A stretch of DNA of 43,148 bases from Chitinophagaceae bacterium (lineage in GTDB: Bacteria > Bacteroidota > Bacteroidia > Chitinophagales > Chitinophagaceae). The DNA lies in assembly GCA_020847395.1 (NCBI GenBank), contig JADLCD010000108.1:1-43148 (forward strand), in the 5' to 3' direction. A program made the translations under genes and the position numbers. The notes beneath the pieces were generated by a model. The model was not told the DNA's origin, searched no databases, and worked only from the letters and a program-made list of their open reading frames with translations. Positions 1 to 43,148 of the stretch are shown one piece after another; position 1 is the stretch's first letter, and each line of letters begins with the position of its first letter.

Positions 1-22
1 CACCGACCGGTAGGGCGCTCTA

Positions 23-46
23 CAGGTGGGTGCCTCCACCCACCTG
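23..46. repeat. Perfect 10-bp hairpin in intergenic DNA
   Basis: CAGGTGGGTG (23-32) and CACCCACCTG (37-46) pair perfectly around a 4-nt loop. No T-tract follows on either side, so this is not an obvious intrinsic terminator. A GCTGAAAGCTGAC string at about 91-106 recurs in the 126-bp repeat units near 3 kb, so the area probably carries dispersed intergenic repeats. The gene that precedes it lies outside the window. Confidence 0.5.
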
Positions 47-164
47 CGACAATTTGAAATACACCCTATGGGCAAAGAGATTGATTGCTGACGGCTGAAA
101 GCTGACATCTCAAATTATCCTACCAATCCCGCAAATCAATACCTTTATAATAAACATTTACCTC

Positions 165-332
165 ATGGGTGTTTGGCGGCAAATTGCAGAGTATCTCTAC
201 ATAAAAAAGAAAGACCCTGACAGGGAAGATACTTCCTGGATAAAATATATGCACGGCATAAACCGCATATCTATTTTATTATTCCTGTTTGCTATAATTG
301 TTATGATTGTTCGCCTTGCAAAAAGCTGCTGA
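165..332 (+). CDS. Small single-pass membrane protein (DUF6728-like), 55 aa
   Basis: A 55-codon ORF opens with ATG GGT GTT TGG and ends in TGA at 330-332. The first ~28 residues are charged and aromatic (YLYIKKKDPDR), followed by the conserved-looking string WIKYMHGINRIS and one hydrophobic helix (about residues 35-50), then a basic tail. This layout matches the small Bacteroidota proteins I recall as DUF6728; the family name is from memory. Function is unknown. It converges on lpxB and the last 32 bp overlap the lpxB 3' end on the opposite strand. A near-match to the -7 box (TACCTTTA, about 140-147) lies upstream. Confidence 0.72.
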   Translation: MGVWRQIAEYLYIKKKDPDREDTSWIKYMHGINRISILLFLFAIIVMIVRLAKSC

Positions 333-1428
333 TGGCTCTGGCGGCATTATCAGATGCATGCCCTCCCCTGCTTAAAATATCACGCAATTGCCGGTAATCT
401 GTTTTTAGTTGCTCAATTCTTACGGGATTATACAGTATATCCCTGAGCTCCGTTATAATGTTTGCTGTGGTTAAATCATGCTGAATCAATTCCTTTACCA
501 CAGGCTTATCCATAATAAGATTTACAAGAGAAATATATTTAATTTTTATTACCCTTTTTGCAATAGCATAAGAGATGGGGCTTCCTTTATAACAAACCAC
601 TTCCGGCACGCTGAACAAAGCGGTTTCAAGTGTTGCGGTTCCTGAAGTAACCAACGCGGCTTTTGCATGCAATAACAAATCATATGTTTTACCGCTCACA
701 CTTTTTACATCAGGATATTGATTAAGTAATTCGTTATAAAAACTATCATCCTGCCCCGGGGCTTTGGCAACCACAAACTGGTAATTGGTAAAATGCCTGC
801 TTACTTCCAGCATAACAGGCAGCTTCTTTAATATTTCCTGCTTACGGCTGCCGGGCAATAAAGCAATAATAGGTTTTTGAATAGAAGAAAGTATACTGTT
901 TTCACTTGCATCTTTTTTCGAATATTCATCTATTACTTCTACTAAAGGGTGACCAACATAGGTTACATCATAATGCCATTTTTGGTAAAATGCTTTTTCA
1001 AAAGGCAGTATTACCAGCATTTCATCTACACATTCCTTAATTGTTTTAACACGGTTTTCTTTCCATGCCCAAACCTGCGGCGATATATAGTAAATAATTT
1101 TTAAACCCTGCGTTTTAGCCCACCGGGCAATACGGAGATTAAACCCGGGATAGTCGATAAGAATAAGTGCATCGGGTTTATAGTTAAGTATATCTTTTTT
1201 GCAGAAAGAAAGATTATTTAAAATAGTATGCAGGTTCATCACCACTTCAGCAAAGCCCATAAAAGCCAGGTCGCGGTAATGCTTTACAATTTCAGCACCG
1301 GCAGCCTGCATCATATCGCCACCCCAGGCCCTGAATTCAGCATTATGATCTGTTTTTTTTAAAGCTTTAATAAGATTAGATCCATGCAAGTCGCCGGAAG
1401 CCTCACCGGCTATAATGTAATATTTCAC
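301..1428 (-). CDS. lpxB: Lipid-A-disaccharide synthase LpxB
   Basis: This GT19 glycosyltransferase joins UDP-2,3-diacylglucosamine to lipid X to form the lipid A disaccharide at the inner face of the cytoplasmic membrane. At 375 aa it is family-sized. Recognisable LpxB blocks are the N-terminal GEASGDLHGS, the central YISPQVWAWKENR, GHPLVE, LLPGSRKQEI and the late TSGTATLE motif. The start codon is GTG (1426-1428). It is the last gene of a minus-strand operon behind surE and a small membrane protein, with 15 nt separating it from the latter. Its 3' end overlaps the convergent 55-aa gene by 32 bp. Confidence 0.97.
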   Translation of the reverse strand: MKYYIIAGEASGDLHGSNLIKALKKTDHNAEFRAWGGDMMQAAGAEIVKHYRDLAFMGFAEVVMNLHTILNNLSFCKKDILNYKPDALILIDYPGFNLRIARWAKTQGLKIIYYISPQVWAWKENRVKTIKECVDEMLVILPFEKAFYQKWHYDVTYVGHPLVEVIDEYSKKDASENSILSSIQKPIIALLPGSRKQEILKKLPVMLEVSRHFTNYQFVVAKAPGQDDSFYNELLNQYPDVKSVSGKTYDLLLHAKAALVTSGTATLETALFSVPEVVCYKGSPISYAIAKRVIKIKYISLVNLIMDKPVVKELIQHDLTTANIITELRDILYNPVRIEQLKTDYRQLRDILSRGGHASDNAARAISSFLQGEQS

Positions 1429-1443
1429 TAAGGGAATATTTGA

Positions 1444-1743
1444 TTACCCAAAGTAATTAAAAATCAGTGAGGAGATGGCATATATTATTGTAATAACAAA
1501 AATGCCTTTGGCCGTTTTATCTTTCCTGGTATTAATATAAATAGTAAATAAAACCACATTAAGAAATAAGCATGTTATACTAATTGCCCTAACCAGGCTT
1601 TTATTGGTTTTAAAGGCACCCAGCATTTCATCAATAGTGTATAAAGGATAAAACTTAGCAAAATAATATAGTACCAGGCTTATTAATGGCAGCAGGAGCC
1701 CTAAAGCCATGCCCAAACGAAAATTGTCTTTTTTTAAAATCAC
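1444..1743 (-). CDS. Small three-helix membrane protein of unknown function
   Basis: A 99-aa protein with about three hydrophobic helices (residues ~9-28, ~52-70, ~78-96) separated by short basic loops such as NTRKDKTAKG. No domain is recognised. Its GTG start overlaps the surE stop in the four bases GTGA (1740-1743), which indicates translational coupling, and lpxB follows 15 nt after its stop. Placement between surE and lpxB suggests an envelope-related role, but that is inference from context only. Confidence 0.8.
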   Translation of the reverse strand: MILKKDNFRLGMALGLLLPLISLVLYYFAKFYPLYTIDEMLGAFKTNKSLVRAISITCLFLNVVLFTIYINTRKDKTAKGIFVITIIYAISSLIFNYFG

Positions 1744-2528
1744 TTATGAAAAATTTTTTCGAGTTTGGTTTTTAAAACGTAATTGGTCAAATCAAATTGT
1801 ACAGGCACCACACTAACATAATTATTTGCCAACGCCCACACATCTGTATCTCTGCCCTTATCAAAATTTACGAAGGCGCCGGTAAGCCAGTAATATTTTT
1901 TGCCGCCGGGGTCTTTACGCTCATCAAAATCTTCTTCGTATTTGGCATAAGCCTGCCTGCAAACTTTTATTCCCTTAATCAAATCTTCTGTAACAGGCGG
2001 AAAATTTACATTCAGGCAAAGATGCTTATCTGATTTTTGTGAAAGAATTTTTTTAACAATAATATTTGCATACCTGCGTGCCGTGGAAAAATCAGCTTCC
2101 ATGCTATAATCCAGCAAAGAAAAACCGATTGAAGGAATATTCTCTATCGACGCTTCTATTGCCGCACTCATAGTGCCTGAATAAATAACATTAATAGAAT
2201 GATTAGCGCCGTGGTTAATACCACTAACGCATATATCGGGCTTGCCACCGAGAATTTTATCTACCGCGAGTTTAACACAATCTACCGGTGTGCCATTACA
2301 ACTCCAGGCTTCTACCCCATCTATTAAAGATACCTGGTGCAACCTGAGTGGCGAGCCAATGGTTATGGCATGCCCCATTCCTGATTGTGGTTTATCAGGT
2401 GCAACAACCACAACCTTGCCTAAATCCTTTACCGCTTCTACCAGGTTGCGTATACCCGGCGCCATCACACCATCATCATTAGTAACTAAAATAACCGGTT
2501 CTTTTTTCTTACGCTTTATTACTGCCAT
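1740..2528 (-). CDS. surE: 5'/3'-nucleotidase SurE
   Basis: A SurE-family metal-dependent nucleoside-5'-monophosphate phosphatase, 262 aa from the chosen ATG. The hallmark N-terminal VTNDDG (Asp-Asp metal ligands) is at residues 15-20, followed by VVAPDKPQSGMGHAIT, CNGTPVDCV and SGINHGANHS. The open frame extends upstream to 2585, but family alignment supports the ATG at 2526-2528 (MAVIKRKKKEP), because SurE proteins begin just before the NDDG loop. It is the first gene of surE - 99 aa - lpxB, and its stop overlaps the next start. Its upstream side is the 126-bp repeat array. Confidence 0.96.
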   Translation of the reverse strand: MAVIKRKKKEPVILVTNDDGVMAPGIRNLVEAVKDLGKVVVVAPDKPQSGMGHAITIGSPLRLHQVSLIDGVEAWSCNGTPVDCVKLAVDKILGGKPDICVSGINHGANHSINVIYSGTMSAAIEASIENIPSIGFSLLDYSMEADFSTARRYANIIVKKILSQKSDKHLCLNVNFPPVTEDLIKGIKVCRQAYAKYEEDFDERKDPGGKKYYWLTGAFVNFDKGRDTDVWALANNYVSVVPVQFDLTNYVLKTKLEKIFHK

Positions 2529-2610
2529 GCAATAGAACAGTTGTTTTTGTAAAAGTGCTGATAATTTGCCTCCGGCCCAAATCAAAGTGGGCTATGAGCT
2601 GGGGGCTGGG

Positions 2611-3240
2611 AGGAATAAGAAAGGAGAAGGCAGAAGAGAGAAGGCAGGTAAACCTATAAGGTTTGCCGGGCGGCATTGCAGCGCTGCAAACCTTATAGGC
2701 TTCATTTACTGAAAACTGAAAGCTGACCGCTCATAGCTTAAGAGGAATAAGAAAGGGAGAAGCAGGAAGAGAGAAGGCAGGTAAACCTATAAGGTTTGCC
2801 GGGCGGCATTGCAGCGCTGCAAACCTTATAGGTTTCATTTGCTGAAAGCTGACCGCTCATAGCTTAAGAGGAATAAGAAAGGGAGAAGGCAGAAGAGAGA
2901 AGGCAGGTAAACCTATGAGGTTTGCCGGGCGGTATTGCAGCCCGGCAAACCTTATAGGTTTCATTTGCTGAAAGCTGACCGCTCATAGCTTAAGAGGAAT
3001 AAGAAAGGGAGAAGGCAGAAGAGAGAAGGCAGGTAAACCTATGAGGTTTGCCGGGCGGCATTGCAGCGCTGCAAACCTTATAGGTTTCATTTGCTGAAAG
3101 CTGACCGCTCATAGCTTAAGAGGAATAAGAAAGGGAGAAGCAGGAAGAGAGAAGGCAGGTAAACCTATAAGGTTTGCCGGGCGGCATTGCAGCGTTGCAA
3201 GACAATAGGTTTCATTTGCCCATAGCCGAAAGCTAATAGC
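2611..3240. repeat. Tandem array of five ~126-bp hairpin-bearing units
   Basis: Units begin AGGAATAAGA at 2611, 2743, 2869, 2995 and 3121, so the spacing is 132, 126, 126 and 126 bp. Each unit has a purine-rich lead of about 40 nt, then a hairpin, then GAAAGCTGACCGCTCATAGC or a variant of it. The hairpin arms AAACCTATAAGGTTTGC and its exact complement flank a ~19-nt GC-rich loop; hairpins lie at 2650-2702, 2783-2835, 2909-2961, 3035-3087 and 3161-3212. In unit 3 the stem extends to 22 bp through CCGGGC/GCCCGG with one G-T pair. Unit 5 has a decayed right arm. Units 2 and 5 share the lead variant AGAAGCAGGAAGAG; units 3 and 4 share CTATGAGG. This fills nearly all of the 816-bp gap between surE and the XRE gene, and no coding ORF is credible in it. 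Confidence 0.95.
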
Positions 3241-3306
3241 TGCTATTGAATACGGACTGTTGAGCGCATTAGCCAGATAAAAAAATTGCTAAAAAATTTT
3301 GTTATA

Positions 3307-3344
3307 ACTAATTGAATTAGTAGTTTGCAGCTAAATTAATTAGT
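3307..3344. promoter_or_regulatory. Two operator-like palindromes at the XRE/S24 gene start
   Basis: Site 1 (3307-3321) is ACTAATTGAATTAGT, a perfect 7+1+7 palindrome. Site 2 (3330-3344) is GCTAAATTAATTAGT, identical at 12 of 15 positions and ending one base before the ATG. The centres are 23 bp apart, roughly two helical turns. A near -7 box, TAGTTTG (3321-3327, one spacer base short of TAnnTTTG), lies between them. The layout suggests autoregulation by the downstream HTH protein; binding is inferred. Confidence 0.55.
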
Positions 3345-4100
3345 ATGGCACAATCGCTCGCCGGTCAAAACCTCAAATATCTGCGCAAGCTGCGTGGATG
3401 GACGCAGGAAGAATTTGCTACTAAACTTGGTATTAAACGTTCCCTTGTGGGCGCTTATGAAGAAGAACGTGCAGACCCGCGGATTGATGTACTGGAAAAA
3501 TTGTGTGATATGTTTAAGCTTACGCTTGATGATTTGATGCGGCGCGACCTTACAGAAGTAAAAGGCAATTATCTTGCAAAACGCAGGCAGCAAAAATTGA
3601 TGGCGGAAAATAATATTATTCATTTTGTGCCGGTAAAAGCAGTGGCAGGTTACCTTGCAGGCTATGCTGATGCTGAATTCATTGATGAATTGAACACATT
3701 TACATTACCTATGTTAGCGGGTGGCAACTATCGCGCTTTTGAAATTGTTGGAGACAGCATGTTACCTACGCCGAGTGGTTCAATAATAGTTGGAGAAAAG
3801 GTAGAAAATCTTGACGATGCAAAAAGCAGCCAGGCATATATAGTAGTTTCAAGAAATGAGGGTATAGTATATAAAAGGCTGGAGAAAAATAACCGCAATA
3901 AAACAAAAATTACGCTGGTGAGCGATAATCCATCTTACCAGCCATACCAAATGAATAGCGAGGATATTCTTGAATTATGGATGGCCCAGATGGTAGTAAG
4001 CAAAGTTACCAGCCAGCAGCGATGGGATGTAAATCAACTGGCTTCACTGGTGAATAACTTACAGGAACAGGTTACTGTATTAAAAAAGAAATATAATTAA
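3345..4100 (+). CDS. XRE-family regulator with S24 (LexA/CI-like) domain
   Basis: A 251-aa DNA-binding regulator. Residues ~8-62 form a Cro/CI-type helix-turn-helix (LRGWTQEEFATKLGIKRSLV... with the typical DPRIDVLEKLCDMF helix). Residues ~95-215 are an S24 peptidase-like fold with the nucleophile in GDSMLPT (Ser138) and the general-base Lys in GIVYKRL (Lys177). A possible autocleavage Ala-Gly lies at 101-102 (VKAVAGYLAG). The last ~25 residues look like a coiled coil. Either it is a LexA/CI-like repressor cleaved under stress, or an S24 sensor that is not cleaved; both catalytic residues are present, which allows cleavage. Two palindromes abut its ATG, a terminator follows, and no prophage genes are nearby. 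Confidence 0.93.
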   Translation: MAQSLAGQNLKYLRKLRGWTQEEFATKLGIKRSLVGAYEEERADPRIDVLEKLCDMFKLTLDDLMRRDLTEVKGNYLAKRRQQKLMAENNIIHFVPVKAVAGYLAGYADAEFIDELNTFTLPMLAGGNYRAFEIVGDSMLPTPSGSIIVGEKVENLDDAKSSQAYIVVSRNEGIVYKRLEKNNRNKTKITLVSDNPSYQPYQMNSEDILELWMAQMVVSKVTSQQRWDVNQLASLVNNLQEQVTVLKKKYN

Positions 4101-4123
4101 ATAGGGACGGGTTGGTAATACCG

Positions 4124-4155
4124 GGCCTCATAGAATATTCTGTGAGGCCTTTTTT
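4124..4155 (+). terminator. Intrinsic terminator after the XRE/S24 gene
   Basis: GGCCTCA (4124-4130) pairs with TGAGGCC (4143-4149) around a 12-nt loop and is followed by six T's. It sits 24 bp after the stop codon. Confidence 0.85.
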
Positions 4156-4329
4156 ATTTACATATAAAAAAAGTTGCCCATAAACCTCAAACCATGCATT
4201 TCAAAACTTTTGCAACTTCCTTTTTCTGCAATGGCAGATCAAACCTGTTTTTTTGAATTCAGCATAAGTATATCTAACTTAAATTGCGCTCTACCATAAA
4301 ACGATTGCCAACAATCCACTTCTATACAT

Positions 4330-6066
4330 ATGGGAAAATTTCAAATCAGGAAATCTTCAACCGTTCACGATGTTGTAGTGATCGGTTCTGGTGCCGGCGG
4401 AGGAATGGCCGGTTATGTACTTGCCAATGCCGGCATAAAAGTATTAATGCTTGAAGCCGGCCCGTTTTTTGACCCTGCAAAAGATTCACATCAATTTAAA
4501 TGGCCCTGGGAGTCTCCGCGTCGTGGCGCTTCAACCGTTCGTGCTTTCGGCGATTTTGATGCTGCCTACGGTGGCTGGGAAATTGACGGTGAACCATATA
4601 CCAGGAAAGACGGTACACAGTTCGACTGGTTCCGTTCCAGGATGCTTGGTGGCAAAACCAATCACTGGGGCAGAATTTCACTCCGCATGGGGCCTGATGA
4701 TTTTAAATGCAAAGACGGGTTAACAGATGATTGGCCTTTTACTTATGATGAGATTAAACCATATTACGATAAAGTTGATCGCCTGATTGGCTTATATGGT
4801 ACAGTAGAAAATATACCCAATGAGCCTGATGGCATTTTTATGAAACCGCCAAAGCCCAGGCTTCCGGAATTATTTATAAGAAAATCTGCCGCTAAAGCCG
4901 GCGTAAAAGTTATTACAGGACGCGGTTCTGTAATAACCGAACTGCTCGATGGCAACAAAGATCGTCAGCCTTGTTTTTATTGCGGGCAATGCGGTCGTAG
5001 CTGTAAAGTATACGGCGATTTCTCCGCTTCATCATGTCTTGTAATTCCGGCTATGAAATCAGGTAATCTAGAAGTAGTTACCAATGCAATGGTAAGAGAA
5101 ATTATTACTGATAAAAACGGGCTTGCCACAGGTGTTTCTTATATAAACAGGGAAGATATGCAGGAGTACCAGGTAAGCTGTAAAACAGTTATACTCGGCG
5201 CCAGCGCCTGCGAATCTGCGCGCATATTACTCAATTCAAAATCAGCAGCACACCCTGCAGGGCTGGCTAACAGCAGCGGTGTTGTGGGTAAATACCTGCA
5301 CGATTCTACAGGCTCCAGCCTCGGTGGTTTTATTCCGCAATTGCTGGATCGTAAACGGTTTAATGAAGACGGCACAGGCAGTATACATATCTATTCTCCC
5401 TGGTGGCTCGATAATAAAAAACTCGATTTTCCCCGCGGCTATCATATTGAATATGGCGGCGGCATGCGTATGCCATCTTACGGTTTTGGCGGTGGCATAC
5501 ACAGGTATAATGCTAAAGTGCCCGACCGCAATGGCAAAACTAAAAAAGCAGGCGGCTTCGGGGCTTCTTTAAAAGATGATTACAGTCGTTTTTATGGCGC
5601 TAATGTAAGTATGGCTGGTCGGGGTACAGCATTGGCTAAAAAAGAAAACTATTGCGAAATAGATCCGAACGTAGTTGATAAATACGGTATACCTGTTTTG
5701 CGCTTTAATTACAAATGGGCCGATGAAGAAATTAAGCAGGCTAAACACATGCAGGAAACCTTTCAGTCTTTGTTGCATGAAATGGGCGCAATCGTTACAT
5801 CTTCACCACATGGGCCGGAAGATAATTATGGGCTTGAAGCGCCGGGACGTATTATACACGAGGTGGGCACGATAAGAATGGGTGATGATCCTAAAAAATC
5901 AGCCGTAAACCGTTGGTGCCAGGCACATGATTGTAAAAATTTGTTTGTGGTAGATGCGGCTCCGTTTGTGCAGCAGGGCGATAAAAACGCTACGTGGACA
6001 ATACTCGCTCTTTCATGGCGCACCGCGGAGTATGTACTGGAACAAAGAAAGAAACAAAATGTTTAA
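4330..6066 (+). CDS. GMC-family FAD oxidoreductase (sugar/glucoside dehydrogenase large subunit-like)
   Basis: A 578-aa flavoprotein. The FAD dinucleotide-binding motif VVVIGSGAGGG is at residues 15-24, followed by LEAGP. The GMC signature MLGGKTNHWG is at 105-114, and the C-terminal GMC_oxred_C region carries HEVGTIRMG and NATWTILALSWR. A Cys cluster C215-x2-C218-x2-C221-x3-C225 (plus C236) resembles the Fe-S-binding insert of bacterial FAD glucose dehydrogenase alpha subunits. No signal peptide is visible; in related enzymes the small Tat subunit carries the pair across the membrane. The gene 21 bp downstream encodes such a subunit. Substrate is unknown: sugar alcohols, glucose or glucosides (3-dehydrogenation) are all possible. 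No cytochrome c partner is adjacent. Confidence 0.9.
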   Translation: MGKFQIRKSSTVHDVVVIGSGAGGGMAGYVLANAGIKVLMLEAGPFFDPAKDSHQFKWPWESPRRGASTVRAFGDFDAAYGGWEIDGEPYTRKDGTQFDWFRSRMLGGKTNHWGRISLRMGPDDFKCKDGLTDDWPFTYDEIKPYYDKVDRLIGLYGTVENIPNEPDGIFMKPPKPRLPELFIRKSAAKAGVKVITGRGSVITELLDGNKDRQPCFYCGQCGRSCKVYGDFSASSCLVIPAMKSGNLEVVTNAMVREIITDKNGLATGVSYINREDMQEYQVSCKTVILGASACESARILLNSKSAAHPAGLANSSGVVGKYLHDSTGSSLGGFIPQLLDRKRFNEDGTGSIHIYSPWWLDNKKLDFPRGYHIEYGGGMRMPSYGFGGGIHRYNAKVPDRNGKTKKAGGFGASLKDDYSRFYGANVSMAGRGTALAKKENYCEIDPNVVDKYGIPVLRFNYKWADEEIKQAKHMQETFQSLLHEMGAIVTSSPHGPEDNYGLEAPGRIIHEVGTIRMGDDPKKSAVNRWCQAHDCKNLFVVDAAPFVQQGDKNATWTILALSWRTAEYVLEQRKKQNV

Positions 6067-6087
6067 TCTTATCTAATCAATTTAATT

Positions 6088-6735
6088 ATGAAAAGAAGAG
6101 ATTCATTAAAAGCGATTGGATTTACTGCCGTTGCCACTGGCATATTTATAGATGCCTGTAAACAACCCGCTGATAAAAAAGTTGGAAATACTCCTGCCAC
6201 TCCGGCATCAACCGGAGATGCAGAAGCAGGTCGTGAAAAATTTGAGATAGAGCGTAATAAAAGATTGTTGTCAGAAAAATTTTTTACAGAAAATGAAATG
6301 GCAACCCTCGCAATACTGGCAGATATTATTATTCCTAAAGATGATAAATCCGGCAGCGCTACCGATACTAAAGTGCCAGACTTTATAGAATTCATGGCGA
6401 AAGATATGCCTTCTTTACAAGTGCCCCTGCGTGGGGGGTTAAGATGGCTTGATGTACAGTGCCTGAACAGGTTTGGTAATAGTTTTGCAGATGCCACCGA
6501 AGCACAACGCCTCGAAATGGTAAATGATATTGCCTATCCTGAAGATGTAAAACCCGGTATGGAGCAGGGTGTTGCCTTCTTTAACCGTATGCGTGATTTA
6601 ACTGCATCAGGATTTTTTACTACCGAGATGGGTATTAATGATCTTGGTTATGTTGGCAATGTTACAAATGTGTGGAAAGGCGTTCCTGAGGATATTGTGA
6701 AGCAATATGGTATGGATCAATACAATATTGTTTAA
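6088..6735 (+). CDS. Gluconate 2-dehydrogenase subunit 3-like protein, Tat-type lipoprotein
   Basis: A 215-aa protein whose N-terminus (RRDSLKAIGFTAVATG) is a twin-arginine-type signal ending at a possible lipobox, FIDAC (Cys about residue 24). The mature region begins with a Pro/Ala/Thr-rich linker. The subunit-3 family core follows, with LAILADIIIPKD near residues 72-83 and GVAFFNRMRDLT later. Subunit 3 (the gamma or 'hitch-hiker' chain) assists export and maturation of the GMC flavoprotein. The gene directly follows that partner by 21 bp, and a strong terminator ends the two-gene unit. Confidence 0.88.
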   Translation: MKRRDSLKAIGFTAVATGIFIDACKQPADKKVGNTPATPASTGDAEAGREKFEIERNKRLLSEKFFTENEMATLAILADIIIPKDDKSGSATDTKVPDFIEFMAKDMPSLQVPLRGGLRWLDVQCLNRFGNSFADATEAQRLEMVNDIAYPEDVKPGMEQGVAFFNRMRDLTASGFFTTEMGINDLGYVGNVTNVWKGVPEDIVKQYGMDQYNIV

Positions 6736-6743
6736 ATAAAAAG

Positions 6744-6768
6744 AGCTGCCTGCGGGCAGCTTTTTTTT
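6744..6768 (+). terminator. Intrinsic terminator of the GMC/subunit 3 unit
   Basis: AGCTGCC (6744-6750), a 4-nt loop TGCG, GGCAGCT (6755-6761), then an uninterrupted T run to 6768. It lies 9 bp after the subunit 3 stop. Confidence 0.9.
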
Positions 6769-6831
6769 AATGAACTTTTGAACTGAAGTTTGAAATAAAC
6801 ATTCGCAAAATTTAATCAGCAGTTATGGTTG

Positions 6832-6839
6832 TATATTTG
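6832..6839 (+). promoter_or_regulatory. -7 promoter box of ruvX
   Basis: TATATTTG is an exact match to the Bacteroidota -7 consensus TAnnTTTG. Only 3 nt separate it from the ruvX ATG at 6843, so the transcript would start at or about the start codon. No clear -33 TTG is seen at the usual spacing. Confidence 0.45.
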
Positions 6840-6842
6840 CGC

Positions 6843-7253
6843 ATGGCTCGTATAATGGCTATTGATTACGGATTAAAACGCACAGGCATAGCTGTTACGG
6901 ATCCTTTGCAGATTATTGCAAGCGGATTAACTACGGTTGAATCACCGAAGCTCATTAATTTCCTGGCTGGTTATTTTCAAAAAGAAGAAGTAGAAAAAAT
7001 TATTATTGGAGAACCAAAAAATCTCGATGATACAGACACACACGCTACGCCCTTGGTAAAAAAAATAGTTGAGCGCATTAAAAAAACATTCCCTTCTATA
7101 CCTGTTGAAATGGTTGATGAACGTTATACTTCAAGTATGGCAAAACAAGCAATGATTGAAATGGGAATGAAAAAGAAACAACGTCGTGATAAAGCCGCAG
7201 TTGATGAAATAGCCGCTACAATTATTTTACAGGAATATATGCAGAGAAGCTGA
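6843..7253 (+). CDS. ruvX: RuvX/YqgF family Holliday-junction resolvase-like protein
   Basis: A 136-aa RNase H-fold protein of the YqgF family, linked to 16S rRNA 5'-end maturation and Holliday-junction resolution. Motifs are AIDYGLKRTG near the N-terminus (first catalytic Asp), IIIGEPKNLD (Glu), VDERYTSSMA, and KAAVDEIAATIIL with the last acidic residue. The open frame reaches 6825, but the ATG at 6843 (MARIMAIDYG) fits the family and the upstream part overlaps a -7 box. An ATG at 6855 is the alternative if transcription starts after 6843. Confidence 0.94.
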   Translation: MARIMAIDYGLKRTGIAVTDPLQIIASGLTTVESPKLINFLAGYFQKEEVEKIIIGEPKNLDDTDTHATPLVKKIVERIKKTFPSIPVEMVDERYTSSMAKQAMIEMGMKKKQRRDKAAVDEIAATIILQEYMQRS

Positions 7254-7347
7254 TATAGCTATAAGCCACCGGTTTTGGGAGAATCGCCAAACCACAAACT
7301 TCAGTTTGGGATGCACCCCCTCTATCATAACTCTTCTTTGTTGTCAT

Positions 7348-7355
7348 TATCTTTG
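7348..7355 (+). promoter_or_regulatory. -7 promoter box of the M20 amidohydrolase gene
   Basis: TATCTTTG matches TAnnTTTG exactly and lies 4 nt before the ATG at 7360. No -33 TTG is seen at canonical spacing. Confidence 0.42.
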
Positions 7356-7359
7356 CTGC

Positions 7360-8541
7360 ATGTTAAAAGAGAAAATAAAAGCGCTCGCATCAAAGTATGC
7401 GCCTGAATTGAAAAATATAAGGCATCACATTCATGCAAACCCTGAATTGAGTTATAAGGAATTTGAAACTTCAAACCTTATACAGGAGCAGCTATCTACC
7501 TTAAATATTCCGTTCGAAATAAAAGCAACAACAGGTGTGGTTGGATTATTAAAAGGGAAAAACCCTGATAAAAGAATTATAGCATTACGTGCTGATATGG
7601 ACGCACTGCCCATAACAGAAGAAAACGATGTGCCATATAAATCTAAAAAACCCGGTGTGATGCACGCTTGCGGGCACGATGTGCATACTACCTGTTTGTT
7701 AGGCGCGGCAAAAATTTTAAATGAAACGAGGAATGATTGGGAAGGAACAGTTAAACTTATTTTTCAACCCGGCGAAGAAAAAAATCCTGGTGGTGCAAGT
7801 TTAATGATTAAGGAAGGTGTGCTGGAAAACCCCAGGCCTTCTGCCATACTTGGTTTGCATGTGCATCCACAACTTGAAATAGGTAAGTTCCGTTTTCGTG
7901 GTGGTAAAATTATGGCGAGCGCTGATGAAATATATATCACCATAAAAAGCAAAGGCGGGCATGCTGCTGCTCCTCAACAAACAGCAGACACCATACTTAT
8001 TGCTTCTCAATTGGTGGTGGCGTTGCAACAGATCATCAGCAGAAACCGCAACCCATTTTCTCCATCGGTATTATCTATCACTTCTTTCCAGGGTGGTTAT
8101 ACTACCAATGTAATTCCAAGTGAAGTAAAGCTGATGGGTACTTTCAGGGCAATGGATGAGCAGTGGCGTTTTGAGGCACATGCTTTAATCCGTAAGCTGG
8201 CTACCGGGTTGGTGCATAGTCTTGGGGCGGAGATTGATCTTCATATTGATGTTGGTTATCCTACAGTGTATAATGATGAAAAACTTAATACTGTAGCAGA
8301 AGTAAGTGCAATTGAATATGCAGGTGCTGAAAATATAGAAGAATCGGAATTGAGAATGGGCGCAGAAGACTTCGGCTATTACTCGCAGGTAATTCCAGGA
8401 TGCTTTTACAGGCTTGGCGCAGGCAATGTGAGTAAGGGCATTACATCTGGTGTTCATACCCCAACATTTAATATTGATGAAGATGCCATAGAGCTTGGTG
8501 CCGGCATGATGGCATGGCTGGGAGCAACATTAAAATTTTAA
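7360..8541 (+). CDS. M20D-family amidohydrolase (hippurate/N-acyl amino acid hydrolase-like)
   Basis: A 393-aa metallo-amidohydrolase from the chosen ATG. It would release amino acids from N-acyl or amide conjugates in the cytoplasm. Visible family motifs are the N-terminal RHHIHANPELS, ALRADMDALPI, the metal-binding MHACGHDVHTT (Cys104, His106), QPGEE (Glu139/Glu140), GLHVHP and the late GAEDFGYY. The 18 codons upstream in frame (from 7306) run through a -7 box and encode a Cys-rich, unconserved-looking stretch, so they were excluded. The true substrate cannot be told from sequence. It converges on trmD, with 20 bp between the stop codons. Confidence 0.93.
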   Translation: MLKEKIKALASKYAPELKNIRHHIHANPELSYKEFETSNLIQEQLSTLNIPFEIKATTGVVGLLKGKNPDKRIIALRADMDALPITEENDVPYKSKKPGVMHACGHDVHTTCLLGAAKILNETRNDWEGTVKLIFQPGEEKNPGGASLMIKEGVLENPRPSAILGLHVHPQLEIGKFRFRGGKIMASADEIYITIKSKGGHAAAPQQTADTILIASQLVVALQQIISRNRNPFSPSVLSITSFQGGYTTNVIPSEVKLMGTFRAMDEQWRFEAHALIRKLATGLVHSLGAEIDLHIDVGYPTVYNDEKLNTVAEVSAIEYAGAENIEESELRMGAEDFGYYSQVIPGCFYRLGAGNVSKGITSGVHTPTFNIDEDAIELGAGMMAWLGATLKF

Positions 8542-8561
8542 ACTAAAAATTGTTGATTAAT

Positions 8562-9239
8562 TTAATCTTCCAGGATATCCGGCCTTCTTTCTTCGGTTCT
8601 TTTTATAGCCATGTCGTGCCGCCAGTCGGCAATTTTTTTGGGGTCACCACTTAATAATACATCGGGCACTTTCCAGCCTCTGTATTCCGAAGGACGGGTA
8701 TATACGGGCGGCGATAATAAATTATCCTGAAAAGAATCAAACAAAGCTGAGGTTTCATCATTTAAAACACCCGGAAGCAAGCGACCGATTGCATCAACCA
8801 ACACTGCAGCAGGAAGTTCACCTCCGCTTAATACATAGTCGCCTATAGAAATTTCTTTTGTTATAAAATATTCTCTCACCCTTTCATCAATGCCTTTGTA
8901 ATGCCCGCAGATTAATAAAAGATTTGTTTTAAGTGAAAGCTGGTTGGCGGTTGATTGTGTTAGCCGTTCACCGTCTGGCGTTAAATAAATTATTTCATCG
9001 TACTTCTTATCGGAGGAAAGCTCTTCTATTGCCTTCACCAGTGGTTCACACATCATTACCATTCCTGCGCCGCCGCCATATTGATAGTCGTCTACCTGCC
9101 CATAAACGTTTACTGCCCATTTCCGAAGCTGATGAATTTCTATCTGCAATAATCCTTTTTCTCTTGCACGTTTCATCATCGAATGCGCAAAAGGGCTTTC
9201 CAGTAATTCAGGCAATACGGTCAGAATATCTATATGCAT
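8562..9239 (-). CDS. trmD: tRNA (guanine-N1-)-methyltransferase TrmD
   Basis: A SPOUT-family enzyme that methylates G37 of tRNAs reading CNN codons using SAM, needed for frame maintenance. The 225-aa length is normal. The trefoil-knot SAM-binding loops are ICGHYKGIDERV and SIGDYVLSGGE. The N-terminal DILTVLPELLESPF and the DDYQYGGGAGMVM segment are also typical. The start ATG is at 9237-9239. It stands apart from rpsP/rimM/rplS, which often accompany trmD elsewhere, and has its own -7 box 4 nt upstream. Confidence 0.97.
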   Translation of the reverse strand: MHIDILTVLPELLESPFAHSMMKRAREKGLLQIEIHQLRKWAVNVYGQVDDYQYGGGAGMVMMCEPLVKAIEELSSDKKYDEIIYLTPDGERLTQSTANQLSLKTNLLLICGHYKGIDERVREYFITKEISIGDYVLSGGELPAAVLVDAIGRLLPGVLNDETSALFDSFQDNLLSPPVYTRPSEYRGWKVPDVLLSGDPKKIADWRHDMAIKRTEERRPDILED

Positions 9240-9243
9240 CGGG

Positions 9244-9251
9244 CAAAGATA
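9244..9251 (-). promoter_or_regulatory. -7 promoter box of trmD
   Basis: On the minus strand this reads TATCTTTG, an exact TAnnTTTG match, with 4 nt (CCCG) before the ATG. A CAA (TTG on minus) occurs at 9265-9267, but the spacing is too short for a normal -33 element. Confidence 0.45.
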
Positions 9252-9432
9252 AATAGTGAAACTCCAAACTCATATTGTATATTAAAAAGAAAAATGGCAG
9301 TGCATGAAATTATTTACCTGAATATTTGTTTTAACAGCTTTACATATAGTGTTTGATGCTCTGTAGGGGCGGCTGATTTGATATACCAATGTGCAGGATA
9401 ATAAAATAAAGAGTATAATAAAATTTTAAAAA

Positions 9433-9530
9433 CTTGTAAAAGGCCGACCGTGGGTTTAGATCAAATAACCATTGGGTACTGCGGTTTTTTTGATCGGTCA
9501 ATCAACTACTTAGGTCGGCCTTTGTACAAG
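9433..9530. repeat. 98-nt nested inverted-repeat element (structured RNA or MITE-like)
   Basis: The outer stem is CTTGTA (9433-9438) plus AAAGGCCGACC (9439-9449), pairing with GGTCGGCCTTT (9513-9523) and TACAAG (9525-9530): 17 bp with one bulged G at 9524. Inside, GATCAAA (9459-9465) pairs with TTTGATC (9489-9495), and AACC (9467-9470) with GGTT (9483-9486). No T-tract follows, so it is not a standard terminator. No target-site duplication was recognised. Confidence 0.6.
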
Positions 9531-9664
9531 ATTGTGAAACAATCACAGGGAAATATGGTTTAGGTTATTAAGGAACAAGGGTTGAATTAACCAATTTTAC
9601 AATTACATATAACAGACGGTATAGTTTACAGAAAGGATGTATCGGTTTGAAAAAAATTTTGGAA

Positions 9665-10054
9665 TTAATCATTCATAAAACCATCAATATCCCGGCGTTC
9701 CTTTTTGGTGGGTCGTCCTACTTTGCTTAAACGTTTGCCCGTATGGAAACTCGCAGCCTGGTATTGCAGGCGTTCAACCTCTTCAGCAGGAGTAATATCT
9801 ATATAATATTTTATAGCTTCGCTGTATTGTACGCGGGTATGCAGCAACGCTGTTACTTTAATTCTCCAGCGCTTGTTTTCTGTTTTTATTTCATATTCAT
9901 CTCCTATATGAACATTCCTGGATGCTTTAGCCTGTTCTTCATTGTATTTCACTTTGCCTTTTTCACAGGCATCTGAAGCAATACTCCTTGTTTTAAACAA
10001 CCGTATTGACCATAAATATTTATCCAGCCGCAATTTTTCTTTTACTTCATTCAT
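9665..10054 (-). CDS. S4-domain RNA-binding protein (Hsp15/YrfH-like)
   Basis: A 129-aa protein whose first ~60 residues form an S4 RNA-binding domain (LRLDKYLWSIRLFKTRSIA... with the typical KGKVKYN turn). A basic C-terminal tail (GKRLSKVGRPTKKERRDID) follows. Hsp15 binds stalled 50S subunits carrying nascent-chain tRNA; the same role is likely here but not shown. The open frame starts with TTG at 10069, but the ATG at 10054 (MNEVKEKLRLDKYLW) fits the family better. Confidence 0.9.
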   Translation of the reverse strand: MNEVKEKLRLDKYLWSIRLFKTRSIASDACEKGKVKYNEEQAKASRNVHIGDEYEIKTENKRWRIKVTALLHTRVQYSEAIKYYIDITPAEEVERLQYQAASFHTGKRLSKVGRPTKKERRDIDGFMND

Positions 10055-10559
10055 ATACTGCAATTTCAATATTTTTTATCACTATTGTCCGAGTAAAATC
10101 AATAAGCTATTAAAATTCAGTTAACCGGACAACAATGACTTTAAATCAAATATTTTGAACCTGTGAGAGATTGCTTCTCCCGCCGCAACATTCATCCAAT
10201 TCAAATCTTGATGCTGGCGGGATGGCAAATACGGCGAGAGGTTGAGGAATTGTATACATTGCCATAGTGCTGGTTGTAAAAAATAAACACTCTTGCGTCA
10301 CTGCGAACCCGCCCTCTTGCTGCTTTGAATTAAAAGTATCTCGCGGCGGGTGAAGCAGTCTCGTTCATAATTCAAGGGAGGAGGTTGCCTCTCCCGAGCT
10401 TCGGTTGGGATCGCAAGGAGGTCTGTTGATTTTAACATCAGCAAAAAGGAAATTCCTGAAAGAATATACGCCCGGCACCTCAAAATATTAATTAGGTTCA
10501 AAATGCTATATTTTATCCGGGTTTCTCTGTTATATTTACCCTTTAAACATTAGCTTATT
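10055..10559. other. 505-bp intergenic region with degenerate repeats
   Basis: No credible gene was seen. TTGTCCG (10085-10091) and CGGACAA (10126-10132) form a 7-bp stem with a ~34-nt loop. A larger inverted repeat lies at 10165-10363. After it, GGGAG...CTCCC (about 10376-10400) and CCGAGCTTCGG are small hairpins. Strings such as GTCACTGCGA and GAAGCAGTCTC resemble the dispersed 'TCATTGCGAG...GAAGCAATCTC' repeats common in bacterial genomes. A weak -7-like TATATTTA precedes the S9 peptidase gene. Confidence 0.6.
10165..10363. repeat. ~200-bp element bounded by imperfect 20-bp inverted repeats
   Basis: The left arm (10165-10185, GAGAGATTGCTTCTCCCGCCG) closely matches the complement of the right arm (10344-10363, CGGCGGGTGAAGCAGTCTCG). 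The inside is non-coding. It resembles a decayed REP/MITE-like element; mobility is inference. Confidence 0.45.
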
Positions 10560-12761
10560 ATGATTTGTGCCAAAAACTTATTGAGACAATTGCTCTCATT
10601 CATTTTCGTAATTCTTTCCATTACATGCTTTGCCCAGTATAAATCAAAGGAACTAACATGGACTGCCGACGGAACGGGTTTTTATACAAGTGAAGCAAGT
10701 ACTATCCGCCGTATTAATCCCAAAACAAAACAGCAGGATGTGCTGGCAGGCGCAGCGCAATTAACACCTGCGGGAAATAATACGCCCTTAGCCGTTTCAG
10801 ATTTTTCTTTAAGCGCGGATAATAATATCATTCTCATTTTTACCAATACAGCAAAAGTTTGGCGCTATAATACAAGAGGAGATTACTGGATATTAAACCG
10901 GCAAACAAACCAGCTCAGGCAAATAGGAAAAGATAAACCTGCACAAACGCTAATGTATGCCAAGCTGTCTCCGGATGGTAAAAAAGTGGGCTATGTAAGT
11001 GATCGTAATATTTATGTAGAAGATATTGCAACAGGCAATACCACCGCGCTTACCAAAGATGGTAACAGGCAATTGATAAACGGCACTTTTGATTGGGTAT
11101 ATGAAGAAGAATTTGGTTGCAGGGATGGTTTTAGATGGAGCGGCGACAGCAAACAGATTGCTTACTGGCAGGTAGATGCAAGACAAACCCGCGATTACCT
11201 GATGTTGAATACCACCGATTCTATTTACTCTTTTGTAATACCGGTTGAATATCCCAAAGTAGGTGAACCGCCTTCGCTTGTTAAAATAGGAATAGTAAGT
11301 GCCGAAGGCGGAGAAACAAAGTGGATGGATATTCCCGGCGATGCCCGCCAGCATTATTTACCAAGAATGGAATGGCTAAAGGATAACAGCGCGGTAATTG
11401 TGCAGCAACTGAATCGCAAACAAAATGAAAGTAAAATTTTTATATGCAACCCTTCAAGTGCTGTTGCAACAAACATATACACTGAAAATGATAAGGCATG
11501 GATAGATATAAAATCTCGCTGGAATGATGATGACCCTACAGGTTGGGATTGGATTGAGAATGGTAAATCATTTTTATGGGTGAGCGAGAAAGACGGATGG
11601 CGTCATATTTACCGTGTTACATCAGATGGTAAGAAAGAAACATTACTTACCAAAGGTGATTATGATATTGAAACCATCAGCGCTGTGGATGAAAAGAATA
11701 ATTATATTTATTTTATTGCTTCGCCACAAAGCGCTATTCAACGTTACCTGTACCGCACCAAACTGGATGGCAAAGGAAAACTGGAATTGGTTAGTCCTGA
11801 AAATTTAAAGGGCACGCACAGCTACGAAATATCACCAGGCGCACAACTTGCCATGCATTATTTCACCAATCGTAATACGCCCTATGCATATGAATGGATT
11901 AGCCTGCCAGATCACAAACCATTAAACAGCCAGGAGAGTATTGCTGCTACCATGAAACCTGTAGACAGAAAGGATATAGAGTTTTTCACCATCACTACCG
12001 AAGATAATGTAACGATGGATGGATGGATTGCCAAACCGGAAAATTTTGATCCAACAAAAAAATACCCGGTGCTATTATATGTATATGGCGAACCTGCAAG
12101 TGCCACTGTAAGCGATAATTTTTATGCCGGCAGAAACCGAATGTTCCAGGGAGATATGGGCAGGCAGGGATATTTTTATGTTTCTTTTAATAACCGTGGT
12201 ACACCTGTTTTAAAAGGAGCTGCCTGGAGAAAAAGTATTTACAGGAATATAGGTGTAATAAACATCAGGGACCAGGCGATGGCAATGAAAAAATTATTGC
12301 AGGATCGTCCTTATCTCGACACAGCAAGAGTTGCATCATGGGGTTGGAGTGGTGGCGGTTCATCAACCCTGAATTTGCTGTTTCAATATCCTGATATATT
12401 TAAAACAGGGATTGCTATTGCCGCTGTTGGCAACCAGCTTACTTATGATAATATTTACCAGGAGCGCTACATGGGGCTGCCCCAGGAGAATAAAGAAGAT
12501 TTTATTAAAGGCTCACCCATAACACATGCCAAAAACCTGCGTGGAAATTTATTATATATACATGGTACAGGTGATGATAATGTACATTATCAAAACGCTG
12601 AAATGCTGCTGAACGAATTGATTAAATACAACAGGCAATTCCAGTTTATGGCTTACCCCAATCGTACGCATAGTATAAATGAGGGTGAGGGAACAAGTAA
12701 GCATTTACAAACATTGTATACTAATTATTTGCTGAAGTATTGCCCGCCGGGGGCGAGGTAG
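10560..12761 (+). CDS. Secreted dipeptidyl-peptidase IV-type serine peptidase (S9B)
   Basis: A 733-aa prolyl-type dipeptidyl peptidase, likely periplasmic or surface-exposed. A hydrophobic signal peptide (LLSFIFVILSITCFAQ) ends near residue 26. A DPPIV N-terminal beta-propeller follows, including the DWVYEEEFG segment whose paired Glu residues bind the substrate N-terminus in DPP-IV. The C-terminal alpha/beta-hydrolase domain has the nucleophile in GWSGGG (Ser597), the acid in HGTGDDNVH (Asp672/673) and the His in NRTHSIN (His704), so the triad is complete. It would remove Xaa-Pro dipeptides from imported or extracellular peptides. It has its own terminator and no co-oriented neighbours. Confidence 0.94.
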   Translation: MICAKNLLRQLLSFIFVILSITCFAQYKSKELTWTADGTGFYTSEASTIRRINPKTKQQDVLAGAAQLTPAGNNTPLAVSDFSLSADNNIILIFTNTAKVWRYNTRGDYWILNRQTNQLRQIGKDKPAQTLMYAKLSPDGKKVGYVSDRNIYVEDIATGNTTALTKDGNRQLINGTFDWVYEEEFGCRDGFRWSGDSKQIAYWQVDARQTRDYLMLNTTDSIYSFVIPVEYPKVGEPPSLVKIGIVSAEGGETKWMDIPGDARQHYLPRMEWLKDNSAVIVQQLNRKQNESKIFICNPSSAVATNIYTENDKAWIDIKSRWNDDDPTGWDWIENGKSFLWVSEKDGWRHIYRVTSDGKKETLLTKGDYDIETISAVDEKNNYIYFIASPQSAIQRYLYRTKLDGKGKLELVSPENLKGTHSYEISPGAQLAMHYFTNRNTPYAYEWISLPDHKPLNSQESIAATMKPVDRKDIEFFTITTEDNVTMDGWIAKPENFDPTKKYPVLLYVYGEPASATVSDNFYAGRNRMFQGDMGRQGYFYVSFNNRGTPVLKGAAWRKSIYRNIGVINIRDQAMAMKKLLQDRPYLDTARVASWGWSGGGSSTLNLLFQYPDIFKTGIAIAAVGNQLTYDNIYQERYMGLPQENKEDFIKGSPITHAKNLRGNLLYIHGTGDDNVHYQNAEMLLNELIKYNRQFQFMAYPNRTHSINEGEGTSKHLQTLYTNYLLKYCPPGAR

Positions 12762-12775
12762 AATAATAATCTATT

Positions 12776-12807
12776 AGGAGGTAATTAAGCATTACCTCCT
12801 TTTTTTA
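12776..12807 (+). terminator. Intrinsic terminator of the S9 peptidase gene
   Basis: AGGAGGTAAT (12776-12785), loop TAAGC, ATTACCTCCT (12791-12800), then a T run to 12807. The right arm and T run double as the last codons and stop of the convergent caspase-subtilase gene, so the two 3' ends interlock. Confidence 0.88.
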
Positions 12808-15473
12808 TTTACATACGCCCTGGATGTAGATTTTGATTTTTTAGTTTTCACCGGCGCATCAGTTACAAGCACACTCTTCAAAAAATCAGAAGCATAAGGC
12901 GATGCTTTTATTTTATTAAAGAATTTTTCCCTTGCTGCTTTGTCCTGGAGAAATGCGCCGCCATCTGCATTTTCAAATTCAATTACCTCAGCATAATCCA
13001 TTAAGGTTTCATCCTGGTATACTACCTGCATAATCTCAAGCGAAATCATTTCATTTAAAGTTGCATCCTGTTGTGCGGATGCCGTTGCTTTACCTTTTTC
13101 TTTACTTCTTATCCATGTGCCGATAAATGGTATTATTCCAAAGAATAGTACTCTTGCTTCGCGGGAAATTTCGAGATCATTTAAATCAATATAGTTCAAT
13201 GCATCAAAAGCCCTGATAATACCATTACCATAATATTTTTTATAATAAGGATACTCCTTATTAGCGGTGGCATACATTGCCCTTCGTACTGCTTCTACTT
13301 TTTTCCAGGCATTTTTACCGGTAAACCCGCTTAGCTCATCCCTGTGATATAATAGCCATAATGCGGCGGTAGCAGCTACCTGTGGTGTGGCTGATGATGT
13401 GCCTCCCCCGGCTTTTGAAAATGCATACGGTTTATCGTACGATGCCCAGGGCACATTGGGTGTATATGCGGCAATCGCTTTATTCATTGCGCTTTCCGGT
13501 CCCCAGCTACCCTGCATAAATTCGCCGCCTTCGGAGCGGGCTTTCAGAACATCCCGTGGCGCGTCTACATCATAAGGCATATGATCATAACAGGCACCCG
13601 TAGCCGCAATTACACGGTCGAAGCGCGCCGGGTATAATACAGCTTTGGGAGAAAGTTTCCCCAGTCCCTTTACAAAATTATTTCCTGCTGCCGTTACTAC
13701 AACAACACCTTTTTCATACGCCATATTAACGGCTTTTGCCACCTCACGCGTGGGATAACCCGCCATCGACATTGTTACTACTTCACATCCATTCTCAACG
13801 GCATATTCAATACCTTTTGCCACATCATTTGCATTAAACGCGTTGAATACAGTATCGCAAATGCGTATCGGTATTACCTCTGCAAAAGGTATAGCGCCAA
13901 CATCACCACTATACCCTGCATAAGCATCTGCCGCAGAAATCGTATTGCCGGCCAGTAACGCTAATGTTGCGGTGCCATGACCATCCTGTTCTGCTATTGT
14001 GCCGGTATTCAGTTGGTCAATTCCTTTATTAATACCAAACTCATCTTTCCAGAAGCTAACGCCCATATCCTTCAATAAATTTCTTGGAATACCGGGATGC
14101 CCAGGTAAATAACCGGTGTCAACATGCCCAATGCGGATTGTTTCACCGCTTCTTTTCGCCCTTTTTAATTTTTGCTCCACTTCATCGCTTGCCTTTCTTA
14201 GTTGTGAATGCTCATCATCCAAATGCCAGATAAATTCATTGGGAGATGCCTGCGGTCTTGGCCAGTTAGCAAGATAGTTATTGGTACTGTCTCTGCTTAT
14301 TTTTATTTCCGGCTCTTTTATAAAAACAGATTTGATATCCGGTTCTACAAATACAACGGGCGCTTTTGTTTTTTTTCTGTTGAAGTATGTTTCATAGGCT
14401 TTATCCCAGGGGTGTTCTGCAGATTTTATGGTTACCTGCTCTATTTGCGGCGCTTGTATTTTAGCAGAAGATTTTGTTTTTCCTCGGCTTCCTGCTATTG
14501 ATTTTTTACCGGTATCAATCAGGAGTGTTTCTGCTTTGGGCGCCTTTTTTAGTTTTTTTTTACCTGTTGCAGAAGGCGTAAAACTGATTTTTACTTTGTC
14601 TTTTCCATCAATACTGAAAGGTGGGCAGGAGTTAAATGCAGCCAGTGGTTTACCATATATGAACAAGTTGGGTTTTTGTACTTTAGGTATTACTGAAAGA
14701 ATTTTTTTGTAGAGGCTTTTATAATTTTCCAACTCATCAAAAAGTCCGGCTTTAATTATTTTTTTCAAGGTGGCGCTGAAAATACCATTCTCGCCCAGTT
14801 CCCTGGCAGATTCATTATCCTGGCAGGCTGCAAATAGCATGACTGTAGCATTAATATCTTTCTTAAAAACAGGAGGGCGATCCTTGATAGGCTGTAATAC
14901 TTTTTCCTGCGCAGCATTTATTTTAGGCTGAATCTCCTTAGGCACAAGCCTTGAACGATACCCCAGCCTGGTGTAGGTGTTTTCTATTTCCTGCTCGGCG
15001 CGCATCTGTTCATTAAGCGCTTTATTACTGCCCGGCACAAAACGGGATACTGTTCCGGAATGACAACTATCAGAAAACATAACAATACGTACACCAGCTT
15101 TAAAATCTTTGAACGCTTCAAACAATTCATCATCTATTAACTGGCGATCATATAAGCACCATGTTTCATCCTGCAAATCATCCTCATCGCCGTTTTCGTC
15201 TGTCACTGTACCGCCATGTCCTGAATAGGAAATTAAAAAAAGGTCGCCTTCTTTTAAATCGATGGCAGCTTTTTTCAGTTCAGCCAATACATTATGGCTT
15301 GTGGCTTTTTCAGTAAGTAATGTTGTAATGTTATCAAATTTTGCCTGCGTTGCAATTGCTTTGTAAATGGCAGCATCGTTTTCACATCCAAACAATTGCC
15401 CATCCCAATTATCATATTTTTTGGGGTCAACGCCATTCAGCGCAATATGCAGGGAATATCCTTTTTGTTTCAT
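12792..15473 (-). CDS. Caspase-like (C14) / subtilisin-like (S8) double-protease fusion
   Basis: An 893-aa protein with two complete protease domains. Residues ~5-275 are a caspase/metacaspase-like domain with His86 in ISYSGHGG and Cys137 in FSDSCHSG. Residues ~290-400 form a Lys/Pro-rich linker. Residues ~445-765 are a subtilase with Asp452 (GHVDTGY), His499 (DGHGT), oxyanion Asn598 (TAAGNN) and Ser693 (GGGTSSATP). A C-terminal ~125-residue tail has a short hydrophobic stretch (VLFFGIIPFIGTWI, 775-788) and a basic end. No signal peptide is visible, so it is probably cytoplasmic, unusual for a subtilase. One domain may activate the other. It stands alone, convergent with the S9 peptidase. Role unknown; stress or defence proteolysis is speculation. 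Confidence 0.92.
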   Translation of the reverse strand: MKQKGYSLHIALNGVDPKKYDNWDGQLFGCENDAAIYKAIATQAKFDNITTLLTEKATSHNVLAELKKAAIDLKEGDLFLISYSGHGGTVTDENGDEDDLQDETWCLYDRQLIDDELFEAFKDFKAGVRIVMFSDSCHSGTVSRFVPGSNKALNEQMRAEQEIENTYTRLGYRSRLVPKEIQPKINAAQEKVLQPIKDRPPVFKKDINATVMLFAACQDNESARELGENGIFSATLKKIIKAGLFDELENYKSLYKKILSVIPKVQKPNLFIYGKPLAAFNSCPPFSIDGKDKVKISFTPSATGKKKLKKAPKAETLLIDTGKKSIAGSRGKTKSSAKIQAPQIEQVTIKSAEHPWDKAYETYFNRKKTKAPVVFVEPDIKSVFIKEPEIKISRDSTNNYLANWPRPQASPNEFIWHLDDEHSQLRKASDEVEQKLKRAKRSGETIRIGHVDTGYLPGHPGIPRNLLKDMGVSFWKDEFGINKGIDQLNTGTIAEQDGHGTATLALLAGNTISAADAYAGYSGDVGAIPFAEVIPIRICDTVFNAFNANDVAKGIEYAVENGCEVVTMSMAGYPTREVAKAVNMAYEKGVVVVTAAGNNFVKGLGKLSPKAVLYPARFDRVIAATGACYDHMPYDVDAPRDVLKARSEGGEFMQGSWGPESAMNKAIAAYTPNVPWASYDKPYAFSKAGGGTSSATPQVAATAALWLLYHRDELSGFTGKNAWKKVEAVRRAMYATANKEYPYYKKYYGNGIIRAFDALNYIDLNDLEISREARVLFFGIIPFIGTWIRSKEKGKATASAQQDATLNEMISLEIMQVVYQDETLMDYAEVIEFENADGGAFLQDKAAREKFFNKIKASPYASDFLKSVLVTDAPVKTKKSKSTSRAYVNKKRR

Positions 15474-15698
15474 ACAAAAGAATTAATAAATTTTAAAATG
15501 CAGGTTGCAAGATGTTGGATGAATGCTTAAGGGGCAACTAAAGAAGTTGACTTAGGGCGTAGATATATGTTGCAGGATAATGATGTAGAAGGTAGAAAGA
15601 ATTATGGAGAGATTATAGCAATAGTAAAAATAAATTTTGTTAATGCGCCGCCAGGCTGTAGAAGTCGTCCGGTCGGGGTCGTTGCTCTTTTTATTTAC

Positions 15699-15706
15699 TA
15701 TATTTG
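15699..15706 (+). promoter_or_regulatory. -7 promoter box of the DinB gene
   Basis: TATATTTG is an exact TAnnTTTG match, 23 nt before the ATG at 15730. Because it lies inside the upstream open frame, it argues against the longer start at 15637. A TTG at 15682-15684 is spaced too close for a typical -33. Confidence 0.45.
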
Positions 15707-15729
15707 CTATCCACTTTAAATCAAAATAT

Positions 15730-16245
15730 ATGCGTCCATCTCCATCTGATTATCCACCTTATTTTGAAACATATGTATCATTGGTAGAAACCGGCGACAT
15801 ACAGGTAATGCTGAAAAATTCTCTGAAAACAATGGATTTCTTTTTACAATCCGTTTCTTTTGAAAAAGCAGCGTATGCATATGCTGCCGGTAAATGGACA
15901 GTGAAAGAAGTGTTGCAGCATTGTATAGATTCGGAGAAGGTTTTTGCATATCGTGCCATGTGCATTGCACGCGGAGAACAGCAGCCTTTGCCTGGTTTCG
16001 ATCAGGATGAATATGCCGCAAATGTTGATATAAGTAAAAGATCTCTTGAAAGTTTGAAAGAGGAAATGTTGCTGGCAAGAAAATCTACGGTAATGCTGTT
16101 TGAATATATGAGCGATGAGTACCTGAGCAAAAAAGGCATTGCAGGCAATAACCCCATTACAGTGCTGGCCTTAGGATATATTCTTTTAGGTCATTGGCGG
16201 CATCATGAAAAATTATTCAGGGAGAAATACGGAATAGAGCCATGA
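15730..16245 (+). CDS. DinB-superfamily protein
   Basis: A 171-aa four-helix DinB/YfiT-type protein. Metal-ligand candidates are His in LQHCIDSEKVF and the two His of GHWRHHEKLF near the C-terminus, the usual three-His layout. DinB-like proteins include thiol-dependent transferases (bacillithiol and others), but the substrate cannot be read here. The start ATG at 15730 (MRPSPSDYPPYF) was chosen because the upstream 31 codons cross a promoter box. Its TGA overlaps the next gene's ATG in ATGA (16242-16245), so the two are co-translated. Confidence 0.88.
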   Translation: MRPSPSDYPPYFETYVSLVETGDIQVMLKNSLKTMDFFLQSVSFEKAAYAYAAGKWTVKEVLQHCIDSEKVFAYRAMCIARGEQQPLPGFDQDEYAANVDISKRSLESLKEEMLLARKSTVMLFEYMSDEYLSKKGIAGNNPITVLALGYILLGHWRHHEKLFREKYGIEP

Positions 16246-17309
16246 GACGAAGTATTCCGGTTGTTCTCTTCATGGGTGTAATCATGCTTATGGAAGCCTG
16301 CAGAACTATTCCCGCAAAAACAGTATCTGCCAATACTATGCAAAAAGTATTTGAAGAAGTTAAAACGCCTTATACATATGGCATGGTATTATCCGCGCCG
16401 GATAGTACAAAAATGGCGGACAGTCCCACCATATTCCGCATGAATGGCAAGTGGTATATGAGTTATATTATTTTTGATGGAAGAGGATATGAAACCTGGC
16501 TGGCGGAAAGTGATGACCTGCTGCACTGGGCAACAAAAGGCAGGTTAATGTCTTTTACCGAAAACACCTGGGATGCAAGTCAAAAGGCCGGTTACCCTTC
16601 ACTGATAAATATTAACTGGAACGGAACGCTTGCACCAATGAAATATGAAGACAAATACTGGATGAGTTATTTAGGTGGTGCAGACAAAGGATATGAAGCC
16701 GGCAGGTTAGGCATAGGCATGTCAACCACAGCAGATATCAGCAAAGCAGAGGAAGTGCAGCGATTTCCGGAACCTGTATTATCAGCCATTGATAATGATG
16801 TGCGCTGGTATGATAATAAAACCATTTATAAGAGTTCAGTTATTCATGACGAAGACAAAAAAACAGGTTATTCTTTTGTGATGTATTATAATGCAGCAGG
16901 AGATAGTACGCACGAAGGGCACCAGTTTGAGAGTATTGCTATGGCGGTTTCAAACGACATGAAACAATGGAAACGGCTTGGAGATAAACCTTTGATTACA
17001 AAAGGCAGGGGCATTTGCGGTGATGCGCAGATTGTAAAAATGGGCAACCTGTATGTAATGTTTTATTTTGGGTATAACTGGAAAGATGCCAATCACACAG
17101 CATTTGAACGTTTTGCCTGCTCATACGATTTAGCAAACTGGACAACCTGGGAGGGAGAAAACCTGGTACAACCTACTGTTGGTTTTGATAAACAATATGC
17201 GCATAAACCCTGGGTAATAAAATGGAATGGCGTAGTATATCATTTTTATAACGCAGTTGGCGATAAGGGAAGAGTAATTGCGTTGGCAACGTCAAAAGAA
17301 ATGAAGTAG
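16242..17309 (+). CDS. Lipoprotein with five-bladed beta-propeller glycosidase fold (GH43/GH32-like)
   Basis: A 355-aa protein with a lipoprotein signal (hydrophobic run, lipobox LMEAC, Cys20). The body shows the repeated blade pattern of GH43-like propellers: DSPTIFRMNGKWYMSYI, ETWLAESDDLLHW, KYWMSYLGG, GDAQIVKMGNLYVMFYFG and HKPWVIKWNGVVYHFYNAVG. The Asp of the first blade (ADSP) is a candidate catalytic residue. It is probably periplasmic or outer-membrane bound and acts on a glycan, but the CAZy family and substrate are not certain. It overlaps the DinB gene by four bases, an odd functional pairing. Confidence 0.82.
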   Translation: MRRSIPVVLFMGVIMLMEACRTIPAKTVSANTMQKVFEEVKTPYTYGMVLSAPDSTKMADSPTIFRMNGKWYMSYIIFDGRGYETWLAESDDLLHWATKGRLMSFTENTWDASQKAGYPSLININWNGTLAPMKYEDKYWMSYLGGADKGYEAGRLGIGMSTTADISKAEEVQRFPEPVLSAIDNDVRWYDNKTIYKSSVIHDEDKKTGYSFVMYYNAAGDSTHEGHQFESIAMAVSNDMKQWKRLGDKPLITKGRGICGDAQIVKMGNLYVMFYFGYNWKDANHTAFERFACSYDLANWTTWEGENLVQPTVGFDKQYAHKPWVIKWNGVVYHFYNAVGDKGRVIALATSKEMK

Positions 17310-17385
17310 AGGGGGGAGGAAGAAGGAAGAAGGTATAAGTTCATTAAATCATAATAATAGTTTTTGTAAAACCTGAGGCCTGCAC

Positions 17386-17448
17386 CCTGAAACCTGAAGA
17401 AATTTACAATACCTTAAACCCTTCAGCTTTGATCCTCCACCTTATCTT
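17386..17448. repeat. Left copy of a ~60-bp repeat flanking a small gene
   Basis: CCTGAAACCTGAAG, then AAATTTACAATACCTTAAAC, then CCTTCAGC and CCACCTTATC. It aligns at roughly 80% with 17969-18027 on the other side of the 119-aa gene, in the same orientation and with one ~4-nt gap. Confidence 0.6.
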
Positions 17449-17465
17449 AAAATAAAAAGACACAA

Positions 17466-17825
17466 ATGGGATTTTTTAATAAAATATTTACAAGCAATAA
17501 ATCTAAAAGCCCTGAAGATAAATTTATTGTTACTATAACAGCAGACTATATTCGGGTTGAGCATCCTGAAAGAAAAACAGAACAGGTACTCTGGAATAAC
17601 ATTGTTGAAATAAAACTAATCAATACCAACCAGGGTCCATGGCTTCCTGATGTTTGGCTGGGACTATTTGGAAAAGAAGATGGCTGTTTAATTCCGATGG
17701 GGGCAAAGGGTTACAATGAAGTATATGATATTGTAACAAAGTATGACAATTTCAATTTTGAAAATGTAATAAAGTCTATGGGCTGTACTGATAATAAGGA
17801 ATTTTTGCTATGGGTGAAGGAGTAG
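17466..17825 (+). CDS. Small protein of unknown function, 119 aa
   Basis: I do not recognise this protein. It is soluble and acidic-to-neutral, with a beta-rich first half (FIVTITADYIRVEHPERKTE then VLWNNIVEIKLINT), a Gly/Trp-rich middle (GPWLPDVWLGLFGKEDGC) and a helical end (FENVIKSMGC). The V-W-x-x-I-V-E-I pattern resembles short PH-like or membrane-edge beta domains, a weak impression only. No signal peptide is present. The gene is bracketed by two related repeats (17386-17448 and 17969-18027) and followed by a heptanucleotide array, so it may have moved as a unit. Confidence 0.72.
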   Translation: MGFFNKIFTSNKSKSPEDKFIVTITADYIRVEHPERKTEQVLWNNIVEIKLINTNQGPWLPDVWLGLFGKEDGCLIPMGAKGYNEVYDIVTKYDNFNFENVIKSMGCTDNKEFLLWVKE

Positions 17826-17898
17826 GAGTAAGAGGTTGAAATGATTACAAGTTACAGGCACAGGTACTGAAATTAAAAATCTGTTGCATATTGGCAAA

Positions 17899-17982
17899 CC
17901 TGAAACCTGAAACCAGAAACCTGAAACCAGAAACCTGAAACCTGAAACTTGAAACCAGAAACCAGAAACCTGAAACCAGAAG
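17899..17982. repeat. Heptanucleotide tandem array (CCWGAAA)x12
   Basis: Twelve consecutive 7-nt units occupy 84 bp. Eleven read CCTGAAA or CCAGAAA with minor variants (one CTTGAAA) and the last is CCAGAAG. Because 7 is not a multiple of 3, all frames see the same 7-residue period, which creates a spurious minus-strand ORF here. Confidence 0.9.
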
Positions 17983-18027
17983 AAACTTACAACACCCTAT
18001 ACCCTTCACCTTCCACCTTCTATCTCC
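17969..18027. repeat. Right copy of the ~60-bp repeat flanking a small gene
   Basis: CCTGAAACCAGAAG, then AAACTTACAACACCCTATAC, then CCTTCACC and CCACCTTCTATC. It is the partner of 17386-17448 and merges with the end of the heptanucleotide array. Confidence 0.6.
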
Positions 18028-18030
18028 CAT

Positions 18031-18462
18031 CTACCTCAGCTTTTTGCACATCGTATAATGAGGAATGGTTACTTCAAAAAATTCATTGCCTATTACTTTA
18101 TATCCAAATTTTTCATAAAAGCCTTTAGCAGATGAGCGGGCATGCATCATTAAGGTTTCGTAACCTTTATCGCGGGCTACATTTTCAGCAAACGTCATTA
18201 AAGAAGCTCCGATGCCTTTTTTTTGCAGGTTGCTGCTTACTGCCATCTGCCTTAGCCGGCAGGTATTACCTTCAGAACGTGTAATAAGGCAGCAGCCTAT
18301 CAGTTTATCTTCTTCAAAAGCGCCGATTAATACATCATCTTTTTCACGATCTAACTCTTCCGGGTCAAAATAAAGTCCCAGGGGTTTGCGCAAAATTTCA
18401 TCCCGCAAATGAATCATTTGCTGATATTCCGCTGAATCATGATCAATTATTTTTAACGGCAT
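18031..18462 (-). CDS. GNAT-family N-acetyltransferase
   Basis: A 143-aa GCN5-related acetyltransferase. Motif A for acetyl-CoA binding is LRQMAVSSNLQKKGIGASLM (Q/RxxGxG/A form), preceded by the beta-4 strand IGCCLITR. GFYEKFGYKVIG near the end is the usual motif B region. The substrate is not evident. Length is typical for single-domain GNATs. The start ATG is at 18460-18462; a near -7 box on the minus strand (TAAGTTTA) lies ~20 nt upstream. Confidence 0.92.
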   Translation of the reverse strand: MPLKIIDHDSAEYQQMIHLRDEILRKPLGLYFDPEELDREKDDVLIGAFEEDKLIGCCLITRSEGNTCRLRQMAVSSNLQKKGIGASLMTFAENVARDKGYETLMMHARSSAKGFYEKFGYKVIGNEFFEVTIPHYTMCKKLR

Positions 18463-18627
18463 GCTCGCTTTTTAATGAGGGTAAACTTAAAAATACAAAA
18501 AAAAGCCTTATAAAAACAAGCGCAGACTAAGAGGGACAACAACTGTTTCACAGGGCTTTATATTATAAATATTCAGCAGGTTTGTAAAGGTCAAAATCTA
18601 TCTTTTTAACACATTTTCAAATAGATA

Positions 18628-18656
18628 TTGTTTTTATCCCAAAAACTATATTTTTG
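18628..18656 (+). promoter_or_regulatory. Promoter of acpP (-33 TTG and -7 TATTTTTG)
   Basis: TTG at 18628-18630 and TATTTTTG at 18649-18656 are separated by 18 nt, the normal Bacteroidota layout. The acpP ATG is 28 nt further on. This is the only promoter in the window where both elements are clear. Confidence 0.6.
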
Positions 18657-18684
18657 CACCCAGTATTAACCAAATTTTACAACC

Positions 18685-18921
18685 ATGTCTGACATTGCAA
18701 CAAGAGTTAAAAAGATTATTGTTGACAAATTAGGTGTTGATGAAGCAGAGGTAACTCCAGAGGCATCTTTCACCAATGATCTCGGCGCTGATTCATTAGA
18801 CACCGTAGAACTGATCATGGAATTCGAAAAAGAATTCAATATCTCCATTCCCGATGAGCAAGCTGAAACCATCACAACTGTTGGACAGTCTATCGCTTAT
18901 CTTGAGGAGCATGCAAAGTAA
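18685..18921 (+). CDS. acpP: Acyl carrier protein
   Basis: A 78-aa acidic carrier of growing fatty-acyl chains. The 4'-phosphopantetheine Ser lies in [16 protein letters not shown], an exact ACP signature. The overall layout ([15 protein letters not shown] ... [13 protein letters not shown] ... [12 protein letters not shown]) is standard. fabF follows after 36 bp, the conserved acpP-fabF pair, and rnc comes next. A good promoter precedes it. Confidence 0.98.
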
Positions 18922-18957
18922 TTTCTTCCTTTTAGCTGATCGCGGGCAAACTTGCTT

Positions 18958-20211
18958 ATGGATTTAAAACGAGTTGTTGTAACAGGCATTGGTGCCTTAA
19001 CCCCATTGGGAAATTCTGTGCCGGAATACTGGCAGGGGCTTATTAATGGTGTGTCTGGGGCTGATGCTATTACGCTTTTCGATGCATCTAAATTCAAAAC
19101 AAGGTTTGCCTGCGAATTAAAGCAATTTGAGCCCACCAATTTTTTAGATAAAAAAGAAGCAAGAAAAGTAGACCGTTTTACGCAAACCGCCCTGGCTTGC
19201 AGTGATGAAGCGGTTAAAAGTGCCGGCATAACTAAGGATAATATAAATCCTGACCGTGTTGGTGTTATTTTTTCAAGCGGTATCGGCGGTTTAATAACCT
19301 TTCAACAGGAGGTAACTGAGTTTGCTCTTGGTGATGGCACACCGCGTTTCAATCCCTTTTTTATTCCTAAAATGATTCTTGATATTGCCGCCGGACAAAT
19401 TTCAATGCGTCATGGGTTTCGTGGTCCTAACTATGCGGTGGTATCTGCATGCGCTTCATCTACCCATGCTATAATGGATGCTTTTAACCTGATAAGATTA
19501 GGTAAGGCAGATGCTATTATTGCGGGGGGAAGTGAAAGTGTAATACGCGAAGCCGGTGTTGGCGGTTTTAATGCTATGAAAGCTTTAAGTGAAAGAAATG
19601 ATGACCCTAAAACAGCCTCCCGTCCCTTTGATAAAGACCGTGATGGTTTTGTGATAGGTGAAGGTGCAGGAATATTGGTTCTTGAAAATCTTGACCATGC
19701 CATAAGCAGGGGTGCAAATATTATTTGTGAGATAGCCGGTGCAGGTGCTTCTGCAGACGCGCATCATATTACGGCTCCGCATCCGGAAGGGCTTGGCGCT
19801 AAAAATGTAATGACGGTTACATTGGCAGATGCCGGCATGAAACCTGAGGATATCGACTATATCAACGTGCATGGTACTTCTACGCCGCTGGGTGATATTT
19901 CGGAAGTAAAAGCCATACAAAGTGTTTTTGGTGAACATGCCTATAACCTCAATATCAGTTCCACCAAATCTATGACGGGGCACCTGCTTGGCGCTGCCGG
20001 CGTTATTGAAGCCATTGCCTGCGTAATGGCGGTTAAGGATGATATTGTTCCGCCAACCATCAACCATTTTACTGACGATCCCGACCTTGACCCCAAACTG
20101 AACTTCACGTTCTGGAAAGCGCAAAAACGCAAGGTAAGAGCCGCGTTAAGCAATACCTTCGGCTTCGGTGGCCATAATGCTTCTATCATCGTTAAGAAAT
20201 ATTCTGCCTGA
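18958..20211 (+). CDS. fabF: Beta-ketoacyl-ACP synthase II FabF
   Basis: A 417-aa condensing enzyme that elongates acyl-ACP with malonyl-ACP. The Cys-His-His triad is visible: Cys in VVSACASSTHA, His in INVHGTSTPLGD and His in STKSMTGHLLGAAG. The N-terminal VVVTGIGALTPLG and C-terminal NTFGFGGHNASI are also typical. The open frame starts with TTG at 18952, but the ATG at 18958 (MDLKRVVVTG) is the family start. It sits in the acpP-fabF-rnc block. Confidence 0.97.
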   Translation: MDLKRVVVTGIGALTPLGNSVPEYWQGLINGVSGADAITLFDASKFKTRFACELKQFEPTNFLDKKEARKVDRFTQTALACSDEAVKSAGITKDNINPDRVGVIFSSGIGGLITFQQEVTEFALGDGTPRFNPFFIPKMILDIAAGQISMRHGFRGPNYAVVSACASSTHAIMDAFNLIRLGKADAIIAGGSESVIREAGVGGFNAMKALSERNDDPKTASRPFDKDRDGFVIGEGAGILVLENLDHAISRGANIICEIAGAGASADAHHITAPHPEGLGAKNVMTVTLADAGMKPEDIDYINVHGTSTPLGDISEVKAIQSVFGEHAYNLNISSTKSMTGHLLGAAGVIEAIACVMAVKDDIVPPTINHFTDDPDLDPKLNFTFWKAQKRKVRAALSNTFGFGGHNASIIVKKYSA

Positions 20212-20260
20212 TTTTATCGTTAACCGTAAATGAAGCAACAACTTTCTTAAAGAGTTGTTT

Positions 20261-20268
20261 TACATTTG
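20261..20268 (+). promoter_or_regulatory. -7 promoter box upstream of rnc
   Basis: TACATTTG matches TAnnTTTG exactly. The first in-frame TTG upstream of the conserved rnc region (20266-20268) lies inside this box, so that TTG is unlikely to be the start if the promoter is used. No -33 TTG was found at proper spacing. Confidence 0.4.
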
Positions 20269-20295
20269 CTATACATTATTAATAAAACTATAGAA

Positions 20296-21030
20296 TTGGC
20301 CTTAGTCAGGTATTTCATTCAATATCTCGGGATTGATAAAACCAATCGCTCGTTTTACAAACAATTGTGCAATGTGCTTGGATTTGCACCAGGTACTATT
20401 TCCCTCTATAAAACCGCGCTCAGTCACCGCTCTGTTAAAGAAGGTACTGATGAAAATAATGAAAGGCTTGAATACCTCGGCGATGCCATATTAAGCGGTA
20501 TCGTGGCAGACTATCTTTTCAAACGTTACCCGTATAAAGGTGAAGGCTTTCTTACAGAAATGCGGAGCAAGATGGTGAACCGCCAGACGCTGAATGAAAT
20601 AGCGGTGAAAATGGGTTTAAAGAAAATTACCATCTACAATAAAAATGACGGCTCCCTTAAAGTAAGCCAGATATTTGGTAATACGCTTGAAGCGCTTGTT
20701 GGGGCAATATATGTTGATAAAGGCTTTAACCAAACCAAGCAGTGGGTGCTTAAACAGATAATTATACCCCACATGTTTGTAGAAAACCTAGAAACACTTG
20801 AAATAAACCACAAAAACAAATTATACGGCTGGGCTAACAAAAACGGCAAAAACCTGGAGTTTGAAACTCTCGACGAAAGATTTGAAAACGGAAGAAGATT
20901 ATTTACCGTTGGCGCCGTGGTAGATGGTGAATTAATTGCAGAAGGAAAAGCCTACAATAAAAAAGATGCCAGCCAGGTAGCTTCACAAATTGCTGTTGTG
21001 AAATTAGGATTGGGGAAAGGTGAAGAGTAG
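20296..21030 (+). CDS. rnc: Ribonuclease III, non-ATG start
   Basis: A dsRNA-specific endonuclease that matures rRNA and some mRNAs. The RNase III signature NERLEYLGDAILSGIVADYLF carries the catalytic acidic residues, GNTLEALVGAIYVDKGF is the second acidic cluster, and the C-terminal ~70 residues form a dsRNA-binding domain ending KDASQVASQIAVVKLG. No ATG exists upstream of the conserved region in this frame. Candidates are TTG at 20296 (245 aa; chosen), TTG at 20266 (254 aa, but inside a -7 box) or ATT codons at 20275/20278. It follows fabF after a short gap. Confidence 0.92.
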   Translation: MALVRYFIQYLGIDKTNRSFYKQLCNVLGFAPGTISLYKTALSHRSVKEGTDENNERLEYLGDAILSGIVADYLFKRYPYKGEGFLTEMRSKMVNRQTLNEIAVKMGLKKITIYNKNDGSLKVSQIFGNTLEALVGAIYVDKGFNQTKQWVLKQIIIPHMFVENLETLEINHKNKLYGWANKNGKNLEFETLDERFENGRRLFTVGAVVDGELIAEGKAYNKKDASQVASQIAVVKLGLGKGEE

Positions 21031-21101
21031 GGTTATTTTGTAGTATACTATAGAAGTATTTAATATAAAACCTTACTCAAAGAAAATCGTTTAGAAAAAC
21101 C

Positions 21102-23513
21102 TTAATTCCTCACCGGCTTTCCTCCTTTCAATACACTCTGTATACGCTCTAATGTTTTCTTTTCACCGCAAAGGCTGAGGAAAGCTTCCCTTTCAAGGTC
21201 TAACAAATATTGTTCGCTTACTAAAGTAGGTTCACTGAGGTCGCCGCCGCACATTACATACGCGAGCTTTTTTGCTACTACTCCATCATATGCTGTGGCA
21301 TAATTGGCAACCTGCATTCCGTTAATGCCTGCATACAATGCACCTAGTATCGATCTTCCTCTTACCAATATATCCGTACGTTGAACCGGCATAGTATAGC
21401 CGTTATCATACATTTCTATTACACTGGTTTTGGCAGCAGCAATCCTTCTGTCGGGATTAATAATCACTTCATCATGACCTTTTCTTAAAATGCCCAAATC
21501 AAATGCTTCAAAAGCGCTGGTAGATACTTTGGCGGTGGCAATGGTTAAAAAGCGGTTCTTTAACGGAATAGTATCAGGTTCATCTTCCTGCAGTTCATCA
21601 GCAGCACGCAATACAAACTCTTTTGTGCCGCCACCGCCGGGTATTAATCCCACACCAAGCTCAACCAAACCAATATATGTTTCAGCAGCGGCCATTACTT
21701 TATCGCTATGCAAACTCAGTTCACATGCACCACCCAAACTCAATGCATGTGGTGCAACCACCACCGGTATGCTGGAATATCTTGCACGCATCATCGTATT
21801 CTGAAATGCACGTACAGCCATATCCAGTTCATCAAATTCCTGCTCTACGGCACACATAAATATCATACCCACGTTAGCGCCTGCTGAAAAATTCTGCGAA
21901 TCATTCGCTATTACAAGACCTTTATATTTTTCTTCCGCTAATGCAATGCCTTTATTAATGCCTTCCAGTACTTCTCCTCCTATTGTTCCCATCTTGGTAT
22001 TCCATTCCAGCCCCAATACATCATCACCTAAATGATACACATTGGCAGCGCTGCTTTTCCAAACGGTTTGGCCTACAAAATTCTTCATTACTATAAAAGC
22101 GCTTTCTGCTCCCTCTGCCACCGTAGATAAATAATTGCTCACCGTTGGAGAGTAACATAATTTTTTTCCGTTCTCAATTTTATAGAAAGAAGTATTGCCT
22201 TTTGCCAGCATATCATCAACCCATGCTGCTACAGTAAAGCCTGCATCTTTCATTGCCTTCACTGTTTTTTCAACGCCCAATACATCCCATGTTTCAAAAG
22301 CGCCTATCTCCCATCCGAATCCTGCTTTCATTGCATCATCTATCGGGTATATTTCATTAGAAACTTCGGGTATTCTGTGCGAGATATAAGAGAACAAACT
22401 GTAGTGAAACTGGCGATAAAACTCACCAGCTTTATCCTGCCCGCCAACCAGCATTTTTATGCGCGTATTTAAATCGTCAATTGGTTTTGCAGCTTCAACA
22501 CTCGCAAACTTTGGCTTTTTGCGTGCTTCGTATTCCATCGTTTGCAGGTTGAGCACTAATATCTCTGATGCACCACCCGCGCCTTTTATTTTCTTAAAAA
22601 ATCCCTGCCCGGTTTTATCTCCCAACCATTTGTTGGCAACAATTTTTTCGAGCCATCCCGGAATAGTAAAGATTGCTTTGGCTTCATCACCAGGGCAATT
22701 ATCATGCACCCCAACAGCAACTTTTACAAGTGTGTCAATACCCACTACATCGGCAGTGCGGAAGGTAGCAGATTTTGGTCTGCCAAATATCGGGCCTGTC
22801 AACACTTCTATATCATCAATACTAAAACCAATCTTGTCCATTATTTTAAAAATAGAAAAGATGCTGAATACTCCGATTCTGTTCGCTATAAATGCAGGCG
22901 TATCTTTACAGAGCACGGTTGTTTTTCCAAGAAACAAATCACCATAGTGCATCAAAAAATCCACTACTTCTTTATCAGTATACGGCGTTGGAATAATTTC
23001 AAGTAATTTCAAATAACGCGGAGGATTGAAGAAATGCGTTCCGCAAAAATGCTTTTTAAAATCTTCACTTCTTCCCTCAGCCATCATGTGTATAGGAATG
23101 CCCGAAGTATTTGAAGTAATCAGCGTTCCCGGCTTACGGTATTTATCAACTTCTGAAAGAACAGATTGCTTAATATCCAGTCTTTCAACCACCACTTCTA
23201 TCACCCAGTCATAGCCGGCAATATCCTTCATATTATCGGTGAAGTTGCCCGTCTTTATTTTCTTTACCGTCTCTTTGGTATATATAGGCGAAGGATTTGA
23301 TTTTATCGCGGCAGCAAGCGCATCATTCACAATACGGTTTTTTACTGCCGTAGTTTCCAACGTTAGCCCTTTGGCTTTTTCGGCATCGTTCAATTCTTTT
23401 GGTGCAATATCAAGCAACAACACAGGTACACCAATTCCGGCAAAATGGCATGCAATCCTTGAGCCCATCACTCCTGAACCTAACACGGCTACTTTTTTAA
23501 TAACACGTTTCAT
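21102..23513 (-). CDS. fadN: 3-hydroxyacyl-CoA dehydrogenase / enoyl-CoA hydratase fusion (FadN-like)
   Basis: An 803-aa bifunctional beta-oxidation enzyme. The dehydrogenase comes first: an NAD-binding fold with VAVLGSGVMGSRIACHFAG (residues ~8-26), then HFFNPPRYLKLLEIIPT (catalytic His region) and two C-terminal helical segments. A crotonase domain follows from ~residue 500, with NDSQNFSAGANV (oxyanion) and the paired Glu segments GGACELSLHSD and GLVELGVGLIPGGGG. Domain order and length match FadN-type proteins rather than FadB/FadJ, where the hydratase is first. No thiolase or acyl-CoA dehydrogenase is adjacent. It converges on rnc. Confidence 0.93.
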   Translation of the reverse strand: MKRVIKKVAVLGSGVMGSRIACHFAGIGVPVLLLDIAPKELNDAEKAKGLTLETTAVKNRIVNDALAAAIKSNPSPIYTKETVKKIKTGNFTDNMKDIAGYDWVIEVVVERLDIKQSVLSEVDKYRKPGTLITSNTSGIPIHMMAEGRSEDFKKHFCGTHFFNPPRYLKLLEIIPTPYTDKEVVDFLMHYGDLFLGKTTVLCKDTPAFIANRIGVFSIFSIFKIMDKIGFSIDDIEVLTGPIFGRPKSATFRTADVVGIDTLVKVAVGVHDNCPGDEAKAIFTIPGWLEKIVANKWLGDKTGQGFFKKIKGAGGASEILVLNLQTMEYEARKKPKFASVEAAKPIDDLNTRIKMLVGGQDKAGEFYRQFHYSLFSYISHRIPEVSNEIYPIDDAMKAGFGWEIGAFETWDVLGVEKTVKAMKDAGFTVAAWVDDMLAKGNTSFYKIENGKKLCYSPTVSNYLSTVAEGAESAFIVMKNFVGQTVWKSSAANVYHLGDDVLGLEWNTKMGTIGGEVLEGINKGIALAEEKYKGLVIANDSQNFSAGANVGMIFMCAVEQEFDELDMAVRAFQNTMMRARYSSIPVVVAPHALSLGGACELSLHSDKVMAAAETYIGLVELGVGLIPGGGGTKEFVLRAADELQEDEPDTIPLKNRFLTIATAKVSTSAFEAFDLGILRKGHDEVIINPDRRIAAAKTSVIEMYDNGYTMPVQRTDILVRGRSILGALYAGINGMQVANYATAYDGVVAKKLAYVMCGGDLSEPTLVSEQYLLDLEREAFLSLCGEKKTLERIQSVLKGGKPVRN

Positions 23514-23535
23514 GTGTATGATGATTTGGGTTTAC

Positions 23536-23560
23536 CAAAAATAGTTAGTTAAACAACTAA
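23536..23560 (-). promoter_or_regulatory. Promoter box with adjacent palindrome upstream of fadN
   Basis: On the minus strand TATTTTTG (23536-23543) is an exact TAnnTTTG box, 22 nt before the fadN ATG. Immediately upstream, TTAGTT-AAAC-AACTAA (23545-23560) is a 6-4-6 inverted repeat covering the spacer. It could be an operator for a TetR-type fatty-acid regulator; this is inference. Confidence 0.4.
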
Positions 23561-23636
23561 TTTATTCCGAAGGTAGGATAAAATTGTTGTAGAATGAAAC
23601 GCGATAATACTTTAAAAACTAATGTTAATTTCGGGC

Positions 23637-24947
23637 ATGTCTCGCAATGATGCAACGGAAATATTCCTGGCAGGAGTTGAAGCTGTAATGCCGGTTCATT
23701 TTATCCCCTCATATATTAAGGTTGATGATGAATGCCTGTACATCGGTTCATCAAAAATTCCTTTTGTTGCATTAAACAATATATATGTTGCGGCTGCAGG
23801 TAAAGCCGCTGCTGCTATGGCATTGGAAACAGAAAAAATTGCGGGTAAATATATTACCGAAGGGCTTGTTGTTACAAAATATGAACATGCGCTTCCGTTA
23901 AAAAAATGTAAGACAATTGAAGCTGGTCATCCAGTGCCTGATAATAATAGCATCAGGGGAGGAAATGAATTATTATCACTTTTTAAAAAGGCCGGAAAAA
24001 ATGATTTGATTATAATGCTGGTGAGCGGCGGCGCATCTGCATTGGTTGCAGACTGCCCTCCGGGAATTGATTTGAAAGATATTCAGCAAACAGTTCAACT
24101 GCTGCTACATTGCGGCGCTTCCATTGATGAAATAAATACGATAAGAAAACATTTGTCTTTACTGAAAGGCGGGCAATTGGTACAATATACCGAAGCCACT
24201 GTTATATCGCTTATACTGAGTGATGTGCCCGGCGATGACCTGTCTGTAATTGCAAGCGGACTAACGGTTGCGGATAACAGCAGTTTTGAAGATGCCTGGA
24301 CAATTATAAGCAGATATGCATTGATAAATGAACTACCGGCCAGTGTGCGCCAATGGCTGCAACGTGGTGTTGAAAAACTAATTCAAGACACGCCAAAACC
24401 CGGAAGCGATATTTTTAAGAAAGTGCACAACATTATTGTAGCGAATAATAATATCGCCTTGCAGGCTTCAGCGCAAAAAGCAAAACAATTGGGTTATGTG
24501 GTGCAAATATTTTCAACACAGTTGTCCGGTGAAGCGGCTGAAAAAGCGATAGCGTTTGCAGAGGCGTTGCATACATTAGGAAACAGGGAAAAAACATGCT
24601 TGCTGTGGGGGGGTGAAACTACCGTAACTATAAAAGGTAAAGGCAAAGGTGGAAGAAACCAGGAATTTGCACTGGCTGCTTTATGTGCAGGTAAAAAGCA
24701 ACATCATCTTAGCTTAAAAAATATTACCATACTTTCCGGAGGAACAGATGGCACAGACGGGCCGACTGATGCTGCCGGCGCTGTTATTGATGAATATAGT
24801 CTTTCACAAACCACCCTTAACCCTTGTGATTATCTTGCCAATAACGATGCTTACCATTTTTTTAAACAGGCAGGAGGGCTTTTATTTACAGGTCCAACGC
24901 AAACCAATGTGATGGATATTGTCATAGGATTAATAAATCCGGTATAA
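23637..24947 (+). CDS. Glycerate 2-kinase (GckA / DUF4147-MOFRL family)
   Basis: A 436-aa kinase that phosphorylates D-glycerate, feeding glyoxylate or serine carbon into glycolysis. It has the N-terminal DUF4147 domain (VAAAGKAAAAMA; EAGHPVPD near residue 90; MLVSGGASALV; LSDVPGDDLSVIASG) and the C-terminal MOFRL domain (GGETTVTIKGKGKGGRNQEF; LSGGTDGTDGPTDAAG). The first ATG is at 23622, but the ATG at 23637 (MSRNDATEIF) fits the family start better and sits 3 nt after a one-mismatch -7 box (TAATTTCG). Confidence 0.9.
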   Translation: MSRNDATEIFLAGVEAVMPVHFIPSYIKVDDECLYIGSSKIPFVALNNIYVAAAGKAAAAMALETEKIAGKYITEGLVVTKYEHALPLKKCKTIEAGHPVPDNNSIRGGNELLSLFKKAGKNDLIIMLVSGGASALVADCPPGIDLKDIQQTVQLLLHCGASIDEINTIRKHLSLLKGGQLVQYTEATVISLILSDVPGDDLSVIASGLTVADNSSFEDAWTIISRYALINELPASVRQWLQRGVEKLIQDTPKPGSDIFKKVHNIIVANNNIALQASAQKAKQLGYVVQIFSTQLSGEAAEKAIAFAEALHTLGNREKTCLLWGGETTVTIKGKGKGGRNQEFALAALCAGKKQHHLSLKNITILSGGTDGTDGPTDAAGAVIDEYSLSQTTLNPCDYLANNDAYHFFKQAGGLLFTGPTQTNVMDIVIGLINPV

Positions 24948-24981
24948 GCAGTATAAATTAGTAATATCCTTGGCCATATAT

Positions 24982-24989
24982 TAATTTTG
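24982..24989 (+). promoter_or_regulatory. -7 promoter box of the DprE1-like gene
   Basis: TAATTTTG matches TAnnTTTG exactly and lies 15 nt before the ATG at 25005. It overlaps the alternative TTG start at 24987, which argues against that start. Confidence 0.42.
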
Positions 24990-25004
24990 CGCAATCAATT
25001 TTTT

Positions 25005-26354
25005 ATGATTACAGAGCACCAGGAACTGTTGGCCGGTTGGGGCAATTACCCCGCAACAAAAGCATTAGTGACTAATCCCCGTTCTGAAAAAGAATGGAAG
25101 GAAATAGTAAGCAATGGAAATATTATACCCCGTGGGTTGGGAAGAAGTTATGGCGACCAGGCCATCAACGATAATAAGCATGTTGCCATCAGCACGCGCA
25201 TGAATCATTTTCTTGGCTGGGATGAGGCTTCAGGTATATTGGAATGTGAAGCAGGCGCAAGCCTTGAAGAAATCATTACCGCCTTCGCGCCGCGCGGATG
25301 GCTACCCATGATTTGCCCGGGTACAAAATTTGTAACCATTGGTGGCGCTATCGCAAATGATATTCATGGTAAAGCACATCATGCGGATGGTTCATTTATC
25401 AACTGTGTAATATCTTTTACAATTTTACTGGCAGATGGAAATATAGTTACCGCATCAAGAGACGAAAATGCGGATTTGTTTATCGCCAACTTTGGCGGCC
25501 TTGGTTTACTCGGTGCTATACTAACGGCAAAGATCAGGCTAAGAAAGATTGAGACAACATATTTCAGGCAAAAATCCATCAAGGTTAAAAACCTTGAAGA
25601 AATGCTTGAAGCTGTAGATAAATATAAAGACTATAATTACTCAGTTGCCTGGATTGACGCTATGGCTACAGGCAATCAATTGGGCAGGGGCGTTTTAACC
25701 GTTGGTGAGTCTGCAAAATTGAGCGAACTCACCCCTGAACTTCAAAAAGACCCTTTAAAGATTCACAAGATTTCTAAACTGAGTGTTCCTTTCTTTTTAC
25801 CGGCATTTGTGCTGAATAATTTTACTGTACGTATACTCAATGCATTAATTTCCTTTGTACAAAATTCACCAAAGGAGTTTGTTCATTATGAGAAATTTTT
25901 CTTCCCCCTTGATATGATTAATAACTGGAACAGGGGTTACGGCAAAAGAGGTTTTATTCAATACCAGTTTGTAATACCGGAAAAAGGAGGCGCTGAAACG
26001 CTGAAAAAAATTCTGGAGATGATTGCCCATAGCGGTTGCACACCGTTTCTGAATGTATTTAAAAAAATGGGAGATGGTCAGGGTATATTGTCATTTCCTT
26101 TTAACGGTTATACGCTTGCGATAGATTTTCCGGTAACAAAAGGATTAAAGCCTTTCACCCAAAAACTTGATGAAGTAGTGTTAAATGCCGGTGGCAGATT
26201 ATACCTCGGTAAAGATTCAATGCTGGATAAGGATATATTTCAAAAGATGTATCCGCAATACAAAGAGTGGATTGCCATTAAAACAAAGTACGACCCGAAG
26301 AATATTTTCACTTCGGATATTTCGAGGAGATTGGGGCTGGAAGCGTTAATTTGA
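25005..26354 (+). CDS. DprE1-like FAD-linked oxidoreductase
   Basis: A 449-aa FAD-linked (VAO/PCMH-type) oxidase. The FAD-binding region shows PRGLGRSYGDQ, then CPGTKFVTIGGAIANDIHGK followed by AHHADGSF, which closely resembles decaprenylphosphoryl-ribose oxidase DprE1 (including the His of HGKxHH). The C-terminal KYDPKNIFTSDISRRLGL also matches that family. DprE1 acts with the reductase DprE2 to epimerise polyprenyl-phospho-ribose to arabinose; no DprE2 is next to it here, so the substrate could be another polyprenyl sugar or aldonolactone. The ATG at 25005 was chosen; the upstream TTG lies in a promoter box. It is co-oriented with, and 57 bp from, the glycerate kinase. Confidence 0.85.
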   Translation: MITEHQELLAGWGNYPATKALVTNPRSEKEWKEIVSNGNIIPRGLGRSYGDQAINDNKHVAISTRMNHFLGWDEASGILECEAGASLEEIITAFAPRGWLPMICPGTKFVTIGGAIANDIHGKAHHADGSFINCVISFTILLADGNIVTASRDENADLFIANFGGLGLLGAILTAKIRLRKIETTYFRQKSIKVKNLEEMLEAVDKYKDYNYSVAWIDAMATGNQLGRGVLTVGESAKLSELTPELQKDPLKIHKISKLSVPFFLPAFVLNNFTVRILNALISFVQNSPKEFVHYEKFFFPLDMINNWNRGYGKRGFIQYQFVIPEKGGAETLKKILEMIAHSGCTPFLNVFKKMGDGQGILSFPFNGYTLAIDFPVTKGLKPFTQKLDEVVLNAGGRLYLGKDSMLDKDIFQKMYPQYKEWIAIKTKYDPKNIFTSDISRRLGLEALI

Positions 26355-26410
26355 AAATTTGTTAATTTGAAAATTTGAAAATGTAGAAACCCACGCTGGG
26401 AATTATTCAA

Positions 26411-26530
26411 TTGTTGAAATGGAAGATATAAAGCCTGGTTATATTCTGCTGTACCGTCTTTCTCTGCAAGGAGAAGGATAAGAGGATGAGGCTTGTTGAA
26501 ATGGAAGATATAAAGTTTGAATATATTCTT
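26411..26530. repeat. Direct repeat pair, 38 bp, 82 bp apart
   Basis: The copies at 26411-26448 and 26493-26530 share TTGTTGAAATGGAAGATATA plus AAG exactly, then TATATTCT after a variable 6 nt. They lie in the short gap between the convergent DprE1-like and DUF4249 genes. No gene is present between them. Confidence 0.75.
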
Positions 26531-26545
26531 TTGCAACGCCCCTTC

Positions 26546-27469
26546 CTACTTCACCACAATTGTCTTCCTGCTTACACTAAACCCACTGAAGCATCCTACC
26601 ACATCATCACCTGTTATAGTATTATCCAATACTACAGGAGTAGAAAAAGGACCGGCATTATCTTTTGCTTTATTAAAACTGTTCCAGAAATTATATACAC
26701 TGCGCTCAACACTTACGAGGTAATAATCTACTTTTTCCTGAATAGCAAAATCAGCGGAAACAACAACGCTGAGGTATTGCCCATTGATAAGGTCGTCTGT
26801 CGCATTTATAAACCTGCTTGAACGCAATCCACCCCAACCAAAATTATTTCTGTTATCATCACTGCGCGAATAAACCAGTTGGGCATTACCAAGACTATCC
26901 GGATCTTTATAATGCAATGTAACCATAGCACGCTCTTCATTTTTGTCCGCATCAATAAAATGATTCTCACTCGATAAATCATCTAAGCTCACCGGAACCG
27001 GAAGATAGGTAACCGCAGTATAGTTATTCCCATCCACCTCAATTTTCAAGGAATAATATTTTCCGGGTTTGCCTAATAACGCGTTGGAACTATCAGTTGC
27101 CAACCGTTCATCAAAATAAATACCGTTTGAAATGCTGCGGGAGCTGATATTTATAGTGGAGATATTTCTTTCGCGCAATACTACAGCATTATCATCATCC
27201 CATGCTATGCTGTTATCGGGCTGTACTATTCCTTCGGTTACTGTAACTTTTGCTCCTGAAACAGGCAAATTTTTCAATGTAGTGGAATAATAATCCTGGC
27301 TCCTGCTCAGTACAACATAATTATATTCCCGCATGGCATTATTGATATATCCTTCCACCACCAGCATTGGTTTGTTGGGTTTTAATTCAATATCAAAATC
27401 ACGTTCGCAGGATGTGAAATAAAACTGCGACACCATAATCATCACTATATAAAATATCTTCCTCATCAT
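26546..27469 (-). CDS. DUF4249 outer-membrane-associated lipoprotein
   Basis: A 307-aa lipoprotein with a signal peptide and lipobox YFTSC. The DUF4249 pattern is clear: FDIELKPNKPMLVVEGYINN, then SQDYY and PVSGAKVTVTEG, and later YYSLKIEVDGNNYTAVTYLPVPV. DUF4249 proteins regularly pair with a TonB-dependent receptor and are thought to be surface-exposed accessory lipoproteins; their ligand is unknown. The ATG at 27467-27469 is separated from the receptor stop by one base, so the genes are tightly coupled. The longer open frame back to 27553 overlaps the receptor and was rejected as the start. Confidence 0.88.
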   Translation of the reverse strand: MMRKIFYIVMIMVSQFYFTSCERDFDIELKPNKPMLVVEGYINNAMREYNYVVLSRSQDYYSTTLKNLPVSGAKVTVTEGIVQPDNSIAWDDDNAVVLRERNISTINISSRSISNGIYFDERLATDSSNALLGKPGKYYSLKIEVDGNNYTAVTYLPVPVSLDDLSSENHFIDADKNEERAMVTLHYKDPDSLGNAQLVYSRSDDNRNNFGWGGLRSSRFINATDDLINGQYLSVVVSADFAIQEKVDYYLVSVERSVYNFWNSFNKAKDNAGPFSTPVVLDNTITGDDVVGCFSGFSVSRKTIVVK

Positions 27470-27470
27470 T

Positions 27471-29828
27471 TTAAAACTTAAAATTCCAGGTAACAGAAGG
27501 CACAACAGGAAACAGAAAAACTTTTTTTCCTTTAATGGTTTTCTCTTCCTCATCTACTGTCATATAAATAAAATATGGGTTATACCGGTTATACACATTA
27601 TACACGCTGAAATTCCAACTGCTCCTGAACTGCTTTGTACTATTTGGTTTTGGTGTATAGATAAATGATATATCCATCCGGTGATAAGCCGGCATCCTGT
27701 AATCATTTATTTTATCATATTGATTGATGTTGGTAAACATCACTTCATTTTTTTCCGCATTTCGCCCGATATTATACGCAAACCTTCCTGTTGGCATTGT
27801 TACGGCATTACCGGTTCCGTATACAAACACAGCAGACGTTTCCCATTTTTTTCCTAAAGGATAATTTGCCACTATACTCAAATCATGTGTTCTGTCGTAG
27901 CGATAAGGAAAAGTTTTTCCTTCATTCATGTCAGGAAATTTTCGCTCTGCCCTGCTGAGTGTATAACCAATCCAGCCTGTAAGTTTACCTGTTTTCTTCT
28001 GCAGAAAAAATTCAATGCCATAGGCCTTGCCGGCGCCGAAAATCATTTCATTTTCTATATTCTGATTCAGCAATAGCCGGGCTCCGGGTTTAAACTCCAG
28101 TTGATTGCTCATCGTTTTATAATATGCTTCCACGCTCAGTTCATAACTGCCGTTTTTCAACTCTTTAAAATAGCCCGCCGCTACCTGCTGTGCGTTACCG
28201 GGTTTAATGAGTTTACTTGCCGGCGTCCACAAATCACTGGGGAAAGTTGCTGCACTGGTGGTAGCAAGATGAAGGTATTGTATAGTGCGTGCATAAGACA
28301 ATCTCAAACTCGCATCATTACCTAGCTTGTATAATGCGCTTATGCGTGGCTCGGGATAGTGATACTTCGCAATGCTTTCGCCTTTTTCATACTGCTGTGT
28401 TTCGCCTGTTGGCACGCCTGATGCGGTATATATTTTTTGCTCAGTTGGTCCAACCTGGTTAAAATAACTGTAACGTATACCCGCAATTATATTTAAAGAA
28501 GAAGTGATATTGATATCTGTACTCAGATAGGCAGCAGCCTCCCTTGCATGCCGGTCGCTTATCTGCGATTTAAATTCCTGCATACCGGAATTGGATGCGC
28601 CTGCGCCTGGTTTGAAATTATGCCAGATATACTGTAATCCCCATTTCCATTTTAACCATGTATTAGATGAATAAGTCCAATCGTTTTTAACCTGGTAATC
28701 ACTCAATCCTGAACTGAAAATAAACCCGGAAGCGCCAAAATTTATCCGGCTGTCTATGTTGAAATTATTATAGATAAGCGAAAGTTCCTGTTTCAGATTA
28801 GCATTGAGTTGCTGTTTCCAGCTCAGCCCTGTAATAGCATTTCCCCACACAACATCAAACATTCTTTCTTTACCTATATCTTCTTTATTTACATAGGTAA
28901 ACTTATCGCTGCCTTTATAAAAAGTAAAGTTGATATTATTGTTGCTGTTGATGTAAAAATTAGCTTTTGCATTTATATCATAAAAATAATAGCCGTTATT
29001 GCCGATACTGTCTTTTACAAAAGTTTTAGCCAGCTGATCAACATATGTTCGCCTTGCACTGATAATAAACGATGATTTGCCTTTTACCAATGGGCCTTCG
29101 AGCGAAAGCCTTGATGAAAGTAATCCTATACCTCCGCTTGCTTTCACTGAATCTTTATTGCCATCCCTTGAATTAACAGTAATTACGCTGCTTAATCTAC
29201 CGCCATACTCTGCGGGTATTCCGCCTTTTATTACTTCTACGCTTTTAACAGCTTCACCATTAAACACGCTAAAAAAACCAAGCAGGTGATTAGGATTATA
29301 TACGGTAATGCCATCCAGCAAAACAAGATTCTGATCCGGTCCTCCTCCCCTTACATAAATACCTGCGCTTGCATCTCCTCCGCTTTTTATGCCGGGCAAT
29401 AATGTTATTGTTTTTAATGGATCTATCTCACCTAAAATAACAGGTATTTTTTTTAATTGTGTTATGCCTATTACCTGCGTGCTCATTTGATTGCGATGAA
29501 CAGTACGGTTTGCTGTAACCATCACACCCTGCAATACTTTATCTTTTGCATTGAGCTTTACTGAAAGTATTGTATCAGCCATAAGGTTTACTGCAAACTC
29601 AATGGAATGATAACCGACTGCGCTTATTTTTATTTTATATTTTCCCTGTTCAAGCAGGCTGATAAATACGCTTGATGAATCAACTACAATAAGTTTTTTA
29701 TTAATGCTAAGCGTTGTATTTGGTTGAAGAATATTTGCAGAATCAGTTACGTGAACGGTAAGCCAGTATTGCTGAGCGGATACAGTTTGCCCGGTAAGCA
29801 ATGCACATACAATAAGTATTGTTCTCAT
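27471..29828 (-). CDS. TonB-dependent receptor with N-terminal carboxypeptidase-like domain
   Basis: A 785-aa outer-membrane active transporter. The signal peptide (RTILIVCALLTGQTVSA) is followed by a regulatory-like beta domain (~residues 22-105), then the plug (STQVIGITQLKKIPVILGE ... GIYVRGGGPDQNLVLLDG ... VKSVEVIKGGIPAEYGGRLS) and a ~22-strand barrel ending in the Phe-terminated strand VPSVTWNFKF. It lacks the SusC-type STN domain, so there is no sign of sigma/anti-sigma control. Either ATG 29828 or 29840 could be the start; 29828 leaves a cleaner signal peptide. Substrate unknown. It is the first gene of a pair with DUF4249. Confidence 0.93.
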   Translation of the reverse strand: MRTILIVCALLTGQTVSAQQYWLTVHVTDSANILQPNTTLSINKKLIVVDSSSVFISLLEQGKYKIKISAVGYHSIEFAVNLMADTILSVKLNAKDKVLQGVMVTANRTVHRNQMSTQVIGITQLKKIPVILGEIDPLKTITLLPGIKSGGDASAGIYVRGGGPDQNLVLLDGITVYNPNHLLGFFSVFNGEAVKSVEVIKGGIPAEYGGRLSSVITVNSRDGNKDSVKASGGIGLLSSRLSLEGPLVKGKSSFIISARRTYVDQLAKTFVKDSIGNNGYYFYDINAKANFYINSNNNINFTFYKGSDKFTYVNKEDIGKERMFDVVWGNAITGLSWKQQLNANLKQELSLIYNNFNIDSRINFGASGFIFSSGLSDYQVKNDWTYSSNTWLKWKWGLQYIWHNFKPGAGASNSGMQEFKSQISDRHAREAAAYLSTDINITSSLNIIAGIRYSYFNQVGPTEQKIYTASGVPTGETQQYEKGESIAKYHYPEPRISALYKLGNDASLRLSYARTIQYLHLATTSAATFPSDLWTPASKLIKPGNAQQVAAGYFKELKNGSYELSVEAYYKTMSNQLEFKPGARLLLNQNIENEMIFGAGKAYGIEFFLQKKTGKLTGWIGYTLSRAERKFPDMNEGKTFPYRYDRTHDLSIVANYPLGKKWETSAVFVYGTGNAVTMPTGRFAYNIGRNAEKNEVMFTNINQYDKINDYRMPAYHRMDISFIYTPKPNSTKQFRSSWNFSVYNVYNRYNPYFIYMTVDEEEKTIKGKKVFLFPVVPSVTWNFKF

Positions 29829-30012
29829 AAGCCGGGACATAGTTCAGGGATAATTTTTGGGAGAATTCTAAAGTAAGTAATATTCCCAAGAAAAAACCCG
29901 TTGAGGCAGGAAATCCGTTAAAAATTTGAGATAAGTTAACCCGGAAAACACAATAACGATCAAAGAAAGGAGTGGCAAAAAATTTACAGGTTTAAGGCTG
30001 ATTAAAATAACA

Positions 30013-33000
30013 TTATTTAGTATGTAAAGAAAACACCCGGAGCGAATCATTATTGACAGCAACAAGCAGGCGCTTTGTTTTATCAGGCATTGTAATCAAC
30101 GCCATATCTTTAACATCACCATCTACTATAAAACCGCTTTTTACCGGCAGAATCGCAGTAAATGTATTTGAACCATTACCCTGCAAAAAACATCCGTAAG
30201 AAGCGTCATATCGTCCATGCATTACCTCTGCCTGGTATTCATTACCGGCAAGTAAAATATCGGTATGTCCATCGTTATTCACATCATCACAGATAATTGC
30301 ATTTACCGGGGCAAACTGCGCCTGCACCGGTAATGGATGCTTTTCAAATGTACCATTGCCTTTGTTTTCAAAATAGCAGGTTCTGGTCTCATCACAAAAC
30401 AAAGGAAGCATACCATCTTTTGTTTTGCCTTTAAAAATTTCTTCAAACCCTGCATGAGCATAATTTTCATGCAAAAGAAATTGTTTCTTTATAGCCGGTA
30501 CCTGGTCTGAAAGCTGGCTTCTGCTGATAGCAGGGCGGGAATATTTTTTACCATCCTTTGCTTTAATATAATAAAAAAGCACCGGATCTATACTACCGTT
30601 TCCATCAATATCGGAGGCATATAATTCCATGGGTTCGTTTGTGCTTACCCGGTAGTTGCAATTTAACCCGAGATTTCCTGCTACCAGGTCAACATCACCA
30701 TCTTTATCCATATCTGCCGCGGCAATACTCCGCCACATACCGTTCATTTGTGTAAGACCTGTTGCCGCAGTGGTTTCTACCAGTTTCCCGTTATCATTTC
30801 TGAAAAAGCACAACGGCATCCATTCGCCTGCAATGATGAGATCAGGTTTTTTATCATTATCAAAATCAACGCTGACCGCAGCGGTTACCATGCCAATATT
30901 TTTCAGGGCAGGGCAAACCGTATCTGTTACCTCTGTAAATATCCCATTGTTATTTTGCAGCAGGTAGCTATCGGGCGGCATCGGGTATTTTTGAGAAACC
31001 CTCCCTCCTATAAATACATCCAGGTCGCCATCTCCATCGTAATCAAAAGTTACCACCGCCCCGGCTATAGTTCTTACTGAACCGGGAATAGCACGGCGCT
31101 GCAACTGAAAATTTCCTTTACCATCATTAAGATACAAGCGTGGCTTATAATATTCCGAATGCGGATCATATTGCACATCACCACTGGTTACTAAAAGGTC
31201 TGCATCGCCATCGTTATCTGCATCAAACAAAATACAATCCATGTCTTCTTCAAACTTGATACTATCAGTAAGATTTTGAGAAATGAAAACTTGTGCAGGC
31301 CGTTGTGTAAATATCTGCCCTGAAAAATTAAACGCCCCTCCCACAAAAAAATCAGTTTTACCATCATTATTAATATCACCTGTAGCAATGTATGGACCTA
31401 ACTGGGAATACTTTTGTGGTAACAGGCGTTGCATGCCAAAATCGTTAAATACATTTTCATGATGCAGGTATGATATGCCGGACGAAGCAGTGACATCTGA
31501 AAATAATAAAGCAGGAGCAACTGCGGAAGATGCCATGTCCGCAGCATTATGCCAATCAAGCACAAGCACTGTATCAGCGTTTATATTATGCAATAATTGT
31601 TTTTTACCATCGGGCCAGGTTACAGCTACACTATCAGCGCTGTTGTTTTTTCCAAGTCCAAAAATTAACCTGTTATCAACTGAAGAAAAATATCCTCTTA
31701 CAGGATTCTGTTCCTGCATTTGTACCGCATCTTTATTATATACACATATTTTGGCGCCCAACCCGTGTTTGTTTAAAGTATCTCCCTTAAGTATAATGCT
31801 TAAAAAATGAGGCGTTGTATCTGCAACTGATTGCCGTGCATTGTTGATATATACAAAAGCCGGTTTATCAATATTATTAATTACAAGATCAAGATCACCA
31901 TCATTATCAAGGTCTGCATATGCTGCACCATTAGACATGGAGCGTTCATTTATTCCGGCAGCTTCAGATTCGTTGTTGAAGCGAAGATCGTGTGTGTTAA
32001 TAAATAAATAGTTAGGCAGGTTAACATGTTCAAGAGAAGAAAGCTTTTTCCTGATGGCTTTTTGTTGTTCTTCTTTTGTCATATTGTTGCTGCTGAATAC
32101 CGACTGACTGAATTCGAGGAAATCCGCGTTAATAAAATCCCTGCCAATACCGTTGGTAATGTGCATATCTTTCCAGCCATCATTATCAAAATCTGCAAGT
32201 AATACGCTCCAGCTCCAGTCCGTAGCTTCTATACCTGCCAGCTCACCTATTTCACTAAAAAATGGAATACTGGTATCTCCTGATTGCCTGTTACCATTAT
32301 TAAGCTGTAACATATTTCTCATAAACTGGGGCTCATATCCCATAGAACGCTCAGCCATATAGCGCTCATAATTCATAAAAGAAAAAGAGATTTTCTTTCT
32401 TTCATTATATTCAGGAAGCATATCAAGCGAAACAATATCAGGCAGTCCGTCATTATTGATATCTGCGGCATCTGATCCCATACTGGAATAGCTTTGATGC
32501 TTCAGTGCTTTGTTAATGCAGTTTGTAAAAGTTCCATTGCGGTTATTCAACCATAATTCATCATTGGTAATAAAATCATTGGCAACATAAATATCCGGCC
32601 AGCCGTCGTTATTAAAATCACTAACCGAAACGCCCAATCCATAGCCGTCTTCTTTTATTCCGGCTTCCATTGATACATCTGTAAATATGGGATGACCCAA
32701 TTTTGCCGGATCTCCATCATTCCTGTAAAGCCTGTCGTTAGCAGGTGATCTTCCACTCCTGTCGCGGGGAAAAATACTGTTACCGTTTTTAGTGCTGAGC
32801 AAATAGTTGGTGAGATACATATCAAGGTCTCCGTCTTTGTCATAATCCAAAAAAACCGCCTGGGTAGAATACCCAGTATCGGCGAGCCCATATGCACTTG
32901 CCTCTTCTTTAAAACTCAGGTTATGCTGGTTTATGAACAGGAGATTTTTAGATCTTGTGCGAAGGTCTTTTCCAAAAACAGATACATATATATCATCGAA

Positions 33001-33378
33001 GCCATCATTATTGATATCAATGATACTTACTCCGGTGCACCACTCATTTGTTGTAAGCGCTGCCTTTTCGGTTATATCTTCAAATGTGTTATTCCCTTTG
33101 TTGATATAAAGCCTTGAACTTACCTGGTTTCCGCTAAAAAAAATATCCTGTAATCCATCATTATTAAAATCTCCTATCCCCACTCCTCCTCCCATATATC
33201 CAAACTCGTTAATGAATGAATAAGAAGAATCATTATCATGAATATCATTGCTGAAAGTAATACCCGATTCTCCGGCACTGAGTTTGGTAAATAGCGTATT
33301 ATTATTCTTATTGCCACAGGCAATATATCCTGATGCTATAAACAAAAAGAAGATGCGGTAATGACGGATAATTTTCAC
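30013..33378 (-). CDS. CRTAC1-like FG-GAP/VCBS repeat lipoprotein with ASPIC/UnbV domain
   Basis: An 1121-aa surface-type lipoprotein (lipobox GYIAC, Cys21). Many FG-GAP blades with the Ca-binding DxNxDGxxD pattern occur in two blocks, about residues 55-470 and 640-1110 (GDFNNDGLQDI, DYDKDGDLDMYL, DVNNDGHTDILLAG and others). Between them lies an ASPIC/UnbV domain near residues 545-610 (GLGAKICVYN ... VRGYFSSVDNRLIFGLG ... VTWPDGKK). Such proteins often sit beside SusC/SusD pairs in Bacteroidota and are thought to act at the cell surface; no enzymatic role is known. The start is GTG at 33378. A terminator-type hairpin separates it from susD. Confidence 0.92.
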   Translation of the reverse strand: MKIIRHYRIFFLFIASGYIACGNKNNNTLFTKLSAGESGITFSNDIHDNDSSYSFINEFGYMGGGVGIGDFNNDGLQDIFFSGNQVSSRLYINKGNNTFEDITEKAALTTNEWCTGVSIIDINNDGFDDIYVSVFGKDLRTRSKNLLFINQHNLSFKEEASAYGLADTGYSTQAVFLDYDKDGDLDMYLTNYLLSTKNGNSIFPRDRSGRSPANDRLYRNDGDPAKLGHPIFTDVSMEAGIKEDGYGLGVSVSDFNNDGWPDIYVANDFITNDELWLNNRNGTFTNCINKALKHQSYSSMGSDAADINNDGLPDIVSLDMLPEYNERKKISFSFMNYERYMAERSMGYEPQFMRNMLQLNNGNRQSGDTSIPFFSEIGELAGIEATDWSWSVLLADFDNDGWKDMHITNGIGRDFINADFLEFSQSVFSSNNMTKEEQQKAIRKKLSSLEHVNLPNYLFINTHDLRFNNESEAAGINERSMSNGAAYADLDNDGDLDLVINNIDKPAFVYINNARQSVADTTPHFLSIILKGDTLNKHGLGAKICVYNKDAVQMQEQNPVRGYFSSVDNRLIFGLGKNNSADSVAVTWPDGKKQLLHNINADTVLVLDWHNAADMASSAVAPALLFSDVTASSGISYLHHENVFNDFGMQRLLPQKYSQLGPYIATGDINNDGKTDFFVGGAFNFSGQIFTQRPAQVFISQNLTDSIKFEEDMDCILFDADNDGDADLLVTSGDVQYDPHSEYYKPRLYLNDGKGNFQLQRRAIPGSVRTIAGAVVTFDYDGDGDLDVFIGGRVSQKYPMPPDSYLLQNNNGIFTEVTDTVCPALKNIGMVTAAVSVDFDNDKKPDLIIAGEWMPLCFFRNDNGKLVETTAATGLTQMNGMWRSIAAADMDKDGDVDLVAGNLGLNCNYRVSTNEPMELYASDIDGNGSIDPVLFYYIKAKDGKKYSRPAISRSQLSDQVPAIKKQFLLHENYAHAGFEEIFKGKTKDGMLPLFCDETRTCYFENKGNGTFEKHPLPVQAQFAPVNAIICDDVNNDGHTDILLAGNEYQAEVMHGRYDASYGCFLQGNGSNTFTAILPVKSGFIVDGDVKDMALITMPDKTKRLLVAVNNDSLRVFSLHTK

Positions 33379-33433
33379 AATAATAAAATTTACGGCATAT
33401 CATCAACAGGCATTTTCAGAAGCTGGGTCTGTT

Positions 33434-33469
33434 TTAAAAAAAATAGAGGCTAAGTATAGCCTCTATTTT
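33434..33469 (-). terminator. Strong terminator hairpin after susD
   Basis: AAAATAGAGGCTA (33440-33452) and TAGCCTCTATTTT (33457-33469) form a perfect 13-bp stem with a 4-nt loop. On the minus strand the A run at 33436-33443 becomes a T-tract at the 3' side. It lies just after the susD stop and before the FG-GAP gene. Confidence 0.85.
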
Positions 33470-33487
33470 GCAGGTACCCCTGTCAAT

Positions 33488-35014
33488 CTACCTCAACATT
33501 GGGTTTGTAGATGTTTCTGAAGCAGGTATCGGAAACATATCTACCTGGCCGGATTTTGGATCGGTCATAATAGATGGAAAATATCCTTTAGCTCTCCAGC
33601 GGAGAATATCAATACTGTTTAATTCTTCTGCACCCAGCTCAACACTACGCTCATGCATAACCGCTTTTAAAGCCGCTTCTTTTGACGCTAAGGTTACCAC
33701 AGGCATATTTACACCGGGGCGGCTGCGTACTTCATTAATATAAGCCGCTGCCTGCGCAGGTGTGCCTGCTTCTGCCTCACACTCGGCCAGCATTAATAAT
33801 ACTTCAGCATAACGTATAACCCTTTGGTTTATGCCTCCCGGGTGAAAGCCTGAATTCACCCAATCATAAATATTATACTTGCGGAAAAACCTTTTCCTGG
33901 TTACGCCTTTCCTGGTTGATGTGGCAATATTCATATCAGCAGCTACCAGTGTTTTTGCACCAAGCGGAGATTGAGTAAGTATCTGGTCTCCTTCTTCAAA
34001 AATGGTAAACTTATAACGGGGGTCATTGTCTTCAAATTCATTAAGAAACCTGTCAGAAGGTATTACGTTGCCCCATGTAATACCATACTCCTGGTTGCGA
34101 ACAGTGCTTAAAGGGCTTGTAGAACCTTCTCCGTTATATCCCCAGTTAAAATTGTTATCACCTTTGTCTACAAATACTACTTCAAAAATAGATTCTGCAT
34201 TAAATTCATGTCCCGTTATAATAGTAACGCCATTATCATCCTTAACATCACCATCAAAGTTCCATTGGTAATCAGACACAAGGGAATATTTACCATATAC
34301 CTGCAATAACGCAGTTTTTGCAGCACCATAATCTCCTTTCTGCATCTGCACCCGGCCCAGCAATGCATTAGCAGCGCCACGGGTTGCCCTGCCATTATCT
34401 GACGCCCCATAACTTTCGGGCAACTTCTGCACAGCTTCTGTAAGATCTGAAATAATTAACGTGTAAATATCAGCAGCAGGAGTTTTGCCTTTAAAATCTG
34501 TTGCTGAAACAATAGGGTCAGTATATACAGGCACATCTCCCCATTGAGAAACCAGTTCAAAATAAGCCCATGCACGAAGAAATCTTGCTTCGCCAACAAG
34601 CCTGTCTCTTAATTCCGTATTGTCTGTAATATCTGGCGCCTTTGACAAAACCATATTTGCACGATTGATCATGTGGTAACAGCCTGCCCAAATATTTGTT
34701 ATAACTGAATTGGAGGGCGCAGGAGACGGTTCTTTCAGTAATTCTGCTCTCGGAGCTTCAAGCTGAGCGCCACCTGAAGCGCATTCCCCGCTTCTCATAT
34801 CGTGCGTAAAAAACCACTCGCGGCCAACAAGTTCGCCTCCTCTTAAAATAGAGTAAATAGCATTAACGCCGTTTTGCAATTCAGTTGCCGTTTTAAAATA
34901 GCTGGCAGTGGTAGGATTATTTTCATCCAACACATCAAGCTTATTGTTACATGCCATTATACAGGAACCTGCCAGCACAACCGCAATGGTATATTTTTTA
35001 AGACTTATTTTCAT
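33488..35014 (-). CDS. SusD/RagB-family nutrient-binding lipoprotein
   Basis: A 508-aa outer-membrane lipoprotein that caps the SusC transporter and binds its ligand. The lipobox is SCIMAC. The mature N-terminus LDVLDENNPTTASYFKT is the classic SusD start, TPR-like helices follow, and the C-terminal SusD block reads YAEVLLMLAECEAEAG ... AAAYINEVRSRPGV ... VMHERSVELGAE. It ends with LRWRAKGYFP and FPIPASE, as in the family. The ATG at 35014 (MKISLKKYT) was chosen over the upstream one at 35041. It follows susC by 37 bp. No glycosidase or peptidase lies in the cluster to reveal the ligand. Confidence 0.95.
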   Translation of the reverse strand: MKISLKKYTIAVVLAGSCIMACNNKLDVLDENNPTTASYFKTATELQNGVNAIYSILRGGELVGREWFFTHDMRSGECASGGAQLEAPRAELLKEPSPAPSNSVITNIWAGCYHMINRANMVLSKAPDITDNTELRDRLVGEARFLRAWAYFELVSQWGDVPVYTDPIVSATDFKGKTPAADIYTLIISDLTEAVQKLPESYGASDNGRATRGAANALLGRVQMQKGDYGAAKTALLQVYGKYSLVSDYQWNFDGDVKDDNGVTIITGHEFNAESIFEVVFVDKGDNNFNWGYNGEGSTSPLSTVRNQEYGITWGNVIPSDRFLNEFEDNDPRYKFTIFEEGDQILTQSPLGAKTLVAADMNIATSTRKGVTRKRFFRKYNIYDWVNSGFHPGGINQRVIRYAEVLLMLAECEAEAGTPAQAAAYINEVRSRPGVNMPVVTLASKEAALKAVMHERSVELGAEELNSIDILRWRAKGYFPSIMTDPKSGQVDMFPIPASETSTNPMLR

Positions 35015-35051
35015 AATATTATGTTTAGAATAACTGATCAAATTTTTGCTG

Positions 35052-38000
35052 TTAAAAACCTACCTGTAAGCCTACCTGAAAAGCCTTTGGCTGGGGATAT
35101 ACAGCAAAGTCGATACCGTTGGTTAATGATGAATCGGGTGTTCTGTTACCCACTTCAGGATCATAACCGCTGTATTTGGTAAAAGTCAATATATTCTGAG
35201 CCGATACATATATCCTGAAATTTTTGATCGTTCCTTTTGTAACAGATCCTAAGGTATTTGCAGGAATATTATAACCCAACATGATATTTTTTAAACGCAG
35301 GTATGAACCATCTTCAATAAAGCGGGTTGAGGGTCTTGCATTCTGATTAGGATCGGAACTGATAGCTCTCGGGATATTAGTATCAGTATTGGTAGGAGTC
35401 CATGCGTCAAGCACCTGTGTACCTGCATTAAAGAAACGAACCATACCTTCAGTAATTACCCTGGTAGCATTGAAAATTTTATTACCCTGTACCCCCTGGA
35501 AAAATGCTGAGAAATCAAAGTTTTTGAAGTTAGCGCCCAGGTTAAACCCGTAAGTGAGCTTAGGAATAAAGCTGCCTAAAAACTGGCGGTCCTTAACATC
35601 TATTACTCCGTTCTTATCTGTGTCTTCAAACTTAAGATCACCGGGAGCTGTGCTCGCAGTTTGTGTAGGGCTGTTATCTACTTCCTGCTGGCTCTGGAAA
35701 ATACCTGATACCTTCCATCCGTAAAATGACTGGATAGCCTGGCCTGCAGCAGTATTAGTAATATTGTAGCTACCAAAATCAGCATTACCACCGGCTTCAA
35801 TATTGGTTACACCTTCAGCAAGGCGTGTTACCTGGTTTGTTACAACGCTTATATTGGCACTGGCAAACCAGGTAAATGCCCCCTGGCGATCATTAAAACC
35901 AACCTGCGTTTCAAAGCCACTGTTCTTCATTGAACCTACGTTTTGAGAAACAGTGCTGGTAATAAAACCCATTGATGGAGGGAGTGGCACACTCAGGATA
36001 AGATTGTCTGTTTTACGATTATAATATTCAAGTGATAAGGTGAATTTGTTTTGCAACAAGCCCAGGTCTAAGCCGATATTCATTTGCTTTGTTGTTTCCC
36101 ATTCCAGGTCCTGGTTACCCAAACGCTGAATTGATGAAGCCGGACCACCGGTAATATTATTATTGAAAGGATATTGCGCACTATTGGCACTTACTGATAC
36201 CAGCCAGGGCGTAGCCCCTAATACATTCCCATTAAAACCAGTAATGCCATACCCTGCTCTTACTTTGAGCTCAGATATGATAGATTGGTCTAACATAAAG
36301 TTTTCCTGGTCAATCCTCCAGCCAACTGAAGCTGATGGAAAGGTTGCCCGTTTCTTTCCAGGCGCCCAAACTGATAGCCCATCACGGCGTATAGCTGCAC
36401 TCAGTATATATTTTCCTTTATAATCATAGTTCAAACGACCTAAATATGAAATCAGGTTAAAATCATATATTAAGGTTTGTACAGAAACATTTTTAGCGTT
36501 ATACAACATTTTAAGTTCATTTGATTCCTGCTGACCGCTTGCATTTTCCTGCTTTATTTTCTGGGTTTGCATTTCATACACCGCAATAGCATTCACGTGG
36601 TGATCACCAAATTCCTTATCAAATGTAAGCTGCTGGGTATACAACTGCACTGTTGATAAACTGCGGTTATTCGTGATAGTAGCCACGGTTGCACTTGAAC
36701 CGGCTATAGCACCATTGTCGTTGAATATTGGTGCAAAACGATAATCAATTGTATTAGCATAGTCAACGCCAAAAGTGGATCTGAATTTCAGCCATTTTGT
36801 GAAATTAACATCGAGGTAAGCAGTACCAAAAACCTTCGCTGTTTTCCTGCTTCCCGGGTTTTTCAGCTCAGCATCTTCAATCGGGTTGGTAGGGTCTCCT
36901 CCATCAAGTGTGCTGTTTACGCCCCTGTATCCCCCGTTAGAAGTAGGGTCATATACGGGCATATGCGGCATCATCCTTATAACATTTACAAGGTTGGTTC
37001 TTGAACCCGTTTCGTTATTATCATAAGCCTGGTTACCATAACCTACATATAATGTTTGTCCGAAAGTGAATACTTTGCTGATATTATGATCAGAATTGAT
37101 CCTGAAATTATAACGCCTGAAGCCAACGCTCGGGGCAGTACCTTTCTGATCGAAAAAGCCTGCTGATGCATAGAATCTTGAAATATCATTTCCACCGCTT
37201 AATCCTATATTATGGCCGGTCATAGCGCCTTTGCGGAAATAAGCATCCTGCCAGTTGGTATTTGTTTCACCATATGTTTGTTTGGCTCCATCATAAACAG
37301 GCGTGCTTGCCCAGGGTTCCAGCAGCCTGTCTACCTGGGTACCACGATAGGCAACGGCATATTTTTTAAATCCTTCCGTATCCAGCAGATCAAGACGCTG
37401 GGTTACGGTTTGTGTTCCGTAAGAGGCATCATAATTTACCCGGAGTTGGCCATCTTTCCTGCCCTTTTTGGTTGTGATCATAATAACGCCATTGGTAGCT
37501 CTTGAACCGTAAATAGCAGCAGATGACGCATCTTTTAAAACGTCAACGGATTCAATATCTTTTGTATCAATAGATTCAAGATTACCTGTAGGAAGTCCAT
37601 CAACTACATATAAAGGATCTGATGCGTAGCTTATAGAACTGATGCCCCTGATGCGTACAATTGGTGCGGCACCGGGGCTGCCATTGTTGGTTACAGTTAC
37701 ACCTGACACCCTTCCCTGCAAGGCCTGTGATATGCTTACTGCCGGCAGTTCATTTAATGTTTTACCGTTTACACTTGCAACGGCGCCGGTTACCAGGGTT
37801 CTTTTTTGTGTACCATAGCCCACCACCACTACTTCATCCAATGCCCGGTTTGTGAGGCTCAATATAACCTGCATCGGCGCTTTATCATCAATAGCAACTT
37901 CTTTGGTTTCCATTCCAACAAAAGAAAATATAAGCGTCTTTGCATTATCTTCTACTTCAAGTGAAAAAGTTCCGGCCGAATTAGTGGTAGTTGCTTTAGT

Positions 38001-38489
38001 TGTACCCTTTACCTGCACAGAAACGCCTGCAAGTGGTTCGCCTCTTTCATTCATAACATTTCCTCTTATTGTTTTCACCAATAAGGGAGCTTTATCTGCA
38101 CTTACATCAGGTAACCGGTTCTTTTCAGAAATGATAAAAATGCCTGATGATTCATCAAAACGATACTTAAGTTTTGTAAATGCCATTACCTCATTCATAA
38201 TTTCTGATAAAGGCTTTTTCTTTGCATTTACAGTAACAATTCTTCCCTCAGGAATAATGTCATTACAATAGGCAAAACGGTAGTCTGTCTCTTTCTCAAT
38301 AACCTTAAAAAAAGTAGTGAGTTTTACGCCGTTAAGTGTAAGACTTAACTTAACATCCTGCGAAAAACCTCCTGCTTTTACGGATAGGGCACCGATAATC
38401 AGAAAAAAGGAAGTTAGTTTCATAACTTTAAGCAGCTTGGTTAGAGCCGGAGGCGTATACTCTCCCTCCAAAGCATAATTTTTTTTCAT
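35052..38489 (-). CDS. SusC/RagA-family TonB-linked transporter with STN domain
   Basis: A ~1145-aa outer-membrane transporter. After a signal (LTSFFLIIGALSVKAGGFSQ) comes an STN signalling domain (~residues 45-105; FKVIEKETDYRFAYC), then a carboxypeptidase-like beta domain (RGNVMNERGEPLAGVSVQVK), the SusC signature DEVVVVGYGTQKR, the plug and a large barrel. The STN domain means the transporter signals to the FecR/sigma pair encoded upstream. The ATG at 38489 (MKKNYALEGEYTPP) resembles the usual start of Chitinophagaceae members; 38504 and 38525 are alternatives. Substrate unknown; a glycan or peptide is likely. Confidence 0.95.
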   Translation of the reverse strand: MKKNYALEGEYTPPALTKLLKVMKLTSFFLIIGALSVKAGGFSQDVKLSLTLNGVKLTTFFKVIEKETDYRFAYCNDIIPEGRIVTVNAKKKPLSEIMNEVMAFTKLKYRFDESSGIFIISEKNRLPDVSADKAPLLVKTIRGNVMNERGEPLAGVSVQVKGTTKATTTNSAGTFSLEVEDNAKTLIFSFVGMETKEVAIDDKAPMQVILSLTNRALDEVVVVGYGTQKRTLVTGAVASVNGKTLNELPAVSISQALQGRVSGVTVTNNGSPGAAPIVRIRGISSISYASDPLYVVDGLPTGNLESIDTKDIESVDVLKDASSAAIYGSRATNGVIMITTKKGRKDGQLRVNYDASYGTQTVTQRLDLLDTEGFKKYAVAYRGTQVDRLLEPWASTPVYDGAKQTYGETNTNWQDAYFRKGAMTGHNIGLSGGNDISRFYASAGFFDQKGTAPSVGFRRYNFRINSDHNISKVFTFGQTLYVGYGNQAYDNNETGSRTNLVNVIRMMPHMPVYDPTSNGGYRGVNSTLDGGDPTNPIEDAELKNPGSRKTAKVFGTAYLDVNFTKWLKFRSTFGVDYANTIDYRFAPIFNDNGAIAGSSATVATITNNRSLSTVQLYTQQLTFDKEFGDHHVNAIAVYEMQTQKIKQENASGQQESNELKMLYNAKNVSVQTLIYDFNLISYLGRLNYDYKGKYILSAAIRRDGLSVWAPGKKRATFPSASVGWRIDQENFMLDQSIISELKVRAGYGITGFNGNVLGATPWLVSVSANSAQYPFNNNITGGPASSIQRLGNQDLEWETTKQMNIGLDLGLLQNKFTLSLEYYNRKTDNLILSVPLPPSMGFITSTVSQNVGSMKNSGFETQVGFNDRQGAFTWFASANISVVTNQVTRLAEGVTNIEAGGNADFGSYNITNTAAGQAIQSFYGWKVSGIFQSQQEVDNSPTQTASTAPGDLKFEDTDKNGVIDVKDRQFLGSFIPKLTYGFNLGANFKNFDFSAFFQGVQGNKIFNATRVITEGMVRFFNAGTQVLDAWTPTNTDTNIPRAISSDPNQNARPSTRFIEDGSYLRLKNIMLGYNIPANTLGSVTKGTIKNFRIYVSAQNILTFTKYSGYDPEVGNRTPDSSLTNGIDFAVYPQPKAFQVGLQVGF

Positions 38490-38588
38490 ACCTTTAACTT
38501 GCATTTGATTTAAAAATAGAAACATCCTTCTCAGGGTGTTTCAGACTTTTAATACGGGGGTAATGTTACCGCATTAATCCCTGTATTT

Positions 38589-39695
38589 TTATTTTGACAG
38601 GGTGACTACCACTGTATCACCGGCTGTTATATTAAAATTGAACGCTTTGGATTCCTGCATAAATGCAAGCACTGTTTTCAGGTCTTCTTTTTCATACACG
38701 CCTGTAAAGCGGTAATTCCTGACCGGCTCATCCAAAAATTCAATACGTACTCCATACCATCTTTCAAGCAATGCAGCTATATTGCTAAAGGAATCATCTT
38801 CGAATATTAATTTATTTTCCTTCCAGGCAATCTCCTTTATATCGCCATGATCGGTGGCTTTAATATTTTTAGGCATACTTTGCTGCACATTAATCTCCTT
38901 CTTTTTAAGTTTGCCTGAATTATTATTACCAACTTCAGCAAACTCTTGCTGCCAGGCTATTTTTTGATTGGGGTGAAGTAATAATACCTGGTTGTCATGT
39001 TCTTTTAATGTAACCTCTATTAGCCCTCTTATTAAAGATGTTTCTGTAAGCTTTTCATTTTCATAGGCTTTTACGTCAAACGCCGTACCCAGCGCTTTAA
39101 CATCCATGGCAGGGGTATGCACAATAAAGGGTGTATTTGTATCATGCTTTACGTCAAAAAAAGCTTCTCCTTTTAAATATACATCCCGGGAAGTAATACC
39201 AAAATGTTCATCAATGGTTATTGCACTACCGGCATTAAGATTAACAACAGAGCCATCCGGAAGCTGAATATTTTTTCTTTCGCCAAGACTTGTTGCAAAA
39301 GTTTTTACACTATTATTTGAAGATGTAAAATACCGGATTGAAAAAAATACAAGTAGCAAAAAAACTGCGGCTATTCCCGCTAACTTCAACCATAAAGGAG
39401 TTTTCTTTCCAGGCTCTTTTTCTGCCCAATCTCCCATTTTTATTACAGGAGCAATATCTTTCTGATTCAGTTTGTTTCTTAATCGTTCAGCCTGTTCTTC
39501 CCTGTCAGCATCTGCCAATATAGTAAATAACAGGGTAAATCTTTCCCTTGCAAGTTCAACTACTTCCCTTTGTGAGGGGTTCTGAATGATGTAGTTTTCC
39601 CAAAATGCAGTGTCCTGCGGAGATGAATTTTTACAATAGTTGATAAAAGATTCATCAGCAAGCAAATCTGCTATTTCCATTTTAGCCTTTTGCAT
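38589..39695 (-). CDS. FecR-family anti-sigma factor
   Basis: A 368-aa inner-membrane regulator. An N-terminal cytoplasmic helical region (residues 1-80) binds the sigma factor. A single TM helix (LAGIAAVFLLLVFFSIRYF, about 87-105) leads to a periplasmic FecR domain (TSLGERKNIQLPDGSVVNLN ... YLKGEAFFDVKHD ... PFIVHTPAMDVKALGTAFDV) and the C-terminal DUF4974 domain (WYGVRIEFLDEPVRNYRFTG). It receives the STN signal from the SusC protein. It lies 81 bp after the sigma gene and 99 bp before susC, completing the sigma-FecR-SusC-SusD module. Confidence 0.95.
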   Translation of the reverse strand: MQKAKMEIADLLADESFINYCKNSSPQDTAFWENYIIQNPSQREVVELARERFTLLFTILADADREEQAERLRNKLNQKDIAPVIKMGDWAEKEPGKKTPLWLKLAGIAAVFLLLVFFSIRYFTSSNNSVKTFATSLGERKNIQLPDGSVVNLNAGSAITIDEHFGITSRDVYLKGEAFFDVKHDTNTPFIVHTPAMDVKALGTAFDVKAYENEKLTETSLIRGLIEVTLKEHDNQVLLLHPNQKIAWQQEFAEVGNNNSGKLKKKEINVQQSMPKNIKATDHGDIKEIAWKENKLIFEDDSFSNIAALLERWYGVRIEFLDEPVRNYRFTGVYEKEDLKTVLAFMQESKAFNFNITAGDTVVVTLSK

Positions 39696-39776
39696 ATTAA
39701 TTTATATACCGAACGCTATAAGCAGAGTAGCGACTTCTGCGTTTTTACCCCTTTTTCAAAAAAAATTATTGATTAA

Positions 39777-40388
39777 TCATTCGAGATACGAAATAAGCAG
39801 GCCAAGCATCATAGAAAGGAAGGCAGTGCTGTTATTTTGGCTGTTGCTTGCTATATCAAGCCTTAGTTTTTTTAAAGCTTCATGAATTTTATTGTATACC
39901 GTACGATGCGATAACCCGGTTTGCTGAACTATTTCTTCGTAACTAAGTCCTTCATAAAATTTAAGGATTATCAGCTCTTTTTGCCTTGCAGGCAACTCAC
40001 ATAAATAACTCATTAATAATCTATACAAATGATTTTGCTGATCTTTGTCTATCAGGTGTTCTTCCGGAGTGGGAGAGTAGTCTTCTGAATACTCGCTGTG
40101 AACAATTTGTAAAGTTGATATACGAGCGTTTTTTTTCCAGTCAAGCGACAACTTTCGTAAAAAAGACATAACGAGATATGATCTCACATTTTTTGCCACA
40201 TTAATGGTTTGTCTTTTTTCCCAGAGATATAGAAACAATTGCTGAATAGTGTCTTTTACCAGCTGGGCATCTTTGATCTCCCGGATACCTAAAAAAAAGA
40301 GTGTATGATAATACTTGTTATAAAGAGACAGAAACATTTCCTGATCACCCTGCAGCATACCCTCCCATAGTGTTTCATCTGAATTCAT
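39777..40388 (-). CDS. ECF-family RNA polymerase sigma factor
   Basis: A 203-aa sigma-70 of the extracytoplasmic function group (Bacteroidetes expansion type). Region 2 includes KYYHTLFFLGIREIKDA and QLFLYLWEKRQTINVAKNVR. Region 4 is LPARQKELIILKFYEGLSYE with the HTH QQTGLSHRTVYNKIHEALKKLR. The open frame opens with TTG at 40394, but the ATG at 40388 (MNSDETLWEG) is the better start. It is probably held inactive by the FecR protein encoded next and drives the susCD cluster when the ligand is present. Confidence 0.94.
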   Translation of the reverse strand: MNSDETLWEGMLQGDQEMFLSLYNKYYHTLFFLGIREIKDAQLVKDTIQQLFLYLWEKRQTINVAKNVRSYLVMSFLRKLSLDWKKNARISTLQIVHSEYSEDYSPTPEEHLIDKDQQNHLYRLLMSYLCELPARQKELIILKFYEGLSYEEIVQQTGLSHRTVYNKIHEALKKLRLDIASNSQNNSTAFLSMMLGLLISYLE

Positions 40389-40523
40389 AAGCAAGTTCGT
40401 TAGTAATGAAATGGAAACAATGATTGTGAAGTTAACACTTTATTTAAATTCCTATATTAATATTAAGCTATCTATAAAACACCTGATAAGCTTATAGAAA
40501 ATCAAAGAAAAATTAGTCAGCCC

Positions 40524-41882
40524 TTAGTCTGCAACATCATTAAAACTAATTCTTTTTTCGGGATAAGCTTCGGCATACCTGTAAATTATATCGCGAATAA
40601 AATCGTTATCAATATACGGGGTAAGTATCTTTTTTATTGAGCCGAGTTTCTTTGCTTTCATCTCCTTAGGAATATAACCCATGCCGTAAAATCTTCCTCT
40701 TTCAATCAGCAGGCAGCTATGTTGGTCAGGTTCCACACCATCTCCTATTACAGCAAACGTTGGTAACTCATCGTGCAATGTTTGCAAAGCAACTTCAACG
40801 CGTTTGTTATAAATTTCAGGCGCATCATACACCTCCTGCGCTTCACCCATTTCTTTTGTTTTATCAACAAAACAAAGTTTGGGCGAGAGTTGATGGCGTT
40901 CAATCATATTCCATAGTAAACGATAACCCTCCCACATTAATCCAAATGTATGTACAGGTCTTAAATGTTTTCGTTTCCTTTCAATCGCAAGCCTGGCATA
41001 TCCTTTCTGATCTTCAAAAACATATAGCCCGTATTGAAAATCAATTTGCTTTCTGCTGGTATTGTATATCGGCCACAATTTTTTTATTTCTGTTTCTTCC
41101 AATACCGCTGCCATCAGTTCTGTGCCGCAAAGCTGGTAGCTGATATGATGCACATTCCTAATGAACTCCTGTTTTTGCCTGCCCGTGCCATTGTGTGTAA
41201 AATGACTGCTTACCCTGCTTTTTAAACTCTTCGCTTTTCCTACATAAATCACTTTTCCTTTCTGATCTCTGAAATAATATACACCCGGTTTGCGTGGTAG
41301 CTGCTCAATCTGTTCTTTAGGGAGGTATAATGGCAGGTATTGTTCTTTAGAAGATTTTTTTAAAAACTGGTATACATAATTCTGCCGGTCGTTCTTCAAT
41401 AACCGTTCAAATAATAAAACAGTTGCCATTGCATCGCCTGCTGCCCTGTGGCGGTTGGTAATTGGTATTTCAAGTGAGCGGCAAATATTTCCAAGACTGT
41501 ATGATAACAAGCCCGTAAAAATCTTTCGTGTTAGTCTTACTGTACACAGTTTTTTTATATTCAAATTATATCCGCAGGATTGCAATGCGCTGTGTAAAAA
41601 AGAAAAATCAAAATTCACGTTGTGGGCAACAAATACCTTATCGTTCAGCAGCTCAAAAATTTGGGCAGCCACTTCTTCAAATATTGGCGCACCGGCTACC
41701 ATTTCATTGGTAATGCCCGTCATGGATTGAATAAAAAGCGGAATAGGCTGCTGCGGGTTAATAAGCGTTTCAAAACTATCTATAATCTTTTCCCCGTCAT
41801 GCACATATACAGCCACTTCTGTTATACTGCTGGCCGAAGCATAACCACCGGTAGTTTCAATATCAACAATAGCGTAAATCAC
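40524..41882 (-). CDS. DEDDh 3'-5' exonuclease / GIY-YIG endonuclease fusion
   Basis: A 452-aa two-nuclease protein. Residues 1-165 form an epsilon-type exonuclease with Asp7 and Glu9 (VDIETTG), Asp92 (NVNFDFSFL), His145 and Asp150 (NRHRAAGD). Residues ~195-275 are a GIY-YIG domain of the UvrC/Cho type (KPGVYYF ... GKVIYVGKAKSLKSRVSSHF; catalytic Arg in KSR, Glu in VLEETEIKKL and the PIYN Asn). The C-terminal ~175 residues are a less conserved domain. Such proteins are present across Bacteroidota, and a DNA-repair role (Cho-like incision plus trimming) is inferred. The start codon is GTG (41880-41882). Confidence 0.92.
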   Translation of the reverse strand: MIYAIVDIETTGGYASASSITEVAVYVHDGEKIIDSFETLINPQQPIPLFIQSMTGITNEMVAGAPIFEEVAAQIFELLNDKVFVAHNVNFDFSFLHSALQSCGYNLNIKKLCTVRLTRKIFTGLLSYSLGNICRSLEIPITNRHRAAGDAMATVLLFERLLKNDRQNYVYQFLKKSSKEQYLPLYLPKEQIEQLPRKPGVYYFRDQKGKVIYVGKAKSLKSRVSSHFTHNGTGRQKQEFIRNVHHISYQLCGTELMAAVLEETEIKKLWPIYNTSRKQIDFQYGLYVFEDQKGYARLAIERKRKHLRPVHTFGLMWEGYRLLWNMIERHQLSPKLCFVDKTKEMGEAQEVYDAPEIYNKRVEVALQTLHDELPTFAVIGDGVEPDQHSCLLIERGRFYGMGYIPKEMKAKKLGSIKKILTPYIDNDFIRDIIYRYAEAYPEKRISFNDVAD

Positions 41883-42041
41883 CCCAATATTTATATTATC
41901 TAAAGATAAAATCCTTTGTTCACAATCAAAAAATCAAATAAAATATATTGATTATCAATGTTTAATAAAGAAAATACTCATTTTTATCACATTATTACCA
42001 TTAATACACAATAAACAGGTCAAAATTTGCAGGAAATTATT

Positions 42042-42049
42042 TAGCTTTG
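42042..42049 (+). promoter_or_regulatory. Candidate -7 box of the 34-aa gene
   Basis: TAGCTTTG matches TAnnTTTG. Transcription would begin near 42055, giving a leader of about 135 nt. A TTTG at 42026-42029 is too close for a standard -33. Confidence 0.35.
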
Positions 42050-42164
42050 GTTTATACTTAGATTTAGCTGACGATTGTGCTTCTTCCGAATGGATTTTCT
42101 CAACCGAAAAGTTAAAATCATTTTATAAAACCATCCTTTGAAAGCTTTGTAGTAATCCGGTCCT

Positions 42165-42184
42165 GATTTTTCACTTTAAAAATC
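42165..42184 (+). promoter_or_regulatory. Leader hairpin immediately upstream of the 34-aa ORF
   Basis: GATTTTT (42165-42171) and AAAAATC (42178-42184) form a perfect 7-bp stem with a 6-nt loop, ending 6 nt before the ATG. It could modulate translation initiation. Confidence 0.4.
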
Positions 42185-42190
42185 AAGCGT

Positions 42191-42295
42191 ATGAAGCTTT
42201 TTACATCATTACATGTAGGTGAGAGTGCAAGAATCGCTACAATTGTTATTCTCGCTTATACAGCGATTGTTGTTATCACTTACCTCTCCTGGTAA
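42191..42295 (+). CDS. 34-aa single-helix membrane peptide, unknown function
   Basis: ATG AAG CTT TTT ... TCC TGG TAA. The peptide has a polar start (MKLFTSLHVGESARIA) and one hydrophobic helix of about 18 residues ending YLSW. It is too short for ordinary gene finders. It is supported by its position in a separate transcription unit: an exact -7 box upstream and an intrinsic terminator 26 bp after the stop. I do not recognise a family. The alternative is that the unit is a small RNA and the ORF is chance. Confidence 0.5.
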   Translation: MKLFTSLHVGESARIATIVILAYTAIVVITYLSW

Positions 42296-42320
42296 AAAAT
42301 TATTTATTATTTGGACGGAG

Positions 42321-42355
42321 ACACTTTTTCGCTATATGCGGGAAAGTGTTTTTTT
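42321..42355 (+). terminator. Intrinsic terminator between the 34-aa gene and valS
   Basis: ACACTTTTTCGC (42321-42332) and GCGGGAAAGTGT (42338-42349) pair over 12 positions, including two T-G pairs, around a 5-nt loop. A T run follows to 42355. Confidence 0.8.
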
Positions 42356-42365
42356 GTTTTATACG

Positions 42366-42373
42366 TACTTTTG
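42366..42373 (+). promoter_or_regulatory. -7 promoter box of valS
   Basis: TACTTTTG is an exact TAnnTTTG match, 18 nt before the valS ATG and directly after the preceding terminator. Confidence 0.5.
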
Positions 42374-42391
42374 CACCCCGAATAAACATTT

Positions 42392-43148
42392 ATGGAGCTT
42401 AGCAAAAATTATATTCCGGCATCTGCAGAAGATAAATGGAATCAACATTGGAAAGAAAGGCAATACTTTAAAAGCACACCCGATAACAGGAAACCTTTTA
42501 CTGTTGTAATACCACCGCCAAATGTAACAGGGGTATTGCATATGGGGCATACGCTTAATGAAACCGTGCAGGATATACTGGTACGCAGAGCCCGTATGAG
42601 TGGCTACAATGCCTGCTGGGTGCCTGGCAGCGATCATGCTTCTATAGCTACAGAAGCAAAGGTTGTTGGCATGCTTAAAGAAAAAGGCATTGATAAAAAC
42701 AATCTTACAAGAGAAGAATTTTTAAAATACGCTTTTGAGTGGAAAGAAAAATATGGTGGTATTATTTATCACCAGATTGAAAAATTGGGATGCAGCGTTG
42801 ACTGGGATCGCGTTACGTTTACAATGGATACTGATTATTATAAAGCAGTAATGAAAGTATTTGTTGACCTGCACGACAAAGGATTAATTTATCGCGGAGC
42901 AAGAATGATTAACTGGGATCCTGCTGCAAAAACTGCCTTGAGCGATGAAGAAGTTGAGTACAAAGACATCCAGGGTAAGCTTTATCATATACGCTACGAT
43001 TTAAAAGATGCAGCGGGTAACGCCATAACAAACCCGCAAACAGGCGAAAAGGGAATTGTAATAGCAACCCAACGTCCTGAAACTATTATGGGAGATACTG
43101 CTATCTGCGTTCATCCTAACGATGAACGCTATGCGCATTTAAAAAATG
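42392..43148 (+). CDS. valS: Valyl-tRNA synthetase, 5' part (cut by window end)
   Basis: The first 252 codons of a class I aminoacyl-tRNA synthetase. The ValS N-terminus carries the HIGH-type signature in [20 protein letters not shown] and then [17 protein letters not shown]. The start of the CP1 editing domain is visible in [17 protein letters not shown]. The frame is still open at 43148, so the KMSKS part lies outside. Start ATG at 42392 ([16 protein letters not shown]). Confidence 0.96.

Follow-up and report, generated by a model that had tools for sequence, protein, structure and literature searches.

The window, the whole 43,148-nucleotide stretch of DNA analysed here, carries on its minus strand a gene whose product combines two proteases, one caspase-like and one subtilisin-like (Table 1). 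Both domains score above the Pfam cut-off in the 893-aa protein, PF00656 Peptidase_C14 at residues 18–258 (4.7e-15) and PF00082 Peptidase_S8 at residues 444–751 (1.6e-22). No further Pfam domain, and no effector-associated domain (EAD), was found in it at E≤1. The two proteases do occupy one chain, as the first-pass annotation had claimed. The five catalytic residues also lie where they had been placed: they align in relatives and fall within the motifs YSGHG (His86), SDSCHSG (Cys137), HVDTG (Asp452), DGHGT (His499) and GTSSA (Ser693). An AlphaFold2 model computed on alignment A1 (three close sequences) reached a pLDDT of 33 and was not used.

Table 1. Coordinates of the fusion gene and of the parts of its product in the window
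Feature	Position	Strand	Basis
Caspase–subtilase fusion gene, 893 aa	12792..15473	minus	ORF with ATG start
Caspase (C14, metacaspase/orthocaspase-type) domain, residues 1–288	14610..15473	minus	matches 3bij
Catalytic His86	15216..15218	minus	aligned in relatives
Catalytic Cys137	15063..15065	minus	aligned in relatives
Linker (289–352) and conserved region before S8 domain	14154..14609	minus	alignment
Subtilase (S8) catalytic domain, residues 441–765	13179..14153	minus	Pfam and subtilisin matches
Catalytic Asp452	14118..14120	minus	21/21 rows
Catalytic His499	13977..13979	minus	21/21 rows
Catalytic Ser693	13395..13397	minus	21/21 rows
C-terminal region 766–869	12867..13178	minus	common to fused and unfused family members
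Basic C-terminal tail 870–893, 37.5% Lys+Arg	12792..12866	minus	alignment

Over residues 4–288 the caspase part aligns with the solved structure of GSU0716 (PDB 3bij) at 1.1e-55, and a profile search matches the two at 1.4e-68. GSU0716 is a solo bacterial caspase-like protein that matches the caspase domain nearly end to end but, as a 285-residue chain, lacks the subtilase domain of the fusion protein. The catalytic His and Cys are invariant in 21/21 rows (12 fused proteins of full length plus nine caspases that are split or solo), a fragment without its N terminus at a contig end (G128/L070) having been excluded from the active-site counts, and both residues also recur in 11/11 fused rows of alignment A2. 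A domain with this His–Cys dyad belongs to peptidase family C14. Asp33 and Asp135 are kept in the same 11 of 11 fused rows. A pair of aspartates in the S1 pocket gives metacaspases and orthocaspases their basic P1 specificity. In TbMC2 the pair is Asp95 and Asp211, according to the available text of PMC6426788, and Asp33 and Asp135 may be equated with it by motif only. From this equation, a preference of the orthocaspase-type domain for Lys or Arg at P1 is predicted. The protein resembles metacaspases and orthocaspases in its His–Cys dyad and, if the motif-based equation is right, in the S1 aspartates, and differs from them by the attached S8 domain.

The S8 part matches many subtilisins in structure and profile searches. 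Its Asp/His/Ser triad is invariant in 21/21 rows (13 fused, eight unfused), which places the protein in peptidase family S8 as well; among NCBIfam models, mycosin and PatA show similarities that fall far short of their cut-offs. The linker had been described as Lys/Pro-rich. It is Lys-rich (25% K+R in residues 289–352) but not Pro-rich, a count by eye giving three prolines in 64 residues. As a general trait of the fusions, linker basicity was rejected: K+R content is 19–25% in three Terrimonas proteins versus 9–14% in eight other fused proteins, and the linker sequence is not conserved. A KRD triplet is common to four relatives from one genus (loci L065–L068) in an otherwise divergent linker, and could be a cleavage site. 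Given the two kept aspartates that are equated with the S1 pair, a linker bearing Lys or Arg is a conceivable site of self-cleavage.

Ahead of the S8 domain lies a conserved region, 'HPWDKAY...VVFVEPD...WHLDDEHSQL' (PWDxA, VEPD, WHLDD..SQL), present in fused and unfused forms alike. It resembles the end of a subtilase prodomain, and is possibly a degenerate prodomain. Neither the fusion protein nor any of five unfused subtilases scanned for it gave a Pfam I9 match, and a profile of the region found no match in the PDB at E≤10. On the other side of the S8 domain, region 766–869 is predicted to be helical solely in a low-confidence model. A basic tail and a short hydrophobic stretch had been suggested to tether the protein. 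The tail exists, in the three Terrimonas proteins only; none of the remaining eight fused proteins in alignment A2 has it. Membrane tethering through the hydrophobic stretch is unsupported, residues 767–785 having a mean Kyte–Doolittle hydropathy of 1.09, weak for a membrane helix, and no segment of the protein is hydrophobic enough for this task.

The protein has no room for a signal peptide, because the alignment to 3bij begins at residue 4 and the best 12-residue hydropathy (starts within residues 1–30) is 0.42, a reading made by eye and from hydropathy. Nor is an export signal visible at the N termini of 18 aligned family members. The intracellular location assumed in the first-pass annotation is kept for homologues as well as for the window copy in the sense that no export signal is seen, and we take the fusion protein to be intracellular.

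At its own locus the gene is a monocistron, as first described: it is convergent with an S9/DPPIV gene whose end lies at 12761, and divergent from a DinB_2 gene starting near 15643. The ten neighbours scanned comprise M20, TrmD, S4, DPPIV/S9, DinB_2, a weak Glyco_hydro_130, a 119-aa ORF without assignment, GNAT, ketoacyl synthase and RNase III. Among these ten there is no NTPase, EAD, second caspase or MBL-fold gene, and no typical conflict-system partner. The RNase III gene (20266–21030) is 4.8 kb from the fusion gene, with several genes between, and PADLOC matches were weak and generic.

A search for the same architecture across Bacteroidota, proposed with the initial description, found the fusion in 19 distinct genomes (three overlapping searches; 38–90% identity), confined in the samples searched to the window's order. 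The family search found it in 13/394 genomes, one copy being cut at a contig end, and the order search in 11/396, of which six were new and five of those lay beyond the window's family; in the phylum sample of 395 genomes it was present in the source genome only. ORFs of fused matches that had been flagged 'stops inside' read through uninterrupted when inspected, and the C14 domain is N-terminal in every fused form seen. The closest named relative, from Terrimonas sp. NS-102, is full length at 89%, and a metagenome-assembled genome holds a full-length relative at 73%. These two relatives, the one full-length copy in the source genome and the 19 genomes with the fusion show that it is not a chance ORF. 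On the strength of the 89% relative and a same-genus label, we take the window's genus to be Terrimonas.

Of 12 genomes in this genus, three have the fusion, two an unfused subtilase and seven neither at E≤1e-10. In each of the three fused Terrimonas, the fusion gene lies on the 3′ side of a DPPIV gene that is conserved in the genus, at a distance of roughly 3 kb in L011. In the eight congeners compared out of the nine others (all but G001), the DPPIV–S4 pair is kept, and the fusion is missing from the visible 1.8–9.5 kb on that side. The fusion has been gained or lost at a housekeeping locus in Terrimonas.

The monocistronic arrangement is a local condition, since fusions outside Terrimonas usually adjoin further protease genes. 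Eleven of these 16 adjoin another C14 gene above the Pfam cut-off (L066, L067, L069–L074, L108–L110), and L065 and L068 adjoin only a caspase-like gene of 352–376 aa, recognised from its motif and from BLAST similarity to L066. For the 340–376-aa partners in L065–L068 'caspase-like' is a motif-based label, the scans of three of them giving E of about 0.06 in L065 and L066 and no match in L067. Six of the 19 fused genes have no further caspase-like gene adjoining. These are the three Terrimonas copies, L107, which has a second S8 gene in its locus, L111, in which C14, S8 and DUF7379 share a single 1362-aa chain, and L112; by motif, no conflict-type neighbour accompanies L112 or any of the three Terrimonas copies.

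In nine clusters the C14 neighbour is of a caspase plus α/β-hydrolase type, as judged by BLAST or by its N terminus. Both parts are visible to Pfam in the neighbour gene of L066, L067, L069, L073, L108 and L109, and the hydrolase part is lost or degenerate in L071, L072 and L074; DUF7379 spans a region also matching PGAP1-type α/β hydrolases in L066 and L067. MoxR-like AAA+ genes together with vWA-like ones follow in L067, L069 and L070, the MoxR-like label denoting AAA_5 above and bpMoxR below cut-off, and the vWA label a score just below cut-off in L069 (VWA_CoxE), assignment by eye in L067 and fragment similarity in L070. Neither the 281-aa vWA-like gene nor the 340-aa partner of L067 has a Pfam match. 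CHAT with nSTAND1 is found, divergent, in L071, L072 and L108 (CHAT above cut-off in L108 and just below in L071; nSTAND1 of L072 and L108 by BLAST). When the caspase–hydrolase query was run against the source genome, the fusion gene was the sole match; the caspase-like 352-aa partner gave none there, and an empty answer of this search proves nothing. The source genome also holds a second C14 gene, whose ORF start resembles that of a secreted protein, and an nSTAND1 match truncated where its contig begins, both unlinked to the fusion.

Unfused relatives of the subtilase (n=10; E≤1e-60 in the family search, E≤1e-70 in the order search) adjoin a C14 gene in 4/10 cases and a C25 gene in another 4/10. 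The C14 gene is directly upstream of the subtilase and co-directional in L076, L077 and L113, the order in L113 being caspase–EAD11, subtilase, Exo_endo_phos; the subtilase of L075 converges on a caspase–hydrolase gene. Downstream of the subtilase in L078, L083, L084 and L085 come a C25 gene and then a gene of 87–101 aa, the C25 label deriving from Pfam for the first three and from BLAST for L085, where the C25 gene is two ORFs. A subtilase–trypsin in L079 is followed by SIR2_2 and nSTAND1–FHA with weak TPR, with no caspase-clan neighbour, and L114 has no partner in the stretch available, which ends right after the gene. Solo caspases of the same type stand in multi-gene clusters (L080–L082), and L086 keeps the caspase and its caspase-like partner with no subtilase adjoining.

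As a control, 131 S8 places (split rows merged) were set against 58 C14 places in 21 genomes with family members. None of 110 non-family S8 places lay within 6 kb of a C14 place, against 3/8 unfused family members; the 13 fused members are near C14 by definition. At 10 kb, 1/110 non-family places qualified, near the fusion of G005. The corresponding Fisher value of 2e-4 is a guide only, as related genomes were treated as independent, C14 alone was counted and members were picked with a fused query. The subtilase tree unites all 13 fused sequences in a single clade (99/99). In the caspase tree, 12 fused sequences group with three solo ones (94/91), the solos being nested within; this is most simply read as one fusion with later losses. 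That pairing with the caspase clan recurs in fused, split and C25-partnered form argues that subtilase and caspase act together.

Among mobile elements, 37 plasmid and 18 phage records matched, none covering at least 80% of the query; the full fusion was not found in the phages, viral contigs or plasmids searched, and no relative turned up in viral_contigs. Seven of the 37 plasmid loci were inspected. Within the PLSDB gene tables, which are incomplete, the four with subtilase relatives (L095–L097, L099; 30–37% identity) have no annotated caspase within 6 kb, and the three with caspases have no annotated subtilase, one of them having a C25 gene about 3.5 kb on. MBL-fold-like genes come after the subtilase in L095 (above the Pfam cut-off) and in L097 and L099 (below it), an arrangement that recalls the nuclease–protease pairs in the available text of PMC12799240. 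Since L079, L114 and, as annotated, the four plasmid loci lack a caspase-clan neighbour, caspase pairing characterises the loci inspected within the window's order and does not extend to all relatives.

The clusters of L067, L069 and L070, with their MoxR-like AAA+, vWA-like gene and further caspase, are similar to the MoxR–vWA ternary conflict systems of Kaur et al. 2020 (PMC7159879), as far as its available text describes them. That text also gives a caspase/α/β-hydrolase pairing, and the further caspase of L067 and L069 is a caspase–α/β hydrolase. The window copy differs in that no such partners adjoin it, and the AAA+ and vWA labels of the relatives are partly below cut-off. With the same caveat on MoxR and vWA labels, the NTPase (MoxR–vWA or STAND) that marks a cluster in Kaur et al. 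2020 is seen in L067, L069–L072 and L108, and not among the window's ten neighbours. Their EAD is likewise lacking in the fusion protein and is represented by EAD11 on the caspase of the split relative L113, which may be linked to the adaptor domains of PMC7159879 by Pfam name only. In its available text, PMC7159879 names subtilisin once, in NucA–trypsin systems, and describes no caspase–subtilase fusion.

A second comparison is with canu, in which, according to the available text of PMC12799240, a caspase-family protease activates an MBL-fold nuclease encoded by a separate gene. The fusion similarly pairs a caspase-family protease with a second enzyme, which in canu the caspase activates; its partner, however, is a subtilase in the same chain, and no pro-nuclease gene of the MBL-fold kind accompanies the window copy among its ten neighbours scanned. 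The same portion of PMC12799240 places caspases in type III CRISPR, gasdermin/CARD, NLR and Thoeris systems besides the caspase-activated nuclease, and the word 'subtilisin' does not appear in it. A survey of titles and abstract openings, mostly from non-subscription literature, found no description of a caspase–subtilase fusion.

The fusion is real and conserved, and is best seen as a variant form of known caspase-containing conflict systems. With moderate confidence, we propose that it works inside the cell as a module of two proteases, of the kind found in NTP-dependent conflict systems for immunity or cell suicide, with the caspase as the regulated switch. Recurrent pairing, intact active sites and the partners together argue for a proteolytic switch within conflict systems, and the two-step switch suggested by the first-pass annotation is partly supported. 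When triggered, the orthocaspase domain would cut the region between the domains, and this cut would free or unblock the subtilase. The released subtilase would then degrade proteins or process partner effectors, so that an infected or stressed cell is stopped. For many relatives outside Terrimonas the neighbours could provide the trigger, either nSTAND1 or a MoxR-like AAA+ paired with a vWA-like protein, and the caspase plus α/β-hydrolase neighbours could be further effectors. A caspase-first order is favoured by the position of the caspase and by the canu precedent in the available text of PMC12799240. A role in conflict is favoured by the patchy presence of the fusion in the genus and by the partners, typical of such systems, in relatives; against it, the Terrimonas copies stand alone among housekeeping genes.

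The Terrimonas protein would on this proposal be a reduced, stand-alone version of the module, and its trigger may act in trans, as no recognisable partner is found in the genome. More tentatively, a single chain could contain the full cascade, with an orthocaspase of initiator type and a subtilase as executioner. Together they would make up a self-sufficient device for immunity or cell suicide from which the NTPase sensor has been lost, and of which the triple fusion of L111 would be the most compact form; we regard this as possible rather than probable.

The order of events could also be the reverse, with the subtilase as regulator cutting the linker or a caspase loop and the caspase as executioner. 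The subtilase does occur where no caspase adjoins it, as a trypsin fusion in L079 and ahead of MBL-fold-like genes in L095, L097 and L099, and can thus be the protease of a protease–effector pair, the available text of PMC12799240 having a protease activate an MBL-fold nuclease; the C25 partner genes downstream of the subtilase point the same way. Yet C14 is N-terminal in all fusions and directly upstream in the co-directional split pairs, and solo caspases of the same type have multi-gene clusters of their own. Gene order alone is not decisive, and we consider the reverse order unlikely. We are similarly doubtful that the domains do not activate each other at all, the fusion simply holding two proteases on a shared scaffold or substrate while an external signal switches both. 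The split loci L076, L077 and L113 and the C25-partnered forms indicate that covalent linkage is not required, and the unconserved linker agrees with this, but the fusion persists over divergent lineages, with its subtilases united in a single clade (99/99, 13 rows). A protease for protein turnover or peptide maturation, housekeeping or regulatory in nature and with no defence role, would suit the housekeeping genes around the window copy and the sub-cut-off resemblance to mycosin and PatA, but is improbable given the patchy presence in the genus and the conflict-type partners of relatives.

Bacterial immunity driven by caspases is under active study. Because the pairing is available as a fusion, as split genes, as a triple fusion and with an alternative partner, the activation order of the proposed caspase-switched module is directly testable. 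If the coupling is true, it would be a bacterial cascade in which one protease activates another, following the logic of apoptosis with a caspase and an unrelated protease family, and packed into one 893-residue protein that should be easy to express.

By eye, the final codons of the caspase-subtilase fusion gene overlap an inverted repeat followed by a T-run, which could be a terminator for the convergent DPPIV gene. In a related genome, a single protein joins both proteases to a further domain (L111). At the split caspase-subtilase pairs, the upstream ORF in L076 has papain-like motifs (GGHAVVAIG..., RNSWG; by eye), and that in L077 has no Pfam match.

The C25-family peptidases beside unfused subtilases (L083 and likewise L078, L084 and L085) have no visible export signal; the small conserved gene of these rows, which has no Pfam match in L083, could encode a regulator or inhibitor. 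In three genomes (L087-L089), a pair of large genes, one of 775-781 aa and the other of 908-985 aa, lies ahead of a 554-576-aa caspase gene; the 985-aa one has no Pfam match. On the alphaproteobacterial plasmids (L095, L097 and L099), the large S8 proteins (1032-1236 aa) have no Pfam match besides S8, and the MBL-fold-like genes after them exceed the Pfam cut-off in L095 only.

Features at the fusion gene and in loci of its relatives
Locus	Position	Feature
Window	12776-12808	inverted repeat, T-run
L111	29-4117 (+)	caspase, subtilase, DUF7379 (hydrolase-type); 1362 aa
L076	128-442 (+)	ORF upstream of split pair
L077	5430-6167 (-)	ORF upstream of split pair
L113	6388-10658 (+)	caspase-EAD11, subtilase, endonuclease/exonuclease/phosphatase-family genes, consecutive
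L083	3646-7145	subtilase, C25-family peptidase, conserved gene (87-101 aa across such rows), in series
L079	943-7585 (+)	subtilase-trypsin fusion, SIR2_2, nSTAND1-FHA genes, consecutive
L095	6259-10801	S8, then MBL-fold-like genes
L097	5542-10783	S8, then MBL-fold-like genes
L099	5803-10696	S8, then MBL-fold-like genes

The row in L079 is likely a conflict system (a bacterial immune or cell-suicide gene cluster).
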